This document shows, in pieces, positions 1-64,000 of a stretch of 64,000 nucleotides of DNA (position 1 is the stretch's first letter; the number at the start of each line of letters is the position of its first letter). Below the pieces are notes generated by a model. That model saw only the letters and a program-made list of their open reading frames with translations, did not search any database and had not been told where the DNA came from. The DNA comes from Tamlana sp. I1 (GTDB lineage Bacteria > Bacteroidota > Bacteroidia > Flavobacteriales > Flavobacteriaceae). A program made the position numbers and the translations under genes. The stretch is from contig NZ_JACLAF010000005.1 in NCBI RefSeq assembly GCF_015355625.1, positions 1-64,000 on the forward strand, read 5' to 3'.

Positions 1-66
1 AAAATACTTAATAAGTATTTCTGGAAGTAATAAATTGGCTATGGCTAATAATGAATCTGATGGCAT
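1..66 (-). CDS. Transposase N-region protein, first 22 residues only
   Basis: The start codon is at 64-66 on the minus strand and the frame runs off the window edge. The 22 visible residues match the start of the N-region protein of the complete IS (13093-13452), except that the second residue is Pro here and Ser there. Whether this copy is intact outside the window cannot be seen. Confidence 0.8.
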   Translation of the reverse strand, partial: MPSDSLLAIANLLLPEILIKYF

Positions 67-127
67 TAAAAATTTTTATTCAAAGGTCTTGCTTTTTTAG
101 ATGCTCCACAACTTTTGAGATTGACCC
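1..127 (-). mobile_element. Right end of an ISAon1-like (ISL3-family) insertion sequence, cut by the window edge
   Basis: Bases 1-127 align without gaps to 13387-13513, the right end of the complete IS further on, in the same orientation. I count one substitution in the coding part (near base 62) and a cluster of four differences in the terminal inverted repeat, so this is a separate, slightly diverged copy. Reading inward, the end starts GGGTCAATCTCAAAAGTTGT. The rest of the element lies before the window, so its target duplication cannot be checked. Confidence 0.9.
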
Positions 128-232
128 AAAAGAACACAACTTGACTTAAAACCTAAGCTCATTCTCTGGTTTTTCTTTTTTTGCAGACTTAAAATATAAA
201 AAAATTGTACTTTTCGGTTTCAGTTGTAATTC

Positions 233-709
233 ATGAAACAGGCTATTGTTTTTCTATTTATTTTAACGCTCTCATCATGCGAGTACTTCAATGTAAAAAA
301 AACATCTTCAGAAGCTATTTTAGATGAAGAGTTGAAGACTTTTAATTGGAATGATGTGGATGAATATCCTAGTTTTTCTAATTGCGATACATCCAACTCA
401 AAGGATGAACGCAAATTGTGTTTTCAAATTACATTAACCAATCATATCACCAATTTTCTAAAAAAAGAAGTCATTATTGTGTCTCAAGACATTAACGATA
501 CCCTTTTGTTAGATTTTCAAGTTTCTAGAGCAGGTCATTTATCTTTAATGAAGACCAGTATTGATTCTTTAACGGTACATGAAATTCCGAATATCGAAGC
601 CTTGCTTAGTGAAAGTTTAAAGGATCTGCCTAAAATTTTTCCGGCTATTAAACGCGGCCAACAAGTTACTTCTCAATTTCAACTGCCTTTAATTATAAGC
701 GTAAATTAG
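233..709 (+). CDS. Predicted lipoprotein with a TonB-C-like domain
   Basis: Residues 1-16 form a lipoprotein signal ending LSSC, with Cys16 as the lipidated residue. The mature protein (about 140 residues) has a short acidic stretch and then a C-terminal part (about 85-158) whose pattern VSRAGHLSL...IP...LKDLP...P..RGQ.V..QF.LP..I resembles the C-terminal domain of TonB proteins, which contacts outer-membrane partners. There is no transmembrane anchor or proline-rich spanner, so it is not a complete TonB. It stands alone about 105 bp after the IS end and converges with the glycosyltransferase gene at 710, sharing no intergenic space. The TonB-C assignment rests on pattern only; the function is unknown. 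Confidence 0.7.
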   Translation: MKQAIVFLFILTLSSCEYFNVKKTSSEAILDEELKTFNWNDVDEYPSFSNCDTSNSKDERKLCFQITLTNHITNFLKKEVIIVSQDINDTLLLDFQVSRAGHLSLMKTSIDSLTVHEIPNIEALLSESLKDLPKIFPAIKRGQQVTSQFQLPLIISVN

Positions 710-1834
710 TTAGCGTTTAAACGTTCGTCCTTTCCAACTGTAGTTTGAAAAAATCGCTAATGAAGCCACATAAACACTAAAAAAAGGATAAATAACACAT
801 CCTAAAATATAACTTTTTAAAGCGTGAACTTGGTTGAAAAAGTGAGCCGTTTTAAAAATTATATAAAAGTCGATGCTACATTTTATTATTAAAAGATAAA
901 GGGCTGTTTTAAAAGGAAACAAACTAAAAATACTCAGAATTAATGCAGTAACAATCCAAAAATTCATAAGGAAAACTAGGACGCCTGCAAGTTTTCCGAA
1001 GACGTTTTTATAAGCCGTCGTTTTAGCTGCCCAACGCACGCGTTGTGACATAAGTTGCTTCCAACTGGGCTCGGCGTTTGTTTTAACAATGGCTTGGTCG
1101 CTTTTTAAATAGTGAACTTTTTCGGGATGGTTTTTTATTACTTTTTCCAAGAAAAAAAGGTCGTCGCCACTAGCGATATTGGTGTTGCCTTCAAAACCAG
1201 ACAATTCAAGAAAGAGGTCTTTTTTATAAGCAAAATTGGCACCGTTACATAAAAATGGTTTTTTAATGCCAAATCCGCCAATGGTAGCGCCTTGTAAACT
1301 TAGGATATCCAACCACTGAAAACGATTTAAAAAGTTAGTTTCTAAATGGTAGGTTACGGGTGCTGCAATACAAAACGTTTGGTTTTGTTGAATAAAGGCA
1401 TCGAAAGTATTTAACCAATATTTAGGCAATATACAATCGGCATCAGTGGTGATAATCCAATCGTTTTTTGCTTCTTTTATGGCCGTTGTTAGGGCGTCTT
1501 TTTTAGGCGAATTCGAGCTTCTTTGGTTTTGAATGATGCGGATTTTGGTATTCGAATTTTGATGCCATGATGAAATGATTTCAACGGAATGATCATCAGA
1601 TTCATCATTAACTAAAATAATTTCAAAAAGTGATTTCGGGTAATTTAAATTTTCAATAGATTTTAATAAGTTCGGAATGTTTTCTGCTTCATTCCGAAAG
1701 GGGATAATCACAGAAAAAACTGTTTTTACGGGGATGTCTCGTAATTTAAAAGTTTCAATTTTATCGAAGCCATATACAAAACTTCCAATTAAAAACAGAT
1801 ACGTAAGCGTTATGGTAATACCAATCAAAACCAT
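710..1834 (-). CDS. Membrane glycosyltransferase, family 2
   Basis: A 374-residue processive-type GT2 enzyme. Visible are an N-terminal membrane segment (about 1-23), the nucleotide-sugar fold starting SVIIPFRNEAENI, the donor/metal motif TTDADC, the acceptor motif GDDLFF and the QRVRW motif, then three or so C-terminal membrane helices (about 285-365). These features are typical of inner-membrane enzymes that transfer a sugar from an NDP-sugar to a lipid or polysaccharide. It starts 2 bp after the end of the YbhN-like membrane gene at 1837, so the two are almost certainly co-transcribed. The sugar and acceptor are not predictable. Confidence 0.88.
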   Translation of the reverse strand: MVLIGITITLTYLFLIGSFVYGFDKIETFKLRDIPVKTVFSVIIPFRNEAENIPNLLKSIENLNYPKSLFEIILVNDESDDHSVEIISSWHQNSNTKIRIIQNQRSSNSPKKDALTTAIKEAKNDWIITTDADCILPKYWLNTFDAFIQQNQTFCIAAPVTYHLETNFLNRFQWLDILSLQGATIGGFGIKKPFLCNGANFAYKKDLFLELSGFEGNTNIASGDDLFFLEKVIKNHPEKVHYLKSDQAIVKTNAEPSWKQLMSQRVRWAAKTTAYKNVFGKLAGVLVFLMNFWIVTALILSIFSLFPFKTALYLLIIKCSIDFYIIFKTAHFFNQVHALKSYILGCVIYPFFSVYVASLAIFSNYSWKGRTFKR

Positions 1835-1836
1835 GA

Positions 1837-2763
1837 TTAAACGATGCTGTTTTTAGAATTAAAGCGGAGCACGTAATAACTACCTAAAATGCTTGGTAGT
1901 ACAAAATTTAGCAACCACATGAGGGTAATTATCGATAAAATAATAAGCTCGTTTACACCAGTTAACGCAAATAAATACACCGCAATACTGCCTTTTACAA
2001 GCACATCTAAAATAAATATAGATGGTATTATGGATGCTAACAAATACATTGAGGTTATTAGCGGTATGGCTTCAAAATAAGTCATGTTAATTTTATAAAG
2101 CTTCAGAAGAACATAAAATTGAAATGAAAATATAATGTAGCGTAACCCTGAAAAACCAAAAGCAGTCCAGAGGTTTGCTTTAGGGAATGTGCTTAAAAAA
2201 TGTTTAATTTTTTCAAACGAAAACCCTTTAAAACTAAATTTACTTTTAAAAACTGTTACTACTATAAGGATTATTAATAGAACAAGGGTAGCCAAGTAAA
2301 TTGAAAGTTTGTAAATATTAAAATCATTATTGTAGCGTTGTAATACGTAGAAAAGTCCAAAAAGACCTAAAATAATAGTGACTAACAATTGTAAAAGGTT
2401 ACTAATTAGGTTTATTAAAACGATTTTTTTACGAAAATCAGATCTATAAAACAGAGCTTTTGCACCATATTCGCCAATTCTATTTGGTGTAAATAAAGAA
2501 GCGGTTAAGGCGCCTAAAGTTTGTTCGGAGGCTTGTTTTAAGCTTATGTTTTTGAAGGGGTTTATTAAGGTTTTCCACTTCAAAATCTCAAAAAACCAGT
2601 TGGAAATCGATAAAACTAGTAGAAAACTAACTGTTTTGTATGAAAAAATGTTATTTTCAGACAAAATAATTAAGAAGTCAGGGAAATCTAACGTAATATT
2701 GTTAGCTAATTTCTGGTATATAAAGTAAAAAGCAGCGCCTACTATGCTTAATTTAAGAAGCAA
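1837..2763 (-). CDS. YbhN / lysylphosphatidylglycerol synthase-like integral membrane protein
   Basis: About eight hydrophobic helices over 308 residues, and the family motif TPNRIGEYGAKALFY around residue 95. This matches the UPF0104/YbhN-type membrane domain (flippase-like part of MprF). It lies directly before a GT2 gene on the same strand, which suggests a shared role in making or moving an envelope lipid or glycolipid (inference). The start is uncertain: the nearest usable codon is TTG at 2761-2763, yet the frame stays open upstream and encodes a plausible extra N-terminus (LPYKTKHFLF) without any ATG, GTG or TTG before the in-frame stop. Confidence 0.8.
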   Translation of the reverse strand: MLLKLSIVGAAFYFIYQKLANNITLDFPDFLIILSENNIFSYKTVSFLLVLSISNWFFEILKWKTLINPFKNISLKQASEQTLGALTASLFTPNRIGEYGAKALFYRSDFRKKIVLINLISNLLQLLVTIILGLFGLFYVLQRYNNDFNIYKLSIYLATLVLLIILIVVTVFKSKFSFKGFSFEKIKHFLSTFPKANLWTAFGFSGLRYIIFSFQFYVLLKLYKINMTYFEAIPLITSMYLLASIIPSIFILDVLVKGSIAVYLFALTGVNELIILSIITLMWLLNFVLPSILGSYYVLRFNSKNSIV

Positions 2764-2834
2764 AAATAAGAAGTGTTTAGTTTTATATGGTAGGGTCTGT
2801 GCTTTGATGGTGCAAATTAAATCAATAATACGGA

Positions 2835-3470
2835 ATGATTAGTTATTTTAAAAGTTTTAAGCGTTTATGGGTGGCAATCGTCCTAATTTTTAGCAGTGCT
2901 TTGTCTCAATCTCAAGGTGATCCTAAAACGTTTAAATTACAGTTTGCTACGGGTATTAATAGTCCCAGTAATGGTGGTTTTGTTGAGGATTTTAAAGCGA
3001 AACCTATTAACTTTCCAACCATTAACTTGGGCTTACAATATATGTTTTCTCACCAATACGGGGCCAAATTAGATTTTGGATATAACCGTTTTTCAAATAA
3101 AAAAGATACTCCAGAATTTGCCACTAATTATACACGAATCAATGCGCAATTGGTTTATGATGCTTCTAGTTTTGCGAGTTTAGGAGATAGAATGGGGACT
3201 TTTTTTCATGCAGGCCCAGGTATCTCTATGATAACGCCTTTAGGGAATTACGGCGCGAATAAAACAAATTTCATGAATGCCATGGCTGGCGTAGAATTTC
3301 ATTACGGTATTAACGATGCTTTAACCATTTATATGGACGGTTCTTATATCTTTGGCTTCGGAAAAAGCTTTAACCCAATAACAGAAGGTTATGGTGCTTT
3401 TAACGGCAATTTGCTAACCGTAACAATTGGAGCGTCCATTTCGCTTTCTGGCTGTTATTATTGTGACTAA
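2835..3470 (+). CDS. Outer-membrane beta-barrel protein, secreted
   Basis: 211 residues with a signal peptide (about 1-27, cleavage near SQSQG), then alternating strands rich in Gly, Tyr and Phe (FKLQFATGIN, GAKLDFGYNRF, FFHAGPGISM, LTIYMDGSYIFGFG) ending TVTIGASISLSG. This is the pattern of small OmpA/OmpW-like barrels common in Bacteroidota. It ends 3 bp before ruvC and may share its transcript. Role unknown. Confidence 0.72.
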   Translation: MISYFKSFKRLWVAIVLIFSSALSQSQGDPKTFKLQFATGINSPSNGGFVEDFKAKPINFPTINLGLQYMFSHQYGAKLDFGYNRFSNKKDTPEFATNYTRINAQLVYDASSFASLGDRMGTFFHAGPGISMITPLGNYGANKTNFMNAMAGVEFHYGINDALTIYMDGSYIFGFGKSFNPITEGYGAFNGNLLTVTIGASISLSGCYYCD

Positions 3471-3473
3471 TTC

Positions 3474-4022
3474 ATGCAGGAAAAAATAATTTTAGGAATT
3501 GATCCAGGAACTACCATTATGGGGTTCGGACTCATAAAAGTGGTGGGTAAAAACATGCACTTTTTACAAATGAATGAGTTGGATTTGAAAAAATATAGCG
3601 ATCACTACCTGAAACTGAAACTTATTTTTGAACGAACCGTCGAACTTATTGATACTTACAATCCCGACGAAATTGCCATTGAAGCCCCTTTTTTTGGTAA
3701 AAACGTACAAAGTATGCTAAAACTTGGTCGTGCTCAAGGTGTGGCTATGGCTGCAGGTTTAAGTCGAGAAATACCCATTACTGAATATTTGCCAAAAAAA
3801 ATAAAAATGGCCATTACAGGAAATGGAAGCGCCAGCAAAGAGCAGGTTGCAAAAATGCTTCAAAGTTTATTGGGCTTAAAAACCTTGCCTAAAAATCTCG
3901 ATTCTACCGATGGTTTGGCGGCTGCGGTTTGTCATTTTTACAATTCAGGAAAAGTAAGTGTAGGGAAAAGTTATTCGGGCTGGGATGCTTTTGTAAAGCA
4001 GAATCCTAACAAAATAGGTTAA
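3474..4022 (+). CDS. ruvC: Crossover junction endodeoxyribonuclease RuvC
   Basis: RuvC resolves Holliday junctions made during homologous recombination, working with RuvAB, by paired metal-dependent nicks. The acidic catalytic residues are present: Asp10 in LGIDPGTT, Glu70 in IAIEAPFFG, and Asp143/Asp146 in DSTDGLAAA. The length of 182 residues is normal. It sits 3 bp after the barrel gene and 12 bp before hemW on the same strand, so it is probably part of a short operon. Confidence 0.96.
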
Positions 4023-4034
4023 TCTCTAAAAATA

Positions 4035-5186
4035 ATGGCTGGTATTTATATCCACATTCCGTTTTGCAAACAGGCCTGTTTCTATTGCGACTTTCATTTT
4101 TCAACCTCTTTAAAAAAAAAGAATGAACTTATTCAGGCTTTAATTGAAGAGTTGATGCTTCGGAAGGATGAATTACAAACCGAAACCATTGACACTATTT
4201 ATTTTGGAGGCGGAACACCAAGTTTGTTGTCAAGTAAAGAATTGAATGATTTAATTGAAGCCGTGTATGCAAACTATAAAGTTTCTGATAATCCTGAAAT
4301 TTCTTTAGAGGCTAATCCCGACGATTTAACAAGTTCCAAAATAAAAGAATTAGCAAATTCGCCCATTAACCGACTCAGTATTGGCATTCAATCCTTTTTT
4401 GAAGACGATTTAAAAAGTATGAATCGCGCCCATAATGCTAATGAAGCTAAAGCTTGTTTAGAAGAAGCTACACGTTACTTCGATAATATTACCATCGATT
4501 TAATTTACGGTATTCCTAATATGAGTATAGAAAAATGGCAGGCGAATTTAGAGCAAGCTTTTAGTTTTGGCGTGCAGCATATTTCAAGCTATGCCTTAAC
4601 TATTGAACCCAAAACAGCCTTAGATACCTTTGTAAAAAAGGGCGTTTATCCACCTATTGATGAAGATTTAGCTTTACAGCATTTTAATCACTTAATTAAA
4701 AGCACTGTCGAAGCTGGCTTTGTACACTACGAAATTTCAAATTTTGGAAAACCCAACTATTTTTCAAAACACAATATGAGTTATTGGCAAGGGAAATCGT
4801 ATTTGGGTATAGGGCCTTCGGCGCATTCTTTTAAAGGGAAACAGCGTAGTTGGAATGTTTCAAATAATAGTAAATACATTCAGAGCATTCAAAATAAAAT
4901 CTTGCCAAACACTTCCGAAGTACTTTCAAAAGAAGATCAATTTAACGAATACATAATGACGGGGTTACGAACCATTTGGGGTGTTTCTTTAGAACGTATT
5001 CAAGCAGAATTTGGAGGAGATGTTCTTCAGCATTTAAAAACAGCTTCAAAACCATTTATTGATCAAGAGTTATTGGTTGTTTTATCCGAAGTAAATGAAA
5101 ATCATACTCAAATCAATAAACTAGTCGCCACTCAAAAAGGAAAGTTTTTAATTGACGGGATTGCTTCCGAACTATTTATGATTTGA
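4035..5186 (+). CDS. hemW: Radical SAM heme chaperone HemW
   Basis: The radical-SAM cluster motif is CKQACFYC (Cys11, Cys15, Cys18), followed by the SAM-contact motif GGGTPS (about 58-63) and the HemN-type C-terminal region. At 383 residues it fits HemW, the heme-inserting paralogue often mislabelled as oxygen-independent coproporphyrinogen oxidase. True HemN is longer and carries a different cluster motif (CxxxCxxCxC), whereas HemW has CxxxCxxC as here. The start ATG gives MAGIYIHIPFC, the usual beginning. Confidence 0.93.
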   Translation: MAGIYIHIPFCKQACFYCDFHFSTSLKKKNELIQALIEELMLRKDELQTETIDTIYFGGGTPSLLSSKELNDLIEAVYANYKVSDNPEISLEANPDDLTSSKIKELANSPINRLSIGIQSFFEDDLKSMNRAHNANEAKACLEEATRYFDNITIDLIYGIPNMSIEKWQANLEQAFSFGVQHISSYALTIEPKTALDTFVKKGVYPPIDEDLALQHFNHLIKSTVEAGFVHYEISNFGKPNYFSKHNMSYWQGKSYLGIGPSAHSFKGKQRSWNVSNNSKYIQSIQNKILPNTSEVLSKEDQFNEYIMTGLRTIWGVSLERIQAEFGGDVLQHLKTASKPFIDQELLVVLSEVNENHTQINKLVATQKGKFLIDGIASELFMI

Positions 5187-5198
5187 TTATATTTGGGT

Positions 5199-5948
5199 AT
5201 GATCGCTACAATTCAATACAAATCAAGAAATCGTCAAATCGATTTAACCCAGCCAATCGATATTTCTATCCCGCTTCGTGCGTCTAAAAACAATGTGAAT
5301 GCTTGGTATGTTGATCCGCCAACAATTGCTCCTGTAAAAGACGGCGAATTTATGATTGCGGTAAAACACGGGGCTTGCATAAATTTTAATACCGTAAACT
5401 TTAATCCGCATGCCCACGGCACGCATACCGAATGTGTGGGGCATATTACCGAAGATGTACATTCTATAAACACCCATTTAAAGCAGTTTTTCTTTTTGGC
5501 TGAAGTTATTACAGTGGCACCAGAACGATTAAATGGCGACTCGGTGATTTCTAAAAAACAAATTCAGTTTGCCTTAGGGAACAAAAAACGCGATGCTGTG
5601 GTTATTAGAACCATACCCAATACTACCGAAAAACTCTCGGCGCAATATTCTAATACAAATCCTACCTATATGTTAGAGGAGGCCGCACTATATTTAAAGG
5701 AAAAAGGTATAAAGCATCTATTGGTTGATTTACCAAGTTTAGATAAAGAAAAGGACGAATGTATGCTTTTGGCTCATAATGCGTTCTGGAATACTAGCGG
5801 AAAGTTGCGTTTTGATGCCACCATAACCGAGTTTATTTATGTGCCAAATCACGTTGAAGACGGTACTTATTTTTTAAACTTACAAATTGCGCCATTTGAA
5901 AACGATGCTTCGCCAAGCAAACCTATTTTATATAAAATATTAGAATAA
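5199..5948 (+). CDS. Cyclase-family metal-dependent hydrolase (kynurenine formamidase-like)
   Basis: The metal-binding signature of the cyclase family, HxHGTHxxxxxH, is seen as HAHGTHTECVGH around residues 70-81. The family includes arylformamidase and isatin hydrolase, which use divalent metal to open amide or lactam bonds. The substrate here is not clear; no kynurenine-pathway genes are adjacent. I start at ATG 5199; an in-frame TTG two codons earlier is less likely. It follows hemW by 12 bp. Confidence 0.82.
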   Translation: MIATIQYKSRNRQIDLTQPIDISIPLRASKNNVNAWYVDPPTIAPVKDGEFMIAVKHGACINFNTVNFNPHAHGTHTECVGHITEDVHSINTHLKQFFFLAEVITVAPERLNGDSVISKKQIQFALGNKKRDAVVIRTIPNTTEKLSAQYSNTNPTYMLEEAALYLKEKGIKHLLVDLPSLDKEKDECMLLAHNAFWNTSGKLRFDATITEFIYVPNHVEDGTYFLNLQIAPFENDASPSKPILYKILE

Positions 5949-5997
5949 TTTAAAGTGTCTTTTTCATTTTAACTTTTGAAAATACAAAGTAAAAATC

Positions 5998-6366
5998 ATG
6001 GATATAGAGCAAATTAGAAGCTATTGTTTGAATAAAAAGGGTGTAACTGAAGATTTTCCTTTTGATGAACACACGCTTGTTTTTAAAGTTCTTGGGAAAA
6101 TGTATGCCTTAATTTCTTTAAGCAAATGGGAAGCAGGTGAAGCTGCTATAAACTTAAAAGCAGATCCCGATTATGCTTTAGAGCTTCGTGAAACTTATTC
6201 TAGCATCCGCCCGGGATATCATATGAGTAAAAAACATTGGAATACCCTTTATCTTCATGAAGGCGAATTGCAAGCAGAACTTGTAAAAGCTCTCATCGAT
6301 CATTCTTACGAGATGGTAGTAAAAGGCATGACTAAAAAAATGCAAGCCGAATTGAAGCAATTATAG
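5998..6366 (+). CDS. MmcQ/YjbR family protein
   Basis: 122 residues matching the YjbR fold: starts MDIEQIRSYCLNKKG, then DFPFDEHTLVFKVLGKMYALI, INLKADPD..LELRE and IRPGYHMSKKHWNTLYL. YjbR has a double-wing fold like CyaY-type or MotA DNA-binding domains; its role is not established. It stands 49 bp after the cyclase gene and could be the last gene of that run. Confidence 0.88.
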   Translation: MDIEQIRSYCLNKKGVTEDFPFDEHTLVFKVLGKMYALISLSKWEAGEAAINLKADPDYALELRETYSSIRPGYHMSKKHWNTLYLHEGELQAELVKALIDHSYEMVVKGMTKKMQAELKQL

Positions 6367-6495
6367 CAAAAGTTATTACTTTTTTTCCTATCTTTAACAT
6401 GCACTATCCCAAGGAGTTATTAATAGCATAATCACCGCCCTAAAATCTTAAAGTCATATTTACCTAATATTTTAACTTTAAAATTTTAACAGATT

Positions 6496-7311
6496 ATGAA
6501 AACAACTAACTCATTATTTACAGCATTTGCGGTTCTGCTAATGTTGTTCAGTTCCGTTTCCGTTTTAGCACAAATGAAGCCCATTCCGAAGTACATGACT
6601 TCAACAACTTTACATTGGAATTCAGATATTGATATGGAGGCTTGGAAAGCCGTAGAAAAGGAATATCTAGAAAAGGTTACCAAAAAGAATCAGTACATTT
6701 TAAGTTCCTCGTATTATTTTCATCAATTAGAACCAGATAATCACGTAGTTATCTTAGTAAATGTGTACGATTCTTGGGAAGCTATTGAAAAAGCTGCAGA
6801 ACGCAATACCGAATTAGAAAAAGAAGGCTGGTCCAACGAAAAGCACCTTAAAGATTTTAAGAAAAAAAAGCGTTCGTTTTTTGAGCGCAATCATTCCGAT
6901 GAAATTTATTCTGTTTTACCCTTTACAAAGCCCTTAGAATCTGCCTCTAAAAACATGGTTTGTTATGTACGAACCAATCATATGGTGTTTCCTGAAGACG
7001 GCGATCTTAAGGAAGTTAAAGAATTGCTTGATGAAAATGTAGACAAATTGGTTAATCAAACCAATCTTATTAAAGGGTATTATACCTACCGCCACGCTTG
7101 GGGAGCCGATGGCAGTGAAATGAAAGAGGCTTTCTTTTTAGATTCAATGGACGATTTAGAAAAAATGCAACAAGGCTATGACGATTTGTTTAACAAAGCA
7201 TGGCCTCAAGGGCATTTACGTAAAAAGCATATGGCTTTAAAGGATAAGTATTTCTCTAAAACGCGCGAAGATGCGATTTATGAGTTTATTGCTGAACTCT
7301 CCAAATATTAA
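6496..7311 (+). CDS. Secreted protein of unknown function
   Basis: 271 residues with a clear signal peptide (about 1-26, ending SVLAQ). The mature part is charged and rich in Lys/Glu and aromatics, with two similar halves: each begins with a strand-like stretch (YMTSTTLHWNSD and MVCYVRTNHMVFPED) and later has a YY-type segment (SSSYYFHQLE and KGYYTYRHAWG). This hints at a duplicated ferredoxin-like (EthD/Dabb-type) domain, but I do not recognise the family. It is monocistronic, with a strong terminator after it. Confidence 0.6.
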   Translation: MKTTNSLFTAFAVLLMLFSSVSVLAQMKPIPKYMTSTTLHWNSDIDMEAWKAVEKEYLEKVTKKNQYILSSSYYFHQLEPDNHVVILVNVYDSWEAIEKAAERNTELEKEGWSNEKHLKDFKKKKRSFFERNHSDEIYSVLPFTKPLESASKNMVCYVRTNHMVFPEDGDLKEVKELLDENVDKLVNQTNLIKGYYTYRHAWGADGSEMKEAFFLDSMDDLEKMQQGYDDLFNKAWPQGHLRKKHMALKDKYFSKTREDAIYEFIAELSKY

Positions 7312-7326
7312 CAATTTTCTATTTTT

Positions 7327-7374
7327 AAAAAGTGACCTAAACCGTGAGTTTTTACAGTTTAGGTCACTTTTTTT
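7327..7374 (+). terminator. Intrinsic terminator after the secreted protein gene
   Basis: A perfect 16-bp inverted repeat (7327-7342 and 7357-7372, core GTGACCTAAAC/GTTTAGGTCAC) with a 14-nt loop, followed by a T run. Confidence 0.9.
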
Positions 7375-7388
7375 GTTTCATAATGAAA

Positions 7389-7420
7389 GTTGTAAAAGGT
7401 TTTAATTAACTGTATTTTTG
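7389..7420 (+). promoter_or_regulatory. Bacteroidota-type promoter of the PhnA gene
   Basis: A TATTTTTG box at 7413-7420 fits the TAnnTTTG -7 consensus, with GTTG at 7389-7392 as a -33 box, 20 bp apart. It lies 20 bp before the start codon and after the previous terminator. Confidence 0.65.
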
Positions 7421-7440
7421 CAACATAAAATTTCACACCC

Positions 7441-8019
7441 ATGAGCGTTTTACAAACACTAAAAGAGCGAAGCAATAATACTTGCGAATTATGTTCGGCA
7501 ACCAACGATTTATCGCAGTACACCATTCCGCCGTCTTTAAATGAAAATGTTGCAAACGATATTTTGGTTTGTAAAACCTGTTTAGATCAAATTGAAGAAA
7601 ATACCGAAATGGATGTAAACCACTGGCGTTGTTTAAACGACAGTATGTGGAGCGAGCATGTCGCAGTTCAAATTATGGCTTGGCGTATGTTACAGCGTTT
7701 GCGTAACGAAGGCTGGCCAAAAGATTTGCTAGACATGATGTTTTTAGACGATGAAGCTCTGGCTTTAGCACGGGCCACTGGCGAACATGAAGATGCCGCT
7801 AATAAAATTATTCATCGCGATGTAAATGGTGTAATTCTAGATAATGGCGATGCTGTTGTACTTATAAAAGACTTAAAAGTGAAAGGTTCTAGTATGGTGG
7901 CCAAACAAGGTACAGCTGTTAGAAATATTCGCTTGGATAGAGAAAATGATAAATATATTGAAGGCAAAGTAGGGGCGCAACAAATAGTTATCATCACAGA
8001 TTATGTGAAGAAACTATAA
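7441..8019 (+). CDS. PhnA/YjdM family zinc-ribbon protein
   Basis: 192 residues. The N-terminus has a zinc ribbon, CELC (Cys15, Cys18) and CKTC (Cys44, Cys47), and the C-terminal third has the PhnA domain (DGDAVVLIKDLKVKGSSMVAKQGTAVRNIRL type). The family is named after the phn locus of E. coli but is not needed for phosphonate breakdown; its function is unknown. A region between the ribbon and the C-terminal domain (about 60-120) makes it longer than E. coli YjdM (about 111 residues). It has its own promoter and converges with the gene at 8024. Confidence 0.87.
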   Translation: MSVLQTLKERSNNTCELCSATNDLSQYTIPPSLNENVANDILVCKTCLDQIEENTEMDVNHWRCLNDSMWSEHVAVQIMAWRMLQRLRNEGWPKDLLDMMFLDDEALALARATGEHEDAANKIIHRDVNGVILDNGDAVVLIKDLKVKGSSMVAKQGTAVRNIRLDRENDKYIEGKVGAQQIVIITDYVKKL

Positions 8020-8023
8020 TTTT

Positions 8024-8455
8024 TTAAGTTGAAGTATCTGCAATAATTTTCCATTCGCCGTTTATTTTTTTGAAAACTAACATGAAAATACCATCGGCGT
8101 TTCCTAAATCTCGCTTTATATGATATTCGCCTAAAACAAAATACGCACCATCGCTTATTTTAGAAACATCATTTATTTTGAAGCTTAATTTCCCTGTATG
8201 TTTTTCGGTAGGATAAGCTTTTAAGTAGCGGTCTAAAGTCGCTTCCCAACCTTTGGTAATTCCATTTGGCCCATAAAATTTAAGCGCATCATTTTTCCAG
8301 TAGCCTTCCATGTAGCCCTCAATATCATTATCAGACCATGCAAGGCGTTGTTTTTTTAAAACTTTATGAATTGCTTTAATATCGGCTTCTTCATCAGACT
8401 GTGCGAATCCGGAAACAGAAGTGAGTATGCAAAGTAGAAGAATTAATTTTTTCAT
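8024..8455 (-). CDS. Secreted SnoaL/NTF2-like protein (DUF4440 type)
   Basis: 143 residues with a signal peptide (1-18, ending SGFAQ). The mature part shows the NTF2-like cone fold pattern: an N-terminal helix with KAIHKVLKKQRLAWSDNDIEGYMEGYW, then GPNGITKGWEATLDRY and the closing strands GIFMLVFKKINGEWKIIADTST. Such domains bind or turn over small hydrophobic ligands; none is predictable here. It converges with the PhnA gene 4 bp away. Confidence 0.8.
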   Translation of the reverse strand: MKKLILLLCILTSVSGFAQSDEEADIKAIHKVLKKQRLAWSDNDIEGYMEGYWKNDALKFYGPNGITKGWEATLDRYLKAYPTEKHTGKLSFKINDVSKISDGAYFVLGEYHIKRDLGNADGIFMLVFKKINGEWKIIADTST

Positions 8456-8690
8456 AAGATGAATTAAATGGTGCTTAAAACAGAATTAGTAGAAGTAAAT
8501 GTAATAAAAACTTGTAATTAATTGGTTGTTCGTCGATAAAATTGAACCCTTCTAGTCGTTTAACAGAAGTTCAAATCTGTTAGTCGAATAAATAATAGAC
8601 AAGATGGTTTTGTTTTCTATTTTTACCTCCCAATCGGGTGATTGGCTTCCTTATATTGATTGATAGTTTAACCATTTAAAAACATTTACT

Positions 8691-8969
8691 ATGGATTTGA
8701 AAATTACCAACTGTAACAATTTTTTTAAAGTTAAAGGCAACTTAAACAAAAGTAACGTTAACATTTTTATGAATGAGTTTAACAACATTTTTGAAACTGT
8801 AAGCGATCTTACAATCAGTATCATGGATATTGAAAGTATGGATAAGCACGGTGTAGAGGCCATATCAAAATTACACAACGAAGCTTTAGTTAAAAACAAA
8901 CGATTTTCTATTGTTGGATACGGTTGTAAAGAGCTTTACGATCATTTTAAAACTGAAGTAGCTGCTTAA
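8691..8969 (+). CDS. Small stand-alone STAS-like protein
   Basis: 92 residues with the beta-alpha pattern of STAS domains: two opening strands (FKVKGNLNKSN), a helix (FMNEFNNIFE), the strand-loop LTISIMDIESMDKHGVEAISKLHNEA, where STAS proteins carry the switch residue (Ser-Met-Asp here), and a last strand RFSIVGYG. STAS proteins act as anti-anti-sigma factors or phospho-switches, but no anti-sigma kinase or phosphatase gene is next to it. It is monocistronic with its own terminator. Assignment by pattern only. Confidence 0.6.
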   Translation: MDLKITNCNNFFKVKGNLNKSNVNIFMNEFNNIFETVSDLTISIMDIESMDKHGVEAISKLHNEALVKNKRFSIVGYGCKELYDHFKTEVAA

Positions 8970-9000
8970 ATTAGTTTACTTTTAGTTTTAAACTTCTTAG

Positions 9001-9048
9001 AAAAACCACATGAAGCATTGTTAATTACAAGTTTTATGTGGTTTTTTT
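9001..9048 (+). terminator. Intrinsic terminator after the STAS-like gene
   Basis: An 11-bp stem, AAAAACCACAT (9001-9011) with ATGTGGTTTTT (9036-9046), followed by a T run. Confidence 0.8.
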
Positions 9049-9235
9049 GTGCAATATTTTAGCAACAAGTTTAATAAAACAAACGTGCTTCTTGTATTCG
9101 CTCGAAGCCCGTAAAATTAAACCTATTCTTGTTAAACAGAGGGACAAGAAATTCTACATCTAATGTAGAAAGAAAATAAAAGGAACTGCCATTGAAAACA
9201 TGGCATCTTGACTGTTTTCTTTTGTTTGAAATATA
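9049..9235. other. Intergenic region with two small dyads
   Basis: No gene seen. It holds an 8-bp dyad TTCTACAT-CTA-ATGTAGAA (9152-9170) and a 6-bp dyad TGCCAT/ATGGCA (9187-9205). Read on the minus strand the second is followed by a T-rich stretch and could end transcription of the EamA gene. Confidence 0.45.
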
Positions 9236-10096
9236 TCAATCTTTTTTAGATCGAATACTTTCAATAATAACGGTTGCTAAAATTAGCGAACCTCCAATGA
9301 AGGTGTTTAGTGCGGGTCTTTCATTTAGGAAAATGAATGCGATTATAATTCCGAAAACGGGTTGGCTACTGCCTATAATACTTGCTGTGCTTACCGAAAA
9401 ATGTTTTAAACTAGAAATAAATAAGGAATGTCCAATGGCAGTGGTAACCAAACCTAGTATAATAAGGTAGGGGAGCTGCGAGGGCATATTACTGCTGTCT
9501 AGAAAAAATAGAGTTGGTAATAAAATAACACTCGCAATAAAGGTTTGCTGCATCATTAGTACGGAACCTTCATATTTATGAACATGTCTTTTTAAAATAA
9601 GATTTCTTAAAGCATAACAAAAAGCAGATAACACACCAAAAAGAATGCCTTTTAAGTGGGTGTTTTCAAAACTAAAATCAGGAGCTAAAATATAAATGCC
9701 TAGTAAAACAATAAAGGCTAAAATAATATGAACGGGGTTAAGTTTTGTTTTAGTGAAAAAAGGTTCTAATAAAGCCGTGATAACTGGAAATGTAAACATA
9801 GACAGCATGCCTAGAGCTACGTTAGAAAGCTTTAAAGCATAAAAATAAGTTAGCCAATGTGCTGTTAAAAGCACGCCTCCAAGAATTATAGTTGGAAGGT
9901 CTTCTTTTGATTTTAATTTTATGTTTAGCTTTTTATACTTACAAAAAAGAAATAGAAAGATCGCTCCTAACACACCACGACTCCAAATAATTAAAGGGGT
10001 TGGTAAATCTATAAATCTCCCTAAGGATCCCGATGTACTTATTAATATGGTAGCTAGGGTGAGTAGTAAAAGTTGCTTGTTGTGTAGGTTTTTCAT
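9236..10096 (-). CDS. EamA-family (drug/metabolite transporter) permease
   Basis: 286 residues with about ten hydrophobic helices in two EamA repeats. The first repeat has WSRGVLGAIFLFLFCKYKKL and the second has the signature GLVTTAIGHSLFISSLKHFSVSTASIIGSSQPVFGIIIAFIFL, written here only to name the repeat. DMT exporters move amino acids, nucleotides or other metabolites; the substrate is unknown. A related partial gene sits at the window end (63645). Confidence 0.87.
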   Translation of the reverse strand: MKNLHNKQLLLLTLATILISTSGSLGRFIDLPTPLIIWSRGVLGAIFLFLFCKYKKLNIKLKSKEDLPTIILGGVLLTAHWLTYFYALKLSNVALGMLSMFTFPVITALLEPFFTKTKLNPVHIILAFIVLLGIYILAPDFSFENTHLKGILFGVLSAFCYALRNLILKRHVHKYEGSVLMMQQTFIASVILLPTLFFLDSSNMPSQLPYLIILGLVTTAIGHSLFISSLKHFSVSTASIIGSSQPVFGIIIAFIFLNERPALNTFIGGSLILATVIIESIRSKKD

Positions 10097-10111
10097 GGGA
10101 GCAGCTAATCT

Positions 10112-10222
10112 GTGTTAGCGATAGTAGTGGTTAGCTTTTGGCGAGCGGCCGCTTCGAGCCAAAACTAGTAACGGATAGCGCGACCACCTTTTACTCCTTA
10201 AAAGTAAAAGGTGGTAACACCC
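10112..10222 (+). ncRNA. Structured intergenic element, copy B (Flavo-1-like candidate)
   Basis: The strand shown folds into a closing stem GTGTTA (10112-10117) with TAACAC (10215-10220), a first hairpin TTTTGGC (10136-10142)/GCCAAAA (10158-10164), a linker AGTAACGGATAGCGCG, and a second hairpin ACCACCTTTTAC (10183-10194)/GTAAAAGGTGGT (10204-10215). A second element with the same layout lies at 40837-40924. From memory the layout recalls the Flavo-1 RNA motif of Bacteroidota, but I cannot verify that. It lies between two minus-strand genes. Confidence 0.55.
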
Positions 10223-10247
10223 TAATTACTGTGTTCAATTAATTTTA

Positions 10248-11645
10248 TTATTTTGATAGTTCGGTGAAATGTTTATAAAATAAAGGAATGGTTTCGATGC
10301 CTTTTAGGTAATTCCAAACGCCAAAATGTTCGTTTGGGGAATGAATGGCATCGCTGTCTAAACCAAAGCCCATTAAAATGGTTTTGCTTTTTAACTCTTT
10401 TTCAAAAAGGGATACAATAGGGATGCTGCCGCCGCTACGTTGTGGTAACGGGGTTTTGCCAAAAGTATGTTGGTAGGCTTTGCTTGCTGCTTGGTAACCA
10501 ATACTGTCTATTGGAGTAACGTAACCTTGTCCGCCGTGATGTGGTGTCACTTTTACTTTCACGCCTTTTGGTGCGATGTTTTCGAAATGTGTTTTAAACA
10601 GTTTGGTGATGTTTTCCCAGTCTTGATTTGGTACTAAACGCATCGATATTTTAGCATAAGCTTTGCTAGCGATAACGGTTTTAGCGCCTTCGCCGGTATA
10701 ACCTCCCCAAATGCCGTTAACATCTAAAGTTGGTCTAATGGAATTTCTTTCGTTGGTGCTGTATCCCGATTCGCCATACACGGCATCGATATCCAAGGCT
10801 TTTTTATAGTTTTCTAAGCTGAATGGTGCTTTTGCCATTTCGGCGCGTTCTGCTTCGGAAAGTTCTTCAACTTGATCATAAAAACCAGGAATGGTAATAT
10901 GATTATTTTCGTCGTGAAGCGAAGCAATCATTTTACTTAAAATATTGATGGGGTTTGCTACGGCACCGCCATATAAACCAGAGTGTAAATCGCGATTAGG
11001 TCCTGTAACTTCAACTTCAACATAGCTTAAACCACGTAAGCCTGTTGTTATTGATGGTACATCGTTGGCAATCATGCCTGTATCGGAAATTAAAATCACA
11101 TCGTTTTTAAGTTTTTCGTGATTGTTTTTCACGAAAGTGCCCAGGTTTACACTGCCTACTTCCTCTTCGCCTTCAATCATAAATTTTACATTACAAGGCA
11201 ATTGGTTTGTGCTGGACATAAATTCCATAGCTTTTACGTGCATGTACATTTGGCCTTTGTCATCGCAAGCACCACGGGCAAAAATGGCGCCTTCGGGATG
11301 CTTTTCGGTGTTTTTAATTACGGGTTCAAACGGTGGTGAATGCCATAAATTTATTGGGTCTGGCGGTTGCACATCGTAATGTCCGTAAACTAATATAGTT
11401 GGAAGCTTTTTGTTGATAATTTTTTCGCCATACACAATGGGGTAGCCATCGGTTTGACAGATTTCAACCTTGTCGCAACCTGCTTTTTCTAAACGGGTTT
11501 TAACGGCATCGGCTGTTTTTAAAACATCGGTTTTGTATGCTGAATCGGCACTAATAGAAGGGATTTTAAGCAGCTCGATAAGTTCGTCTAAAAATCGATC
11601 TTTATGCTGACTAATGTATTGTGTAAGCTTTTCCATAGAAGTCAT
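10248..11645 (-). CDS. M20-family dipeptidase
   Basis: 465 residues of the M20 zinc peptidase family (CPG2/carnosinase type dipeptidases). Zinc and catalytic motifs are present: GHYDVQPPDP (His and Asp ligands), ARGACDDKG (bridging Asp), GEEEVGS (catalytic Glu and ligand), SDTGM (Asp), and a late His in SPNEHFG. It is a cytoplasmic enzyme with no signal peptide. ATG 11636 gives MEKLTQYIS and is an equally good start. It is monocistronic. Confidence 0.92.
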   Translation of the reverse strand: MTSMEKLTQYISQHKDRFLDELIELLKIPSISADSAYKTDVLKTADAVKTRLEKAGCDKVEICQTDGYPIVYGEKIINKKLPTILVYGHYDVQPPDPINLWHSPPFEPVIKNTEKHPEGAIFARGACDDKGQMYMHVKAMEFMSSTNQLPCNVKFMIEGEEEVGSVNLGTFVKNNHEKLKNDVILISDTGMIANDVPSITTGLRGLSYVEVEVTGPNRDLHSGLYGGAVANPINILSKMIASLHDENNHITIPGFYDQVEELSEAERAEMAKAPFSLENYKKALDIDAVYGESGYSTNERNSIRPTLDVNGIWGGYTGEGAKTVIASKAYAKISMRLVPNQDWENITKLFKTHFENIAPKGVKVKVTPHHGGQGYVTPIDSIGYQAASKAYQHTFGKTPLPQRSGGSIPIVSLFEKELKSKTILMGFGLDSDAIHSPNEHFGVWNYLKGIETIPLFYKHFTELSK

Positions 11646-11881
11646 TGTTGTGTGTTTACAAATTTACAACTAATGTGCTGCATAAAAAAGAGTGTCGTGC
11701 AGGGAAAGGCTTTAAAATGTTATAAGTTTTGTAGCATATTTATGAAACTTTTGTTATGCTGATGGTGTAGAAATTCCATATCTAAAAGGAGTAGGGTTTG
11801 CTTTTTAGAAATGGAAATTTTAATGCTTTTAATTTCTTTGAACATTTTTAAAAAAAAGTAAAAAATATTAAAACTAATTTT

Positions 11882-11889
11882 TATATTTG
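11882..11889 (+). promoter_or_regulatory. -7 box of tRNA-Leu
   Basis: TATATTTG fits TAnnTTTG and sits 10 bp before the tRNA. No good -33 box is seen at normal spacing. Confidence 0.55.
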
Positions 11890-11899
11890 CAGTCCTTTA

Positions 11900-11981
11900 G
11901 CGGGCGTGGTGGAATTGGTAGACACGCTAGACTTAGGATCTAGTGCCGCGAGGTGTGGGAGTTCGAGTCTCCCCGCCCGCA
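11900..11981 (+). tRNA. tRNA-Leu (anticodon UAG)
   Basis: The acceptor stem GCGGGCG (11900-11906) pairs with CGCCCGC (11974-11980), with discriminator A at 11981. The D-arm region GGTGGAATTGGTAGACAC, the anticodon stem CTAGA/TCTAG around loop CTTAGGA (anticodon TAG), a variable arm TGCCGCGAGGTGTG and T-loop GTTCGAGTCTC are all of class II Leu type. CCA is not encoded. Confidence 0.97.
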
Positions 11982-11991
11982 CTAATAAAGG

Positions 11992-12026
11992 AAAAGCCAA
12001 CTTAATTTTTTAAGTTGGCTTTTTTA
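11992..12026 (+). terminator. Intrinsic terminator after tRNA-Leu
   Basis: A 13-bp stem, AAAAGCCAACTTA (11992-12004) with TAAGTTGGCTTTT (12011-12023), a 6-nt loop and a T run. Confidence 0.9.
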
Positions 12027-12079
12027 TTTGGTGAAATATTTGTGGATTTATTTGATTTTCAATTTAGTCCTAAACATAG

Positions 12080-12087
12080 CTTGCCAT
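12080..12087. repeat. Left target-site duplication of the IS
   Basis: CTTGCCAT directly before the IS. The identical 8 bp follow the right end at 13514-13521. An 8-bp duplication is normal for the ISL3 family. Confidence 0.93.
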
Positions 12088-12119
12088 GGATCAAGAGCAA
12101 AAGTTGTGGGATTTTAGAA

Positions 12120-13112
12120 TTAAGCAAAAATAGTCGTTAATCTATAAAGGAAAAACTCTACGTTCCTCACACCTCTAAATTGCGATCTAAAAGCTTTAAT
12201 TTTAGCATTGAAAGATTCTGCTGAAGCGTTGGTACTTCTATTATCAAAATAGTTTAGAATGTTTTGATAGTGAATAGACATGGTTCTGGATATAGTATTA
12301 AAGCTTTTAAAGGCTGCTTGTCTAACTTTTTCATCCCATTTAGCTAATCGTGTTAGTGCGGAAGTTTTATCCTGAGTATTGTTAAAAATCCAAGATAAGT
12401 TCTGGCATAGTTTATATGCTTTTTCTATATCAGGATAGTGTTTAAATAGTATTACTGATCTTTTAGCTTGGTTTTCAGTCCACTTGTTGCTTGGCTTATA
12501 GAGTAAATACCTTCCTCTTGCCAGTAGTTGTTTTAATGTATCTCCGTTTGGAAGTATTTCAGGTATGTATTTTAAAGATTTACTTCTAGCGTCTTCTATG
12601 GCATCATTTTCTGCGTCAATGGCTTCCCATCTGTGTTTGATTCTTATTTCTTGCAAAGCGTCCAATGCTAATTTCTGCACATGAAAACGGTCTATCACTA
12701 AGGAGGCATTGGGGAATGATTTTTTAACAATAAGCCCCATATTTCCTGCCATATCTAGAGTCACTTCTTTAACTTTATTTCTTTGTTTTAAAGGAATTTT
12801 ATGAAGTATTTTTATCACTGTTTCAGCTTTAGTTCCTTTAACCATAGCTACTATAGCGCCTTTCTTTCCTTTGGCATCTTTATTGGTTAAGATGGTGTAG
12901 AGTTCGCCATTGCAAAAAGCGGTTTCGTCAAGCGACAGGTAGCTTCCTAGATTCTCAGGGTACAATAGCCAATCTTTTGCATGGGCTTTTTGATCCCACG
13001 ATTTAAAATCACTTAGGTAATCTTTGTACTGGCGTTGCAATTTCTTGCCGTTAACACCGTAGAAAAACCCAATGGTGTGGCAATCGGTAGCTTTAGTGTT
13101 GACTAATTTCTT
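12120..13112 (-). CDS. ISAon1-like transposase, catalytic part
   Basis: The catalytic part of an ISL3-family DDE transposase. Candidate catalytic residues lie in LSLDETAF (first Asp), LVIDRFHVQKL (second Asp, with the family FHV motif) and the closing ASAESFNAKIK (Glu). The frame is open from 13112, just after an in-frame stop at 13113-13115, and overlaps the N-region frame by 20 bp; the first ATG is only at 13040. It lies in the +1 frame relative to the N-region, and the overlap contains T6A4 (minus strand), so a fusion by frameshifting or transcript slippage is likely. I give the whole open frame rather than the ATG start. Confidence 0.88.
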   Translation of the reverse strand, partial: KKLVNTKATDCHTIGFFYGVNGKKLQRQYKDYLSDFKSWDQKAHAKDWLLYPENLGSYLSLDETAFCNGELYTILTNKDAKGKKGAIVAMVKGTKAETVIKILHKIPLKQRNKVKEVTLDMAGNMGLIVKKSFPNASLVIDRFHVQKLALDALQEIRIKHRWEAIDAENDAIEDARSKSLKYIPEILPNGDTLKQLLARGRYLLYKPSNKWTENQAKRSVILFKHYPDIEKAYKLCQNLSWIFNNTQDKTSALTRLAKWDEKVRQAAFKSFNTISRTMSIHYQNILNYFDNRSTNASAESFNAKIKAFRSQFRGVRNVEFFLYRLTTIFA

Positions 13113-13452
13113 TTAAAAAATCAGCAAACTCGGCGGTCATCCGTGTTCCCTGTGCTACTAAATTCCAATCTCTATGAACCACTTCATTAGTTTGCTTATT
13201 CAGCCATCTGCGGCGTTTTATATGAAGGTAAACATTTTTACCTCGTATAGGGAAGTCTTGAACGGTAGCCTCAGGAAAGAAGCCTTTAGAATGAAGTTTA
13301 GTTTCATTAAATTCTTCGGGAATCGTGTTTAGTTCTGTAAAATAAAAATGTAGTGCTTCTCCTTTAATTTCGTACTTGTCCAAATCAAAATACTTAATAA
13401 GTATTTCTGGAAGTAATAAATTGGCTATGGCTAATAATGAATCTGATGACAT
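13093..13452 (-). CDS. ISAon1-like transposase, N-region protein
   Basis: 119 residues upstream of and overlapping the catalytic frame. It contains a basic segment NVYLHIKRRRWLNKQ typical of the DNA-binding N-part of ISL3 transposases. The last residues DFLKEISQH lie over the T6A4 tract where the frame change would occur. It is likely made both alone and fused to the catalytic part (inference). Confidence 0.85.
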   Translation of the reverse strand: MSSDSLLAIANLLLPEILIKYFDLDKYEIKGEALHFYFTELNTIPEEFNETKLHSKGFFPEATVQDFPIRGKNVYLHIKRRRWLNKQTNEVVHRDWNLVAQGTRMTAEFADFLKEISQH

Positions 13453-13513
13453 TAAAAATTTTTATTCAAAGGTCTTGCTTTTTTAGATGCTCCACAACTT
13501 TTTGACTTGACCC

Positions 13514-13521
13514 CTTGCCAT
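13514..13521. repeat. Right target-site duplication of the IS
   Basis: CTTGCCAT, identical to 12080-12087. Removing one copy plus the IS restores a continuous intergenic region. Confidence 0.93.
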
Positions 13522-13544
13522 ATCTAGGACTACGTTTTTGAAAC

Positions 13545-16500
13545 TTAATATTTCACAAATTTAATACTTGTGACTTGTTTTTGGTTTTTCGATTTTATTT
13601 TTAATACATAAACACCATCAGTTAATTGCGAAACATTAATAGCATTAGATTTAGGTTGTTTTAATGTTAAAACCTCTTGACCTAAAGTGCTATAAATTTG
13701 GATGTATTCTGAAGATTCCACAGCTTCTTTTGGGTGTAATGTTAATGTTTTAGTCGATGCGTTGTATGAAGTGTGTGCATTAGCTTCATTTTTTATTTCG
13801 GTATCTAGTGTGCTATCCTTTTGAAAAACAATCGAGAATTGATTAGCATCTGTATTAGCATCTAAAGTTAGTGCTACCTCTTTTTCTTTTAAATTGTAAT
13901 AGGTGTTTTGGATGTTGTCTTTTAAATAGATATCCAGTGTGCTAGGAATATTATGCATATCTCTTATTGAAAACGCATAAGACCCAGCATGAGTCACTTT
14001 AACTTCTAAAGGTAGTTCATCTTGGATGTTAATTTCTGGCAAGGCTTGAATAACTAATTTTTCATTATTTGAAACCCAATACCAGTCATTATCTAAATTG
14101 TCGTAAGATTTGGCATCATAACCTTTATCAAAATTATGAGTTGCTTGGCTGTCGTAGCCCAAACCAATAGTTTTATGACGACCATTGGGTTCTGTAAGCT
14201 TAAACCATAGTTTCGGGCGATTATCTGCGTTTTGAGTTTGTTGAGTTTTAGATTTTGAGTTTGTTTTGAAAAACACTGTACCATTGGCTGAAGCTGTAGC
14301 AAAAGCACGTTGCGCATTGTTAAATATTAATGTGCCGGAATTTATTACGGTAACAAAAAAGCCTTGTCCTATAGGAATAAATTGTGTTGGCGCACCTTTA
14401 TCAGGACTTCCAGAGCCATTATGCGGTACAGCTGCATTAGATACTGCAGGTGTCCCCATCATTTTAGTATAGGTAGCATATCCGCCTTCGTAGTCGGCTA
14501 ATAAATGACTGTTAACCTCGCCGAATTGTTCCCAAAAATAGAGGGTTCCGTCAATAACAGATAAGTTATCTTCAATAAATTGATTGGCATCTAGCGCAGA
14601 AGGGTATGGGTTTCCTATTAAAATATCATTACCAGCAGTTGCAGAAAGGCTGTAGTTTCCATCATTTGCTGTGCCTCTAAAAGTATAACTTTGCAAGCTG
14701 GAACTGGCTCCAGATCCTTTCATAGTATAACCATATCCGGGTGGTAAAGCACTTGTTGGGCTTATTTGGTTCCAGTGCGAATAATTGTCTGAAAGGCCAT
14801 TAAAACTATGCAACCAGTAGCTGCTTAAAGTTAATGGAGAGCCATAAACGGCGTCGTGGCTAGTTGTAAAATTTACAACAATACCATACTCGTCTTCTAA
14901 ATTTTCGAGATGCCAATTGCCAGCTGTGTTTACAGGAGCCGACCAAAGGTTATAATTGTGCAAGTTGGCTGTGCCTTGCTGGGATACCGTTAAATTACCG
15001 CTGCCTGAGCTTTTTGATGTTTGATTGTGTTTTTGAATAAGTTGAGCTTCACCCAACAAATTAAGAGTTCCATCAATGGTAATTCTAGTTTCTGCTGTTA
15101 TAAAAATACCGCTGGCTATATTTAAAATGGCACCAGGTTTTACTTCAATTTTGTCTACATGCGCATTTTCGGTAAGTGTTACTTCACCAGATTCGATAAT
15201 TAATTTTTTACAAGTATCATTTATGTTATCTGGGGCGTTGTTAGTTCCAGATCCACCTGTAAAGTTTGCACCATCCCAAATAATTTCGTCTTGTTTCGCG
15301 TAGCGAAGCGTAAAATACCTTTTAGAGGAGACTTTAATTCCTGTTGCAATTGCCGTATTTCCTGTAATAGTTAAATCGAATATCTCGCTGCCAAGGATTG
15401 TGGAGAAATCTTCGTCGTTATCGTAAACTAATTGTAAAGTAGCACAACTAGGCATTTCAGATAAATCGATGCCTTTACTACCGTTTACACTAATATCGAA
15501 TGAAATATCGATGTCTCCTACGCTTTTTTCTTCATCAAATCGCCAAGTTGAATTTAATTGTTCGTAATTATTGTCTGTGGTTGTAACAAATTGATAATTT
15601 GAACTGTTAGTTTTTTCACCCCAAAACAAAAATTCATCGTCGCCAGGGTCTAAATCGGTAGGGTTATTTATTCTCACAATCCCAGAACCTTGAGAATCGG
15701 TATGCGAAGAACCATCGGCAGCTTGTCCAATTCCTGCGACGTTAAAATCGAACTCACCATTTCCAAAATCATCCATTTTATAATAATCCTCTGAAGCCAA
15801 TGCAATATTGTATTTAGCCGATAAATAATTGTTTACTATAATACGTTCTGCAGCATTAAGCGCATAGTTGTAATGAATAATCTCAGACATATCTGCTCCA
15901 AGATAGGTGTTGTAATTTAGGTTTAAAGCGCCTAGAACCAGGTTGGAATTACTGTTAATAAGCATTGTAGAAGTCTCTTTGCCTTCAGAAGTCATTGTTT
16001 GCCCGCTAAATGTTTTTAATCTTTGTGAAGCTGTTAAACTCCCATCAAAATGCATTTGCATGATGTAATTTGTATCATTTGAAAAGTTTATAGGCAGACT
16101 TTTAAGTCGGTCATTTTGGGTGTTAATATCTACATTAATGCCTTGCTGGTTATGAAAAAACCAAGTATAGGCATAATCTGTTGAAGTTGTGTAACTTATT
16201 CGTTTACCTAAAATACCACGAGGTGCATTGTCTAAATTGTTTGGTCTTATTACTGCAAAATAAGTCATGCCTTCCGTTCCATCTAATATATCGGCATCTA
16301 GTATAGACATTTGGTCGTTGGTGCCATCAAAACGCACAGTTGGCATACCGTTTAAATCACTAGAAGATTGAAAATTGGGCTGTTGTCCAGAAGTTGCAGT
16401 AGCGTTGTTGTTATTTCCAGATGCATCTAACCATGTGGGGATTGCAGCACCATCACTAAGATTAACATTTTCAGCTTTTAACCATAATCCATTAGAAGAG

Positions 16501-16592
16501 GTATTACCTACACCTCCAGGACCGGTTTGTGAGTAGGAAAAGTTAAGGCATAGTGATACCACAAGAATTAATAGAGATTTGGGGAAATCCAT
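13545..16592 (-). CDS. Secreted LamG-type protein with T9SS type A sorting domain
   Basis: 1015 residues. A signal peptide (1-21) is followed by a LamG/concanavalin-like domain (about 30-265) with WLDASGNNNNATA and VRFDGTNDQM. The long middle part has repeated beta-rich segments (about 270-800). The C-terminus (about 945-1015) has the type IX sorting-domain pattern IYSTLGQEVLTLKQ...INVSQLTDGVYVLKIKS.. ending KFVKY. The protein should be exported across the outer membrane by T9SS, whose accessory genes gldE and gldD lie about 6 kb away. LamG domains often bind sugars, but no catalytic domain is recognised. The IS sits 24 bp downstream. Confidence 0.88.
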   Translation of the reverse strand: MDFPKSLLILVVSLCLNFSYSQTGPGGVGNTSSNGLWLKAENVNLSDGAAIPTWLDASGNNNNATATSGQQPNFQSSSDLNGMPTVRFDGTNDQMSILDADILDGTEGMTYFAVIRPNNLDNAPRGILGKRISYTTSTDYAYTWFFHNQQGINVDINTQNDRLKSLPINFSNDTNYIMQMHFDGSLTASQRLKTFSGQTMTSEGKETSTMLINSNSNLVLGALNLNYNTYLGADMSEIIHYNYALNAAERIIVNNYLSAKYNIALASEDYYKMDDFGNGEFDFNVAGIGQAADGSSHTDSQGSGIVRINNPTDLDPGDDEFLFWGEKTNSSNYQFVTTTDNNYEQLNSTWRFDEEKSVGDIDISFDISVNGSKGIDLSEMPSCATLQLVYDNDEDFSTILGSEIFDLTITGNTAIATGIKVSSKRYFTLRYAKQDEIIWDGANFTGGSGTNNAPDNINDTCKKLIIESGEVTLTENAHVDKIEVKPGAILNIASGIFITAETRITIDGTLNLLGEAQLIQKHNQTSKSSGSGNLTVSQQGTANLHNYNLWSAPVNTAGNWHLENLEDEYGIVVNFTTSHDAVYGSPLTLSSYWLHSFNGLSDNYSHWNQISPTSALPPGYGYTMKGSGASSSLQSYTFRGTANDGNYSLSATAGNDILIGNPYPSALDANQFIEDNLSVIDGTLYFWEQFGEVNSHLLADYEGGYATYTKMMGTPAVSNAAVPHNGSGSPDKGAPTQFIPIGQGFFVTVINSGTLIFNNAQRAFATASANGTVFFKTNSKSKTQQTQNADNRPKLWFKLTEPNGRHKTIGLGYDSQATHNFDKGYDAKSYDNLDNDWYWVSNNEKLVIQALPEINIQDELPLEVKVTHAGSYAFSIRDMHNIPSTLDIYLKDNIQNTYYNLKEKEVALTLDANTDANQFSIVFQKDSTLDTEIKNEANAHTSYNASTKTLTLHPKEAVESSEYIQIYSTLGQEVLTLKQPKSNAINVSQLTDGVYVLKIKSKNQKQVTSIKFVKY

Positions 16593-16976
16593 AATTTTGA
16601 GAGTTTGGTTTTATTTGAACTATTTACAAATGTATAAATTTTAAAGAAGCTTTAACTTAAATTTAAGAAAGATGCTAGACGCTATTTGTCTATACGTTTT
16701 AATAAATAGTGTAGTCGTGTATTTAGTTATCTGTTACACAGTGATTTAAATGATTTTTGGAATATCTTTAAATATTTAAAAGTATTATGTTTTTTTAAGC
16801 AAAGCTGTTTTAAAACTGAGAAAAGTACTGGTATACAATAAATTACCAATCATTGAAGTACACAAGATTAAAACACAATGCATATTTTAGAGTAGGATTA
16901 TTTTTATGAAATTAATCAGGTGTTTTATATCTTTAATAGCGAAGAACAACTGTTTATAAATTTAAAATAAAATGTC
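16593..16976. other. Divergent intergenic region, no gene seen
   Basis: 384 bp of AT-rich DNA between the divergent LamG protein and aldolase genes. I see no open frame of note, no strong hairpin and no RNA. The promoters of both genes should lie here; TATCTTTA about 45 bp before the aldolase start is the nearest to a -7 box. Confidence 0.5.
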
Positions 16977-17867
16977 ATGTATACGTTTCAAGAGCAATTA
17001 GATAGAATAAGAAAAGGTAAAGGGTTTATTGCTGCATTAGACCAGAGTGGCGGTAGTACACCAAAAGCACTTTTAGGCTATGGTATTGATGAAAATCAAT
17101 ATAAAAATGAATCTGAAATGTTTCAACTCATTCATGACATGAGAACGCGTGTGATAACAAATAAATATTTTACAGCCGATAAAATATTAGGTGTTATTCT
17201 TTTTGAAAGAACAATGAAAGGTTTTGTTGATAAAAAACCAGTGCCGTCTTATTTATTAGAAAAACATATTGTTCCTTTTTTGAAAGTTGATGTAGGATTG
17301 GAAGCACTTCGCAATGGAGTAAAATTAATGAAACCGATTCCGAATTTAAAGTCACGATTAAATGACGCCAAACAATTAGGGATTTTTGGCACAAAAATGC
17401 GTTCGGTAATTTATGAAAATAATGCTGAAGGCATTTCTGAAATTGTAAAGCAACAGTTTGCTTTTGGTTCAGCTATTTTAGCCTGCGGATTAATTCCTAT
17501 TTTAGAACCTGAAGTCGATATCCATGCCGAAAGCAAAGCTGAAATTGAAGTCGTACTAAAGAAAAATATATTACAGGAGTTAGATAAACTTTCTGATGAC
17601 CAGTCGATCATTTTAAAATTAACTTTACCAACAGTAACCAACTTTTATGAAGATTTGGTAAATCATCCTAAAGTTGTTCGTGTTTTTGCGCTTTCAGGAG
17701 GTTATGATATGGAAACAGCAAATGCTTTATTGGCTGAAAATAATGGGGTTATTGCAAGTTTTTCTAGAGCACTTTTAAGCGATTTAAAACTTCAACAAAG
17801 TGATGTTGAGTTTTCTTCGGTTTTAAATACCGCGATCGATAGTATTTATGAAGCTTCTATAACTTAA
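16977..17867 (+). CDS. fda: Fructose-bisphosphate aldolase, class I
   Basis: 296 residues. The enzyme splits fructose 1,6-bisphosphate into two triose phosphates through a Schiff base. The N-terminal signature GFIAALDQSGGSTPKAL and the lysine in ILKLTLPT (Lys214, proposed Schiff-base residue) are those of the short bacterial class I enzyme, not the zinc class II enzyme. It is monocistronic and has its own terminator. The ATG at 16977 is preferred over one 5 bp earlier in another frame. Confidence 0.93.
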   Translation: MYTFQEQLDRIRKGKGFIAALDQSGGSTPKALLGYGIDENQYKNESEMFQLIHDMRTRVITNKYFTADKILGVILFERTMKGFVDKKPVPSYLLEKHIVPFLKVDVGLEALRNGVKLMKPIPNLKSRLNDAKQLGIFGTKMRSVIYENNAEGISEIVKQQFAFGSAILACGLIPILEPEVDIHAESKAEIEVVLKKNILQELDKLSDDQSIILKLTLPTVTNFYEDLVNHPKVVRVFALSGGYDMETANALLAENNGVIASFSRALLSDLKLQQSDVEFSSVLNTAIDSIYEASIT

Positions 17868-18067
17868 TATTTCATGAATTTGATGGGTGCAAATAGGTGT
17901 GTCTTTTAAAGTTAAATTCTGCTTATTAATACAATGATAAGAAAACATCTAATAACGAAGCTATAAATTTAATTTAGCACTACTACTGCGTTTGGTGTTG
18001 GAACGGCATCCATCCAAATTATTAAATCAATATAATCTTGAGTGAAGACTAGCTAAGTTTATAAAAT

Positions 18068-18106
18068 AAAAAACCCGCAAACTTAAAGAAGTCGCGGGTT
18101 TTTTTT
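18068..18106. terminator. Bidirectional terminator between fda and rng
   Basis: An 11-bp stem, AAAAAACCCGC (18068-18078) with GCGGGTTTTTT (18094-18104), between two convergent genes, with A and T runs on both sides so it can work in both directions. Confidence 0.88.
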
Positions 18107-18108
18107 GG

Positions 18109-19656
18109 TTATTTAATTTGATTACCATCTTTATCGAAAAAGTGGTATTCTAGGTATGTGTAAGCATCTCTAGGTAATATTTTCACCCATTTTTTATGTT
18201 CAAAAAACCATTTTGAACGTATTGATGGAAAACCTTGTGTTAAGAAGGCTGCTATGAAAGGATGTGTGTTTAGGGTCACCTTTTTATAGTCTTTTTTAAA
18301 TAGTTTTTCAAGATCGTGATTTATTTTTTGCACTATGCCGATAGGTGCTTCCACTTCGGCGCCATTAATAATCGCGTCGGGATTTTCCTCGCGCGTTTTA
18401 ATGTTCATTTCTGGGCGTACACGTTGTCTTGTAATTTGTATTAATCCAAATTTACTTGGAGGCAGTATTTTGTGTTTGGCTCTGTCGTCCTTCATTTCAT
18501 CACGAAGATGGTTGAAAAGTTTCTGCCTGTTTTCAGCATTCGTCATATCTATAAAATCGACTACAATGATGCCGCCCATATCACGCAAGCGTAATTGGCG
18601 CGCCATTTCTGTTGCGGCGATAAGATTAACTTCAAGTGCTGTGTCTTCTTGACTGTTGGCTTTGTTAGAACGGTTTCCGCTGTTTACATCTATAACATGC
18701 AGGGCTTCGGTATGTTCGATAACCAAATAGGCGCCTTTTGCCATAGAAACGGTTTTGCCAAACGAGGTTTTAATCTGTCTTTCAATTCCAAATTTCTCGA
18801 ATATGGGAATGTTTGAATTATACAATTTAACTATGGATTCTTTTTTTGGTGCAATTTCTTGCACGTAATCTTTTATTTGATAATAAAGCGTTTCATCGTC
18901 CACATGTATGCTAGTAAAGGTGTCGTTAAATATGTCTCTTAATATTGAAGAGGCTTTATTCATTTCACCTAAAACTTTACTGGGGTGATGCGCTTTGTGT
19001 AGCTTTTTACACATTGCCGTCCAACGACTAAGCAAATTTTGTAAATCTTTATCTAGTTCTGCTACTTTTTTGCCTTGTGCTACCGTACGAACAATTACCC
19101 CAAAACCTGGAGGCGTAATGCTTTTTACCAGGCGTTTTAATCGGTCTTTTTCTTCGCGATCTTCTATTTTTTGTGAAATAGAAATGCGACTAGAAAAAGG
19201 GACTAAAACAATATATCTTCCGGCAATAGAAAGCTCTGAGCTTATTCTAGGGCCTTTGGTTGATATGGGTTCTTTTACAATTTGTACTAATAGCGACTGA
19301 TTCGATTTTAAGGCGTCGGCAATTTTGCCGTCTTTCTCAATATCTTTTTCAAATGGGAAATTTTTTAAAGAAAAATCTTTTAGTTTACCTGTGCTTACAC
19401 GTTTTGTGAATTTTAAAAGTGATGGTAGTTTTGGCCCTAAATCGTGATAATGCAAAAATGCATCTTTCTCGTAGCCCACATTAACAAATGCAGCATTTAG
19501 TCCAGGAACAGCTTTTCTTATTTTGGCTATAAACACATCGCCAACAGAAAAGTCGTTACTATCTTCATCCTTTTGTAATTCAATAAGTTTTCCATCTTTT
19601 AATAAGGCAAAATCAACATTGTCGGAACTAGATCGAATGATCAATTCTTTATCCAT
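18109..19656 (-). CDS. rng: Ribonuclease G (RNase E/G family)
   Basis: 515 residues, the length of RNase G without the scaffold tail of RNase E. An S1-like RNA-binding domain (about 35-125) is followed by the catalytic core with the magnesium-binding aspartates in HVIDVNSG and VVDFIDM. The enzyme makes endonucleolytic cuts in mRNA and rRNA precursors. It follows HU and a 30-residue basic protein gene on the same strand, but a terminator and a long repeat-rich gap separate them. Confidence 0.95.
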   Translation of the reverse strand: MDKELIIRSSSDNVDFALLKDGKLIELQKDEDSNDFSVGDVFIAKIRKAVPGLNAAFVNVGYEKDAFLHYHDLGPKLPSLLKFTKRVSTGKLKDFSLKNFPFEKDIEKDGKIADALKSNQSLLVQIVKEPISTKGPRISSELSIAGRYIVLVPFSSRISISQKIEDREEKDRLKRLVKSITPPGFGVIVRTVAQGKKVAELDKDLQNLLSRWTAMCKKLHKAHHPSKVLGEMNKASSILRDIFNDTFTSIHVDDETLYYQIKDYVQEIAPKKESIVKLYNSNIPIFEKFGIERQIKTSFGKTVSMAKGAYLVIEHTEALHVIDVNSGNRSNKANSQEDTALEVNLIAATEMARQLRLRDMGGIIVVDFIDMTNAENRQKLFNHLRDEMKDDRAKHKILPPSKFGLIQITRQRVRPEMNIKTREENPDAIINGAEVEAPIGIVQKINHDLEKLFKKDYKKVTLNTHPFIAAFLTQGFPSIRSKWFFEHKKWVKILPRDAYTYLEYHFFDKDGNQIK

Positions 19657-19686
19657 GGTGTTAATTTTTATCCATACAGTCTGGTA

Positions 19687-19850
19687 AGAAGTTAAAAGTT
19701 AGAAGTTAAAAGTTAAAAGTCAATAGTTTGAGGTTAGAAGTATAAGGTTAAAAGTAAATTAATATTTCACTTTAAAACCATTTACTAAAAACCAATAACT
19801 ATTAACCAGTAACTAATAACTAGAAACCAATAACCATCAACCAAATGGTA
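19687..19850. repeat. GTTA-type degenerate repeat tract, imperfect inverted arrangement
   Basis: 19687-19760 is built from units like AGTTAAAAGTTAGAAGTTAA. 19785-19850 is built from the opposite-strand version (ACCAATAACTATTAACCAGT). Together they form a long, imperfect inverted repeat in the 5' region of rng. A second tract of the same kind is at 43130-43192. No gene is seen in 19657-20023. Confidence 0.8.
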
Positions 19851-19991
19851 TAGATGGATTATACATTATTTTTATCTGATGTTTGCACACCAGACCACAG
19901 GATTTTTAAATCCGTGGAGTTCTATTGATTTTAAAATATGATTAAAAAATCGATGAACTCATTTCAAAGAACTCGTTGTTTTTTAAAACCA

Positions 19992-20022
19992 AAAAAAGTA
20001 GCTAATCTAACTACTTTTTTGA
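19992..20022 (-). terminator. Intrinsic terminator after the 30-residue gene
   Basis: A 10-bp stem, AAAAAAGTAG (19992-20001) with CTACTTTTTT (20011-20020), 9-nt loop. It lies directly after the small gene on the minus strand, followed there by a T run. Confidence 0.85.
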
Positions 20023-20023
20023 T

Positions 20024-20116
20024 TTATTTTTTCTTCTTGTGACGGTTAGCGCGTCTACGTTTCTTACGTTTGTGCGTCGCTACCTTATGTCTTTTACGTT
20101 TTTTACCACTTGGCAT
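20024..20116 (-). CDS. 30-residue highly basic protein, possible ribosome-associated protein
   Basis: An ATG-to-TAA frame that translates to MPSGKKRKRHKVATHKRKKR followed by RRANRHKKKK. More than half of the residues are Lys, Arg or His and none is acidic. It lies between the HU gene and its own terminator, so it is probably transcribed with HU. The composition is like tiny ribosomal proteins such as THX or bL36, but the sequence is neither. I recall near-identical short frames in other Flavobacteriia, and a Bacteroidota-specific ribosomal protein (bL38) has been reported; I cannot say whether this is it. Confidence 0.75.
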   Translation of the reverse strand: MPSGKKRKRHKVATHKRKKRRRANRHKKKK

Positions 20117-20179
20117 AAATAGTGTCTTTTAAGATTAATAATTCGTTTTAATGCTGAAACAAGTTCAGCTTATGTATTC

Positions 20180-20470
20180 TTATTTTACGTCTACATTCGT
20201 TTTAACGCCTTCAACAAATACTTTTGCAGGCTTAAATGCAGGAATATTGTGAGCAGGTATTTTGATAGTTGTATTCTTTGAAATATTTCTACCAGTTTTT
20301 TCAGCTCTTGTTTTAATAATAAAGCTTCCAAAACCTCTTAAGTAAACATTATCACCAGCTTCTAAAGAAGTTTTTACTTCTTCCATAAATGTTTCAACAG
20401 TTGCTTGAACATCACCTTTTTCAATTCCTAATTTCTCAGAAATCTTTGCTACTAAATCAGCCTTCGTCAT
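20180..20470 (-). CDS. HU-family DNA-binding protein
   Basis: 96 residues of the HU/IHF fold: MTKADLVAKISEKLGI, the beta-arm entry GFGSFIIKTRAEKTGRNIS and the arm tip NIPAFKPAK. The conserved Pro of the DNA-bending tip is present. It binds and bends DNA in the nucleoid. It has its own promoter (20515-20547) and is followed 63 bp later by the small basic gene. Confidence 0.95.
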   Translation of the reverse strand: MTKADLVAKISEKLGIEKGDVQATVETFMEEVKTSLEAGDNVYLRGFGSFIIKTRAEKTGRNISKNTTIKIPAHNIPAFKPAKVFVEGVKTNVDVK

Positions 20471-20514
20471 TTTTAATATTTTATTTTGGGTTACTATAAA
20501 TTCTAAAAGGGATG

Positions 20515-20547
20515 CAAATATAGGAATTAAATATTCAATATTTCAAA
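20515..20547 (-). promoter_or_regulatory. Bacteroidota-type promoter of HU
   Basis: On the minus strand TTTG (20544-20547), 21 bp, then TATATTTG (20515-20522), about 45 bp before the HU start. Both boxes fit the consensus. Confidence 0.75.
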
Positions 20548-20609
20548 CCTAATTCACTAAAATTTAATATTATAAACGTTTATTTTTACGCCCTCTATTT
20601 AATTAATGA

Positions 20610-21650
20610 ATGATATTTTCTAAAAAGCTAATCCATTGGTACTCAATTAACAAACGAAGCTTGCCGTGGCGAGAAACTAAAAATCCGTACCATATTTGGT
20701 TGTCGGAAATTATTTTACAGCAAACACAAGTGAATCAAGGGTTACCATTTTATGATGCTTTTATTAATAAATTTCCTTCGGTTTTCGATTTGGCCGCCGC
20801 AAAAGAGAGCGCTGTTTTAAAATTATGGCAAGGTTTGGGGTATTATTCTAGAGCCCGAAATTTACATGCTTCGGCAAAATATGTCGCTAACGAGCTTCAA
20901 GGAGTTTTTCCAGATACATATAAGGACTTGCTAAAGTTAAAAGGTGTTGGCGATTATACGGCAAGCGCCATTGCTTCCATTTGTTTTAATGAACCCGCTG
21001 CTGTGGTTGATGGGAATGTATATCGTGTTTTGTCGCGTTATTTTGGTATAGATACACCTATCAATTCTTCAAAAGGAGCAAAGGAATTTAAAGCTTTAGC
21101 TCAAGAATTAATTGATAAAAAAAATCCTTCCGATTTTAATCAGGCCATTATGGAATTTGGCGCCATACAATGCAAACCTAAAAATCCAGACTGTTCGGTT
21201 TGCCCGTTTCAGGAGCCTTGTGTGGCTTTCAATAAAAATAAAATAGCCGATTTACCAGTTAAAATTAAATCCGCGAAAGCGAAAAAGAAATATTTTAACT
21301 TCTTGGTATTTATATCGGAAGACGGTAAAACTATCTTGGAGAAACGCGAAGGCAAAGGTATTTGGCAAAACTTGTATCAGTTTCCGTTAATTGAAACCAG
21401 TAAAAACTGCGATGCGTCTCAATTAAAAGCTTTGTTAAAAACCCATGATTTACTAAAATCACATTCCTATACATTGAGTCTATACAATAAGACGCCCTTG
21501 GTGCATAAATTATCGCACCAACATTTGTACACCACATTTTGGATTGTTAATATAAAGGACTTGCCTATTGAAGGTGTTTTGTTTGATGATGTTAGAAATT
21601 ATGCCGTACCTATTTTAATAGGAAATTTTATTGAAAGCTTTGATTTTTAA
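20610..21650 (+). CDS. mutY: A/G-specific adenine glycosylase MutY
   Basis: MutY removes adenine mispaired with 8-oxoguanine. The catalytic Glu33 lies in LSEIILQQTQV, and Asp134 in VVDGNVYRVL follows the helix-hairpin-helix LKGVGDYTASAIAS. The iron-sulfur cysteines are Cys188, 195, 198 and 204 (C-x6-C-x2-C-x5-C). The C-terminal part (about 225-346) is the NUDIX-like domain that reads oxoG. The gene diverges from HU and leads the mutY-ssb-gldE-gldD run. Confidence 0.96.
   Translation: MIFSKKLIHWYSINKRSLPWRETKNPYHIWLSEIILQQTQVNQGLPFYDAFINKFPSVFDLAAAKESAVLKLWQGLGYYSRARNLHASAKYVANELQGVFPDTYKDLLKLKGVGDYTASAIASICFNEPAAVVDGNVYRVLSRYFGIDTPINSSKGAKEFKALAQELIDKKNPSDFNQAIMEFGAIQCKPKNPDCSVCPFQEPCVAFNKNKIADLPVKIKSAKAKKKYFNFLVFISEDGKTILEKREGKGIWQNLYQFPLIETSKNCDASQLKALLKTHDLLKSHSYTLSLYNKTPLVHKLSHQHLYTTFWIVNIKDLPIEGVLFDDVRNYAVPILIGNFIESFDF
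21270..21285 (+). repeat. Repeated word TCCGCGAAAGCGAAAA, copy 1 (inside mutY)
   Basis: Identical 16-bp word also at 54123 and 62126 on the same strand, with related copies at 23996 (inverted) and 48243. Here it encodes SAKAK within the linker of MutY. Confidence 0.85.
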
Positions 21651-21772
21651 AATGTTTTATTGAAAATCAGGTATAGAAATGGTGGTTGGCATAGAATTTC
21701 TTATTTTCGAAGCCTATGGTTAAAACAATCATATTTTTTTATTAATTTTAAAATCATGTGAAGCATTTAAAC

Positions 21773-21780
21773 TAATTTTG
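21773..21780 (+). promoter_or_regulatory. -7 box before ssb
   Basis: TAATTTTG fits TAnnTTTG and lies 22 bp before the ssb start, suggesting that ssb-gldE-gldD can be transcribed apart from mutY. Confidence 0.5.
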
Positions 21781-21802
21781 CTTTCTAATTTTTTAAGGAA
21801 TT

Positions 21803-22246
21803 ATGTCGGGAACTTTAAATAAAGTAATGCTTATTGGGCATTTAGGTGATGAGATTAAAATGCACTATTTTGAAGGTGGTAATTGTATTGGTCGTTTTCC
21901 TTTGGCAACAAACGAAACGTATACCAACAAGCAAACCAACGAGCGTGTAACCAACACCGAATGGCATAATATTGTAGTTAGAAATAAAGCTGCCGAAATT
22001 TGCGAAAAGTATTTAAGCAAAGGCGATAAAGTTTATATTGAAGGGCGTTTAAAAACCAGAAAATGGATGGACGATAAAGGCTTAGAGCGTTATTCTACCG
22101 AAATTCATTGCAACGATTTCACTTTTTTAACCACTAAAAAAGATAGTAGTTCGAACACCAATACGCCAGCGTCGCAAAAAACTGAAACGCCAACAAAACC
22201 AGAAAACATTTCGAGCCAAGAAGCCGAAGATGATCTTCCTTTTTAA
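21803..22246 (+). CDS. ssb: Single-stranded DNA-binding protein
   Basis: 147 residues: an OB fold (about 1-106; MSGTLNKVMLIGHLG, EWHNIVVRNKAAEICEKYL, GDKVYIEGRLKTR), a Ser/Thr/Pro/Glu-rich linker and the acidic tip EAEDDLPF. The tip docks repair and replication partners. It lies between mutY and gldE, the usual flavobacterial order. The DUF3127 protein at 53729 ends in the same DDLPF. Confidence 0.96.
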   Translation: MSGTLNKVMLIGHLGDEIKMHYFEGGNCIGRFPLATNETYTNKQTNERVTNTEWHNIVVRNKAAEICEKYLSKGDKVYIEGRLKTRKWMDDKGLERYSTEIHCNDFTFLTTKKDSSSNTNTPASQKTETPTKPENISSQEAEDDLPF

Positions 22247-22296
22247 TATGAAATTCACGATGTTTCAAGATTTAAGTTTAACCAAACCAATAGCCA

Positions 22297-23601
22297 TTGG
22301 ATCCTGACCCTGCCAGTTTAGTCTCGTTAATATTTGCTATAGACCTACCTGTGGTTTTTAGCTTTGTCTTATTATTTGTGCTGCTTTTATGTTCGGCGCT
22401 AATTTCTGGAGCCGAAGTGGCTTTATTTTCATTAAATAGAAGTGATGTTGAAGCAGGTTTAGAGAACAAATCCAGACGCATACAAATTATTTCTAGACTT
22501 CTAGAGCGCCCTAAAAAACTATTGGCTACCATATTGGTAACCAATAATTTTATAAATATTGCCGTAGTTATTTTGTTCGCTTTTTTAGGCGACTTTATGT
22601 TTGGAAACCTGTCAAACCCAAAGATTAAATTTGTAATTGAAGTTGTAGTTGTTACTTTTTTAATTTTATTATTTGGTGAAATATTACCAAAAATTTACGC
22701 CAGCAGAAACAATTTAAAATTTGCCATTTTTATGGCTTATCCTTTAAAGGTTTTAGATTTTTTACTGTCGCCCATAAGTTTGCCTATGCGTAGTGTTACT
22801 TTAGGAATTCATAACCGTTTGGGGAAACAGAAATCTAATTTTAATGTCGATCAATTATCCCAGGCTTTAGAGCTTACTAGCGAAGAAGACACCACCAAAG
22901 AAGAGCATAAAATATTAAAAGGCATTGTGTCTTTTGGAAACACTGATACCAAACAGGTTATGCGTCCGCGAATCGATATTTTTGCATTAAATATCGACCA
23001 AAAATACGCCGATATTATGCCTGTAATTATTGCTAATGGTTATTCTAGAATTCCGGTTTATCGCGATAGTATCGATACCATTGAAGGGATTTTATACGTA
23101 AAAGATTTGTTGCCTTATATTGATAGAAAGCAATTTGATTGGACCAGTTTATTACGCGAACCGTTTTTTGTTCCAGAGAATAAAAAGTTGGATGATTTAA
23201 TGACCGAGTTTCAAGATAAAAAAGTGCATTTAGCGGTTGTAGTTGATGAGTATGGCGGTACTTCTGGATTGATTTCTTTAGAAGATATTATTGAAGAAAT
23301 TGTAGGTGATATTAGCGATGAGTTTGATGATGAAGATTTAACCTACTCGAAATTAGACGAACATAATTATGTGTTTGAAGGCAAAACAGCTTTAAAAGAT
23401 TTTTATAAAATTATAAAGCTTGAAGACGATACGGTTTTCGAATCTAAAAAAGGCGAAGCTGAAACCGTTGCAGGTTTTGTTTTAGAAATTTCTAAAAGCT
23501 TCCCTAAGTTGAACAGTAAAATAAATTTTGAAAATTACGTTTTTACTATTGAAGCTTTAGATAAAAAACGCATCAAGCTTGTAAAATTCACCATAACCTA
23601 A
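22297..23601 (+). CDS. gldE: Gliding motility-associated protein GldE
   Basis: 434 residues of the HlyC/CorC (CNNM-like) family. Three or four N-terminal membrane helices (about 15-150, DUF21 domain) are followed by a CBS pair (about 200-325; MRPRIDIFALN, EYGGTSGLISLEDIIEEIVGDI) and a CorC/HlyC C-terminal domain. GldE is tied to GldD in flavobacterial gliding and T9SS assembly. The start I choose is TTG at 22297, giving MDPDPASLV, which matches my recollection of homologues; no upstream ATG fits. It overlaps gldD by 1 bp. Confidence 0.93.
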   Translation: MDPDPASLVSLIFAIDLPVVFSFVLLFVLLLCSALISGAEVALFSLNRSDVEAGLENKSRRIQIISRLLERPKKLLATILVTNNFINIAVVILFAFLGDFMFGNLSNPKIKFVIEVVVVTFLILLFGEILPKIYASRNNLKFAIFMAYPLKVLDFLLSPISLPMRSVTLGIHNRLGKQKSNFNVDQLSQALELTSEEDTTKEEHKILKGIVSFGNTDTKQVMRPRIDIFALNIDQKYADIMPVIIANGYSRIPVYRDSIDTIEGILYVKDLLPYIDRKQFDWTSLLREPFFVPENKKLDDLMTEFQDKKVHLAVVVDEYGGTSGLISLEDIIEEIVGDISDEFDDEDLTYSKLDEHNYVFEGKTALKDFYKIIKLEDDTVFESKKGEAETVAGFVLEISKSFPKLNSKINFENYVFTIEALDKKRIKLVKFTIT

Positions 23602-24182
23602 TGACGAAATTTGTTTACGTTTTAGTAGTGCTTGCCTTATGTTTTTCTTGTAAAGAAGATGTGGTGCCGAAACCCAATGCTTTTTTAAGGTTAGAATATC
23701 CAGAACCCAATTATAAAGAAATTAATTTCGATTTACCTTTCACTTTCGAAATTAACAAGCTTGCCACAAAAGTTAGTGTTAACGAAGTTAAAGCACCAAC
23801 AAAAAGTTATGGGGTTAATTTAGAGTATCCAAGTTTAAGAGGGACGCTGTTTTTAACTTATAAATCTATTGATAACAGCGAAAAAAATCTGAATGATTTT
23901 TTAAGAGACGCCCAAAATTTCACTCAAAAACATACTATTAAGGCTGATGAAATTCCTGTTACAGCTTACTTAAATAAACAGCGAAAAGTGTATGGCGCTT
24001 TCGCGGAAGTTAAAGGTAATGTTGCTTCTCCGGCGCAGTTTTATGTAACCGATAGTGTACAGCATTTTTTAACAGGCTCTTTGTATTTCTACGCCAAACC
24101 AAATTACGATTCTATTCTTCCTGCAGCACAGTATATTGAAAAGGATATCAAGCACATTATGGAAACTGTAACTTGGAAATAA
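23601..24182 (+). CDS. gldD: Gliding motility lipoprotein GldD
   Basis: 193 residues. The lipoprotein signal ends LALCFSC (Cys17). The mature protein starts KEDVVPKPNAFLRLEYPEPNY and has the central NLEYPSLRGTLFLTYK seen in GldD. It is essential for gliding and type IX secretion in Flavobacterium, probably acting in the cell envelope with GldE, whose gene overlaps it by one base. Confidence 0.94.
   Translation: MTKFVYVLVVLALCFSCKEDVVPKPNAFLRLEYPEPNYKEINFDLPFTFEINKLATKVSVNEVKAPTKSYGVNLEYPSLRGTLFLTYKSIDNSEKNLNDFLRDAQNFTQKHTIKADEIPVTAYLNKQRKVYGAFAEVKGNVASPAQFYVTDSVQHFLTGSLYFYAKPNYDSILPAAQYIEKDIKHIMETVTWK
23996..24007 (-). repeat. Repeated word TCCGCGAAAGCG, copy 2 (inverted, inside gldD)
   Basis: The 12-bp core of the repeated word read on the minus strand. 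In gldD it falls in codons for GAFAEV, a different reading from copies 1 and 5. Confidence 0.8.
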
Positions 24183-24211
24183 TATCAATTACTAAATAAT
24201 TGATACGAAAA

Positions 24212-24338
24212 AGGCTGTCTGAAAAGCTAATTACTTTGATGTATCAGGTTGAGCTTGTCGAAACCGGTTTTGATTAGCAATCAGATAAAAATATTTCGAG
24301 AGGCTGTTAGGACATCTCGTATGCTTTTCAGGCAGCCT
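24212..24338. repeat. Long inverted repeat between gldD and the HMA lipoprotein gene
   Basis: The arms AGGCTGTCTGAAAAGC (24212-24227) and GCTTTTCAGGCAGCCT (24323-24338) match at 15 of 16 positions. The 95-bp interior holds a small CGAGA/TCTCG dyad and GGTTGAGCTTGTCGAAACC, a REP-like word of Flavobacteriia. It sits between convergent genes and probably ends transcription both ways. Confidence 0.8.
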
Positions 24339-24366
24339 CTTAAATTAAAGAATCTTATTTTAAATT

Positions 24367-24864
24367 TTAAGCTTCTTTCTTAGCGCAACAAGCTTCTTTA
24401 CAGCCTGGTTTGCAAGTCATTTTTTCACCACCTTTACAGCAGTCTTTTTTACATCCTGGTTCGCAAGTTGTTTTCGTCGAAGTTGGAAAATCTTCAACAG
24501 TTTTCATATCGTGAACAGAATAGGTGTTCGATACTTTTACAACGGTTTCTTCTAAAGAAGTTGGTGTAACTTTTGCTTCATCATATTCAACCATGGCTAA
24601 TTTTTTATCAAAATCTACTTTGGCCGATTTTACACCGTCCATTCTAGATATTTTCTTCTGGATTTGAGCCGCACAACCCATAGCACAAGTCATGCCTTCA
24701 ATAGTAAATTCAGCTTTAGCATAAGTGGCATTAGGGTCAAGTTGAGTTGCTGTTTCTGTAGCAGTTTCTACTTCAACAGTTTTAACTTCTGGTGTTTTAT
24801 TTTTACAGCTAAACGCAAATGAAACGATTAATGTAAGGACTAAAATATGTTTTATAGTTTTCAT
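24367..24864 (-). CDS. Lipoprotein with a heavy-metal-associated domain and Cys-rich tail
   Basis: 165 residues. The lipoprotein signal ends SFAFSC (Cys20). The HMA ferredoxin-like domain (about 48-118) starts AEFTIEGMTCAMGCAAQI. The normal metal site is GMTCxxC, but here the two cysteines are three residues apart (C-A-M-G-C). The tail (about 130-165) has two similar motifs, CEPGCKKDCC and CKPGCKEACC, likely to bind copper or another soft metal. It probably acts as a periplasmic metal buffer or chaperone (inference). A -7 box TAGTTTTG lies at 24890-24897 on the minus strand. Confidence 0.8.
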   Translation of the reverse strand: MKTIKHILVLTLIVSFAFSCKNKTPEVKTVEVETATETATQLDPNATYAKAEFTIEGMTCAMGCAAQIQKKISRMDGVKSAKVDFDKKLAMVEYDEAKVTPTSLEETVVKVSNTYSVHDMKTVEDFPTSTKTTCEPGCKKDCCKGGEKMTCKPGCKEACCAKKEA

Positions 24865-25171
24865 AATAATAGGTATGAGTTTCGTGTAGCAAAACTACTA
24901 AATAAAGTGGTTTATTGTGTTAAAAAACATGATTTTGTCTTTTATATACAAGCCAATAAATGAGGTGAATTACATTTAGATTATTTTAAATGATTATCGA
25001 AATATTTTAAAGTGCATTCCTGTATTAAAACGTATTGTCTATGGGTTTTAAGAATAATTAAAGGTTGCCTTATTTATTGATAATTAAGCGTTTGTAATTT
25101 TGTTTTTTGACTTGAAATTATTTTTATTCATAAATTTTCACGAAATTTAAGTGAATTAATTCCAAGTAAAC
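24865..25171. other. Divergent intergenic region, no gene seen
   Basis: 307 bp of AT-rich DNA holding the -7 boxes of both flanking genes: CAAAACTA at 24890-24897 (minus) and TAATTTTG at 25095-25102 (plus). No hairpin or frame stands out. Confidence 0.5.
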
Positions 25172-25618
25172 ATGAAAAAGACATCCGTTTCCATTCGTTT
25201 TGGCCTCGTTATTAGTGCCGTTTTAGTGGCTTATTTTTTAGTGTTAGCTCTAGTTGAAAAGCATACCAATCCGGCATTTAGTTTTGCCAATGCTATTATT
25301 ACAGGGCTGGGAATTTATGAAGCTGTTCGATTAAGTAAACTAGAAGATCCCGATGGGTTTTCCTATGGTCAAGGCTTTAAAATAGGATTGGTTACAGGGT
25401 TTATAGCTACTTTAATATTTACTGTTTTCTTTCTGTTTTATACCACCGAAATTGATCCCGCATTCTTGCACAATATGCTTCTAAATATGCATGGTGGTTT
25501 TAATGCCGATATAGGTATGGTTACTTTTGTGGTAGCCGTAATGGGTATAGCAACAACGGTAGTTTCTTCGCTTACCGTAATGCAATTGTTTAAAAAAACA
25601 GGAAATATTCCGCAATAA
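25172..25618 (+). CDS. DUF4199 membrane protein
   Basis: 148 residues with four hydrophobic helices (about 10-30, 38-56, 72-98, 112-138) and the pattern DPDGFSYGQGFKIGLVTGFIATLIF typical of DUF4199, a Bacteroidota membrane family of unknown function. It is monocistronic upstream of the rplU promoter. Confidence 0.8.
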   Translation: MKKTSVSIRFGLVISAVLVAYFLVLALVEKHTNPAFSFANAIITGLGIYEAVRLSKLEDPDGFSYGQGFKIGLVTGFIATLIFTVFFLFYTTEIDPAFLHNMLLNMHGGFNADIGMVTFVVAVMGIATTVVSSLTVMQLFKKTGNIPQ

Positions 25619-25629
25619 TATATAAAACA

Positions 25630-25660
25630 TTTGTAGTTTAATTATTTAGCAGTATATTTG
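25630..25660 (+). promoter_or_regulatory. Promoter of rplU-rpmA
   Basis: TTTG (25630-25633), 19 bp, TATATTTG (25653-25660): an ideal Bacteroidota promoter, giving a leader of about 35 nt before rplU. Confidence 0.85.
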
Positions 25661-25702
25661 CACTCATTTTTGAACAAAATTAATAAATAAAAACGTTACG
25701 CT

Positions 25703-26203
25703 ATGTACGCAATTGTAGAGATAGCAGGGCATCAATTTAAAGTTGAAAAAGACCAAAGAGTTTTTGTTAACCGTTTACAAACTGAAGAAGGTAAGGAAGT
25801 TTCTTTCGATAATGTTCTTTTAGTTGGTGATGGTGACAATGTAACTGTAGGCGCCCCGGCTATAGACGGAGCTCAAGTAGGAGCAAAAGTCTTAAAACAC
25901 CTTAAAGGTGATAAAGTTATAGTTTTCAAAAAGAAAAGACGTAAAGGATACCGTGTTAAAAACGGTCACCGTCAATCTTTAACTGAAATTGTAATTGAAA
26001 GTATTACTGCTTCTGGAGCTAAGAAAGCTGCCCCAGCAAAAGCAGAGAAAAAAGCAGAGCCTAAGGCTGAAGCACCAAAAGTTGATGAATCTCAAGATTT
26101 GAGTAAATTAACTGTTTCTGAGTTGAAAACTTTAGCAAAAGAAAAAGGTGTTGAAGGAATTTCTTCAATGAAGAAAGCTGAATTAATCGCTGCTTTAAGT
26201 TAA
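25703..26203 (+). CDS. rplU: 50S ribosomal protein L21 with C-terminal extension
   Basis: Residues 1-103 are a normal bL21 (MYAIVEIAGHQFKVEKDQRV, then KKKRRKGYRVKNGHRQ). The gene continues for about 60 residues: a Lys/Ala/Pro/Glu linker (about 108-130) and a helical domain LSKLTVSELKTLAKEKGVEG..SMKKAELIAAL that looks like a Rho-N/SAP module, a small nucleic-acid-binding fold. Such extended L21 proteins occur in Bacteroidota. It precedes rpmA by 25 bp. Confidence 0.95.
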   Translation: MYAIVEIAGHQFKVEKDQRVFVNRLQTEEGKEVSFDNVLLVGDGDNVTVGAPAIDGAQVGAKVLKHLKGDKVIVFKKKRRKGYRVKNGHRQSLTEIVIESITASGAKKAAPAKAEKKAEPKAEAPKVDESQDLSKLTVSELKTLAKEKGVEGISSMKKAELIAALS

Positions 26204-26228
26204 TTTTAAAATCTAAAATCGAAATAAA

Positions 26229-26489
26229 ATGGCACATAAAAAAGGAGTCGGAAGTTCGAAGAATGGTAGAGAATCAGAATCGAAACGTTTAGGCGTTAAG
26301 ATTTTTGGTGGTCAAGCTGCATTAGCTGGGAACATTATCATAAGACAACGTGGTAACACACATCACCCAGGTGAAAATGTGTACCAAGGAAAAGATCATA
26401 CTTTACATGCCTATGTTGATGGTGTTGTAAAGTTTACTAAGAAAAAAGATAACAAATCTTACGTTTCTATCGAACCTTTCGAGGTTTAA
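26229..26489 (+). CDS. rpmA: 50S ribosomal protein L27
   Basis: 86 residues, full length. It starts [20 protein letters not shown], so the N-terminus that reaches the peptidyl-transferase centre is already exposed, without the cleaved extension found in Firmicutes. It is the second gene of the rplU operon and is followed by a strong terminator. Confidence 0.97.
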
Positions 26490-26513
26490 GAAACAGTTCT
26501 TAAAGTACTAATT

Positions 26514-26544
26514 AAAGCCCTTTCTGTTTTCAGAAAGGGCTTTT
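26514..26544 (+). terminator. Intrinsic terminator of rplU-rpmA
   Basis: A perfect 13-bp stem, AAAGCCCTTTCTG with CAGAAAGGGCTTT, around a TTTT loop. Confidence 0.93.
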
Positions 26545-26651
26545 CTCGTTTACATACTTCACGTTTTTTTAATCTAAACATGTTATTAAAATGATGTTTT
26601 ATTAATGTTTGGCGCTTTATTTTACAGCTTTTTGTAATTTAAAAAAGCATT

Positions 26652-28220
26652 GTGAAATTTAATAAATACCTACTTTTAATTGTCTGCCTTGCTGTTGTGA
26701 AATTTGTTTATCCCCAAAAACAGACTTCAACTTCTCATAAAAACACAATCAATAAGATTAAAGAAGAACTTGCTAAAGCAGCGCATAAAAACGATTCTGT
26801 TAAAATGGCTGATGGCTATTTGCATCTCGCCGATTTTTATAAAAACTTAGGGTTAGATAGTGAAGCCTTAAAAAACTATAAAACTGCCCAGGAGCTTCAC
26901 GTTAAAAAAGACACTTTTTTTATTTATGCTAATAATAACATGGCAGCTATTCATCATAAATTAAAGGATTTTGATGAAGCCAAGGGGTACCTAAATGAAA
27001 GTGTTATGGCTTCAGAAAAAATAAATTTTAAAAAAGGTTTAGCTACAGCCAATACCTTATTAGGTGGTGTTTCCGAAAAACTTGGCGACTACGATAAAGC
27101 TTTGTCTTATCAATATTTAAGCTTAGATATTTTTAAAACGCTTAATGATAGTACTGGTCTTGCCATTACCAATGAAAATATTGGTAGTATTTATGAAGAT
27201 TTAGAAGACTATGATAAAGCCTATACTTACTTCAAAAAGGCATATGATTATGAGTCTAAAGAATCTTCAGACTTAAAAATTAATATTTTAAATAATTTAG
27301 GTGATGTTAATCGTAAACAAGGGCTTTACAAAAAATCTTTGGACTACACACAAGACGCGTTAAAACGAGCAAGGCGTACCCAAAATATCGAGCAGGAGGA
27401 AAGTGCGCTTAAAGATATGGCCAGAACCTATGCCGAAATGAAGGACTACCAAGAGGCTTATGGGTATTTATTTAAACAAAATGTTTTAAATGATGAAGCT
27501 TTTAAACGAAGAAATGCCGATTTGGTTAGTGCCATGCAAGTTTTGTACCATGTTAAAGAAAGGGAAGCCGAACTGAGCTTGCTTAATAAGCAAAATCAAA
27601 TAAATAAAACACGCCAGATTGCCATTTTAATAGCAAGCTTTGCTATGTTTTTAGTTTTTGTTGTTTGGTTAGTGTATCTAAAAAAACGAAAAAGACAAGA
27701 GCAAAAAATCTTAAAATACGAACAGCAAATTCTTCAAGCCGATTTAGAGATTAAAATTGCTGAAGAAGCTTCCTTAAAAAGAGAAATTGATACAAAAATT
27801 TCAGCACTTACAAATTACAGTTTAAATATTGCTCATAAAAACAAAATGCTCGCCAGTGTTTCTAAAACCCTTAGCCATTTAAAAAGTAGAAACGGAGAAT
27901 TTGTAAAGGCCAAAATTGAAGATTTGGCTAAAGAAATAGATTTTGATCTTGCTAGAGGAGATGAATGGACCGAACTTATGGGCTTTTTTGGTAAAATTCA
28001 TCCCGATTATTTCGAAAATTTAAAAGCGCAAGTTAACACCGAGTTGTCGGCATCAGAATTAAGACTTTGTATGTTATTACGCCTTAATTTGTCTTCAAAA
28101 GAAATTGCTTCCATACTTCATATTACACCCGATAGTGTTCGTATTGCTCGTTATAGACTTCGAAAAAAATTACCGCTTGATGCAAAGGCCGATTTGCAAG
28201 CCTATTTACTCAATTTATAG
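26652..28220 (+). CDS. TPR sensor-regulator with transmembrane helix and LuxR-type HTH
   Basis: 522 residues. A signal/anchor sequence (1-21) is followed by about six tetratricopeptide repeats (about 40-290; YDKALSYQYLSLDIFK, YDKAYTYFKKAYDYE), one membrane helix (about 318-337), a long coiled coil and a C-terminal HTH (about 455-520; SASELRLCMLLRLNLSSKEIASILHITPDSVRIARYRLRK, quoted only in part). The start is GTG at 26652. Such proteins in Bacteroidota sense a periplasmic signal and control a neighbouring uptake locus; the receptor and phytase genes directly downstream are the likely targets (inference). Confidence 0.82.
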   Translation: MKFNKYLLLIVCLAVVKFVYPQKQTSTSHKNTINKIKEELAKAAHKNDSVKMADGYLHLADFYKNLGLDSEALKNYKTAQELHVKKDTFFIYANNNMAAIHHKLKDFDEAKGYLNESVMASEKINFKKGLATANTLLGGVSEKLGDYDKALSYQYLSLDIFKTLNDSTGLAITNENIGSIYEDLEDYDKAYTYFKKAYDYESKESSDLKINILNNLGDVNRKQGLYKKSLDYTQDALKRARRTQNIEQEESALKDMARTYAEMKDYQEAYGYLFKQNVLNDEAFKRRNADLVSAMQVLYHVKEREAELSLLNKQNQINKTRQIAILIASFAMFLVFVVWLVYLKKRKRQEQKILKYEQQILQADLEIKIAEEASLKREIDTKISALTNYSLNIAHKNKMLASVSKTLSHLKSRNGEFVKAKIEDLAKEIDFDLARGDEWTELMGFFGKIHPDYFENLKAQVNTELSASELRLCMLLRLNLSSKEIASILHITPDSVRIARYRLRKKLPLDAKADLQAYLLNL

Positions 28221-28345
28221 TGGTGTTTATTTATTGTCACGCCAATGTTATCGACGTGTTAATGTTGCTATTCAATAACGCCATTTTTAGGGGCTAAGTT
28301 ACCTTTTGTTAATACACATTTTAAAAATAAACCACCCTTGAAAAT

Positions 28346-28353
28346 TAGTTTTG
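28346..28353 (+). promoter_or_regulatory. -7 box of the phytase-locus receptor gene
   Basis: TAGTTTTG fits TAnnTTTG and lies 21 bp before ATG 28375. It overlaps an in-frame TTG at 28351, which therefore cannot be the start. Confidence 0.6.
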
Positions 28354-28374
28354 TCTCAAACAATAAATAATAAA

Positions 28375-31212
28375 ATGATGAAAAAACAGTACGCATTATT
28401 ATTAACTATAATATGCTTTTCATTTTGGGGTTTTGCTCAAAATGGAAATATTCAAGGAAAAGTGATCGACGAAAATGGTTTGTCTGTTCCTTTTAGTAAC
28501 ATAATTATTGAAGATTTAAACAAAGGAAGTTTATCTGATGCCGACGGAAAATTTACCATTTTAGATGTGCCAGAAGGTAAACAAGCTGTAAAAGTAACTT
28601 ACATTGGGTATACAACAGGAGAAACTATGGTTAATGTTGTAGCCGGAAAAACAGTTGAAACTATAATTGTAATTAGACCTACATCGGTTACTTTAGATGA
28701 TGTTCTAATTACAGGCTACAACAGCGGGCAAGCCAAAGCTTTAAGCGCTCAAAAAAATAAAGCAAACATTACTAATATTGTGTCTACAGACCAAATTGGT
28801 AAATTCCCAGACTCTAATATTGGCGATGCCGTAAAGCGTATTCCTGGTATTACCATGCAGGTCGATCAAGGAGAAGCTAGAAACATTATTGTACGTGGTT
28901 TAGCACCACAATTAAACTCGGTAACTTTAAATGGAAGTCGTATTCCATCGGCAGAAGGTGATAACCGTAATGTACAAATGGATTTAATTCCTGCCGACAT
29001 GATTCAACTTATCGAGGTGAGTAAAGCAGTTACTCCAGATATGGATGCCGATGCTTTAGGTGGTTCTGTAAACTTAGTTACAAGAACATCACCAGAAGGT
29101 TTCAGATTATCTGCAACTGCTGGTTCTGGTGTTAACTTTATTTCTGGGAAAAGAATTTTAAACGGGTCATTTTTATTAGGTGATCGTAGTAAAAATGATA
29201 AATTCGGATGGATGCTTTCTGCCTCTATCAACGATAACGATTTTGGTTCTGATGATGTGGAAGCAGAATGGTCGAATGAATTTGAATATTTCAACGGAAC
29301 TGATGTTGAAGCAGTTGATGTAGATCCTTACACTAACGTTTTTGAGCAACGAGACTACATCGTACAACGTATTCGTAGAAGTTTCTCAGCAAACTTTGAT
29401 TACGATTTTGATGCTAATAACAGCATGTATTTAAAAACCATTTATAACTGGAGAGACGACCGTGAAAACCGTTATGTTCTAGAACATGGTATTTTAGATG
29501 GTGAAGATATCGAAATAGGTGATTTTGATATTGTTAACAATGTGCCTACACGTTTTCCAGTTGAAGTAAAAAGAGAAACTAAGGGTGGTATTGATAATAA
29601 CCGTAACAAAAACACACGTTTAGAGGACCAACGTATGCAAAACTACAGTTTAGGTGGTGATCACTTAGTTGGTAAGTTAAAAGTGGATTGGATGGCGTCG
29701 TATGCTAAGGCTTCAGAAGAGCGTTTAAACGAGCGTTATGCGGTATTTCAGTCGGAGTATATTATTAATAATGATGATTCTGATTCAAGATATCCGATTT
29801 TCACAGCAGCAAACCCTGCCGATGCCGATGATTTATCTAATTTCGAATATGATGAAATCACCGAAGAAAATCAATACACCGAAGAGCAAGACTTCAATAC
29901 CTTTTTAAATTTTGAATTGCCCGTAGATTTATTCGGTCAAGGTGACGGAACCATTAAATTTGGAGGTCGTGGTCGTTTTAAAAATAAAAGCAGAGATAAC
30001 AGCTTTTTTGAGAATGATTTAGAAGCACTGTACCCAACACTTGCCGATGTGCCTACACAAAATTTAACAGATCCAGATTATTTAGCGGGTAGTAAGTATA
30101 AAGCAGGTTATTTTGCTTCAAATGAATGGTTAGGGAGCTTAAATTTAAATGGAGGAGACCCTGTTCCAGATGAATATTTACGTGAGAATTTTGATGTAAG
30201 AGAAGATGTTTATGCTGCCTACATTATGGCACATCAAAAGTTAACTGAAAAATTAAGCGTTATTTTAGGGGTAAGAGTTGAAAACACCAACTTAACGGCA
30301 ACAGGTAACGAAATTGAAGATGAAGATACGTTTATTAGCGAAGTAACTAGAAAAAATTCATACACCAATGTGCTTCCTGGTGTGCATTTTAAATATGATG
30401 CTTCAGAGTCTACTGTATTGCGTTTTGCCTGGACGAACACTTTAGCGAGACCTAATTATGTGGATATTGTTCCTACGGTAGATATTGTTCATGGCGATTC
30501 TGAAATTTTCATTGGAAATCCAGACTTAAATCCAACAACTTCTATGAACTTCGATATCATGGCCGAACACTATTTTAAAAGTGTGGGTATCATCTCTGCA
30601 GGGGTGTTCTATAAAGACATTCATGATTTCATATATACTTCACAATATGAAACTGAAGATGATAACTTCGGAAATGGAACTACAGGTTATGATGTGTACC
30701 AACCTTTAAACGGCGATAAAGCTTCTGTTTTTGGAGTGGAATTCTCTATCCAACGTCAGTTAGACTTCTTGCCTGGTTTTGCTAAAAACTTTAGTGTTTA
30801 TGCAAATTATACTCATGTGTCATCAGATGCTGAAGGGATTAAAAATGAAGATGGGGATGAGCGTTCAGATTTGGATTTACCAAACACGTCACCAAATTTA
30901 GTTAATGGTTCTTTAGGGTATAGCGACAAAAAGTTTAGCGCCAGATTATCGGCAAACTTCTCTGATGCTTATATCGATGAAATTGGAGGAAATGCTTTTG
31001 AAGATAGATACTACGATCAGCAGTTTTTCTTAGACTTCAACGTTGGTTTTAACATCAATAAAAACTTAAGTGTTTATGCCGATTTAAATAACATAACTAA
31101 CCAACCTTTGCGTTATTTCCAAGGGCAAAAAGATAGAACTATGCAAGCCGAGTTTTATGGAAGACGTTTCACTTTTGGTATTAAATACGATTTATTTAAA
31201 AGAAAAAAATAA
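28375..31212 (+). CDS. TonB-dependent outer-membrane receptor (phytase locus)
   Basis: About 945 residues from ATG 28375. A signal peptide ending WGFAQ is followed by a carboxypeptidase-regulatory-like domain (about 25-110; GKVIDENGLSVPFSNIIIEDL), a plug (about 125-250; IGKFPDSNIGDAVKRIPGITMQ, RNIIVRGLAPQLNSVTLNG) and a 22-strand barrel ending GRRFTFGIKYDLFKRKK. It imports a ligand using TonB energy. The phytase gene 59 bp downstream suggests inositol phosphates or another phosphate compound (inference); no SusD partner is present. Confidence 0.93.
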   Translation: MMKKQYALLLTIICFSFWGFAQNGNIQGKVIDENGLSVPFSNIIIEDLNKGSLSDADGKFTILDVPEGKQAVKVTYIGYTTGETMVNVVAGKTVETIIVIRPTSVTLDDVLITGYNSGQAKALSAQKNKANITNIVSTDQIGKFPDSNIGDAVKRIPGITMQVDQGEARNIIVRGLAPQLNSVTLNGSRIPSAEGDNRNVQMDLIPADMIQLIEVSKAVTPDMDADALGGSVNLVTRTSPEGFRLSATAGSGVNFISGKRILNGSFLLGDRSKNDKFGWMLSASINDNDFGSDDVEAEWSNEFEYFNGTDVEAVDVDPYTNVFEQRDYIVQRIRRSFSANFDYDFDANNSMYLKTIYNWRDDRENRYVLEHGILDGEDIEIGDFDIVNNVPTRFPVEVKRETKGGIDNNRNKNTRLEDQRMQNYSLGGDHLVGKLKVDWMASYAKASEERLNERYAVFQSEYIINNDDSDSRYPIFTAANPADADDLSNFEYDEITEENQYTEEQDFNTFLNFELPVDLFGQGDGTIKFGGRGRFKNKSRDNSFFENDLEALYPTLADVPTQNLTDPDYLAGSKYKAGYFASNEWLGSLNLNGGDPVPDEYLRENFDVREDVYAAYIMAHQKLTEKLSVILGVRVENTNLTATGNEIEDEDTFISEVTRKNSYTNVLPGVHFKYDASESTVLRFAWTNTLARPNYVDIVPTVDIVHGDSEIFIGNPDLNPTTSMNFDIMAEHYFKSVGIISAGVFYKDIHDFIYTSQYETEDDNFGNGTTGYDVYQPLNGDKASVFGVEFSIQRQLDFLPGFAKNFSVYANYTHVSSDAEGIKNEDGDERSDLDLPNTSPNLVNGSLGYSDKKFSARLSANFSDAYIDEIGGNAFEDRYYDQQFFLDFNVGFNINKNLSVYADLNNITNQPLRYFQGQKDRTMQAEFYGRRFTFGIKYDLFKRKK

Positions 31213-31271
31213 TATATAAATAAGCCTAACCTTATTTTAAGAGATAAGGTTAGCTATTTAAAAATAAAATA

Positions 31272-32279
31272 ATGAAGAAATTACTTTTTATAGGATTACT
31301 AGCTACAGCATATGCATGCGATAAAAAATTACCAGAAATTGCTCCAGATGTTATTACAGAACATACGTTGCACGATTCTGACGATCCAGCCATTTGGGTA
31401 AACCCGAACGACGCAGCAAAAAGCATTGTTTTTGGAACCGATAAAGATACCGATGGGGCTATTTATGCCTTTGATTTAGATGGAAAAATTATAGAAGACA
31501 AAACAATTAGAGGATTGAAACGCCCTAATAATGTCGATTTAGAATATGGGTTTAAACTTAACGATTCTACCCAAACGGCTATAATTGCTTTTACAGAACG
31601 TGAACGTCAAAAATTACGTTTGTATTCAGTGCCAGATATGAAACCTTTAGATAATGGAGGGTATTCTGTTTTTACTGATGCTAAAGAGCCTGAGGCAAAT
31701 TTGCCAATGGGTGTGGCACTTTATAAATCGGCTAAAACTCAAAAAATATATGCTATAGTTGGACGAAAAAATGGTCCTGCCGATGGGTATTTACATCAAT
31801 ATGAATTGTCTAGCGATAGTTTAGGTGTGCAAGCAAAATTGGTAAGAGCATTTGGTAAGTTTAGCGGAAAAAAGGAAATAGAAGCTATTGCTGTTGATAA
31901 TAAAAATGGTTTCATTTATTATTCTGATGAAATGCATTGCATTCGAAAATATCATGCCGATCCAGAAAAAGGTAATGAAGAGGTTTCATGTTTTGGTGGC
32001 GTAACCTTTAAGAAAGATATTGAAGGTATTGCTATTGCCCAGTATGAAAATAAAGGATTCCTTATTGTGTCAAATCAGCAAGCCCATACGTTTAATATTT
32101 TCGATTTAGAAACCAACGCCTTTATTAAAGAACTTAATTTAGGAACCAAAGAAACCGATGGTTGCGATGTCACTACCGTAGCTTTAGGTGATAAATTTCC
32201 AAACGGATTATTTGTTTCTATGAATGATGAAAAGAATTTCTATTTTCATGATTTAGCCAAATTGAAATTATTAGAATAA
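31272..32279 (+). CDS. Beta-propeller phytase lipoprotein
   Basis: 335 residues. The lipoprotein signal ends ATAYAC (Cys16). The sequence then follows the beta-propeller phytase pattern: HDSDDPAIWVNP (calcium and phosphate site), IVFGTDKDTDGAIYAFDLDGK, RPNNVDLEYGF, KKEIEAIAVDNKNGFIYYSDE, KKDIEGIAIAQ and TDGCDVTTVALG. These enzymes release phosphate from phytate with calcium. Its lipid anchor suggests that it sits on the periplasmic or outer surface, next to the receptor encoded upstream. Confidence 0.92.
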   Translation: MKKLLFIGLLATAYACDKKLPEIAPDVITEHTLHDSDDPAIWVNPNDAAKSIVFGTDKDTDGAIYAFDLDGKIIEDKTIRGLKRPNNVDLEYGFKLNDSTQTAIIAFTERERQKLRLYSVPDMKPLDNGGYSVFTDAKEPEANLPMGVALYKSAKTQKIYAIVGRKNGPADGYLHQYELSSDSLGVQAKLVRAFGKFSGKKEIEAIAVDNKNGFIYYSDEMHCIRKYHADPEKGNEEVSCFGGVTFKKDIEGIAIAQYENKGFLIVSNQQAHTFNIFDLETNAFIKELNLGTKETDGCDVTTVALGDKFPNGLFVSMNDEKNFYFHDLAKLKLLE

Positions 32280-32343
32280 AGAACTCAGAGTAAACACGTT
32301 TAGTTTTTGTACCACATGATTTCACACCAATGTGGTTGAGTTT

Positions 32344-32390
32344 AGCCGAATAGTAACGGAATAACCTTTCGTTTTATTCGGCTTTTTTTA
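32344..32390 (+). terminator. Intrinsic terminator of the phytase locus
   Basis: AGCCGAATA (32344-32352) pairs with TATTCGGCT (32375-32383), with extra pairing AACG/CGTT inside, followed by a T run. Confidence 0.85.
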
Positions 32391-32403
32391 TGATAAAAGG
32401 CTG

Positions 32404-34665
32404 TTAAAAGGGATAACCAATGGCAAAGTTTAAAACCGATTCCTGTGTTTCAAAGGTATAACGTTCTCCTTTTGGTAAAGAAGGGTCGTGAAATGGCGTT
32501 GCCAAATCAAAGCGAATAACAAAACCTTGAACATCTACACGTACGCCAACACCAACTCCCATACCTAATTCTTGAATAAAGGATTTTGAGAAAGTTCCGC
32601 CTGGTAGTGAAGGATTATCTTCAGAATTCCAAATGTTTCCAGCATCTACAAAGGCAGCGCCTTTAAAGAAAGAATAAATAGGGAAGCGGTATTCTACGTT
32701 AGCTTCTAATCGAATATTTCCTGTTTGATCATGGTAGGAGCCGTCGTTGCTAGTTCCGTTATAAGTTCCAGGGCCTAGCGATCTAATTCTAAAAGCACGT
32801 ACACTATACGGGCCGCCAGAAAAGTATTGTTTTATGTTGGGTAATAAAACCGAGTTGCCATAGGGGATGCCGTAACCACCAAAGAGTCGTGAGGCTATAA
32901 CATGCTCTTCATTAAATTTGTGATGAAAATAGACGTCTAAATCTAATTTAGCAAACTGAGCATATTCTAAACCTAGCACTTTGTTGGGCGTACCATCTTC
33001 ATTTTTTTTGTTAAACAAACTAAGCAAATTTCCTGCTACCTCGAATTTTGTGTTCACATAAATTTGATTTGTTTTACGAGTTTCTAATAAACCATTATAG
33101 GTATAGCCAAAGGTGAGGCCGCTTATAAATTCTTGTTCAAAACTGTCGGCCAGATAAGGGTTGTTATCTAGAATAAGCTGAAAATCATCAGAGATATTAG
33201 ATGGTTTTGTATAGCTTAAAGATATGGGGTTAATGTCGTAGGTTATAAATTTATTTGCATTCCAAGTGTAGCCAAAAAGTGCTGTATAAGATAATAAATC
33301 GTAGTAGCCTTTTCGGTTTAAATAATCTAAACTTAAAGAGGTTCTTGTTTTCGGAATGTCGTATTTAAAAAAATGAGAGCCTACTTTTATAGGGAAAATA
33401 ATGCGCGGAAAAGCAACTTCGCCACTAATAGAAAATTGTGTACTGCTTAATTTGGGCTCATCGCTGCCCCTTGTAAACTGCGATTCATAAGAAAATTTGG
33501 TGCTTAGTTTTAAAACTTCCCCACCTTTAAATAAATTTCGATTAAGAAAAGAAACAGCAACCGCTGGACCTGTAAAGTTATTCGATTTGGTTACCGCCTG
33601 GAATTCAGTTTGTATGGCTCTTTTATTAAGCGGCGATAAGTAAATGTTTGCTTCAAGTTCCCCGATACTGTCCGTAAGCGCAGAATCTATTTCTTTGTAC
33701 TGTATGTTTACAAATTTATAGGTTCCTATTTGAGATAAGCGTCTGGCTGTATTTTTAGAGGTTTCAGCGTTGTAATATTGTCCTTTGGATAAGGTTATAA
33801 AGGGGTCAAGATATTTTAGCTTGAAAAACAATTCATCTTGGTAATAGTTTTTATCCTCGTATATTTCGGCTTGAGTTGTATCTGTTTTTATATTGTAATG
33901 CGGGTAAACATTTACTTTAGATATTTTATAAGGAACAATAGCTTGTTTAGGGGTTTCTTCCTTAAGTTTTAAATATAAATCGAATCGTTTGTTTTTATAT
34001 TTATTGGTATCGGCTTCAAATAAAATATAACGTTCATTAAAGTTATAATACCCTTTTTTCTTTAAATACACATCAATGCGTTTACGCTCTATTTGCATTA
34101 GTGGCAAATCAAAACGAATGTCTTTTTTTAAAACAGTATTTTTAACGCTTTCTTCTATTTTTTTAGAAATAGGATTAGGTAAGCTATCTAAAGTGAAAGT
34201 TTCCATGCGGTAGGGGCTGTCAACTTTTACTTTATACGCTACGGAAACTTCATCATCTTTTTCAATGAATTCCGATGAGGCAGAACTGTAAAAATAACCT
34301 CTATTGTCAAGTCTATTTAGAAATAAATTTTCAACGTCGTATGGCTTTACATCACTTTGGTAAACAGGTTCTTCACCAAACTTTTTATTAAGCCATGTAT
34401 AAATAAAACTCGGGTGTATTTTTTGACTTTGATAGTAATAATAAAGTCCGAAATATGCACCTAATATTTTGGTGTTAGGTTTGGGAGCAATTACAGATTC
34501 CAGATTCTCTTTAATTAGTTTTTTTTCTTTTATTAAAGAGTCAGTTTCAATTTCAAGGGTGGCACCAGTGTACAGCCTTTCACCCTCCGGAAAGTGTTTT
34601 GCAACATTACACGCAAGTAATATTGCCATTAAAAGTAATAAGACTAATATATTTTTAAACGACAT
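32404..34665 (-). CDS. tamL: TamL: BamA/TamA-family outer-membrane lipoprotein
   Basis: 753 residues. The signal ends AILLAC (Cys19), so the protein is a lipoprotein, which separates Bacteroidota TamL from proteobacterial TamA. POTRA-type domains fill about 25-370, and the Omp85 barrel (about 380-753) has the lid motif GGPYSVRAFRIRSLGPG and a C-terminus ending NFAIGYPF. With TamB it moves certain proteins or lipids to the outer membrane. Its start is 23 bp after the tamB stop, so both are one operon. Confidence 0.9.
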   Translation of the reverse strand: MSFKNILVLLLLMAILLACNVAKHFPEGERLYTGATLEIETDSLIKEKKLIKENLESVIAPKPNTKILGAYFGLYYYYQSQKIHPSFIYTWLNKKFGEEPVYQSDVKPYDVENLFLNRLDNRGYFYSSASSEFIEKDDEVSVAYKVKVDSPYRMETFTLDSLPNPISKKIEESVKNTVLKKDIRFDLPLMQIERKRIDVYLKKKGYYNFNERYILFEADTNKYKNKRFDLYLKLKEETPKQAIVPYKISKVNVYPHYNIKTDTTQAEIYEDKNYYQDELFFKLKYLDPFITLSKGQYYNAETSKNTARRLSQIGTYKFVNIQYKEIDSALTDSIGELEANIYLSPLNKRAIQTEFQAVTKSNNFTGPAVAVSFLNRNLFKGGEVLKLSTKFSYESQFTRGSDEPKLSSTQFSISGEVAFPRIIFPIKVGSHFFKYDIPKTRTSLSLDYLNRKGYYDLLSYTALFGYTWNANKFITYDINPISLSYTKPSNISDDFQLILDNNPYLADSFEQEFISGLTFGYTYNGLLETRKTNQIYVNTKFEVAGNLLSLFNKKNEDGTPNKVLGLEYAQFAKLDLDVYFHHKFNEEHVIASRLFGGYGIPYGNSVLLPNIKQYFSGGPYSVRAFRIRSLGPGTYNGTSNDGSYHDQTGNIRLEANVEYRFPIYSFFKGAAFVDAGNIWNSEDNPSLPGGTFSKSFIQELGMGVGVGVRVDVQGFVIRFDLATPFHDPSLPKGERYTFETQESVLNFAIGYPF

Positions 34666-34688
34666 ATTTAAGTTGATTCAATTTTTTG

Positions 34689-37600
34689 TTAGTCTTCAGT
34701 TTTAATAGTATCATCTTTTGAATCTTTCTCCTTTGCTTCAGTATCTTCTGTTTTTTCTTGATGTTCTTCTTGTGTTTCTCTAAACATAGCATCCCATAAC
34801 TCTCTAAATTTATTAAACTCTCGTGTAAACAAGAGTGAAATTCCTGTAGTAATGGTTTGGCCATCTATAACATTTTCATATTCGTTTTTTCTAAAACCTT
34901 TTAATGTATAGCGTCCATCTTTGGTTAATAGATATTCTAAACTTACATTTCCAATTAAAGGGGCTGCTTCGTGGCTGCTATCTGATTTTCCTTCTACAGA
35001 AACCTCGCTACCAACTTTTACAATTAAGCGGTCGCTAAATAGTTTTTGCTGTGCAGCAACATTTAATTCTGTTCGGTCCATTGGGCTGTCACCTTGGTAA
35101 TCTGTGAAACTATTCAGTTTAAAATCAAGGTTGAATCCAGAGCTATTTAATAGTTTATCTGAAAAGACATTAAGTTGGTCTGACAGGGCGCTATTTAAGT
35201 TGTCTCTGGCAATAGTATTAAAGCCACCTGCACTACCATCGCTATTAGAATCTGGATAAAAGCGGTTTAAAACTAAAAGCGAGAACACTTGTTTATTTAA
35301 GGCATCTGGTTCTTGATTAATTTGTTGTACACGCCCATAAACTTGTCCGTTGGCAATTCCACGATCGCTTTCTGGCATATCTAAACTAAAGGATATTTTT
35401 GGGGCGGAGAGTTCGCCGTCTATATTCAAATACACGTAGAAAGGAACGACTTGTTGAAATTTACTTTTATCAGAAATATTAGCACCCGAAGATGAAGATG
35501 CCATTAATCCAGTAGCTGAGGTTTCCAAATTGTAAATTGCTTTAATGTCCATTTCGGCATCAAAAGGATTTCCAGACCACGTTACTCGGCTTTCTGGAGC
35601 CAATTCAAAACGTCTGTTAACCAAGTGGTATAGGCTCATTTCGTAGTGCCCTCCAGAAACGTTATAAACCCCAGCAAGGTTCATTTGTCCATTTGGTTTC
35701 ATTGTGAAATTAAATTCACCTTTACCGAAAACATTAAAATTATCGTTGGTTTTATCATTTAAAACCACGGTTAAAGTGGCATTATCGCCAATCTGTAAGA
35801 AGGTATTAACGTCTAATCCTGTAAATGTAGAAGTTTGTTCCTCCTCTTGAGTTAAAATATCATCTGGATGTTCGCGATTCACAAAAATGACAATACCGTC
35901 TCGTTTTTCTATATCAACTGATGCTGAAGGTAAAACATAGGTGACATCGGTTTCCGAATCGACATTAAGTTTCATGTCAATTTTAGGAATTTCTAAATCA
36001 CCTGAAACATGTGCTTCTGCATCAAAAACAAGTTTGCCATAAATCAATTCGTTGTCATCTTTAGTCGCGTTTAAAACTTGGAAATTTTCTGCTTTTAAAT
36101 TTAAATCGAAAGTTGGGTTAATATAAGATTCGGTGCCTATTTTACCCGAGACATCAAAGGTGTTACTTTTTTCATCGCGTATGGTGAAATTTGTAAAATA
36201 CACTCCTTTGTTATCTACTTTTATAGATTCGTTACTTAAGGTAAAGGCGTTGTTTAATTTTGAGACATTAAATTTGGCGTTATTAAAGTTAAGGTTGCCA
36301 TTATAATTGGGTTTTGAAGTGGTTCCTTTAATTTTAAAAACACCACTAAAGTCACCTTCTGTGTCCTTAACTTCTCCACCAGTAAAGCCTTCTAGGGCAT
36401 GCATGTTAAATTTTTCAATATTAATATCAATATCCAAAAGAGCTAAGTCATTTTCACTTTTGTATTTTCCTTTAAGATTTAGCGTTACATCGCCACCTCC
36501 TAAATCGCTTTGAACGGCGTAATTATTCGAACCAAGTGATTTGCCATGAAGATTTAAGGTCCCCATATCGATGCCTTTTACTTTAAATTGAGAAACATCT
36601 AAATCGGCAATAATTCCGGGCTTATTAAGAGGGTCTTGCACTATAAAATCACCGTTTAAAATTCCTTCAGCCAAGGGGGTTTCTGGATTGAAATAATCTA
36701 AAATTTCATTTATTTTGAAGTTTTTATATTCAACAGCGATATGGTCTGTATGGACTTTGGGTAATTTGGCTGTGAGTTCGACCGATTGTTCGTCTTTGGT
36801 AATTTTAAAGTTGTTAAATGAAATTTTATCCTTTGTAAAAAGGATGGCGTTGTCTTCAGGAATATTCCAATTTTCTTTATTTAGTTTTAAACCTTCAGGA
36901 AAAACATGAAATTTTATATTGTTTTCAACGCCTGTAACAACAGCCCTAACATCTGAAATTTCGGTGTCCTTATAGGTGGCATTAAAATCCAGTTGCAATT
37001 CATTATTTTTTTGTACGCCAGTGATAAAGGTTTTGGGAAGTAACAGTGGCCCTGCGTTAATTTCATTAAATCCTAAATTAAAAAGAAATTCATCTTTATA
37101 GGTGTTAATTAATAGCGATAAACTGTCAATAGTATTGTTGCTGTAGTTTATATGAGGCGCGTCGACAATGGCCACTAACTGTCTATCAAGTTCTTTAAAT
37201 TCGACATCTATTTTTACGGTATCAATCTCTTTTAAGTTTACTAAAAACACGTTATTTATAACGGGCGATTTCGAGAGTTGAGCATGTAATTTTAGTTCTA
37301 CAGGGTTTTGAAGCGTATCGAAAGTCGCGCTTCTGTCTTTTCTGTAAAAGTAACTTAATACGTGGTGTTTTAAGGCTTTGCTAAATACGAGAGGTGTGGC
37401 ATTAGATTGTAAATCCAGATTTAGTATTTTGTTTTCAACTTGTACTGATGTAGTGTCTTCTCTAACATGTGCATTGGCTTTTAGATCGCCTAATAAATAG
37501 GTTTTACTTTCGTAAACTACTACACCATCGCTTAACGTGGCGCCGGCGTCGTAATTTTTAGAGTCCCCTTTAAAATTTCCGCTTAGCGTAAAACCTGTTT

Positions 37601-39578
37601 TAATACTTTGTTCTGTTAACCCAAGCGCTTGGAGATTGGCTCCAGCTAAATGAAGGTCCATATCTAATTCTGGAGCTATAGAATCTAGAATAACAAAAGC
37701 ATCTAAGTCGATATCAATATTTTGGTCTTTATAAACGGATGTAATTTCACCTTGTCCTTTTTTAATGTCGCCATCTATTTCCAGATTTTCAATTGGGTAC
37801 TCATTATAGCTAAAATTATTAACCACAGCTTTAATTTTAGCATCTAAATCGTTGATGGTTTTTCCGCCGCCTTCGGCATCAACTGTAGCGGTTAATTTTC
37901 CTAGCTTTTCAATATTTAAAAGCTTGTTTAATTCGTATTCTTCAACCTTAATTTGAGTTTTAAATTGGATGTCGTTAAGGTTTTTAAAATTCCCGTCAAC
38001 GGTTGCAATCCCTTGATTAGTTGTTAATGTACTGTTTGTTGAAATAGCATTAAGGCTACCTTGAAGGCGTCCTGATAAATTAATGTTATTTGGAAGGGTA
38101 ACTGTTGAATCTTGAAGCGTTACAAAACGTGCGATATCCGATTTTTGAGTGATGAAAGTGTATTCCGGAATATCATATTTTATCGAGTCTGGCTTGGTCG
38201 CATTTTTAATGGTGCCATGAGCTGAAATTTTGGTTGAATCGCCCCAATAGACACTCAAATTAGGGATGTTAATATTAGAAACATAACCCGTAGCTTTTCC
38301 GTTTCCTGTAAGCTTTCTTTTGCTTAAAGCAAGCAGGTATTCATTGGTTTTTAAATCGGGTTGAAACAAAAACAAATCGTTTAAATCTAAACTGAAATTA
38401 GATAACATTAAGTCCATTTTAGATTTCTCTGGAGCCGACATTAGGGCATCCAATTCGGGATATGTCATCTCTAAATGCCCAGCAATTTTATCATGATTTA
38501 ATGCTGCATCTAAGTTTTCAAGGGTTAAATTTTTATCTGTAATTTTTAATTGAAGCATTAAATGTTTCAAATTAAGCCCCGAGCCTTCTTGAAATTGTGC
38601 TTCTTCAACATTTAAACCCACACCGCTTTTATTCATGTAAATGCTATTTCCACTGAGGCTTAAATTTTCAAAAGCTAAAGCGTTAGGATTGAAACTTCCT
38701 TTTTTAACGGTATTGCCGTTTACAAAATAGTTAATCGTATTATTCTCTAAATGAGCTTCATTAAAATTAAAGGTAAAATCTGGCCATTCAAATTTTTCTG
38801 AAGGGTTGCTTGGAGCGCTTATAACTTGATTTCGAGCTATAGCAATTAGCGAATTATTAAGTGTGAATTCTTCGAAGGTGTAGGTGTTTGTGGCTATGTT
38901 TATAATGGATTCTTCGGCATTAAAATCGGCAATATTGGTGTTTAAATCTAAATGTTGTGTATTCGATTTAAAATGAAATTCCACTTCTTTTAAAATGAAT
39001 GATTTTACCGATAAGGCCGGAAGTGTACTGCTTGTAGTATCGGCGCTTTTTGAAGGATTTTGAATCACGTTTATTCTGGCCTTTGTGATGCTTGCATCTG
39101 TTGCATCGAAAGCCATATTTTCAAGGTCGATGTTTTTTAAATCTAACAGAAGTTCGTCAAATTTTGCTGCTGTATCAATGCCGGTTACGTCATCGACATA
39201 AGTGATTTCAAAATCTTTTAAATCGAGATTTCTTAAAATTAAATTGATGCTGCTCGAAGTGGTGTCAACCGATGTTTCAGCAGGTTCATCGGAAGCAAAA
39301 GCATCAGCTAAAAAACCAAAATTATATCCTTGAATGGAATCTTTTCGCCAAATATGTGCACGAACACCTTCCCAGTCTAAACCATCAACGCCAAAGCTTT
39401 TTCCTGTAATTAAAGGTAAAAGTGCCAGATTGGCTTCTAATGATTTTGAATAAATAAGGGTGTCTTGTTGTTTGTCTTCTAAATAAACGCCAGTTATTTT
39501 TATATCGCCATCAAAAGTTAGAAACAGCGATTCTATACTAATTTTAGTTTCTGTTTTGTTGGACACATAATTAACCAA
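34689..39578 (-). CDS. tamB: TamB: translocation/assembly module inner component
   Basis: At least 1629 residues, mostly repeating beta-strand segments of an AsmA/TamB-type lipid groove, with the conserved TamB C-terminal domain (about 1200-1600; GVYNVSGGHYEMSLYHLVNRRF, partly quoted). The last residues are a charged Glu/Lys/Asp tail. The first usable codon is TTG 39578, but the frame stays open to 39764 and encodes a membrane anchor (RVFIGFILLFVTIVLLIRT, about 39613-39662) with no ATG, GTG or TTG. An ATG at 39757 is one frame off and meets TGA after four codons. The start is therefore unresolved. Confidence 0.88.
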   Translation of the reverse strand: MVNYVSNKTETKISIESLFLTFDGDIKITGVYLEDKQQDTLIYSKSLEANLALLPLITGKSFGVDGLDWEGVRAHIWRKDSIQGYNFGFLADAFASDEPAETSVDTTSSSINLILRNLDLKDFEITYVDDVTGIDTAAKFDELLLDLKNIDLENMAFDATDASITKARINVIQNPSKSADTTSSTLPALSVKSFILKEVEFHFKSNTQHLDLNTNIADFNAEESIINIATNTYTFEEFTLNNSLIAIARNQVISAPSNPSEKFEWPDFTFNFNEAHLENNTINYFVNGNTVKKGSFNPNALAFENLSLSGNSIYMNKSGVGLNVEEAQFQEGSGLNLKHLMLQLKITDKNLTLENLDAALNHDKIAGHLEMTYPELDALMSAPEKSKMDLMLSNFSLDLNDLFLFQPDLKTNEYLLALSKRKLTGNGKATGYVSNINIPNLSVYWGDSTKISAHGTIKNATKPDSIKYDIPEYTFITQKSDIARFVTLQDSTVTLPNNINLSGRLQGSLNAISTNSTLTTNQGIATVDGNFKNLNDIQFKTQIKVEEYELNKLLNIEKLGKLTATVDAEGGGKTINDLDAKIKAVVNNFSYNEYPIENLEIDGDIKKGQGEITSVYKDQNIDIDLDAFVILDSIAPELDMDLHLAGANLQALGLTEQSIKTGFTLSGNFKGDSKNYDAGATLSDGVVVYESKTYLLGDLKANAHVREDTTSVQVENKILNLDLQSNATPLVFSKALKHHVLSYFYRKDRSATFDTLQNPVELKLHAQLSKSPVINNVFLVNLKEIDTVKIDVEFKELDRQLVAIVDAPHINYSNNTIDSLSLLINTYKDEFLFNLGFNEINAGPLLLPKTFITGVQKNNELQLDFNATYKDTEISDVRAVVTGVENNIKFHVFPEGLKLNKENWNIPEDNAILFTKDKISFNNFKITKDEQSVELTAKLPKVHTDHIAVEYKNFKINEILDYFNPETPLAEGILNGDFIVQDPLNKPGIIADLDVSQFKVKGIDMGTLNLHGKSLGSNNYAVQSDLGGGDVTLNLKGKYKSENDLALLDIDINIEKFNMHALEGFTGGEVKDTEGDFSGVFKIKGTTSKPNYNGNLNFNNAKFNVSKLNNAFTLSNESIKVDNKGVYFTNFTIRDEKSNTFDVSGKIGTESYINPTFDLNLKAENFQVLNATKDDNELIYGKLVFDAEAHVSGDLEIPKIDMKLNVDSETDVTYVLPSASVDIEKRDGIVIFVNREHPDDILTQEEEQTSTFTGLDVNTFLQIGDNATLTVVLNDKTNDNFNVFGKGEFNFTMKPNGQMNLAGVYNVSGGHYEMSLYHLVNRRFELAPESRVTWSGNPFDAEMDIKAIYNLETSATGLMASSSSGANISDKSKFQQVVPFYVYLNIDGELSAPKISFSLDMPESDRGIANGQVYGRVQQINQEPDALNKQVFSLLVLNRFYPDSNSDGSAGGFNTIARDNLNSALSDQLNVFSDKLLNSSGFNLDFKLNSFTDYQGDSPMDRTELNVAAQQKLFSDRLIVKVGSEVSVEGKSDSSHEAAPLIGNVSLEYLLTKDGRYTLKGFRKNEYENVIDGQTITTGISLLFTREFNKFRELWDAMFRETQEEHQEKTEDTEAKEKDSKDDTIKTED

Positions 39579-39798
39579 CTTATTTTTTACGAAGTTTTGT
39601 ACCCAAGGCGTTCTTATTAGTAAAACGATGGTTACAAATAGAAGAATAAATCCAATAAAAACCCGGCCAAGGCGTCTTAATCCTCGGTATTTCCTTTTCT
39701 TAGATGGACTTGGGACGCTATTTGTTGTTTCTTCTTTTTCTTTCAGGGTGAGGGCATTTTGGTTTTAAAGATTAAAAGTAATATTTTTTAACATTATT

Positions 39799-40284
39799 TT
39801 AAGGCTTGTAGCTTAATAAAATAGCGTTTATAATTTTAAAATGATGTTTTGTGTGTAGTTCTAAAAAATGAATGGTTTGATTTCTGGTTAATTTTCCGAA
39901 AATATGATGCTTAAAAAAGGCATGTTTATCTGCTTTTTCAATAAGTTCTAGTCCTGTTTTTGCCTGATTTAATTGTTCAATCAAGTTTGCTTTTGAAATA
40001 TCTGGGGATTGTGAAACTACACTTTTTGGCGCTTTTACTTTACCTTTTGGAAAGCGGCCTATTGCAAATATAACGAGTCTTGTGGTGTTGAAATTCCAAT
40101 GATAATCTTCGGGATTCGATTTTATTAAAGCGCTGCAAACCGCATGAATGACTTTTAAGGAATGATCGATTTGCCAACCAATGGTTGCCTTGGATATTTT
40201 AGGATTTATCAAGTCTTTTTGATCAACAAGGTCTTCTAATTTTGAAAGTAGTTGATGAAGTGATTTTAACCGTTTATTAGTCAT
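39799..40284 (-). CDS. DUF1569 (DinB-like) protein
   Basis: 161 residues, helical, with His at positions expected for DinB-type metal sites (WQIDHSLKVIHAVC near 45 and HFLELHTKHHFKIIN near 140). DUF1569 is a branch of the DinB four-helix superfamily with unknown role. Its stop is 34 bp before the open frame of tamB on the same strand. Confidence 0.75.
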   Translation of the reverse strand: MTNKRLKSLHQLLSKLEDLVDQKDLINPKISKATIGWQIDHSLKVIHAVCSALIKSNPEDYHWNFNTTRLVIFAIGRFPKGKVKAPKSVVSQSPDISKANLIEQLNQAKTGLELIEKADKHAFFKHHIFGKLTRNQTIHFLELHTKHHFKIINAILLSYKP

Positions 40285-40380
40285 GTTTAGAATTTAGTTT
40301 AAAAGGTATTCATTTAATCCTTAACTTTAAGCTATTGCAGTTGCAATTGACAAATTTTGTTTCATTTAAAATTAAACATT

Positions 40381-40653
40381 ATGCTTCCATTTAGATCTGA
40401 AATACGAAACTCGCCATCGCACCCTACTATTAAAATATTTTTAAGTGATGAAACTTTAGTGCCTAGAATTAAAAAGCACTTAGATCATTTTAGTGATATT
40501 GAATTGACTGAAATTAGAGAAAGTCATGGGCAAAATAGGGAAGTTGAAAACATTACCATTTATTTAAAAGACCATGTGGATATTGATAAAATGAAATCGT
40601 CTATAGATTCCAGTTTATGGTGGTATTTTGAAGAGGACTTGGTAGATGAATAA
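40381..40653 (+). CDS. Small conserved-looking protein of unknown function
   Basis: 90 residues from ATG 40381. It contains TIKIFLSDETLVPRIKKHLDHF and a closing acidic end (WWYFEEDLVDE). A pattern of strand-helix-strand-helix suggests a small ferredoxin-like domain, but no family is recognised. An in-frame TTG lies eight codons upstream. It has no partner on the same strand. Confidence 0.55.
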   Translation: MLPFRSEIRNSPSHPTIKIFLSDETLVPRIKKHLDHFSDIELTEIRESHGQNREVENITIYLKDHVDIDKMKSSIDSSLWWYFEEDLVDE

Positions 40654-40682
40654 CAAGTGTTAAGAGTTAGAATATCAAGGTG

Positions 40683-40743
40683 TTCGAGCGGAGTCGAGAA
40701 CAAAAAAATCTTATTAAAATCTCACTTCTCGACTTCGCTCGAA
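40683..40743. repeat. REP-like inverted repeat
   Basis: The arms TTCGAGCGGAGTCGAGAA (40683-40700) and TTCTCGACTTCGCTCGAA (40726-40743) match at 17 of 18 positions, with a 25-nt A/T-rich loop. The word family (TTCGA..TCGAA) also appears in shorter form at about 24247-24265 and 49921-49935. Confidence 0.85.
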
Positions 40744-40836
40744 GATCCTTCTGAATAGCTGATTTTTGCTATTATAAAGATTACTTTTTTGGAGATATTT
40801 TAATTGAATTAGGTAGATGAATAGAGTTCTACATTT

Positions 40837-40924
40837 GCGTTAGGGTTTGAACGGCCTGTTTGAGCTCCCCGACCTTAGGAGGGAGCGAGTAGTGAAAGCC
40901 CGACCCCTTTTCGGGGTAACGCCC
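40837..40924 (+). ncRNA. Structured intergenic element, copy A (Flavo-1-like candidate)
   Basis: The closing stem is GCGTTA (40837-40842) with TAACGC (40917-40922). The first hairpin is GCTCCC (40864-40869)/GGGAGC (40881-40886), then a linker GAGTAGTGAAAGCCCG, and the second hairpin is ACCCC (40903-40907)/GGGGT (40913-40917). The layout matches the element at 10112. A consensus -7 box TACATTTG overlaps its 5' edge (40830-40837). It lies between convergent genes. Confidence 0.58.
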
Positions 40925-40970
40925 AACTTATTGATATTGTTTTTCTTGATTCGGAATTGAAATGATAAAA

Positions 40971-41003
40971 AAAATCCCAAACATGGCTGCTTGGGATTTT
41001 GTT
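40971..41003 (-). terminator. Intrinsic terminator of ahcY
   Basis: The 10-bp stem AAAATCCCAA (40971-40980) with TTGGGATTTT (40991-41000). On the minus strand it follows ahcY by about 55 bp and ends in a T run. Confidence 0.88.
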
Positions 41004-41054
41004 TTATAAACCTATTTCTATTCTTGAGATTTCCGTCTACGCGGAAATGCAATA

Positions 41055-42371
41055 TTAGTATCTGTAGTGTTCTGGTTTGTAAGGACCATCAACAGTTACG
41101 CCAATATAGCTCGCTTGCTCTTCGCGTAATTCGGTTAATTCTACACCAATTTTAGCTAAGTGTAATTTCGCCACTTTTTCGTCTAAAGCTTTAGGTAACA
41201 TGTAAACCTTGTTTTCGTAAGCATCGGCGTTTGTCCAAAGTTCGATTTGTGCTAACGTTTGGTTGGTGAATGAGTTACTCATTACAAAACTTGGGTGACC
41301 TGTAGCACAACCTAAGTTTACTAAACGCCCTTCGGCAAGAATGATAACATCTTTTCCGTCGATTGTGTATTTGTCAACTTGAGGTTTAATGGTGTTTTTG
41401 GTATGTCCGTGGTTTTGGTTTAACCAAGCCATGTCAATTTCATTATCGAAATGTCCAATGTTACAAACGATCGCTTTGTCTTTTAAAGCTTCGAAATGAC
41501 GCGCTTGAACGATGTCTTTATTTCCTGTAGTAGTGATAACAATATCAGTATTTCCAATAACAGTTTCTAGTTTTTTAACTTCAAAACCATCCATTGCTGC
41601 TTGAAGCGCACAAATTGGGTCGATTTCAGTTACTGTTACAATACTTCCAGCACCTTTAAAAGAGGCAGCTGTACCTTTACCAACATCGCCATAACCACAA
41701 ACGGTTACACGTTTTCCGGCAAGCATGATATCTGTAGCACGACGAATGGCATCTACAGCAGATTCTTTACAGCCGTATTTGTTATCGAATTTCGATTTTG
41801 TTACCGAATCGTTTACGTTTATAGCTGGCATTGGTAAAGTTCCGTTTTTTACACGCTCGTAAAGTCTGTGAACACCAGTTGTTGTTTCTTCAGAAAGACC
41901 GTTAATTCCAGCAGCTAACTCTGGGTATTTATCTAATACCATGTTAGTTAAATCGCCACCATCATCAAGAATCATGTTAAGTGGTTTTCTGTCTTCACCA
42001 AAAAACAAAGTTTGCTCGATACACCAATCAAATTCTTCTTCGGTCATATCTTTCCAAGCGTAAACCGCAGTTCCAGCAGCAGCAATAGCAGCAGCAGCTT
42101 GATCTTGTGTAGAAAATATGTTACAAGAACTCCAAGTTACTTCAGCTCCTAAAGCTTGTAAAGTTTCAATTAACACGGCCGTTTGAATGGTCATGTGCAA
42201 ACAACCAGCAATTCTTGCACCTTTTAAAGGTTGCGAGTTGCCGTATTCTTCGCGTAAACTCATTAGTCCTGGCATTTCAGCTTCGGCTAATTCGATTTCT
42301 TTTCTACCCCAATCGGCAAGCGTGATATCTTTAACCTTATTTGCTACGTATGGAATTGTTTTTGTACTCAT
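41055..42371 (-). CDS. ahcY: Adenosylhomocysteinase
   Basis: 438 residues. It hydrolyses S-adenosylhomocysteine to adenosine and homocysteine with tightly bound NAD. Seen are the substrate-side motif [29 protein letters not shown], the NAD-binding [13 protein letters not shown] and the C-terminal [11 protein letters not shown] typical of the family. It is monocistronic with a -7 box TACCTTTG (minus strand) and a terminator. I see no SAH riboswitch in the short leader. Confidence 0.97.
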
Positions 42372-42470
42372 ATCAATTTTTCTTTTTGTTTAAAACCCAA
42401 ACATCATTGTGAATAGTGCTTAAAATACTTAAATTCGCCTAAGAAAAAGCACTAAAATATTTAGGAGCTG

Positions 42471-42478
42471 CAAAGGTA
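42471..42478 (-). promoter_or_regulatory. -7 box of ahcY
   Basis: TACCTTTG on the minus strand, about 100 bp before the ahcY start. It fits TAnnTTTG; no clear -33 box. Confidence 0.5.
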
Positions 42479-42500
42479 ATCAATAAGTTTTAGATTTTAA

Positions 42501-43130
42501 ATGCCTCTTTATAAAACCATAACACCAAATTCGCAAACTACTGTTAAAATCTGGAAGATTGAAGAGTCTTACGATGATTTAATGCAAAATATGAGCCTGA
42601 AGCCAGAAACTTTAAAGCGTGTTTTGGGAATGAAAAGCGAATTACACCAGCGCGGTTTTCTTAGTGTACGTAAGTTGTTAGCCGAATTTGGGTATGATGA
42701 TTTCGATTTGTATTACGATGAAAATGGGAAACCGCATTTAAAAGACGGTAAACAGATTTCGATAACCCATTCCTTTATTTTTTCGGCTGTGATTATCTCC
42801 GATGGTATTGTTGGTATTGATATTGAAAAGCAACGCGATAAAATAACGGTTATTGCTCATAAATTTATAGATTATGAGTTTAACTACCTTGATAAAAGAG
42901 CCGACGATTACATTAAAAAACTTACCACCATTTGGTGCGTGAAAGAGTCTTTGTATAAATTATTTGCCACGCCAGGATTGAGTTTTAAAGACTACTTTTT
43001 AGTAATTCCTTTTGAACTTAAAGATGAAGAAACCAAGGCTTGGATTGATTATAAAGACAAGAAGCATCCTTATAATATTCACTTTTTAGAGTTTGAAGGT
43101 TTTACCTGTGCTTATGCTGTTAATAGTTAA
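42501..43130 (+). CDS. 4'-phosphopantetheinyl transferase superfamily protein
   Basis: 209 residues, Sfp-like length. The magnesium and catalytic motifs are GIDIEKQRD (about 112) and WCVKESLYKLF (about 152). It moves phosphopantetheine from CoA to a carrier protein. No carrier-protein or synthase gene is next to it, so the target may be the fatty-acid ACP or a lipid pathway elsewhere. It diverges from ahcY. Confidence 0.9.
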   Translation: MPLYKTITPNSQTTVKIWKIEESYDDLMQNMSLKPETLKRVLGMKSELHQRGFLSVRKLLAEFGYDDFDLYYDENGKPHLKDGKQISITHSFIFSAVIISDGIVGIDIEKQRDKITVIAHKFIDYEFNYLDKRADDYIKKLTTIWCVKESLYKLFATPGLSFKDYFLVIPFELKDEETKAWIDYKDKKHPYNIHFLEFEGFTCAYAVNS

Positions 43131-43192
43131 ATTGTTATAAAGTTATAAAGTTAAAAGGTTGAATAGTTAGGGAGTTAAAAGGTAGTTAAGAC
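43130..43192. repeat. GTTA-type degenerate repeat tract, second copy
   Basis: Units such as TTATAAAGTTATAAAGTTAA and GTTAGGGAGTTAAAAGGTAG, the same type as 19687-19760, fill the gap before the PcrB-like gene. Confidence 0.75.
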
Positions 43193-43207
43193 TTTAGAGA
43201 AACATTT

Positions 43208-43960
43208 GTGGTGAATAACATATACCAAGACATATTGAAATCGGTTTTAGAACAAAAAAAGCTATTAGCGGTTTTAATCGATCCTGATAAATTTTTAGTT
43301 GAAAACACGGCTGCATTTTTCGGAAAAGTAAATGCTTCGGTGGCAACCCATATTTTTGTTGGCGGCAGCACGGTTGATGATTTTGCAACCGAAATTCTGG
43401 TTACTGAAATTAAAAAATACAGTCATTTACCCGTAGTTTTATTTCCTGGCGATGTGACACAAATCACTAATAAAGCAGATGGAATATTGTTTTTGTCTTT
43501 AATTTCTGGACGCAATCCAGAGTATTTAATTGGAAAGCATGTGCAAGCGGTTTCAAAATTAAAAAACTCGAATTTGGAAGTCATTCCAACAGGTTACCTT
43601 TTAATTGAAGGTGGAAAAATAACCGCAGTCGAAAAAGTTACTGGCGAAAAACCACTAGCACGTGAAAACCTTCAAGAAGTTATAGATACTGCAAGTGCCG
43701 GACAGTTGCTTGGCATGAAATTGATTTATTTGGAAGCTGGCAGTGGGGCAAAAGCACCCTTAACTCAAGACATGATTTTAAAAGTGAAACAGGCTATAAA
43801 CATTCCGCTAATTGTGGGAGGTGGAATTCGCAGCAAAAAGCAACTTGATGCTGTTTACGAAGCTGGTGCCGATATCGCCGTTATTGGAACTGCTTTTGAA
43901 GAAAACGAACTGTTTTTTGAGGAACTAAAAGCAACATTAGCTTTAGGGAATTTGGCTTAA
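43208..43960 (+). CDS. Geranylgeranylglyceryl/heptaprenylglyceryl phosphate synthase (PcrB/GGGPS family)
   Basis: 250 residues, TIM-barrel. Phosphate and substrate motifs: AVLIDPDKF, FVGGSTVDDF, PTGYLLIEGG, YLEAGSGAKAPL and VGGGIRSKKQL followed by GADIAVIGTAF. The family joins a prenyl diphosphate to glycerol-1-phosphate to give an ether lipid precursor; Bacteroidota members have been described as GGGPS-like. The start is GTG 43208 (a second GTG follows). A short terminator lies at 44022. Confidence 0.88.
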   Translation: MVNNIYQDILKSVLEQKKLLAVLIDPDKFLVENTAAFFGKVNASVATHIFVGGSTVDDFATEILVTEIKKYSHLPVVLFPGDVTQITNKADGILFLSLISGRNPEYLIGKHVQAVSKLKNSNLEVIPTGYLLIEGGKITAVEKVTGEKPLARENLQEVIDTASAGQLLGMKLIYLEAGSGAKAPLTQDMILKVKQAINIPLIVGGGIRSKKQLDAVYEAGADIAVIGTAFEENELFFEELKATLALGNLA

Positions 43961-44021
43961 TAGGTAAAAAAAATCAAGCGTTAATAAAATAAATCACGAA
44001 TCAAGATGATAGCCTAGAAAC

Positions 44022-44040
44022 AAAGCGTTTCGCTTTTTTT
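44022..44040 (+). terminator. Short intrinsic terminator
   Basis: AAAGCG-TTT-CGCTTT followed by TTTT, after the PcrB-like gene and before the thiamine locus. Confidence 0.65.
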
Positions 44041-44066
44041 AGTCTATTTTCTGTTATATAGAAATT

Positions 44067-44327
44067 ATGAAAATATCTGTAGAATTAACATTATCACCAT
44101 TACAGGATGAATTTGAACTAGCCATCATTCATTTTATAAAGAAGTTAAGAGCTTCAAAATTAACCGTCCTTGAAAATCCGTTAAGCACGCAAGTTTATGG
44201 TGATTATGACGACGTGATGCATGTACTTACCGTAGAAATTAAAGAAGCTTTTGAGTTAATTGAACGCGGATTACTTTTTATGAAAATTGTAAAATCCGAT
44301 CGCCACGATTATGAGCCCCATTTTTAA
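44067..44327 (+). CDS. Thiamine-binding (YqgV/MTH1187-type) protein
   Basis: 86 residues with the pattern of the MTH1187/YkoF small domain: ISVELTLSPL at the start, NPLSTQVYGDYDDVMHVL in the middle and IVKSDRHDYEPHF at the end. Family members bind thiamine or related pyrimidines in the cytoplasm. It overlaps the PnuC-type gene by 17 bp, and a TPP-riboswitch-controlled receptor lies downstream, which supports the thiamine role. Confidence 0.78.
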   Translation: MKISVELTLSPLQDEFELAIIHFIKKLRASKLTVLENPLSTQVYGDYDDVMHVLTVEIKEAFELIERGLLFMKIVKSDRHDYEPHF

Positions 44328-44943
44328 TTGGTTTTTTTCGCAATACTACGATGTGCCAACACACCTTGTTGTTTTAGAACTTATAGGCGTGTTTTTTGGC
44401 TTTTTAAGCGTGTGGTTTTCTAAACAGGAAAATATTTTAGTCTACCCAACAGGCATTATAAGTACCGCAATTTTCGTGTATATTTTGTTTGTTTATAGTC
44501 TTTTAGGAGACATGCTAATAAACGCTTATTATTTTATAATGAGTATTTATGGCTGGTATTATTGGACACGAAAAGATGCCAATAATCACGAAGTTCCTGT
44601 TTCGGTTACCACAAAAAAAGAGCAGGTTTGGAGTCTAATCATCTTTTTGTTAACTATTGTGTTTATCGTTATTTTTTACAAGTTGAACGATAAATTTAAT
44701 GGATGGACTGCTTATGTCGATACCTTTACTACTGCCATATTTTTTGTGGGCATGTGGCTCATGGCAAAAAAGAAACTTGAAAATTGGGTGTATTGGATAA
44801 TTGGCGATATTATTTCGGTGCCTTTGTATTTTTATAAAGGATTAATTTTCACCTCGTTTCAGTATTTAATTTTTACAATCATAGCTATTTATGGCTATAA
44901 AGCATGGAAGAAAAGTATAAACAAGAACCCTCAAATTGCGTAA
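44311..44943 (+). CDS. PnuC-family transporter, probably thiamine-type (PnuT)
   Basis: 210 residues with about seven membrane helices. PnuC motifs: WFSKQENILVYPTGIIST near 40 and the later TAFWLMAKKKLENWVYWI-like segment (seen as MWLMAKKKLENWVYWIIGD). PnuC proteins move vitamins by facilitated diffusion, trapped by phosphorylation: PnuC carries nicotinamide riboside and PnuT thiamine. The neighbours point to thiamine (inference). It overlaps the P-loop kinase gene by 40 bp. Confidence 0.88.
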   Translation: MSPIFNWFFSQYYDVPTHLVVLELIGVFFGFLSVWFSKQENILVYPTGIISTAIFVYILFVYSLLGDMLINAYYFIMSIYGWYYWTRKDANNHEVPVSVTTKKEQVWSLIIFLLTIVFIVIFYKLNDKFNGWTAYVDTFTTAIFFVGMWLMAKKKLENWVYWIIGDIISVPLYFYKGLIFTSFQYLIFTIIAIYGYKAWKKSINKNPQIA

Positions 44944-45482
44944 AAGTGGTGTTGTTTGGTCCTGAATCTACAGGAAAAACAACTTTATCTAAGCAATTAG
45001 CTCGCCATTATAATTCGGTTTGGGTGCCTGAGTATGCGCGAGAGTATCTTCAAAATAAATGGAATAACGAGCGCAAAACTTGCGAGCCAAAGGATATTTT
45101 ACCAATTGCCGAAGGGCAAATAAAATTAGAAAATGAATTGGCTAAAAAAACAGATACGGTTCTATTTTGCGATACCGATTTGTTGGAAACCAAAGTCTAT
45201 TCGGAAGTGTATTACATAGGAAGTTGCGACCCCATGCTTAAAAAATATGCCTTAAAGAATACCTATAGTTTGTATTTTTTAACTTACATTGATACGCCTT
45301 GGGAGGCAGACGATTTAAGGGATAAGCCTAATGAACGCGAGACGATGTTTGAAGCCTTTCAGAATGAATTAATAAAACATAAAAAACCGTACGTTTTACT
45401 TAAAGGAACCAAGCAAGAACGCCTTGAAACCGCCGTAAAACACGTTGATAAACTATTAAATGAAAACAATGTTTGTAGATAA
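44904..45482 (+). CDS. NadR-type P-loop kinase
   Basis: 192 residues. The Walker A motif is GPESTGKTTLS (about 19-29), followed by WVPEYAREYL and FCDTDLLETKVYSEVY, as in the ribosylnicotinamide-kinase domain of NadR. PnuC-type import depends on such a kinase to trap the vitamin. Here the gene is translationally coupled to the PnuT-like transporter, so thiamine is as likely a substrate as nicotinamide riboside (inference). Confidence 0.85.
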   Translation: MEEKYKQEPSNCVKVVLFGPESTGKTTLSKQLARHYNSVWVPEYAREYLQNKWNNERKTCEPKDILPIAEGQIKLENELAKKTDTVLFCDTDLLETKVYSEVYYIGSCDPMLKKYALKNTYSLYFLTYIDTPWEADDLRDKPNERETMFEAFQNELIKHKKPYVLLKGTKQERLETAVKHVDKLLNENNVCR

Positions 45483-47019
45483 AGATATTCAGCAGATCTA
45501 TAAAAAGGGTATTACAATCGAGCAAATTAAAGCTCAAATAACACGCTTAAAAGATGGGATGACACACTCTAAATTAGTAGGTGCGGCAACCATTGGCAAA
45601 GGTATTGAAGCTTACGATGATGAAGAAACCAAGGCTTTAATTCAGTATTACGAAACGCATAAAAAAGACTTGTCTATTTTAAAATTTGTGCCTGCTTCGG
45701 GAGCGGCTACACGCATGTTTAAGTTTTTGTTTCTGTTTTTAAAAAACTATAATCCTTCAAAGGAAAATATTAACGATTTTATTAATAGACAAAACAATAC
45801 CTTAATTGAAACTTTTATTTTAAATTTTGAAAAGTTTCCATTTTATAAGGAAGTACTTTCCAAAGCTAAAACAAGCATTTCTGGTTTTGAAGATTTATCT
45901 GAAGGTGAAAAATACGTGCATTTTGTAAAAATCATGTTAGATGAAGAAGGCCTTAATTATAGCTTTTTACCAAAAGGTTTACTGCCATTTCATCAATATG
46001 AAGATGAGAATGTTACGGCTTTTCAAGAGCATTTGTTAGAGTCTACTTTATATGCGTCTTCAAACGGGAATTCCAACCTTCATTTTACAGTTTCAGAAAA
46101 ACATCACAGCCTTTTTAATGATGAATTAAGTAAAGTAAAGCCATTTTTAGAAGCCGAAACAGGGACTAAGTTTAATGTTACATTTTCATATCAGAAGGAA
46201 GAAACCGAAACCATTGCACTCACTGCAAAGGATGAGGTTTTTAGAAATGAAGACGATTCCATTTTGTTCCGACCAGCAGGACATGGCGCTTTATTAGAGA
46301 ATTTAAACGATTTAGATCACGATATCATTTTTATTAAAAACATCGATAATATTGTTGTTGCCGATAAGAATATTGAAGTGTCTAATTATAAAAAATTGTT
46401 AGCTGGCGTTTTATTAGAAGCTCAAGAAAAAGTATTTGATTATTTACGCAAACTGGACTCGGGAAATCTAACTGAAGCAGATTTCAATTTAATGATATTA
46501 TTTCTACGTTATCGACTTAATGTACCCATGAATGTTGAGTTTGATACCTTTTCAACTCTCGAAAAAATAGCCTATTTAAAAGATAAATTTAACCGTCCAA
46601 TTCGTGTTTGCGGCATGGTTAAAAACGAAGGCGAACCTGGCGGTGGCCCGTTTTGGGTAAAAGGGAAAGACGGCGATGTATCCTTACAAATTGTAGAGTT
46701 TGCTCAAATAGATTTTAGTAAAACAGGACAGCAAGGCATTGTGTATAAAGCCACGCATTTTAATCCTACCGATTTAGTTTGTGGTGTAAAAAATTATAAA
46801 GGCGAGAAGTTTAACCTAAAAGAATTTGTCGATCACGATGCTGCTTTTATCACTATAAAAACGCATAATGGCATTGACATAAAAGCCTTGGAGCTTCCAG
46901 GTTTATGGAACGGTAGCATGGCTTATTGGAATTCTATTTTTGTTGCCGTGCCTTTAGAGACGTTTAATCCTGTAAAAATGGTTAACGATTTATTAAAACC
47001 TGCGCACCAAGTTTCTTAA
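45460..47019 (+). CDS. DUF4301 protein
   Basis: 519 residues with no signal peptide or membrane helix. Conserved-looking motifs: FVPASGAATRMFKFLF (about 75-90), RPAGHGALLENLNDLDHDIIFIKNIDN (about 271-297, partly quoted), VCGMVKNEGEPGGGPFWV and ELPGLWNGSMAYWN. The RPxGHGAL and IKNIDN motifs recall nucleotidyltransferase-type enzymes, but the activity is unknown. It overlaps the kinase gene by 23 bp and ArfB by 1 bp. Confidence 0.82.
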   Translation: MKTMFVDKDIQQIYKKGITIEQIKAQITRLKDGMTHSKLVGAATIGKGIEAYDDEETKALIQYYETHKKDLSILKFVPASGAATRMFKFLFLFLKNYNPSKENINDFINRQNNTLIETFILNFEKFPFYKEVLSKAKTSISGFEDLSEGEKYVHFVKIMLDEEGLNYSFLPKGLLPFHQYEDENVTAFQEHLLESTLYASSNGNSNLHFTVSEKHHSLFNDELSKVKPFLEAETGTKFNVTFSYQKEETETIALTAKDEVFRNEDDSILFRPAGHGALLENLNDLDHDIIFIKNIDNIVVADKNIEVSNYKKLLAGVLLEAQEKVFDYLRKLDSGNLTEADFNLMILFLRYRLNVPMNVEFDTFSTLEKIAYLKDKFNRPIRVCGMVKNEGEPGGGPFWVKGKDGDVSLQIVEFAQIDFSKTGQQGIVYKATHFNPTDLVCGVKNYKGEKFNLKEFVDHDAAFITIKTHNGIDIKALELPGLWNGSMAYWNSIFVAVPLETFNPVKMVNDLLKPAHQVS

Positions 47020-47426
47020 TGTTTGATAAGGAGAATGTCATAAAAGAATTAAGTTTTAAGGCTATTAGAAGCTCGGGTAGCGGCGGACAACATGTGAATA
47101 AAGTAGCTTCTAAAATTGAATTGACTTTTAATTTAAAAGAGTCTTCAGTGTTTTCCGAAGCTAAAAAAGAAAGACTTCTAGAGAAGCTTGAAAACCGCCT
47201 GACTAATGATGGTGTTCTAATTCTAACATGCGATGAAAGTAGAAGTCAGCATAAAAATAAAACCCTGGTCATCGAGCGCTTGTTTTCGCTTATTGAAGGC
47301 GCTTTAAAAGTAAGAAAACGCCGAATCCCTACTAAAATCCCGAAATCGGTTATTAGAAAACGTCTAAAAAGTAAAAAGCAACAGGCTGATAAAAAGGCAA
47401 ATAGACGAAAACCAGACGTCGATTAA
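47019..47426 (+). CDS. arfB: ArfB-type peptidyl-tRNA hydrolase (release-factor-like)
   Basis: 135 residues: the class I release-factor catalytic motif SGSGGQHVNK (GGQ about 23-25) and a basic C-terminal tail (KVRKRRIPTKIP, RLKSKKQQADKKANRRK) that inserts in the empty mRNA channel. It has no stop-codon-reading domain, so it rescues stalled ribosomes. The start codon overlaps the stop of the DUF4301 gene (TAATG). Confidence 0.92.
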   Translation: MFDKENVIKELSFKAIRSSGSGGQHVNKVASKIELTFNLKESSVFSEAKKERLLEKLENRLTNDGVLILTCDESRSQHKNKTLVIERLFSLIEGALKVRKRRIPTKIPKSVIRKRLKSKKQQADKKANRRKPDVD

Positions 47427-47442
47427 AAAAGCTAAATTAATG

Positions 47443-47473
47443 ATTGGCAATTAGGAATTGCTTAGTACTTTTG
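47443..47473 (+). promoter_or_regulatory. Promoter of the TPP-riboswitch transcript
   Basis: ATTG (47443-47446), 19 bp, TACTTTTG (47466-47473), directly before the riboswitch. Confidence 0.75.
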
Positions 47474-47478
47474 CAGCG

Positions 47479-47627
47479 TTCTCATAAAAGGGGTGCTTTT
47501 TCAGTAACTCATTATCAGTTAAGAATATATGTTGTTTGTTCAGCAACTTAACTTTTAATTTTTTACTGCCAAATGCTGAGATCATACCCATCGAACCTAG
47601 AACAGATAATGCTGTTTAGGGATTGTA
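47479..47627 (+). promoter_or_regulatory. TPP (thiamine pyrophosphate) riboswitch
   Basis: The conserved THI-box words are present: GGGGTGC (47490-47496), ACTGCCAAATGCTGAGATCA and ATACCCATCGAACCTAGAAC, then ACAGATAATGCTGTTTAGGG. A long P3-type arm occupies 47500-47570. Binding of TPP should lower expression of the receptor gene that starts about 105 bp later. I see no clear intrinsic terminator after it, so control may be at translation. Confidence 0.95.
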
Positions 47628-47732
47628 AAAAGAGTTGTAATTTATAATATTTTAAGCAGCTCCAAAAACAAACAAACCAATAACCACAAAGAATAATTCC
47701 CCTTTTTTATTCGATTATAATGATTAATCGAC

Positions 47733-49910
47733 ATGAAATCGACTTCAACAAAAAGTATCCTATCTCTAGTAATATTACTGTTTTCAATTAGCTTTTATGC
47801 TCAAGAAAACGATAAAGTAGTAGATTCAACAGTCACAGAAAAACTAGAAGAAGTTTTGGTAAAAGCGGTGCGTGTAAATGCCGATTCGCCAATCACACAT
47901 TCCAATGTTTCTAAAGAAGAATTGGCAAAACGTAATTTGGGTCAAGATATTCCAACTTTAATAAATTATTTACCTTCTGTAGTTACAACTAGCGATGCTG
48001 GTGCAGGGATTGGCTATTCTGGAATTCGTGTGCGTGGTACCGATGCAACCCGAGTAAACGTAACCATTAACGGAATTCCTTATAACGACCCAGAAAGTCA
48101 GGGGACATTTTGGGTGAATTTAGGTGATTTTGCATCGTCTACACAGAGTTTGCAATTGCAGCGTGGTGTGGGGACGTCAACCAATGGTTCTGGTGCTTTT
48201 GGTGCGAGTTTAAATTTATTAACCGATAATGCTTCCGATATCGCTTCCGCGGAAGTTGCCAATAGTTTTGGAAGTTATAATACAAGTAAACACACGGTTA
48301 AAATGAGTACAGGACTGTTGAATGATCATTTTGAAATCTCCGGAAGGTTTTCTAAAATTCATTCCGATGGTTATGTTGATCGAGCTTCAACCGATTTAAA
48401 ATCCTATTTTTTACAAGCGGTTTATAAAGATGATAATACCTTAATTAAAGCCTTAACTTTTGGAAACCAGGAGCGCACTTATCAAGCGTGGTATGGGTTA
48501 ACAAAAGAACAGTTGAATGAAGATCGACGTCAGAATCCCTATACCTACGATAATGAAATTGATGCCTATTGGCAAGACCACTACCAACTGCACTGGAATG
48601 AACGTTTAGATAACAATTGGTCTACAACCCTAGGTTTAAACTATACCAAAGGGAAGGGGTATTTTGAACAATATGAAGGCGATACCGACGAAATTGATTT
48701 GTACAACGGTATTGTAGTTGCAACGGGTGTAAATGACGATGGTGAACCTATAACCGATGTGATTCGTAGACGTTGGTTGGATAACGATTTTTATGTAGTC
48801 AATGCCAATATTACCTATAAGAAGAATGCTTTGGAAATTATTTCAGGCATTTCGTTTAACACTTATTCTGGCGATCACTACGGAGAAGTGATTTGGGCAA
48901 GAGAATTTGCTCCAGATGCAGCAATTCGAGATCGTTATTATGAAGGCGATGCAACTAAAAATGATTTCAGTGTGTTTTCTAAAGCCACTTTTAAATTGGC
49001 TGAAAAATTTACAGGATTTCTAGATATGCAAGGGCGTTTTGTGCATTATAAAACAAACGGTTTAGAATCCGATCGTGCGCCGTTTGTCACCGATGCCCAA
49101 TTTAATTTTTTCAATCCGAAAGTAGGATTAACCTACAAACACAGTAATTCGTCAAGTATTTACGCGTCGTATGCAAGAGCCAATAGAGAGCCTAATAGAG
49201 ATGATTTTCAAGCCGGAGTTACCGAAAATGAAACCCTTAACGATATCGAAATTGGTTGGCGATATAACCGAGAAAAATTACACCTAAGTACCAATTTGTA
49301 TTATATGTTTTATGAAAACCAACTGGTGTTAACTGGCGAGTTGGACGATGTTGGAAGCCCTGTTAGAGCAACTAGTGGCGATAGTTATAGATTAGGTTTA
49401 GAGGTAGATGCTAATGTGATATTTACCAACAAATTTAATATGAATACTAATGTTACGGTAAGCCGAAATAAAAACCGTGATTTCACCTCGTCTATAAATG
49501 GTGAACTGGTGAATTTAGGTGAAACAAATATTTCGTTTTCTCCAGATTTGGTGGTTGGAAACAGCTTTAATTTCTCGCCAATCCATAATTTGCAACTGTC
49601 TTGGTTAAGTAAATTTGTCGGGGAACAGTATATGGGGAATACCGATAATGAAGAATCAATATTACCAGATTATTTCGTAAACGATTTAAGTATAACCTAT
49701 GAGATACAGCCCAAAAAACTATTTAGAGCCATTGTTTTCTCAGCTTTAGCAAATAACTTCCTAAATAAAAAATATGTTTCTAATGGGTATTTTGGTTCTT
49801 ATGATTATGATGACCCAACAAGTCCTACAGGAATTACAACGGGTTATTATGCGGGCTATTATCCGCAGGCAACAGCCAATTTTTTATTGGGACTTAATTT
49901 GATGTTTTAG
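47733..49910 (+). CDS. TonB-dependent receptor, thiamine-regulated
   Basis: 725 residues. A signal peptide ends SISFYAQ. The TonB box/plug region (about 35-160) has LPSVVTTSDAGAGIGYSGIRVRG and VTINGIPYNDPESQGTFWVN (both partly quoted), followed by a barrel ending ATANFLLGLNLMF. There is no carboxypeptidase-like N-terminal domain, unlike the receptor at 28375. Control by a TPP riboswitch makes thiamine or a phosphorylated form the probable ligand, passed on to the PnuT-like transporter encoded upstream. Confidence 0.92.
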   Translation: MKSTSTKSILSLVILLFSISFYAQENDKVVDSTVTEKLEEVLVKAVRVNADSPITHSNVSKEELAKRNLGQDIPTLINYLPSVVTTSDAGAGIGYSGIRVRGTDATRVNVTINGIPYNDPESQGTFWVNLGDFASSTQSLQLQRGVGTSTNGSGAFGASLNLLTDNASDIASAEVANSFGSYNTSKHTVKMSTGLLNDHFEISGRFSKIHSDGYVDRASTDLKSYFLQAVYKDDNTLIKALTFGNQERTYQAWYGLTKEQLNEDRRQNPYTYDNEIDAYWQDHYQLHWNERLDNNWSTTLGLNYTKGKGYFEQYEGDTDEIDLYNGIVVATGVNDDGEPITDVIRRRWLDNDFYVVNANITYKKNALEIISGISFNTYSGDHYGEVIWAREFAPDAAIRDRYYEGDATKNDFSVFSKATFKLAEKFTGFLDMQGRFVHYKTNGLESDRAPFVTDAQFNFFNPKVGLTYKHSNSSSIYASYARANREPNRDDFQAGVTENETLNDIEIGWRYNREKLHLSTNLYYMFYENQLVLTGELDDVGSPVRATSGDSYRLGLEVDANVIFTNKFNMNTNVTVSRNKNRDFTSSINGELVNLGETNISFSPDLVVGNSFNFSPIHNLQLSWLSKFVGEQYMGNTDNEESILPDYFVNDLSITYEIQPKKLFRAIVFSALANNFLNKKYVSNGYFGSYDYDDPTSPTGITTGYYAGYYPQATANFLLGLNLMF
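48243..48256 (-). repeat. Repeated word, diverged copy 3 (inside the thiamine receptor gene)
   Basis: CGCTTCCGCGGAAGTT on the plus strand differs by one base from CGCTTTCGCGGAAGTT in gldD (23996-24011). Confidence 0.6.
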
Positions 49911-49979
49911 TGTTTGTCAGGTCTTGTCGAAACCCGTGTTGAAAATCACAACGTTTAATAGTATAAAAACCGTTTGTCA

Positions 49980-50205
49980 GACCTTTCAGGTTTTAAAAAC
50001 ATAAGTGTTCGGAACACAAAATTTTAATTAAAATAGATTAATTAGATTTAGTTTGTTCTATAAAACATTAATAAAACTGGCTCCTCCCTTCGTTTTGAAG
50101 GGAGGAAAATTTCGATGAAATCGAAATGAGGAGGGTTAAAACTATAAAAAAAACATATGAGCTTTCAACTTCCGAACACTTATGTTTAAAAAAAACTGAA
50201 AGGTC
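49980..50205. repeat. Large inverted repeat between convergent genes
   Basis: The arms are 49980-50013 (starts GACCTTTCAGG) and 50171-50205 (ends CTGAAAGGTC). They match over about 34 bp apart from the A/T run. The 157-bp interior holds nested dyads CCTCCC/GGGAGG (50086-50108 area) and ATTTCGATGAAATCGAAAT. It lies between the receptor and a lipoprotein gene and ends in a T run. 49911-50232 holds no gene. Confidence 0.82.
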
Positions 50206-50232
50206 TTTTTTTAGCTATTTGCAATAAATAAC

Positions 50233-50661
50233 CTAATTCGAAATATAAATAATATTTCCACTTCTATTGGCAGGGTAGAATTTTAGCGAACAGGTTAACG
50301 CATCGTTATTATCGGCTGCACCTGTTATAAAATTATAGCGGTTACCGTCATCACATCCGCATGCTCCAAAAAGACCATCTGGAATTATGGCAGAACAATC
50401 GTTTGGTGTGTGGTTAGGGTCGCTAGCATCCCAAGCTAAAATACTCGAGCCAGCATTGGCGACAATCACTCCTTTGTTACCAATATTAGGGATGTAAATG
50501 GAGTTGCCAACATTATTTAAAATGGAGTACTGCGGCAAGCTTAAATCAATGCTGTAATTAACCGTAACATCAAGAAGGTAATTACAGTTATTATCGGCGT
50601 CAGAATTGTTGCTGCAAGCGTATAATAAAGCGAAAAGAATAATGGTGTATATCGATTTCAT
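50233..50661 (-). CDS. Rieske-like lipoprotein with degenerate cluster site
   Basis: 142 residues. The signal ends LLYAC (Cys16). The C-terminal half follows Bacteroidota Rieske lipoproteins (AWDASDPNH, GACGCDDGNRYNFITG, LKFYPANRSGNIIYIS), but the Cys-x-His pairs needed for a 2Fe-2S cluster are not intact: the usual first CPH reads DPNH and the second CPCH reads CGCD. It probably has a Rieske fold without the cluster. It diverges from greA. Confidence 0.65.
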   Translation of the reverse strand: MKSIYTIILFALLYACSNNSDADNNCNYLLDVTVNYSIDLSLPQYSILNNVGNSIYIPNIGNKGVIVANAGSSILAWDASDPNHTPNDCSAIIPDGLFGACGCDDGNRYNFITGAADNNDALTCSLKFYPANRSGNIIYISN

Positions 50662-50719
50662 AGGGTCTTAAAATATAACGGCAATTTACAACAAAAAGTA
50701 AATTGACTTAAATATTTTG

Positions 50720-50727
50720 TATATTTG
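50720..50727 (+). promoter_or_regulatory. -7 box of greA
   Basis: TATATTTG fits the consensus. The candidate TTG at 50703-50705 is only 14 bp upstream, closer than usual. Transcription should start near 50733. Confidence 0.6.
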
Positions 50728-50733
50728 TGTGAC

Positions 50734-50758
50734 AATCTCGTGCAAACGGGATTTTTTT
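50734..50758 (+). promoter_or_regulatory. Terminator-like hairpin in the greA leader
   Basis: AATCTCG (50734-50740) pairs with CGGGATT (50747-50753, one G-T pair), loop TGCAAA, followed by seven T. It begins at the expected transcript start and lies 72 bp before the greA ATG. No upstream plus-strand gene needs a terminator here. Confidence 0.7.
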
Positions 50759-50762
50759 GTTT

Positions 50763-50801
50763 GCTGAATCCTTTAACATCATTTTGTTAAAGTTTGTCAG
50801 C
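50763..50801 (+). promoter_or_regulatory. Second hairpin in the greA leader
   Basis: GCTGA (50763-50767) with TCAGC (50797-50801) encloses CTTTAAC (50771-50777) with GTTAAAG (50786-50792). It ends 28 bp before the start codon and has no T run. Confidence 0.65.
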
Positions 50802-50829
50802 ATCTTTTATTAAGTAAAATAATGAAGTT

Positions 50830-51303
50830 ATGAGTAAAGCATCGTACTATACACCAGAGGGGTTAAAAAAATTAAGAGACGAGTTAAGACAACTTAAAGA
50901 TGTAGAGCGTGTAAAAGCGTCGAAAGCCATTGCTGAAGCACGAGATAAAGGAGATTTAAGTGAAAATGCCGAATATGATGCTGCTAAAGAAGCACAAGGG
51001 ATGTTAGAAATGCGTATTTCTAAATTAGAAGATGCTTTGGCAGGAGCGCGTGTTATTGATGAATCACAGATGGATACTTCTAAAATTTTAGTATTATCGA
51101 AAGTGAAAATAAAAAATCAAACCAATGGTATGGAAATGAACTATACTTTGGTTGCCGATGGTGAAGCTAATTTAGCGGCAGGAAAAATTTCTGTAAACTC
51201 ACCTATTGGTAAAGGTTTGTTAGGGAAAACGGTTGGCGATGTTGCTGAAATACAAGTGCCTAACGGGGTTATGAAATTTGATATTATTGAAATTTCAAGA
51301 TAG
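50830..51303 (+). CDS. greA: Transcription elongation factor GreA
   Basis: 157 residues. An N-terminal coiled coil reaches into the RNA polymerase secondary channel, with the acidic tip signature GDLSENAEYDAAKEAQ (Asp and Glu at the tip), and the C-terminal FKBP-like domain holds SPIGKGLLGKTVGDVAEIQVP. It stimulates cleavage of backtracked RNA. The leader carries two hairpins; a terminator follows at 51379. Confidence 0.96.
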   Translation: MSKASYYTPEGLKKLRDELRQLKDVERVKASKAIAEARDKGDLSENAEYDAAKEAQGMLEMRISKLEDALAGARVIDESQMDTSKILVLSKVKIKNQTNGMEMNYTLVADGEANLAAGKISVNSPIGKGLLGKTVGDVAEIQVPNGVMKFDIIEISR

Positions 51304-51378
51304 ATTTTATTAAAATAAAAATTAAGATTTCAATTTTAAGAATCTTCTAAAAGTTGAACGATTACAAGCGATAATTAA

Positions 51379-51411
51379 GGTTCCTGTTTCTAGTAAGCAG
51401 GAATCTTTTTA
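51379..51411 (+). terminator. Intrinsic terminator after greA
   Basis: TTCCTG (51381-51386) with CAGGAA (51398-51403) plus wobble pairs, then CTTTTT. Confidence 0.75.
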
Positions 51412-51447
51412 TATTTACAAAGGCTCTCACAATTTAAAAAAGATATT

Positions 51448-51837
51448 ATGGCATCAATTTTCACGAAAATAGTAAATGGCGAAATTCCTTGTTACAAGGT
51501 CGCCGAAACCGATGATTTTTTAGCTTTTTTAGATGTTAATCCCAATGCTAAAGGACATACGCTTTGTATTCCGAAGCAAGAAGTAGATAAAATTTTCGAT
51601 TTGGATGAAGCTACTTATACGGGTTTAATGGCCTTTTCTAGAACGGTTGCCTTAGCGCTAAAAAAAGCCGTGCCGTGTAAGCGTATTGGCGTGAGTGTGA
51701 TTGGTTTAGAAGTACCCCATGCCCATGTGCATTTAATTCCGTTGCAAACCATGGACGATGCACGATTTATTCAAAAAGTAAGTATGTTGCCAGATGAGTT
51801 TCAAGCTTTAGCCAAAGCCATTCATGCCGAATTATAG
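51448..51837 (+). CDS. HIT-family hydrolase
   Basis: 129 residues: SIFTKIVNGEIPCYKVAETD at the start and the histidine triad HAHVHLIPL (about 91-99). HIT proteins of the HinT type cleave nucleoside phosphoramidates and similar adenylates. It is separated from greA by a terminator. Its last 6 bp overlap the convergent gene. Confidence 0.92.
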   Translation: MASIFTKIVNGEIPCYKVAETDDFLAFLDVNPNAKGHTLCIPKQEVDKIFDLDEATYTGLMAFSRTVALALKKAVPCKRIGVSVIGLEVPHAHVHLIPLQTMDDARFIQKVSMLPDEFQALAKAIHAEL

Positions 51838-52182
51838 ATTGAGATAAACGGCCAAAAATAGTGAAGCACTAATTAATGTGGTTGCTCCAATAATAAGCAT
51901 CCAAGCCAACTTTTTTAGTTTTCTAAAAGCTGGTTTAGGCACGAAAGCCTTATTTTGGTAGTCTACCACACGATCAATATCGGTTGTCCATTGCCCCGGA
52001 TAAATGGTCGTATTACAAGTTTTACAATTTAATTCATGGTTAATTTCCGAAGTTAAACCTTTGTATAACGAGGTTTCAACCGCTTTTTGTTTAAATAATA
52101 AATGCAATCCGTTTGTGTTATAACATTCCGGACAGTTGTTATTTAAAGGCACTTCTTTAATGTCTAGATATTTAAAAGGCAT
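51832..52182 (-). CDS. Zinc-ribbon protein with a C-terminal membrane helix
   Basis: 116 residues. Two Cys pairs, CPEC (about 18-21) and CKTC (about 52-55), suggest a zinc ribbon. One membrane helix near the C-terminus (about 93-114) would place it as a tail-anchored inner-membrane protein. The family is not recognised. It begins 2 bp after the histidine kinase gene on the same strand, so it is probably co-expressed. Confidence 0.65.
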   Translation of the reverse strand: MPFKYLDIKEVPLNNNCPECYNTNGLHLLFKQKAVETSLYKGLTSEINHELNCKTCNTTIYPGQWTTDIDRVVDYQNKAFVPKPAFRKLKKLAWMLIIGATTLISASLFLAVYLNL

Positions 52183-52184
52183 AA

Positions 52185-53342
52185 TTAATTGGCGCGTTTT
52201 AATGTGATTTGAAAGGTGGTTCCTTTGTCTATTTCAGATTGTAAAACTTTAATTTTTCCATCGTGAAAATCTTCAATAATACGTTTTGTTAACGATAAAC
52301 CCAAGCCCCATCCGCGTTTTTTTGTCGTATAACCGGGTTCGAAAATTTTAGTAAAATTCTTCTTAAGCAAGCCTTTTCCCGTATCAGAAACACAAATTTT
52401 AACCATATTTTCTAATTGTGAAATTTCAACAGTTAGTTTACCACGGCCTTTCATGGCATCAATGGCGTTTTTAACTAGATTTTCTATGGTCCAACTGTAA
52501 AGCTGTTTGTTTAAATTCACAAAAATTTCCCCTTTTGGGACATTAATTTCAAAGTCGATTAGGTTTGAAGACCGTGCTTTAAGATAGTCGTAAGACTCTA
52601 AAGTTTCTTTAATAATGTCTGCTTTTTCCAAGGTTGGCAACGATCCTATTTTACTGAAACGTTCGGTAATGGTTTTTAAGCGGTCAACATCTTTTTCAAT
52701 TTCAACAATATAATCAGGGTTGGTGTTTTCGGCTTTTAAAATTTCTGTCCATCCAATTAAAGAAGATAAGGGCGTGCCAATTTGGTGAGCGGTTTCTTTT
52801 GCCATTCCCGACCATAACTTGTTTTGTGTGGCGTTTTTATTGCTTCGGTAGAAAAAGAAAATAACAGCTCCAAACAGAAAAACAATCAGTAATAAGGCTA
52901 ATGGATAATATTTTAATTTGTTTAATAAAGGCGAATTTCCGTAGTAAATAATACTGTTAAGCTTGTTGTCGAAAATAACTTCAATAGGTTTATTTTCACT
53001 TTTAAAAGTGGCTACTAAATTGGCTACATATTTTTTATCCGAAAAATGTTTGTCATCAATATTCAGGTAACTTCCAATGCTGCCATCTTTGTTGATTTCA
53101 ATAACGGGAGTGCTTTTATTACTATTTAATATTTTAAGTGTAAGGTCGAGATTTGTATTATCATCAGAGTTTATTAAATCGGTTTGTGCAAAGGACCAAA
53201 TTTCCATTTTAGCACGTTCTTCATCTTTAAAATGCTGAAAAAACTCGTAGGTTTTCCATAAAATAAGCGTAACAATCGCAAATGAAGCGATGATAATTCC
53301 CCAACGAAATGTGTTACTGTATTTTGTGAAAATCATGACCAT
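52185..53342 (-). CDS. Sensor histidine kinase
   Basis: 385 residues. Two membrane helices (about 13-30 and 148-165) flank a small periplasmic domain (about 31-147). His186 lies in AKETAHQIGTPLSSL, a HisKA-type box. The ATPase domain has NLVKNAIDAM (N box), CVSDTGKGL (G1) and KKRGWGLGLSLTKRI (G2). No response-regulator gene is adjacent, so it is an orphan in this window. The stimulus is unknown. Confidence 0.92.
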   Translation of the reverse strand: MVMIFTKYSNTFRWGIIIASFAIVTLILWKTYEFFQHFKDEERAKMEIWSFAQTDLINSDDNTNLDLTLKILNSNKSTPVIEINKDGSIGSYLNIDDKHFSDKKYVANLVATFKSENKPIEVIFDNKLNSIIYYGNSPLLNKLKYYPLALLLIVFLFGAVIFFFYRSNKNATQNKLWSGMAKETAHQIGTPLSSLIGWTEILKAENTNPDYIVEIEKDVDRLKTITERFSKIGSLPTLEKADIIKETLESYDYLKARSSNLIDFEINVPKGEIFVNLNKQLYSWTIENLVKNAIDAMKGRGKLTVEISQLENMVKICVSDTGKGLLKKNFTKIFEPGYTTKKRGWGLGLSLTKRIIEDFHDGKIKVLQSEIDKGTTFQITLKRAN

Positions 53343-53728
53343 TAAAATTTTGATTGGTAATATAATGCAAATCTGTTTAAATTATTGCCATGCTTTGGTA
53401 AAATGATTTTTTAGCATGCTGTAGCAGAAGTGATTTTTAATTCATGAATCGATTTATGTATTTTTTAAAAACGGGTGTTAATGTTAATAACTAGCATTCG
53501 GTTTTAATGTTTTTTTGGTTAGTTTTGTAAATCCTGAAAATAGGAAACGCTGGCATACCTTTAAAAAGTTGTATTGTTCAGTAAATTAAGTGGTTATTGG
53601 TGGTATTTTTGTAATTTCAGCCAGACTAAGTAGCCAAAAATCACACGTTTTAAATTCAGCTTAGCTGAAAATAAATGCTGTGGTGCATATATTATTAAGA
53701 TAAAGTAAAACTAATTAAATACTAGTAC
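53343..53728. other. Intergenic region with candidate promoters, no gene seen
   Basis: 386 bp between divergent genes. Two consensus -7 boxes face the DUF3127 gene: TAGTTTTG (53520-53527) and TATTTTTG (53604-53611). No structured RNA is obvious. Confidence 0.5.
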
Positions 53729-54106
53729 ATGGAAGTTCAAGGAAGAATTAAGATGGTTGGAGAAACACAATCATTTGGAAGCAATGGATTTAGAAAAAGA
53801 GAAGTTGTTGTAACTACAGACGAGCAGTACCCACAACATATTATGGTGGAGTTTGTTCAAGATAAAACCGATTTGTTAAACAACTATCAAGTAGGACAAC
53901 AAGTAAAAGTTAGTATTAATTTACGCGGTAGAGAGTGGGTTAATCCTCAAGGTGAAACTAAATATTTTAACTCGATTCAAGGATGGCGTATTGAGGCTTT
54001 ACAAGCTGATGCCGGAGGAGCAAACATGCCTCCAGTTCCACCAGCTGATGCTTTCGAGCCTGCTGGAAATTTAAAAGAAGAAGATCACGACGATTTACCT
54101 TTTTAA
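53729..54106 (+). CDS. DUF3127 OB-fold-like protein with an SSB-type acidic tip
   Basis: 125 residues. The core (about 1-95; MEVQGRIKMVGETQSFGSNGFRKREVVV, QYPQHIMVEF, GQQVKVSINLRGREW, partly quoted) is DUF3127, a Bacteroidota family with an OB-like strand pattern. After a short Ala/Pro linker it ends in EEDHDDLPF, the same last five residues as the Ssb at 21803. In SSB this tip recruits repair proteins. It is monocistronic with a long leader. Confidence 0.85.
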   Translation: MEVQGRIKMVGETQSFGSNGFRKREVVVTTDEQYPQHIMVEFVQDKTDLLNNYQVGQQVKVSINLRGREWVNPQGETKYFNSIQGWRIEALQADAGGANMPPVPPADAFEPAGNLKEEDHDDLPF

Positions 54107-54122
54107 TTAGCAATTTTGATTT

Positions 54123-54138
54123 TCCGCGAAAGCGAAAA
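54123..54138 (+). repeat. Repeated word TCCGCGAAAGCGAAAA, copy 4 (intergenic)
   Basis: Exact 16-bp match to 21270-21285 and 62126-62141, here 17 bp after the DUF3127 stop codon. Confidence 0.85.
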
Positions 54139-54150
54139 CCTTATAAAAAT

Positions 54151-54187
54151 AACCTCAATGTTGTATCTAACGTTGAGGTTGTTTGTT
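54151..54187 (+). terminator. Intrinsic terminator after the DUF3127 gene
   Basis: AACCTCAA (54151-54158) pairs with TTGAGGTT (54173-54180), followed by a T-rich stretch. Confidence 0.8.
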
Positions 54188-54203
54188 TTTATTACTTTTC
54201 TTT

Positions 54204-54827
54204 ATGTACTACCTAAATGAAGATTTGTGGTTTCCCGAAGTTGAAGCAGCTACCCAAGATGGCTTACTAGCTGTTGGCGGAGATTTGTCTGTGCCCCGCT
54301 TGTTGTTAGCCTATAAAAGCGGCATATTTCCTTGGTTTAGCGAAGGCGAACCTCTTTTGTGGTGGTCGCCAGATCCCAGATTTGTCTTGTTTCCAGAGCA
54401 ATTAAAAGTTTCAAAAAGTATGAAACAAGTCATGCGAAATGGGGGTTTTACTGTAACGGTTAACACGCAATTTAATGCCGTCATGCAAGCCTGTTCTAAA
54501 ATTAAAAGAAAAGGGCAAGACGATACATGGATTACCAATACTATGATTGATGCCTACGCCGAACTTAATAAATTAGGCTATGCGAAATCGGTTGAAGTTT
54601 GGCAAAATAATAATTTAGTGGCTGGCCTTTATGGTGTCGATTTAGGAAATGGTGTGTTTTGTGGCGAAAGTATGTTTTCTACAGTAAGTAATGCTAGTAA
54701 AGTAGGGTTTATTAGTTTTATTCAGAATACAAATTACAAGCTTATAGATTGCCAGGTTTACACCAGTCATTTGGAAAGTTTAGGCGCCGAAGAGATGTCT
54801 AGAAAGGACTTTTTAAGGTATTTGTGA
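54204..54827 (+). CDS. aat: Leucyl/phenylalanyl-tRNA--protein transferase
   Basis: About 207 residues from ATG 54204. It adds Leu or Phe to proteins with N-terminal Arg or Lys, marking them for ClpS/ClpAP. Family motifs: GLLAVGGDLS, YKSGIFPWF, WWSPDPRFVL, TWITNTMIDAY, SVEVWQNNNLVAGLYGV and CGESMFS. An in-frame TTG 21 bp upstream falls in the T-rich end of the previous terminator and is unlikely to be the start. Confidence 0.95.
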   Translation: MYYLNEDLWFPEVEAATQDGLLAVGGDLSVPRLLLAYKSGIFPWFSEGEPLLWWSPDPRFVLFPEQLKVSKSMKQVMRNGGFTVTVNTQFNAVMQACSKIKRKGQDDTWITNTMIDAYAELNKLGYAKSVEVWQNNNLVAGLYGVDLGNGVFCGESMFSTVSNASKVGFISFIQNTNYKLIDCQVYTSHLESLGAEEMSRKDFLRYL

Positions 54828-54867
54828 GTATGAAATGTAACACTCATTCCGAATATAGAAATAACAC

Positions 54868-55539
54868 TTAAAGTTTAATAAACGCTGAAGTTAGTAAAAA
54901 CAGCACGTTGTAAGCTTTTCGGTTAAAAGCTTCTAAACGATATTCTAATCCTGTTTGTAATTTGAGTTTTTTAGTGATTTTCCAGGCTATTTTGGCATTG
55001 GTTCGCATACTTACAATGGATTTTATATGCGGACTTAAACTTAAAAGACCTTCTAAACTACTTGTAAAATAACTTTCGCCAACATCAAAAGTATTACCTT
55101 TTAGTGGGAGACCAACTTCAAACAAATAACGCTCCCTGTATATGGTTAGGGTTTTTAAAAACCGTTGTTCAAGTCTTAATTTGTGGCGGTACCGTAGGCG
55201 GGAACGCTGATTAACAAAATTGTATTTTTCGGTAATTCTAATTTCTCCCGAACCGGTATCAAAAAAATCCCTATTTCGGTAATAAATCCCAAGGCTAACA
55301 ATGTGTTTGTCGTTTAAATGAAAATTAGAAAAATGATAAAAATCAATTTGTTGTTGGTTATAATCCCAAGTGTGGTATTGGTATAAAAAGTAGCGTGATC
55401 GAAAAGCAAAATCGGCGCTGTATTTTTCAGAAAATTTACTTGTAACCCCAAGTGTAGTCTCTCCTAAAACGGTGGTTCTTTTTTGGGAGAAAGCCAAACA
55501 AAAGCACATGGTGAAAATAATAAGCAGGAATTTTTTCAT
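54868..55539 (-). CDS. DUF2490 outer-membrane beta-barrel protein
   Basis: 223 residues with a signal peptide (1-18, ending LAFSQ). The mature part has amphipathic strands with many Arg and Tyr (YSADFAFRSRYFLYQ, RLRYRHKLRLEQRF, LKLQTGLEYRLEAF), the style of DUF2490 barrels in Bacteroidota. Role unknown. It converges with aat and diverges from the dehydrogenase gene. Confidence 0.78.
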   Translation of the reverse strand: MKKFLLIIFTMCFCLAFSQKRTTVLGETTLGVTSKFSEKYSADFAFRSRYFLYQYHTWDYNQQQIDFYHFSNFHLNDKHIVSLGIYYRNRDFFDTGSGEIRITEKYNFVNQRSRLRYRHKLRLEQRFLKTLTIYRERYLFEVGLPLKGNTFDVGESYFTSSLEGLLSLSPHIKSIVSMRTNAKIAWKITKKLKLQTGLEYRLEAFNRKAYNVLFLLTSAFIKL

Positions 55540-55692
55540 TGGCCTTGCTAATTTTTCAAGTAGAATGATTTTCTTGATTTTTATTAAACTAATCGATTTT
55601 AAATGGGGTTGTCAAAAATAATCAGATTATATGTTTTGGACAAAAAATAGTACGAATTTACTATCTTCAATCTTTTAAAAAATCTAAGTTTT

Positions 55693-56682
55693 ATGAAAAT
55701 AGCTTTATTCAGTAGCAAACCTTACGATCAAGAATATTTTGAAAAATATAACCGAGATTATAAGTTCGATTTCACGTTTTTTGAAACGCCTTTAAATCAG
55801 CATACTGCCAATTTAACAAAGGGGTTTGAAGCTATTTGCACTTTTGTAAACGATAAGCTAGATGCTAAAACCATTGAAATTTTGGCTAAAAACGACATAA
55901 AATTAATCGCGGTTCGCTGTGCGGGTTTTAATAATGTCGATTTAGAAGCGGCAAAAGCGAAGGGAATAAAAGTGGTGCGCGTTCCAGCCTATTCTCCCGA
56001 AGCTATTGCCGAACACGCTGTAGCATTAATTTTAACTTTAAACCGAAAAACACATAAGGCTTATAATAGAATTCGAGAAGGAAATTTTTCTTTAAATAAA
56101 CTTATCGGTTTCAACCTTAATAAAAAAACAGTAGGGGTTTTAGGAACGGGAAAAATTGGCGCAGCCTTTTGTGAAATTATAAAAGGTTTTGGTTGCGAAG
56201 TTCTGGCTTACGACCTCTATAAATCGGATGAGTTAATTGCTGAAGGTGTTACATACGTGTCTTTAGAGGAATTGTTTAAGCGTTCCGACATCATATCATT
56301 GCACTGTCCGTTAAACGAGGCGACCAGACATATTATTAATGAAGATTCTATTGCGCAGATGAAAACTGGTGTCATGATTATTAATACCAGTAGAGGCGCA
56401 TTAATTGATACGGCTCAGGTTATTGATGCCTTATCGCAGGATAAAATTGGTTATTTAGGGATTGATGTTTACGAGCAGGAAGAAAATTTATTTTATGAAG
56501 ATTTATCGGAAAGTGTTATTCACGACGATTTTATCATGCGTTTAAATAGTTATCCGAATGTGTTAATTACAGCGCATCAGGCCTTTTTCACTAAAGAAGC
56601 CATGTTTGAAATTGCAACAACAACTTTAAATAATATAAAAGCTTTTAAAAACGGCGAAAAATTATTGAATCAAGTGGTTTAA
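55693..56682 (+). CDS. D-2-hydroxyacid dehydrogenase (D-lactate dehydrogenase-like)
   Basis: 329 residues, NAD-dependent. The dinucleotide site is VGVLGTGKIGAAF (about 148-160). Catalytic Arg, Glu and His are in NTSRGALID (about 231), DVYEQEENLF and ITAHQAFFT (His about 296). This matches fermentative D-lactate dehydrogenases of the LdhA type. Its last 4 bp overlap the convergent tag gene. Confidence 0.92.
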   Translation: MKIALFSSKPYDQEYFEKYNRDYKFDFTFFETPLNQHTANLTKGFEAICTFVNDKLDAKTIEILAKNDIKLIAVRCAGFNNVDLEAAKAKGIKVVRVPAYSPEAIAEHAVALILTLNRKTHKAYNRIREGNFSLNKLIGFNLNKKTVGVLGTGKIGAAFCEIIKGFGCEVLAYDLYKSDELIAEGVTYVSLEELFKRSDIISLHCPLNEATRHIINEDSIAQMKTGVMIINTSRGALIDTAQVIDALSQDKIGYLGIDVYEQEENLFYEDLSESVIHDDFIMRLNSYPNVLITAHQAFFTKEAMFEIATTTLNNIKAFKNGEKLLNQVV

Positions 56683-57245
56683 ATCTCGTTATATCTAAAG
56701 CAGTTTTTCTCATGGTCGTTAACCATGCCAGTGGCTTGCATGTGTGCATAAACTACGGTTGAACCCACAAATTTAAACCCGCGTTTTTTTAAATCTTTAC
56801 TAATGGCATCACTTAAAGGTGTGTTTGCTGGAACGTCTTTAATACTGTTAACTTTGTTTTTTATGGGTTTGCCTCCAACAAAGCCCCAAATGTATTTGCT
56901 GAAACTTCCAAATTCGTTCTGAATTTCCATAAAAGCCTGTGCATTGGTTACAGCAGCTTTCACTTTTAATTTATTGCGAATAATTCCAGCATCTAAAAGT
57001 AAGGCGTCAATTTTATCTTGTTTGTAGTGGGCTATTTTTTTATAGTCGAAAGCATCAAAAGCCTTTCTGAAATTTTCACGCTTCCGCAGAATCGTAATCC
57101 AGCTTAAACCGGCTTGAAAGGTTTCTAAAATTAAAAATTCGAAAAGGGTTTCATCATCAAAAACAGGTACGCCCCATTCTTCATCATGATAGGTTTCATA
57201 TAGTGTATCGCCTTGGCACCAAGCACATCTTGATTTAGTATCCAT
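56679..57245 (-). CDS. tag: DNA-3-methyladenine glycosylase I
   Basis: 188 residues. It removes 3-methyladenine from DNA. The zinc-motif residues near the N-terminus (RCAWC, YETYHDEEWG) and the C-terminal YAHMQATGMVNDHEKNCFRY (Cys/His ligands) are intact, with LILETFQAGLSWITILRKRE in between. It shares a 69-bp regulatory gap with the divergent thioredoxin-like gene. Confidence 0.96.
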   Translation of the reverse strand: MDTKSRCAWCQGDTLYETYHDEEWGVPVFDDETLFEFLILETFQAGLSWITILRKRENFRKAFDAFDYKKIAHYKQDKIDALLLDAGIIRNKLKVKAAVTNAQAFMEIQNEFGSFSKYIWGFVGGKPIKNKVNSIKDVPANTPLSDAISKDLKKRGFKFVGSTVVYAHMQATGMVNDHEKNCFRYNEI

Positions 57246-57273
57246 TTGATATTGTAAGTTTTAAAAGTAAATT

Positions 57274-57287
57274 ATGACAAATGTCAT
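57274..57287. promoter_or_regulatory. Candidate operator dyad
   Basis: ATGACA-AA-TGTCAT, a perfect 6+6 dyad between the divergent tag and thioredoxin-like genes. It overlaps the expected -33 position of the latter. Confidence 0.5.
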
Positions 57288-57309
57288 CTTAATTATCTTG
57301 TTAAGATAG

Positions 57310-57317
57310 TAATTTTG
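57310..57317 (+). promoter_or_regulatory. -7 box of the thioredoxin-like gene
   Basis: TAATTTTG fits TAnnTTTG. It overlaps an in-frame TTG at 57315, which rules that codon out as a start and favours ATG 57354 (or 57330). Confidence 0.6.
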
Positions 57318-57353
57318 CCCTTCCAAGATATGATATCATTTAAAAAAGCGTCC

Positions 57354-57977
57354 ATGAAAACGATTATAGAACAAAGTTTAGACCGCAGTATGACTTACGA
57401 AGCATACCGTGCATTAGTTAAACAATTGGTTGCTGAAAAATCCAATACAGGAACCGATAAATCGGAAGATTTGGCTAATTATACCAAGCTAAACGATAAA
57501 CGTATGAATCGTTGGGACAAAACCATAAAGGTCTCTGAGGGGGCAATCCGTAAAATTTCAGAATTTAATCATCAAATTACATGGTTGATTATTACGGAAA
57601 GTTGGTGTGGTGATGCGGCGCATGTGTTGCCTGCGCTTTATAAAGTAGCGCAGCTTAATGATAATATCGAATTTAAAGTGGTGCTTCGTGATGAAAATCC
57701 AGACCTTATGAATCAGTTTTTAACCAATGGTAGCGCTTCCATTCCTAAACTGATTGTGATTGATAATGAATCTCGCGATGTTCTAAAAACTTATGGGCCA
57801 AGGCCTTCCGAAGCGGCAAATTATGTAAAACGATTTGTTGCCAAAAACGGTAAACTTACTCCCGAGTTTAAAGAAGATTTACAACATTGGTATAATAATG
57901 ATAAAGGGCAAACGGTTATTCAGGATGTTACTTTAATGCTTTGTAAATTAGCGCTTAACGTTTGCCGACAAACATAA
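57354..57977 (+). CDS. Thioredoxin-fold protein with a single active-site Cys
   Basis: About 207 residues from ATG 57354. The thioredoxin-like core is at about 70-160: LIITESWCGDAAHVLPALYKVA, VLRDENPDLMNQFLTNGSASIPKLIVID. The active site reads WCGD, with only the first Cys (Cys85) of the CxxC pair. The cis-Pro in SIPKL is present. Such proteins may act in peroxide or glutathione chemistry or bind a partner; not a classic disulfide reductase. It overlaps the convergent gene by 23 bp. Confidence 0.82.
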   Translation: MKTIIEQSLDRSMTYEAYRALVKQLVAEKSNTGTDKSEDLANYTKLNDKRMNRWDKTIKVSEGAIRKISEFNHQITWLIITESWCGDAAHVLPALYKVAQLNDNIEFKVVLRDENPDLMNQFLTNGSASIPKLIVIDNESRDVLKTYGPRPSEAANYVKRFVAKNGKLTPEFKEDLQHWYNNDKGQTVIQDVTLMLCKLALNVCRQT

Positions 57978-58674
57978 AAGTAATGGTGCCAATCTGGCTT
58001 TTTTGTGTGGAATCTTCGCTAAATCGAGATTGTTTGGCGTACTCTAAGGCACGTTCTACTAAACATTCATTATCCGACGAGGAAGCCGCTGTGTTTACAT
58101 CGGTTTCCGTAACATCGCCATTGGCATTAACTGTAATGTTTATAACTATTTTTCCGTTTACTTCACAAAGGTAAACAGGAATGGGAATGTATTCTTTTTC
58201 ACGGTTAAGCAATGAAAATCGAATAGAACTTTTTGAATTATTGTTAGCCTGCTGCTTTTTTAAAATCTCGTTAACTTTACTAAACTTCGATAATTCCTCT
58301 TGGTTTAATGCAGCATCTTCAGCAGGTTTAAAATCGTTTTTTTGTTGTTGCTCCTCCGCTTCGCCATGATCGTTAGATTTTGGCACATAGTCTTTTGGAG
58401 GCGCTATGCTTTTAAAAGCCTGAGCAAAATGCTTGTGTTCTTGGGCTTCATTAAAGGCTTTGTTGGTTTCGGCTTTAGCGTTATTCATTTGGTCTAAAGC
58501 TTCAAGTGTTTTTAATTCTTCAGGAGTTAATTCTTGTTCGGGTTCAATCTCATAATAACTTTCCGAAGCCAATTCATTTTGCTTGTTAAGACTTAAATTA
58601 AAGACCAATAAAAGGACTGTTCCAGAAATTAGAAGGGTGATAAGTAGGGCTCTATGTTGATTTGTTAGGTTCAA
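57955..58674 (-). CDS. TonB-family-like protein with N-terminal anchor
   Basis: 239 residues from TTG 58674 (the only usable start before an upstream in-frame stop). One membrane helix (about 9-27) is followed by an acidic helical region (about 40-150) and a TonB-C-like end (about 165-239; GKIVINITVNANGDVTETDV, RALEYAKQSRFSEDS, GTITFMFVGKR). It lacks the Pro-rich spanner. It is directly downstream of truB on the same strand and probably belongs to the ftsX-uppP-truB transcription unit. Confidence 0.75.
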   Translation of the reverse strand: MNLTNQHRALLITLLISGTVLLLVFNLSLNKQNELASESYYEIEPEQELTPEELKTLEALDQMNNAKAETNKAFNEAQEHKHFAQAFKSIAPPKDYVPKSNDHGEAEEQQQKNDFKPAEDAALNQEELSKFSKVNEILKKQQANNNSKSSIRFSLLNREKEYIPIPVYLCEVNGKIVINITVNANGDVTETDVNTAASSSDNECLVERALEYAKQSRFSEDSTQKSQIGTITFMFVGKR

Positions 58675-58724
58675 ATCGTTGTTTTTTTACGTATTTGTTT
58701 GGGGGTAATATACGCAAAAAATAG

Positions 58725-59420
58725 TTAATTGGTTTTTAGGCTTTCTATAAAGGATTCAATGTTTGTGGCGTTTTCAACATGAAAATCGCCAATTTTGGTG
58801 CGTCTTAATACTGAAAGATGTGCGCCAGATTGCAAGGCTTTTCCAAAGTCGTTTGCTAAAGAACGTATGTAAGTGCCTTTACTACAAACTACTCTAAAAT
58901 TAATGTTTAAATCTTCAATCTTAGTGATTTCAAATTCTGAAATGTTTACCGTTCGGGGTTTAATTTCAACATCTTCACCAGCTCTAGCAAATTCATATAA
59001 ACGTTTTCCATCTTTTTTTAATGCTGAAAAAACAGGAGGATATTGCTGAATATCGCCAATAAATTGATGGGTTGTTTCATGAATTAAAGCTTCGGTAATA
59101 TGGTTGGTAGGGAAGGTTTCGTTAATTTCAGTTTCTAAATCAAAAGAAGGTGTTGTGCTTCCTAAAACAATCGTTCCCGTGTATTCTTTAATTTGACCTT
59201 GAAAAGTATCGATTTGCTTGGTCATTTTTCCTGTACAAAGCACTAGTAAACCTGTAGCAAGTGGATCTAAAGTTCCGGCATGCCCAACCTTTATTTTTTT
59301 TATGTTGAAGGCTTGCCTAATTTCCCAACGCAGTTTATTAACCACTTGAAAGGAAGTCCAATGCAAAGGTTTGTCAATTAATAAAACCTGTCCAGATTGA
59401 TAATCTTCAAGGGTTTTCAT
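58725..59420 (-). CDS. truB: tRNA pseudouridine(55) synthase TruB
   Basis: 231 residues. The catalytic Asp52 lies in HAGTLDPLATGLL, with VFSALKKDGKRLYEFARAG and CSKGTYIRSLANDFG downstream. It isomerises U55 of the T-loop in tRNAs. The PUA domain is absent, giving the short form common in Bacteroidota. The start codon overlaps the uppP stop by one base. Confidence 0.95.
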   Translation of the reverse strand: MKTLEDYQSGQVLLIDKPLHWTSFQVVNKLRWEIRQAFNIKKIKVGHAGTLDPLATGLLVLCTGKMTKQIDTFQGQIKEYTGTIVLGSTTPSFDLETEINETFPTNHITEALIHETTHQFIGDIQQYPPVFSALKKDGKRLYEFARAGEDVEIKPRTVNISEFEITKIEDLNINFRVVCSKGTYIRSLANDFGKALQSGAHLSVLRRTKIGDFHVENATNIESFIESLKTN

Positions 59421-60217
59421 TAGGCATTTAACATTGAAAATATTACGGCAATAAGGCCCACAATAGCACAGTAAATAGCGAAATAGATGAGTTTGCTTTT
59501 CTTAACTAAAGAAATCATCCAGGTACAAGCAAAAATTCCAGTAATAAAAGCGGCAATAAATCCTATGGAAAGGGCTTTAAAATTACCACTATCATAAGCC
59601 AATTCCCCACTTAAAATGTCTTTTGCAATTTTTCCGAAGATTAACGGCACTACCATTAAAAATGAAAATCGTGCTGCTTTGGTTTTATCGTTTCCTAATA
59701 AAACCGAAGTTGAAATGGTTGCTCCAGAACGCGAAATTCCAGGAAGCATGGCAATGGCTTGAGAAATTCCTATAATGAAAGCATCTTTAAAAGATACTTT
59801 TTTATCGGTGTTTTTAGCTTTGTCGGCAAAGTATAAAAGTATGGCCGTTATAATAAGCATAAAGCCAACAAGCATAACATTTCCACCAAATAACTGTTCT
59901 AATTGTTTTTCAAAAAACAAACCAACAAAAACTGCTGGAATCATGGAAATGGCAATTTTGGTAATGAATTGTAAATCGTCATTCCATTCAAATTTAAGAG
60001 CACCTTTGATGAGGTCGAATATGTCTTTTCTAAAAACGACAAGCGTACTTAATGCTGTTGCAAAATGTAAAACTACTGTGAATAGTAAACTTCCTTCGGC
60101 TTCTAAATCATCGCCTAAAATAGCTTTTCCTATTTCTAAATGACCACTTGATGAAACAGGTAAAAATTCAGTAAGTCCTTGAATAATACCTAATATAATT
60201 GCGTCTATAATTTCCAT
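59420..60217 (-). CDS. uppP: Undecaprenyl-diphosphate phosphatase UppP (BacA)
   Basis: 265 residues with about eight membrane helices. Signature regions: GLTEFLPVSSSGHL (about 15-28) and MLPGISRSGATISTS (about 157-171). It recycles the C55 lipid carrier for peptidoglycan. It is translationally coupled to truB and would normally follow DUF3098 and ftsX, which are now 2.1 kb away behind a toxin-antitoxin pair and glycerate kinase. Confidence 0.96.
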   Translation of the reverse strand: MEIIDAIILGIIQGLTEFLPVSSSGHLEIGKAILGDDLEAEGSLLFTVVLHFATALSTLVVFRKDIFDLIKGALKFEWNDDLQFITKIAISMIPAVFVGLFFEKQLEQLFGGNVMLVGFMLIITAILLYFADKAKNTDKKVSFKDAFIIGISQAIAMLPGISRSGATISTSVLLGNDKTKAARFSFLMVVPLIFGKIAKDILSGELAYDSGNFKALSIGFIAAFITGIFACTWMISLVKKSKLIYFAIYCAIVGLIAVIFSMLNA

Positions 60218-60490
60218 GGCGCAAAAATATTAAAATACTAATACATTCGACATGAGTTGCCAAATAATAAAAGGTTATTTTAGAATCTGTTATCGATAAA
60301 ATTTTCTATCGAAAATTACTCGAACTTACCTTTTAGAGTTTCAAAATAAATTCAATTAAATAAACGAGGTAAGTTTTAAATGAACATGAATATAGATCAT
60401 CCGATTAGTTAGCCTAAAGTTTATTTTTAATTGGAACATATAAACAATAAAATCATTAAATTATCTTTGTATTATAAAAATGAGGCAATT
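60218..60490. other. Intergenic region before the toxin-antitoxin pair
   Basis: 273 bp; promoters of uppP (minus) and the antitoxin gene (plus; TATCTTTG at 60462-60469, a good -7 box 21 bp before ATG 60491). The box lies inside a longer in-frame stretch that begins at TTG 60431, so that TTG is not the start. Confidence 0.55.
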
Positions 60491-60727
60491 ATGGATTTAC
60501 AAGCAGATTTAAAGTGGATACAACAGGAGTTGAGCAATGTAAAAGACCCGATATTTATTGAGGCTATTAAAAATATGTTGAAATATAGAAAAAAAGTGTC
60601 ATCAGAGCGCATTAGTATTGAAGAATACAATGCAGAAATTGATGCTTCGATTTCGCAAATAGAAAGCGGACAAACATATACGCATGAACAAATGGGAGAG
60701 CGCATTAAGCAATGGGGAAAGCAATAA
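60491..60727 (+). CDS. Probable antitoxin of a ParE/RelE-type pair
   Basis: 78 residues, helical: MDLQADLKWIQQELSNVKDP, IEAIKNMLKYRKKV, SIEEYNAEIDASISQIESGQ and HEQMGERIKQWGK. Size, charge and overlap by 16 bp with a ParE-like gene mark it as the antitoxin. No ribbon-helix-helix start is obvious; the residues SIEEYNAEIDAS resemble the toxin-wrapping segment of Bacteroidota antitoxins. Function inferred mostly from context. Confidence 0.8.
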   Translation: MDLQADLKWIQQELSNVKDPIFIEAIKNMLKYRKKVSSERISIEEYNAEIDASISQIESGQTYTHEQMGERIKQWGKQ

Positions 60728-61014
60728 TTTGGACGCATAGTGCAGATGCAGATTTAAGCGAAGCATTTTTAGAATTATTGGAACAATCTAAATCGATTGA
60801 AACGACTACAAGAATTATCACCGAAATTTATGAATCAACTTCAATTCTAGCTGACAATCCAGAGATTTATAAATTAGATACACTCAAAGAAAATAATAAG
60901 GGGAACATTAGAGCTTACGAAAAACACACTTACAGAATATCGTACTTAGTTGAGAAAAATGCTATTTATATTATTCGCGTTCGATACGCTAGAAAAGAGC
61001 CTCTAGAGTATTAA
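60712..61014 (+). CDS. ParE/RelE-superfamily toxin
   Basis: 100 residues with the RelE/ParE pattern: KAIIWTHSADADLSEAFLELLEQ (helical hairpin), the strand region GNIRAYEKHTYRISYLVE and the closing strand IYIIRVRYARKEPLEY. These toxins cut ribosome-bound mRNA or block gyrase; which applies is unclear. It overlaps the antitoxin gene by 16 bp. Confidence 0.87.
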   Translation: MGKAIIWTHSADADLSEAFLELLEQSKSIETTTRIITEIYESTSILADNPEIYKLDTLKENNKGNIRAYEKHTYRISYLVEKNAIYIIRVRYARKEPLEY

Positions 61015-61089
61015 AGAACTCCTATATTCAACAGATGTTCCTCAGTAATAATGGAATATTTTAGAATCTATTCAATATTTTGATTTTAC

Positions 61090-61168
61090 ACCTCCCTTAG
61101 TCCCTCCTTATTAGGAGGGAAACTCAATCGTAGCAGTTCTCTTCTAGTAAGAAGGGATTAAGGGGTGT
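61090..61168. repeat. Nested inverted repeat, REP-like
   Basis: A perfect inner hairpin TCCCTCCT-TATT-AGGAGGGA (61101-61120) lies inside an imperfect outer pair, CACCTCCCTTA against TTAAGGGGTGTG (61156-61168 area). The same CCTCCC/GGGAGG type is nested in the repeat at 49980-50205. Confidence 0.7.
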
Positions 61169-61195
61169 GTTGTTAATATTGTTTATTTTTAAGTA

Positions 61196-62320
61196 ATGAA
61201 AATAATACTAGCACCAGATAAGTTTAAAAATTCGGTTTCAGGATTTGAATTCTGTAAAGCCGTTGAATCTGGCTTGAAAGAAATGCATCCAGATATTAAA
61301 GTTGTAACGTTACCTCTTGCTGATGGAGGCGATGGCACCATTGATATAATCAATTTTTATTTAAAAGGGGAGTTTGTTTCTGTTCAAGTTCATAATCCGT
61401 TTTTTGAAAGGATTTATGCTTCTTATTTATTTGCTGATGAATCTAAAACAGCTTTTATTGAAATGGCTGAAGCTTCAGGAATAAAACTATTGAAACCTGA
61501 AGAATTAGATTGTAAAAATGCCACCACTTTAGGAACCGGAGAACTGATTGTTAATGCTTTAAATCGAGGCGCTAAACAGATTATTTTAGGTATAGGAGGA
61601 AGCGCGACAAACGATTGTGGTATTGGTATGGCAACGGCTTTGGGTTATCGGTTTTTAGATAAAAACGAAAAAGAGGTAAAACCTATTGGCGCCAACTTAT
61701 CTAAAATTAAAAAGATTGATGCTTCTAACATTCATGAGCAATTAAAATCTGTAAAGTTTCAAATAGCTTGTGATGTTGAAAATCCTTTATATGGGGAAAA
61801 CGGAGCCGTTCAGGTTTATGCCAAACAAAAAGGTGCAAACAAAAAAGATAGGGTATTGCTAGAACAGGGTTTGCAAGATTTTTCAAAAGTTCTCGAAAAT
61901 CATTTTAATGTGGATGTGCAATCCGTAAAAGGAGGTGGTGCAGCAGGAGGTATGGGCATCGCATCCAAGGTGTTTTTTAATGGTATTTTGGAGCCTGGAA
62001 TTACTTTGGTGAAGGATTTAGCAGATTTCAATAATCAAATACAAGGTGCCGATTGGCTAATTACTGGTGAAGGGAAGTTGGATGTTCAAACCTTGTCTGG
62101 AAAGACGATTCGTGGCGTGCTCGATTCCGCGAAAGCGAAAAAAATAAAAGTCGCCGCATTATGTGGAGCCATCGATTTGGATGAAAATAAATTAAAAGAC
62201 TTCGGAATAGATTACGCAGATGCCGTTTTAAACTACTCGGAAAATTTAAACGATGCCATGGAAAATGGTAAAGCGTATCTTGAAGAAATGGCTAAAGTAT
62301 TTGCTGAAAAACACCTGTAA
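61196..62320 (+). CDS. Glycerate kinase
   Basis: 374 residues of the class II (GarK-type) glycerate kinase family: MKIILAPDKFKNSVSGFEF, LADGGDGTID, GGSATNDCGIGMATALGYRF (partly quoted), VKGGGAAGGMGIASKVFF and DWLITGEGKLDVQTLSGKT. It phosphorylates D-glycerate, giving 2- or 3-phosphoglycerate. It is monocistronic between the toxin-antitoxin pair and the DUF3098 gene. Confidence 0.93.
   Translation: MKIILAPDKFKNSVSGFEFCKAVESGLKEMHPDIKVVTLPLADGGDGTIDIINFYLKGEFVSVQVHNPFFERIYASYLFADESKTAFIEMAEASGIKLLKPEELDCKNATTLGTGELIVNALNRGAKQIILGIGGSATNDCGIGMATALGYRFLDKNEKEVKPIGANLSKIKKIDASNIHEQLKSVKFQIACDVENPLYGENGAVQVYAKQKGANKKDRVLLEQGLQDFSKVLENHFNVDVQSVKGGGAAGGMGIASKVFFNGILEPGITLVKDLADFNNQIQGADWLITGEGKLDVQTLSGKTIRGVLDSAKAKKIKVAALCGAIDLDENKLKDFGIDYADAVLNYSENLNDAMENGKAYLEEMAKVFAEKHL
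62126..62141 (+). repeat. Repeated word TCCGCGAAAGCGAAAA, copy 5 (inside glycerate kinase)
   Basis: Exact 16-bp match to 21270-21285 and 54123-54138. As in mutY it encodes SAKAK. Confidence 0.85.
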
Positions 62321-62321
62321 T

Positions 62322-62576
62322 TTACTCTTTATCCGGATTTAAAAGAATGGCATAAATTTGAATTCCAAACCCGATAAGCACTAAAGTTGGTGCTAAACGA
62401 ATACGTCGCCAGCTAAAAATTTCTGGATTAAAAACGTTGGGATCGTCGCTGCCACCGCCAGCCATTAAAATAAACCCAAGAGCGATAACGGCTAAACCAA
62501 TAAACATGAATTTATAGTTTTTCTTTCCAAATACAAAAACTGGTTTTGTTGCTTCTTTTCGTTTTTTCTCTCCCAT
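62322..62576 (-). CDS. DUF3098 membrane protein
   Basis: 84 residues with two helices (about 20-40 and 58-78) and the family signature FGKKNYKFMFIGLAVIALGFILMAGGGSDDP (partly quoted). DUF3098 usually lies between ftsX and uppP in Bacteroidota, suggesting a role in envelope or division; that is inference. It follows ftsX by 90 bp. Confidence 0.9.
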   Translation of the reverse strand: MGEKKRKEATKPVFVFGKKNYKFMFIGLAVIALGFILMAGGGSDDPNVFNPEIFSWRRIRLAPTLVLIGFGIQIYAILLNPDKE

Positions 62577-62666
62577 AATTGTAATTCTGCCGAATATTTA
62601 GTGCAAAGTAAAAGATTTATTTAAAATTAACGTGTTAATCTCTTTCTAATATTTTGCTTATCAGAT

Positions 62667-63545
62667 TTAATAATATAATTGATCGGTTTTTAAATTTAAG
62701 AAACGCTGGGTTGCAAAATGGGTGCTAATCCAAGTGATTATAATGCCTAATCCGAAAATAAAAGCAAATAGCATAGCTACAAAAATAGGCTGCCCTAAGA
62801 GGTTGAGTTCTATAAAGGTTTTGTTTAAATAGTAAAGTACTACGGCCATTCCTATAAGCGCTAAAATAGCACCAATAATACCTAGTTTTACACTTTGCCA
62901 AACAAATGGTCGTCTAATAAATTGTTTGGTTGCGCCAACCATTTGCATGGTTTTAATAGTAAAACGCTTGGAGTAAACCGCTAATCTAATGGAACTGTTA
63001 ATTAATAATACAGCAATTAAGGTGAAAATACTACTAATAATGAGTACCCAAAAACTGATTTTTTTAACGTTATCGTTCATTAAATTAACCAAATCATTAT
63101 CGTAAGTTACCTCTTCTACGAAGTCTTTATTTAAAGCTTCGGCTGAAATTTTTTCAAGATGTTCCGAGGTCACATAATCGGCTTTGAGGTAAACATCTAT
63201 AGAGTTTTGTAATGGGTTATAGCCAACAAAATCCATAAAATCTTCGCCGTTTTCAGCCTTCATAAACTCGGCAGCTTCTTCTTTTGAAACGTATTTGGTG
63301 GTTTTAACATATTCGGCCATAGCCAAACTTTTCTCTAGTTGTTTGGTTTCAACATCTTTGGCAGTGTCTTTTAAATATATGGTAACTACCACTTGTTCTT
63401 TAAAGTGATCGGAAACCTTCTTCGCATTAAGGATCAACAAGCCTAGTAGACCTAATAAAAATAAAACCAGAGCAATACTTAAAACTACAGAAAAGTATGA
63501 GGAGATAAGTCTGCGTTTTTGGTGCCTTTCAAAAGATGAACTCAT
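62667..63545 (-). CDS. ftsX: Cell-division protein FtsX
   Basis: 292 residues with four membrane helices (about 20-40, 165-185, 215-240, 255-280) and an extracellular domain (about 45-160). The FtsX start SSSFERHQKRRLISSYFSVV and the conserved KRFTIKTMQMVGATKQFIRRPF are clear. With FtsE it couples ATP use to cell-wall hydrolase control. ftsE is not adjacent, as is common in Bacteroidota. Confidence 0.94.
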   Translation of the reverse strand: MSSSFERHQKRRLISSYFSVVLSIALVLFLLGLLGLLILNAKKVSDHFKEQVVVTIYLKDTAKDVETKQLEKSLAMAEYVKTTKYVSKEEAAEFMKAENGEDFMDFVGYNPLQNSIDVYLKADYVTSEHLEKISAEALNKDFVEEVTYDNDLVNLMNDNVKKISFWVLIISSIFTLIAVLLINSSIRLAVYSKRFTIKTMQMVGATKQFIRRPFVWQSVKLGIIGAILALIGMAVVLYYLNKTFIELNLLGQPIFVAMLFAFIFGLGIIITWISTHFATQRFLNLKTDQLYY

Positions 63546-63644
63546 AGAAGAATTTGGATTAATGATGTAAAAATACTAAAGTATTATTAATCTGTATTTA
63601 TATAAACCAAAACAAATTAATAATGTTGTAAAACCATTAAATAA

Positions 63645-64000
63645 TTATGTGGTTGACTTCGTTTTTTTACTAATCAAATACACACCAATAATTACAAAAA
63701 GACAGGAAATTATCTTTACAATATTAATGTCTTCAGTATAAGTGTCGTTGTTAAAAAAGTGAGCTAACATCAAGACGATGGCAAAACTAACCGCAGGTTG
63801 TATATAGGTGTAACTTCCTGCCACCGATGGAGACACTTGGCGTAATGCATAGATGTTAAATAGAAAGGTTAAAAAGGTTGTAAACACGATAACATAGCCA
63901 ATAACCAGAAAGGTGTTTGTGGTAAAAAGGCTGTAATCTGTATTAAATACAGCATCGTTTAAACCAACTGGAAGCATAAACAGAAGTCCGAATAGAAACA
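63645..64000 (-). CDS. EamA-family transporter, C-terminal part, cut by the window edge
   Basis: The frame is open to base 64000. The visible part has four hydrophobic segments with the EamA repeat words YALRQVSPSVAGSYTYIQPAV and FVIIGVYLISKKTK. ATG 63977 is internal because the frame continues upstream with hydrophobic codons (FLFGLLF). It is probably a DMT permease like the one at 9236. Confidence 0.85.
   Translation of the reverse strand, partial: FLFGLLFMLPVGLNDAVFNTDYSLFTTNTFLVIGYVIVFTTFLTFLFNIYALRQVSPSVAGSYTYIQPAVSFAIVLMLAHFFNNDTYTEDINIVKIISCLFVIIGVYLISKKTKSTT

Follow-up and report, generated by a model that had tools for sequence, protein, structure and literature searches.

A conserved terminator-like hairpin where the greA transcript of Tamlana sp. 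I1 and its relatives is predicted to begin: a probable partial terminator

Introduction

Why should the predicted transcript of greA begin with what looks like a transcription terminator? The question is raised by the greA locus of Tamlana sp. I1, which lies within the window analysed here, a stretch of 64,000 nucleotides. GreA acts on young or backtracked elongation complexes, and the control of its level is not fully understood even in Escherichia coli.

The initial annotation of the window described a terminator-like hairpin at the expected transcript start and a second hairpin ahead of the gene, likened the arrangement to the E. coli greA leader with its short GraL RNAs, and proposed that leaders be compared across the Flavobacteriaceae. 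Passages of the E. coli study (PMC6829880) report that about one third of the transcripts read through the leader terminator, and that GreA, when catalytically active, acts through GraL to reduce its own expression; the feedback shows in vivo but fails to show in vitro, and involvement of a further factor is suspected. Sections of a survey by Naville and Gautheret (2010, PMC2965389) describe attenuators of greA and of rnk in Proteobacteria, bacilli and Clostridia. We asked whether the Tamlana hairpin is a genuine and conserved element, and what it is likely to do.

Organization of the greA locus

The greA region of the window contains the following features, in which the second hairpin stands out as lineage-specific.

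50233..50661, minus strand: divergent neighbour ORF of 142 aa, lipoprotein-like, from the ORF listing
50720..50727, plus strand: -7 promoter box TATATTTG, consensus TAnnTTTG, recognized in the sequence and kept 5' of the hairpin in relatives
50732, plus strand: predicted transcription start, an A, with the last base of the box placed at -5
50734..50753, plus strand: terminator-like hairpin AATCTCGT-GCAA-ACGGGATT, 8 pairs and a GCAA loop, predicted +3 to +22, with covariation
50752..50758, plus strand: T run of seven T, the first two inside the stem, where a short RNA of about 25-27 nt is predicted to end
50762..50802, plus strand: second hairpin, outer stem TGCTGA/TCAGCA, inner stem CTTTAACA/TGTTAAAG, then TCTTTTATTA
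50830..51303, plus strand: greA, 157 aa, the single PF03449 match in its own genome
51377..51407, plus strand: terminator-like hairpin 3' of greA, 13 pairs, from the terminator scan

Compared over 149 positions, the greA product has 44% identity to E. coli GreA, and the two have in common a GDL-ENAEY segment, the acidic residues of which we take to be the catalytic ones of GreA. The predicted start follows from the position of the promoter box: according to passages of PMC9723704 the TAnnTTTG box of Flavobacterium psychrophilum covers -12 to -5, which places +1 of greA at 50732, two bases 5' of the stem.

The terminator-like hairpin that had been claimed is thus present where transcription of greA is predicted to begin, with the box, the stem and the T run in the order expected. 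The hairpin (AATCTCG-TGCAAA-CGGGATT, 50734-50753) contains eight pairs, namely the seven already written in the initial annotation plus T50741-A50746, and three of the eight are G-C. The accompanying description of the hairpin as followed by seven T holds in that all seven are present, but two of them belong to the 3' arm, and five T are therefore unpaired. A hairpin that contains G-C pairs and leads directly into a stretch of T on the coding strand has the form of an intrinsic terminator; this one, with three G-C pairs, is a weak example, and with five unpaired T its predicted strength as a terminator is moderate at best. Because the neighbouring ORF at 50233..50661 is divergent, the hairpin ends no upstream gene in the window.

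Within its own genome alone, the leader hairpin is no better than chance: a terminator scan of 5 kb returned four terminator-like sites including this one, and shuffled sequences gave 3.0 (sd 1.7). The leader from 50733 to 50829 folds with -26.3 kcal/mol (z -5.13), beating all 200 shuffles, and much of this folding energy is due to the second hairpin at 50762-50802. When the window is searched with Rfam at gathering thresholds, the greA leader matches none of the families, and a relaxed search of 50600-50900 returned nothing for the leader, the best chance match having an E value of 0.12. That we take the hairpin as real is because of its conservation in relatives, and not because of single-genome statistics.

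Conservation of the leader hairpin in related genomes

We compiled 110 greA loci from the family and order, 30 of them obtained by searching 60 related genomes (among which 52 greA leaders were examined) and 80 as named loci from genome contigs. A strict detector, which demands that a -7 box be joined by a terminator-like hairpin beginning at most 14 nt away, accepts 98 of the 110 greA leaders, as compared with 24/1164 other boxes in the same loci and 7/980 dinucleotide shuffles; this detector and the relaxed one described below were written after the leaders had been inspected, and the 110 leaders are mutually related. Several of the 24 control boxes that pass are followed by the greA 3' terminator itself, and when identical leaders are counted once (L002 is the same as L003) the strict count becomes 97/109. 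An earlier first detector had accepted 83/110, its limits on the T run and the loop causing it to miss leaders with a visible hairpin. The relaxed detector accepts 106/110, and the other four (L067, L098, L109 and L110) show the hairpin by eye, but since it was fitted to variant boxes it is no test.

The arrangement of box and hairpin looks peculiar to greA within this sample. In 464 kb of the Tamlana genome and three relatives only 6 of 631 boxes pass the strict detector, one of them being the greA box of the window, and a covariance model run on the genome of the window finds the greA leader site with an E value of 1.5e-4, the next match standing at 0.43. The initial annotation had allowed that the hairpins might turn out not to be conserved; the strict count contradicts this, as does the wider distribution in the Bacteroidia described below.

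The neighbourhood of these loci bears on whether the hairpin might be the terminator of the upstream gene, lying by chance past the greA promoter and kept as an insulator. The nearest upstream ORF is divergent in 87/110 loci, the window included, and was called co-directional in 20 (several of which are probably spurious) and not found in three, so that in the majority of these loci the hairpin is not the end of a gene upstream. Many Bacteroidia outside the Flavobacteriaceae do have a co-directional upstream gene with no other visible terminator, and a hairpin can serve both genes; yet the distance from hairpin to promoter is kept in loci where the upstream ORF is divergent, and we regard such an origin as quite unlikely.

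Covariation in the stem

An alignment (A1) was built from 84 of the 106 leaders, leaving out RNA lengths above 36, duplicates and odd picks (L022, L093, L102, L105 and L108). Of its 670 cells 95.4% are paired, and sliding the partners reduces this to 33.0-58.0%. Six of the eight pairs have changes on both sides, the second A-T and the first C-G being those without, and two-sided changes occur in 38 cells; shuffling gives a mean of 12.5, and not one of 500 shuffles reached the observed value. The compensating stem changes looked for in an intrinsic terminator are thus found, and the stem letters vary by lineage with the pairing kept (CTCG..CGGG, CCCG..GGG, CCTC..GAGG and GAGAGCTC..GGCTCTC). The proposed comparison of leaders across the Flavobacteriaceae has in this way come out in favour of the hairpin on both counts, conservation and covariation.

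The same pattern weighs on the possibility that the leader chiefly yields a small RNA which targets other mRNAs in trans. Such a role has been proposed for E. coli GraL, which is reported in passages of PMC6829880 to act in trans on nudE. The predicted short RNA would resemble GraL in its origin; however, an exchange of sequence between lineages with the pairing kept fits conservation of a shape and not of a seed, and the predicted RNA would be almost wholly double-stranded. We consider a role in trans very unlikely.

Spacing and strength of the hairpin

Measured from the predicted +1, the T run ends at a median of 28 nt, and at 25-30 nt in 85/106 leaders, whereas the distance from the T run to the ATG varies from 13 to 220 in the same 106, its middle half covering 23-73. 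The tight spacing to +1 and the loose spacing to the ATG tie the hairpin to the promoter and not to the start codon. The stem core starts at predicted +1 to +7 in 97/106 leaders. Past the core the T fraction over the first six places is 0.96, 0.96, 0.75, 0.90, 0.69 and 0.82, declining to about 0.2-0.3 from place 13, and the longest T run is at least five in 90/106 leaders and at most four in 16/106.

A stem core in this position in the Flavobacteriaceae is where a protecting hairpin would sit, and the element could in principle shield the greA mRNA from 5'-end dependent decay, or shape its translation, with no termination taking place. This would leave unexplained the T run, with its near-uniform first two places and its length in most leaders, and a purely stabilizing role appears unlikely to us.

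When the leader plus 60 nt is folded, the mean pair probability of the stem is at least 0.8 in 82/106 leaders, below 0.8 in 24 and below 0.5 in 13. A 3' terminator of greA was found in 30 loci, and in 26 of these the leader hairpin is the weaker of the two (median -9.7 vs -13.9 kcal/mol), which fits a leaky terminator. Some leaders (L048, L050, L053, L059, L064, L019, L021 and L025) have an enlarged loop of about 30 nt, in some cases with an inner hairpin, while the basal stem and its position at +1 are unchanged.

Distribution in the wider phylum

Forty of 118 phylum genomes were fetched, the first 20 comprising two of the same family, two of the same order and 16 of the same class, and the other 20 coming from more distant families. 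A terminator-like hairpin is found within 130 nt of the greA start codon in 19/20 of the first group, and before greA in 18/20 of the second; L117 and L143 are among those of the 40 that are without a match. Shuffles in this promoter-free test on the 40 genomes reach 134/800, so that single matches are weak, and the hairpin picked in L126 and in L121 is probably a different one from the conserved hairpin. Forty further genomes were newly taken from 60 of the class; two of their leaders, L180 and L183, had already been counted in the 110 as L104 and L109. Here the detector finds a hairpin before greA in 39/40, about 36 of them convincing by eye; L218 has no match, and the hairpins of L205, L210 and L215 are unconvincing. 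A further set of same-order genomes gave 15/20, with no hairpin before greA in L242, L244, L250, L252 and L253. Between lineages the hairpin sequence is replaced and its position is kept. GreA paralogues of the same family and order have a terminator-like hairpin in 4/15, a rough figure because their starts were guessed as the most upstream ATG.

Fifty-five of the other Bacteroidia leaders with a hairpin were inspected for promoters. Of these, 46 have a -7-like box at most 50 nt to the 5' side of the hairpin, and two have one in the stretch that separates the hairpin from the ATG; boxes of this kind lie 3' of the hairpin in L235 and L187. The gap between box and hairpin is looser in these leaders, reaching 36, and a strictly terminal stem is therefore not general. 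Several of the most distant genomes, in which the promoter is not established, have a co-directional upstream gene, and the hairpin there may terminate that gene too.

If transcription truly started downstream, the hairpin would be a relic or a chance structure. The site alone is indeed no rarer than chance, and its +1 is a predicted one, but the conservation and covariation of the hairpin speak against this, as does the usual place of the box on its 5' side. A start 3' of 50760, which the initial annotation had named as a finding that would count against it, is unlikely because the conserved -7 box lies upstream of the hairpin, and we hold the relic explanation to be highly improbable.

Very small genomes are seen among those that have no greA leader hairpin: L218 (G195, about 0.5 Mb) and L253 (G051, about 0.3 Mb). 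The hairpin may be lost on genome reduction.

A proposed role in greA expression

The promoter box, the hairpin, the T run, their fixed mutual spacing, the covariation and the wide conservation are all seen in the sequences, and it is from these that we propose, with a probability of roughly 0.7, that the leader hairpin and T run act as a partial intrinsic terminator throttling greA. RNA polymerase would start at about 50732, and the first 20 or so bases would fold into the hairpin while leaving the enzyme. At the T run part of the complexes would then release an RNA of about 25-30 nt, and the remaining complexes would read through to give the greA mRNA. Termination would have to be partial, because a promoter box between the hairpin and the gene is not usual. 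Intrinsic termination so near +1 is close to the shortest workable RNA, and a conserved termination decision at this point would rank among the earliest known after promoter escape.

Because the Flavobacteriaceae stem begins at +1 or a few bases past it, there would be no upstream RNA to serve as a riboswitch, T-box, leader peptide or antiterminator. The antiterminator pairing that precedes the decision in a classical attenuator or riboswitch was likewise not found, there being no RNA upstream of the stem. With no sensor RNA, whatever adjusts read-through should work directly on the young elongation complex, at which GreA, Nus factors, retained sigma and NTP supply are candidate tuners. Feedback by GreA is our first guess, by analogy with E. 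coli, because active GreA lowers its own expression there via GraL and the GDL-ENAEY segment is shared, although it is a tentative guess that we would not back at even odds.

A terminator at the transcript start with almost no upstream RNA would represent the system stripped to its minimum, and if feedback does persist in the Bacteroidota then leader sequence and RNA-binding partners cannot be its cause. A broader and more doubtful conjecture is that the pairing of greA with a sensor-free, promoter-proximal terminator is older than the Bacteroidota, with the just-escaped polymerase acting as the sensor and GreA setting its own level via read-through, while lineages keep the place, replace the sequence and, in reduced genomes, lose the element.

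Comparison with other greA leaders

The likeness to the E. coli greA leader that was originally drawn stands as far as layout is concerned: the gene is the same, and an intrinsic terminator with a T run lies in the 5' leader directly past the promoter, between the promoter box and greA, with a short RNA predicted here. The position is that of GraL, the promoter in the present case being a box identified by sequence only. The two differ in other respects. Passages of PMC6829880 give about 19 nt (from P1) before the GraL hairpin and RNAs of 37-59 nt, and state that full GreA feedback needs sequence upstream of the terminator; here about two bases lie between the predicted +1 and the hairpin, the predicted RNAs are of 25-30 nt, and there is almost no upstream sequence. 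The unpaired segment that comes before the GraL hairpin was not found in the Flavobacteriaceae leaders, given where their stem cores start, and the E. coli and window hairpins have no shared sequence that could be seen by eye. Because it is without a leader segment before the hairpin, we describe the flavobacterial element as GraL-like in layout and not as a member of GraL.

Outside the phylum the comparison covers one E. coli leader that was inspected, with other taxa taken from the sections of PMC2965389 cited above. The premature terminators described in those sections likewise lie upstream of greA, but their clusters each have a clear antiterminator, for which the Flavobacteriaceae leaders offer no upstream room. 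The Rfam cis-regulatory leaders are also RNA elements of 5' leaders, although none reaches its gathering score here.

The word Bacteroidetes is absent from the main text of PMC2965389. A search of the open-access literature, supplementary tables lying outside it, found no report of a greA leader terminator in the Bacteroidota. For F. psychrophilum, PMC9723704 refers to a list of 64 structured 5' regions in its supplement, and the passages drawn on from its main text do not name greA; the term is absent from the main text of PMC7366714, and greA is not named in passages of PMC8040213 and PMC7247131. Leader terminators of greA are thus known in Proteobacteria and Firmicutes, and the Bacteroidota variant, none having been found reported there, appears to be new.

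The second hairpin and other features of the window

The second hairpin before greA noted in the initial annotation is present at 50762-50802, but it is no general part of these leaders. Some second stem, of at least six pairs with three G-C, separates the T run from the start codon in 46/106 leaders; it occurs mainly in the genus of the window and its neighbours, being absent from many Flavobacterium leaders that have some 23 nt past the T run. We take it to be accessory and lineage-specific.

Two other candidates in the leader were set aside. An alternative pairing at the level of the genus (GCAAAC/GTTTGC and GGGATT/AATCC) was considered as an antiterminator or pseudoknot, but its partners lie 3' of the T run, the alternative fold wins in the window only at about 40-60 nt, that is, past the T run, and the partner AATCC was seen by eye only in L001-L006. 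A three-codon ORF (ATG AAG TTA TGA, 50822-50833), the stop of which overlaps the greA start codon, has counterparts overlapping the start of greA in 47/110 loci; it was dropped as a part of the mechanism, being absent from the other 63/110.

Further elements lie elsewhere in the window. A MITE-like element at 49979-50206 has terminal inverted repeats of 16 and 24 nt (94% and 92% complementary) and 29 matching places in its own genome, of which about ten, that of the window included, cover most of it at 86-100% identity. A Flavo-1 RNA is found at 10110-10189 with 46.3 bits, against an Rfam gathering score of 42, and a tRNA-Leu is located at 11900-11982.
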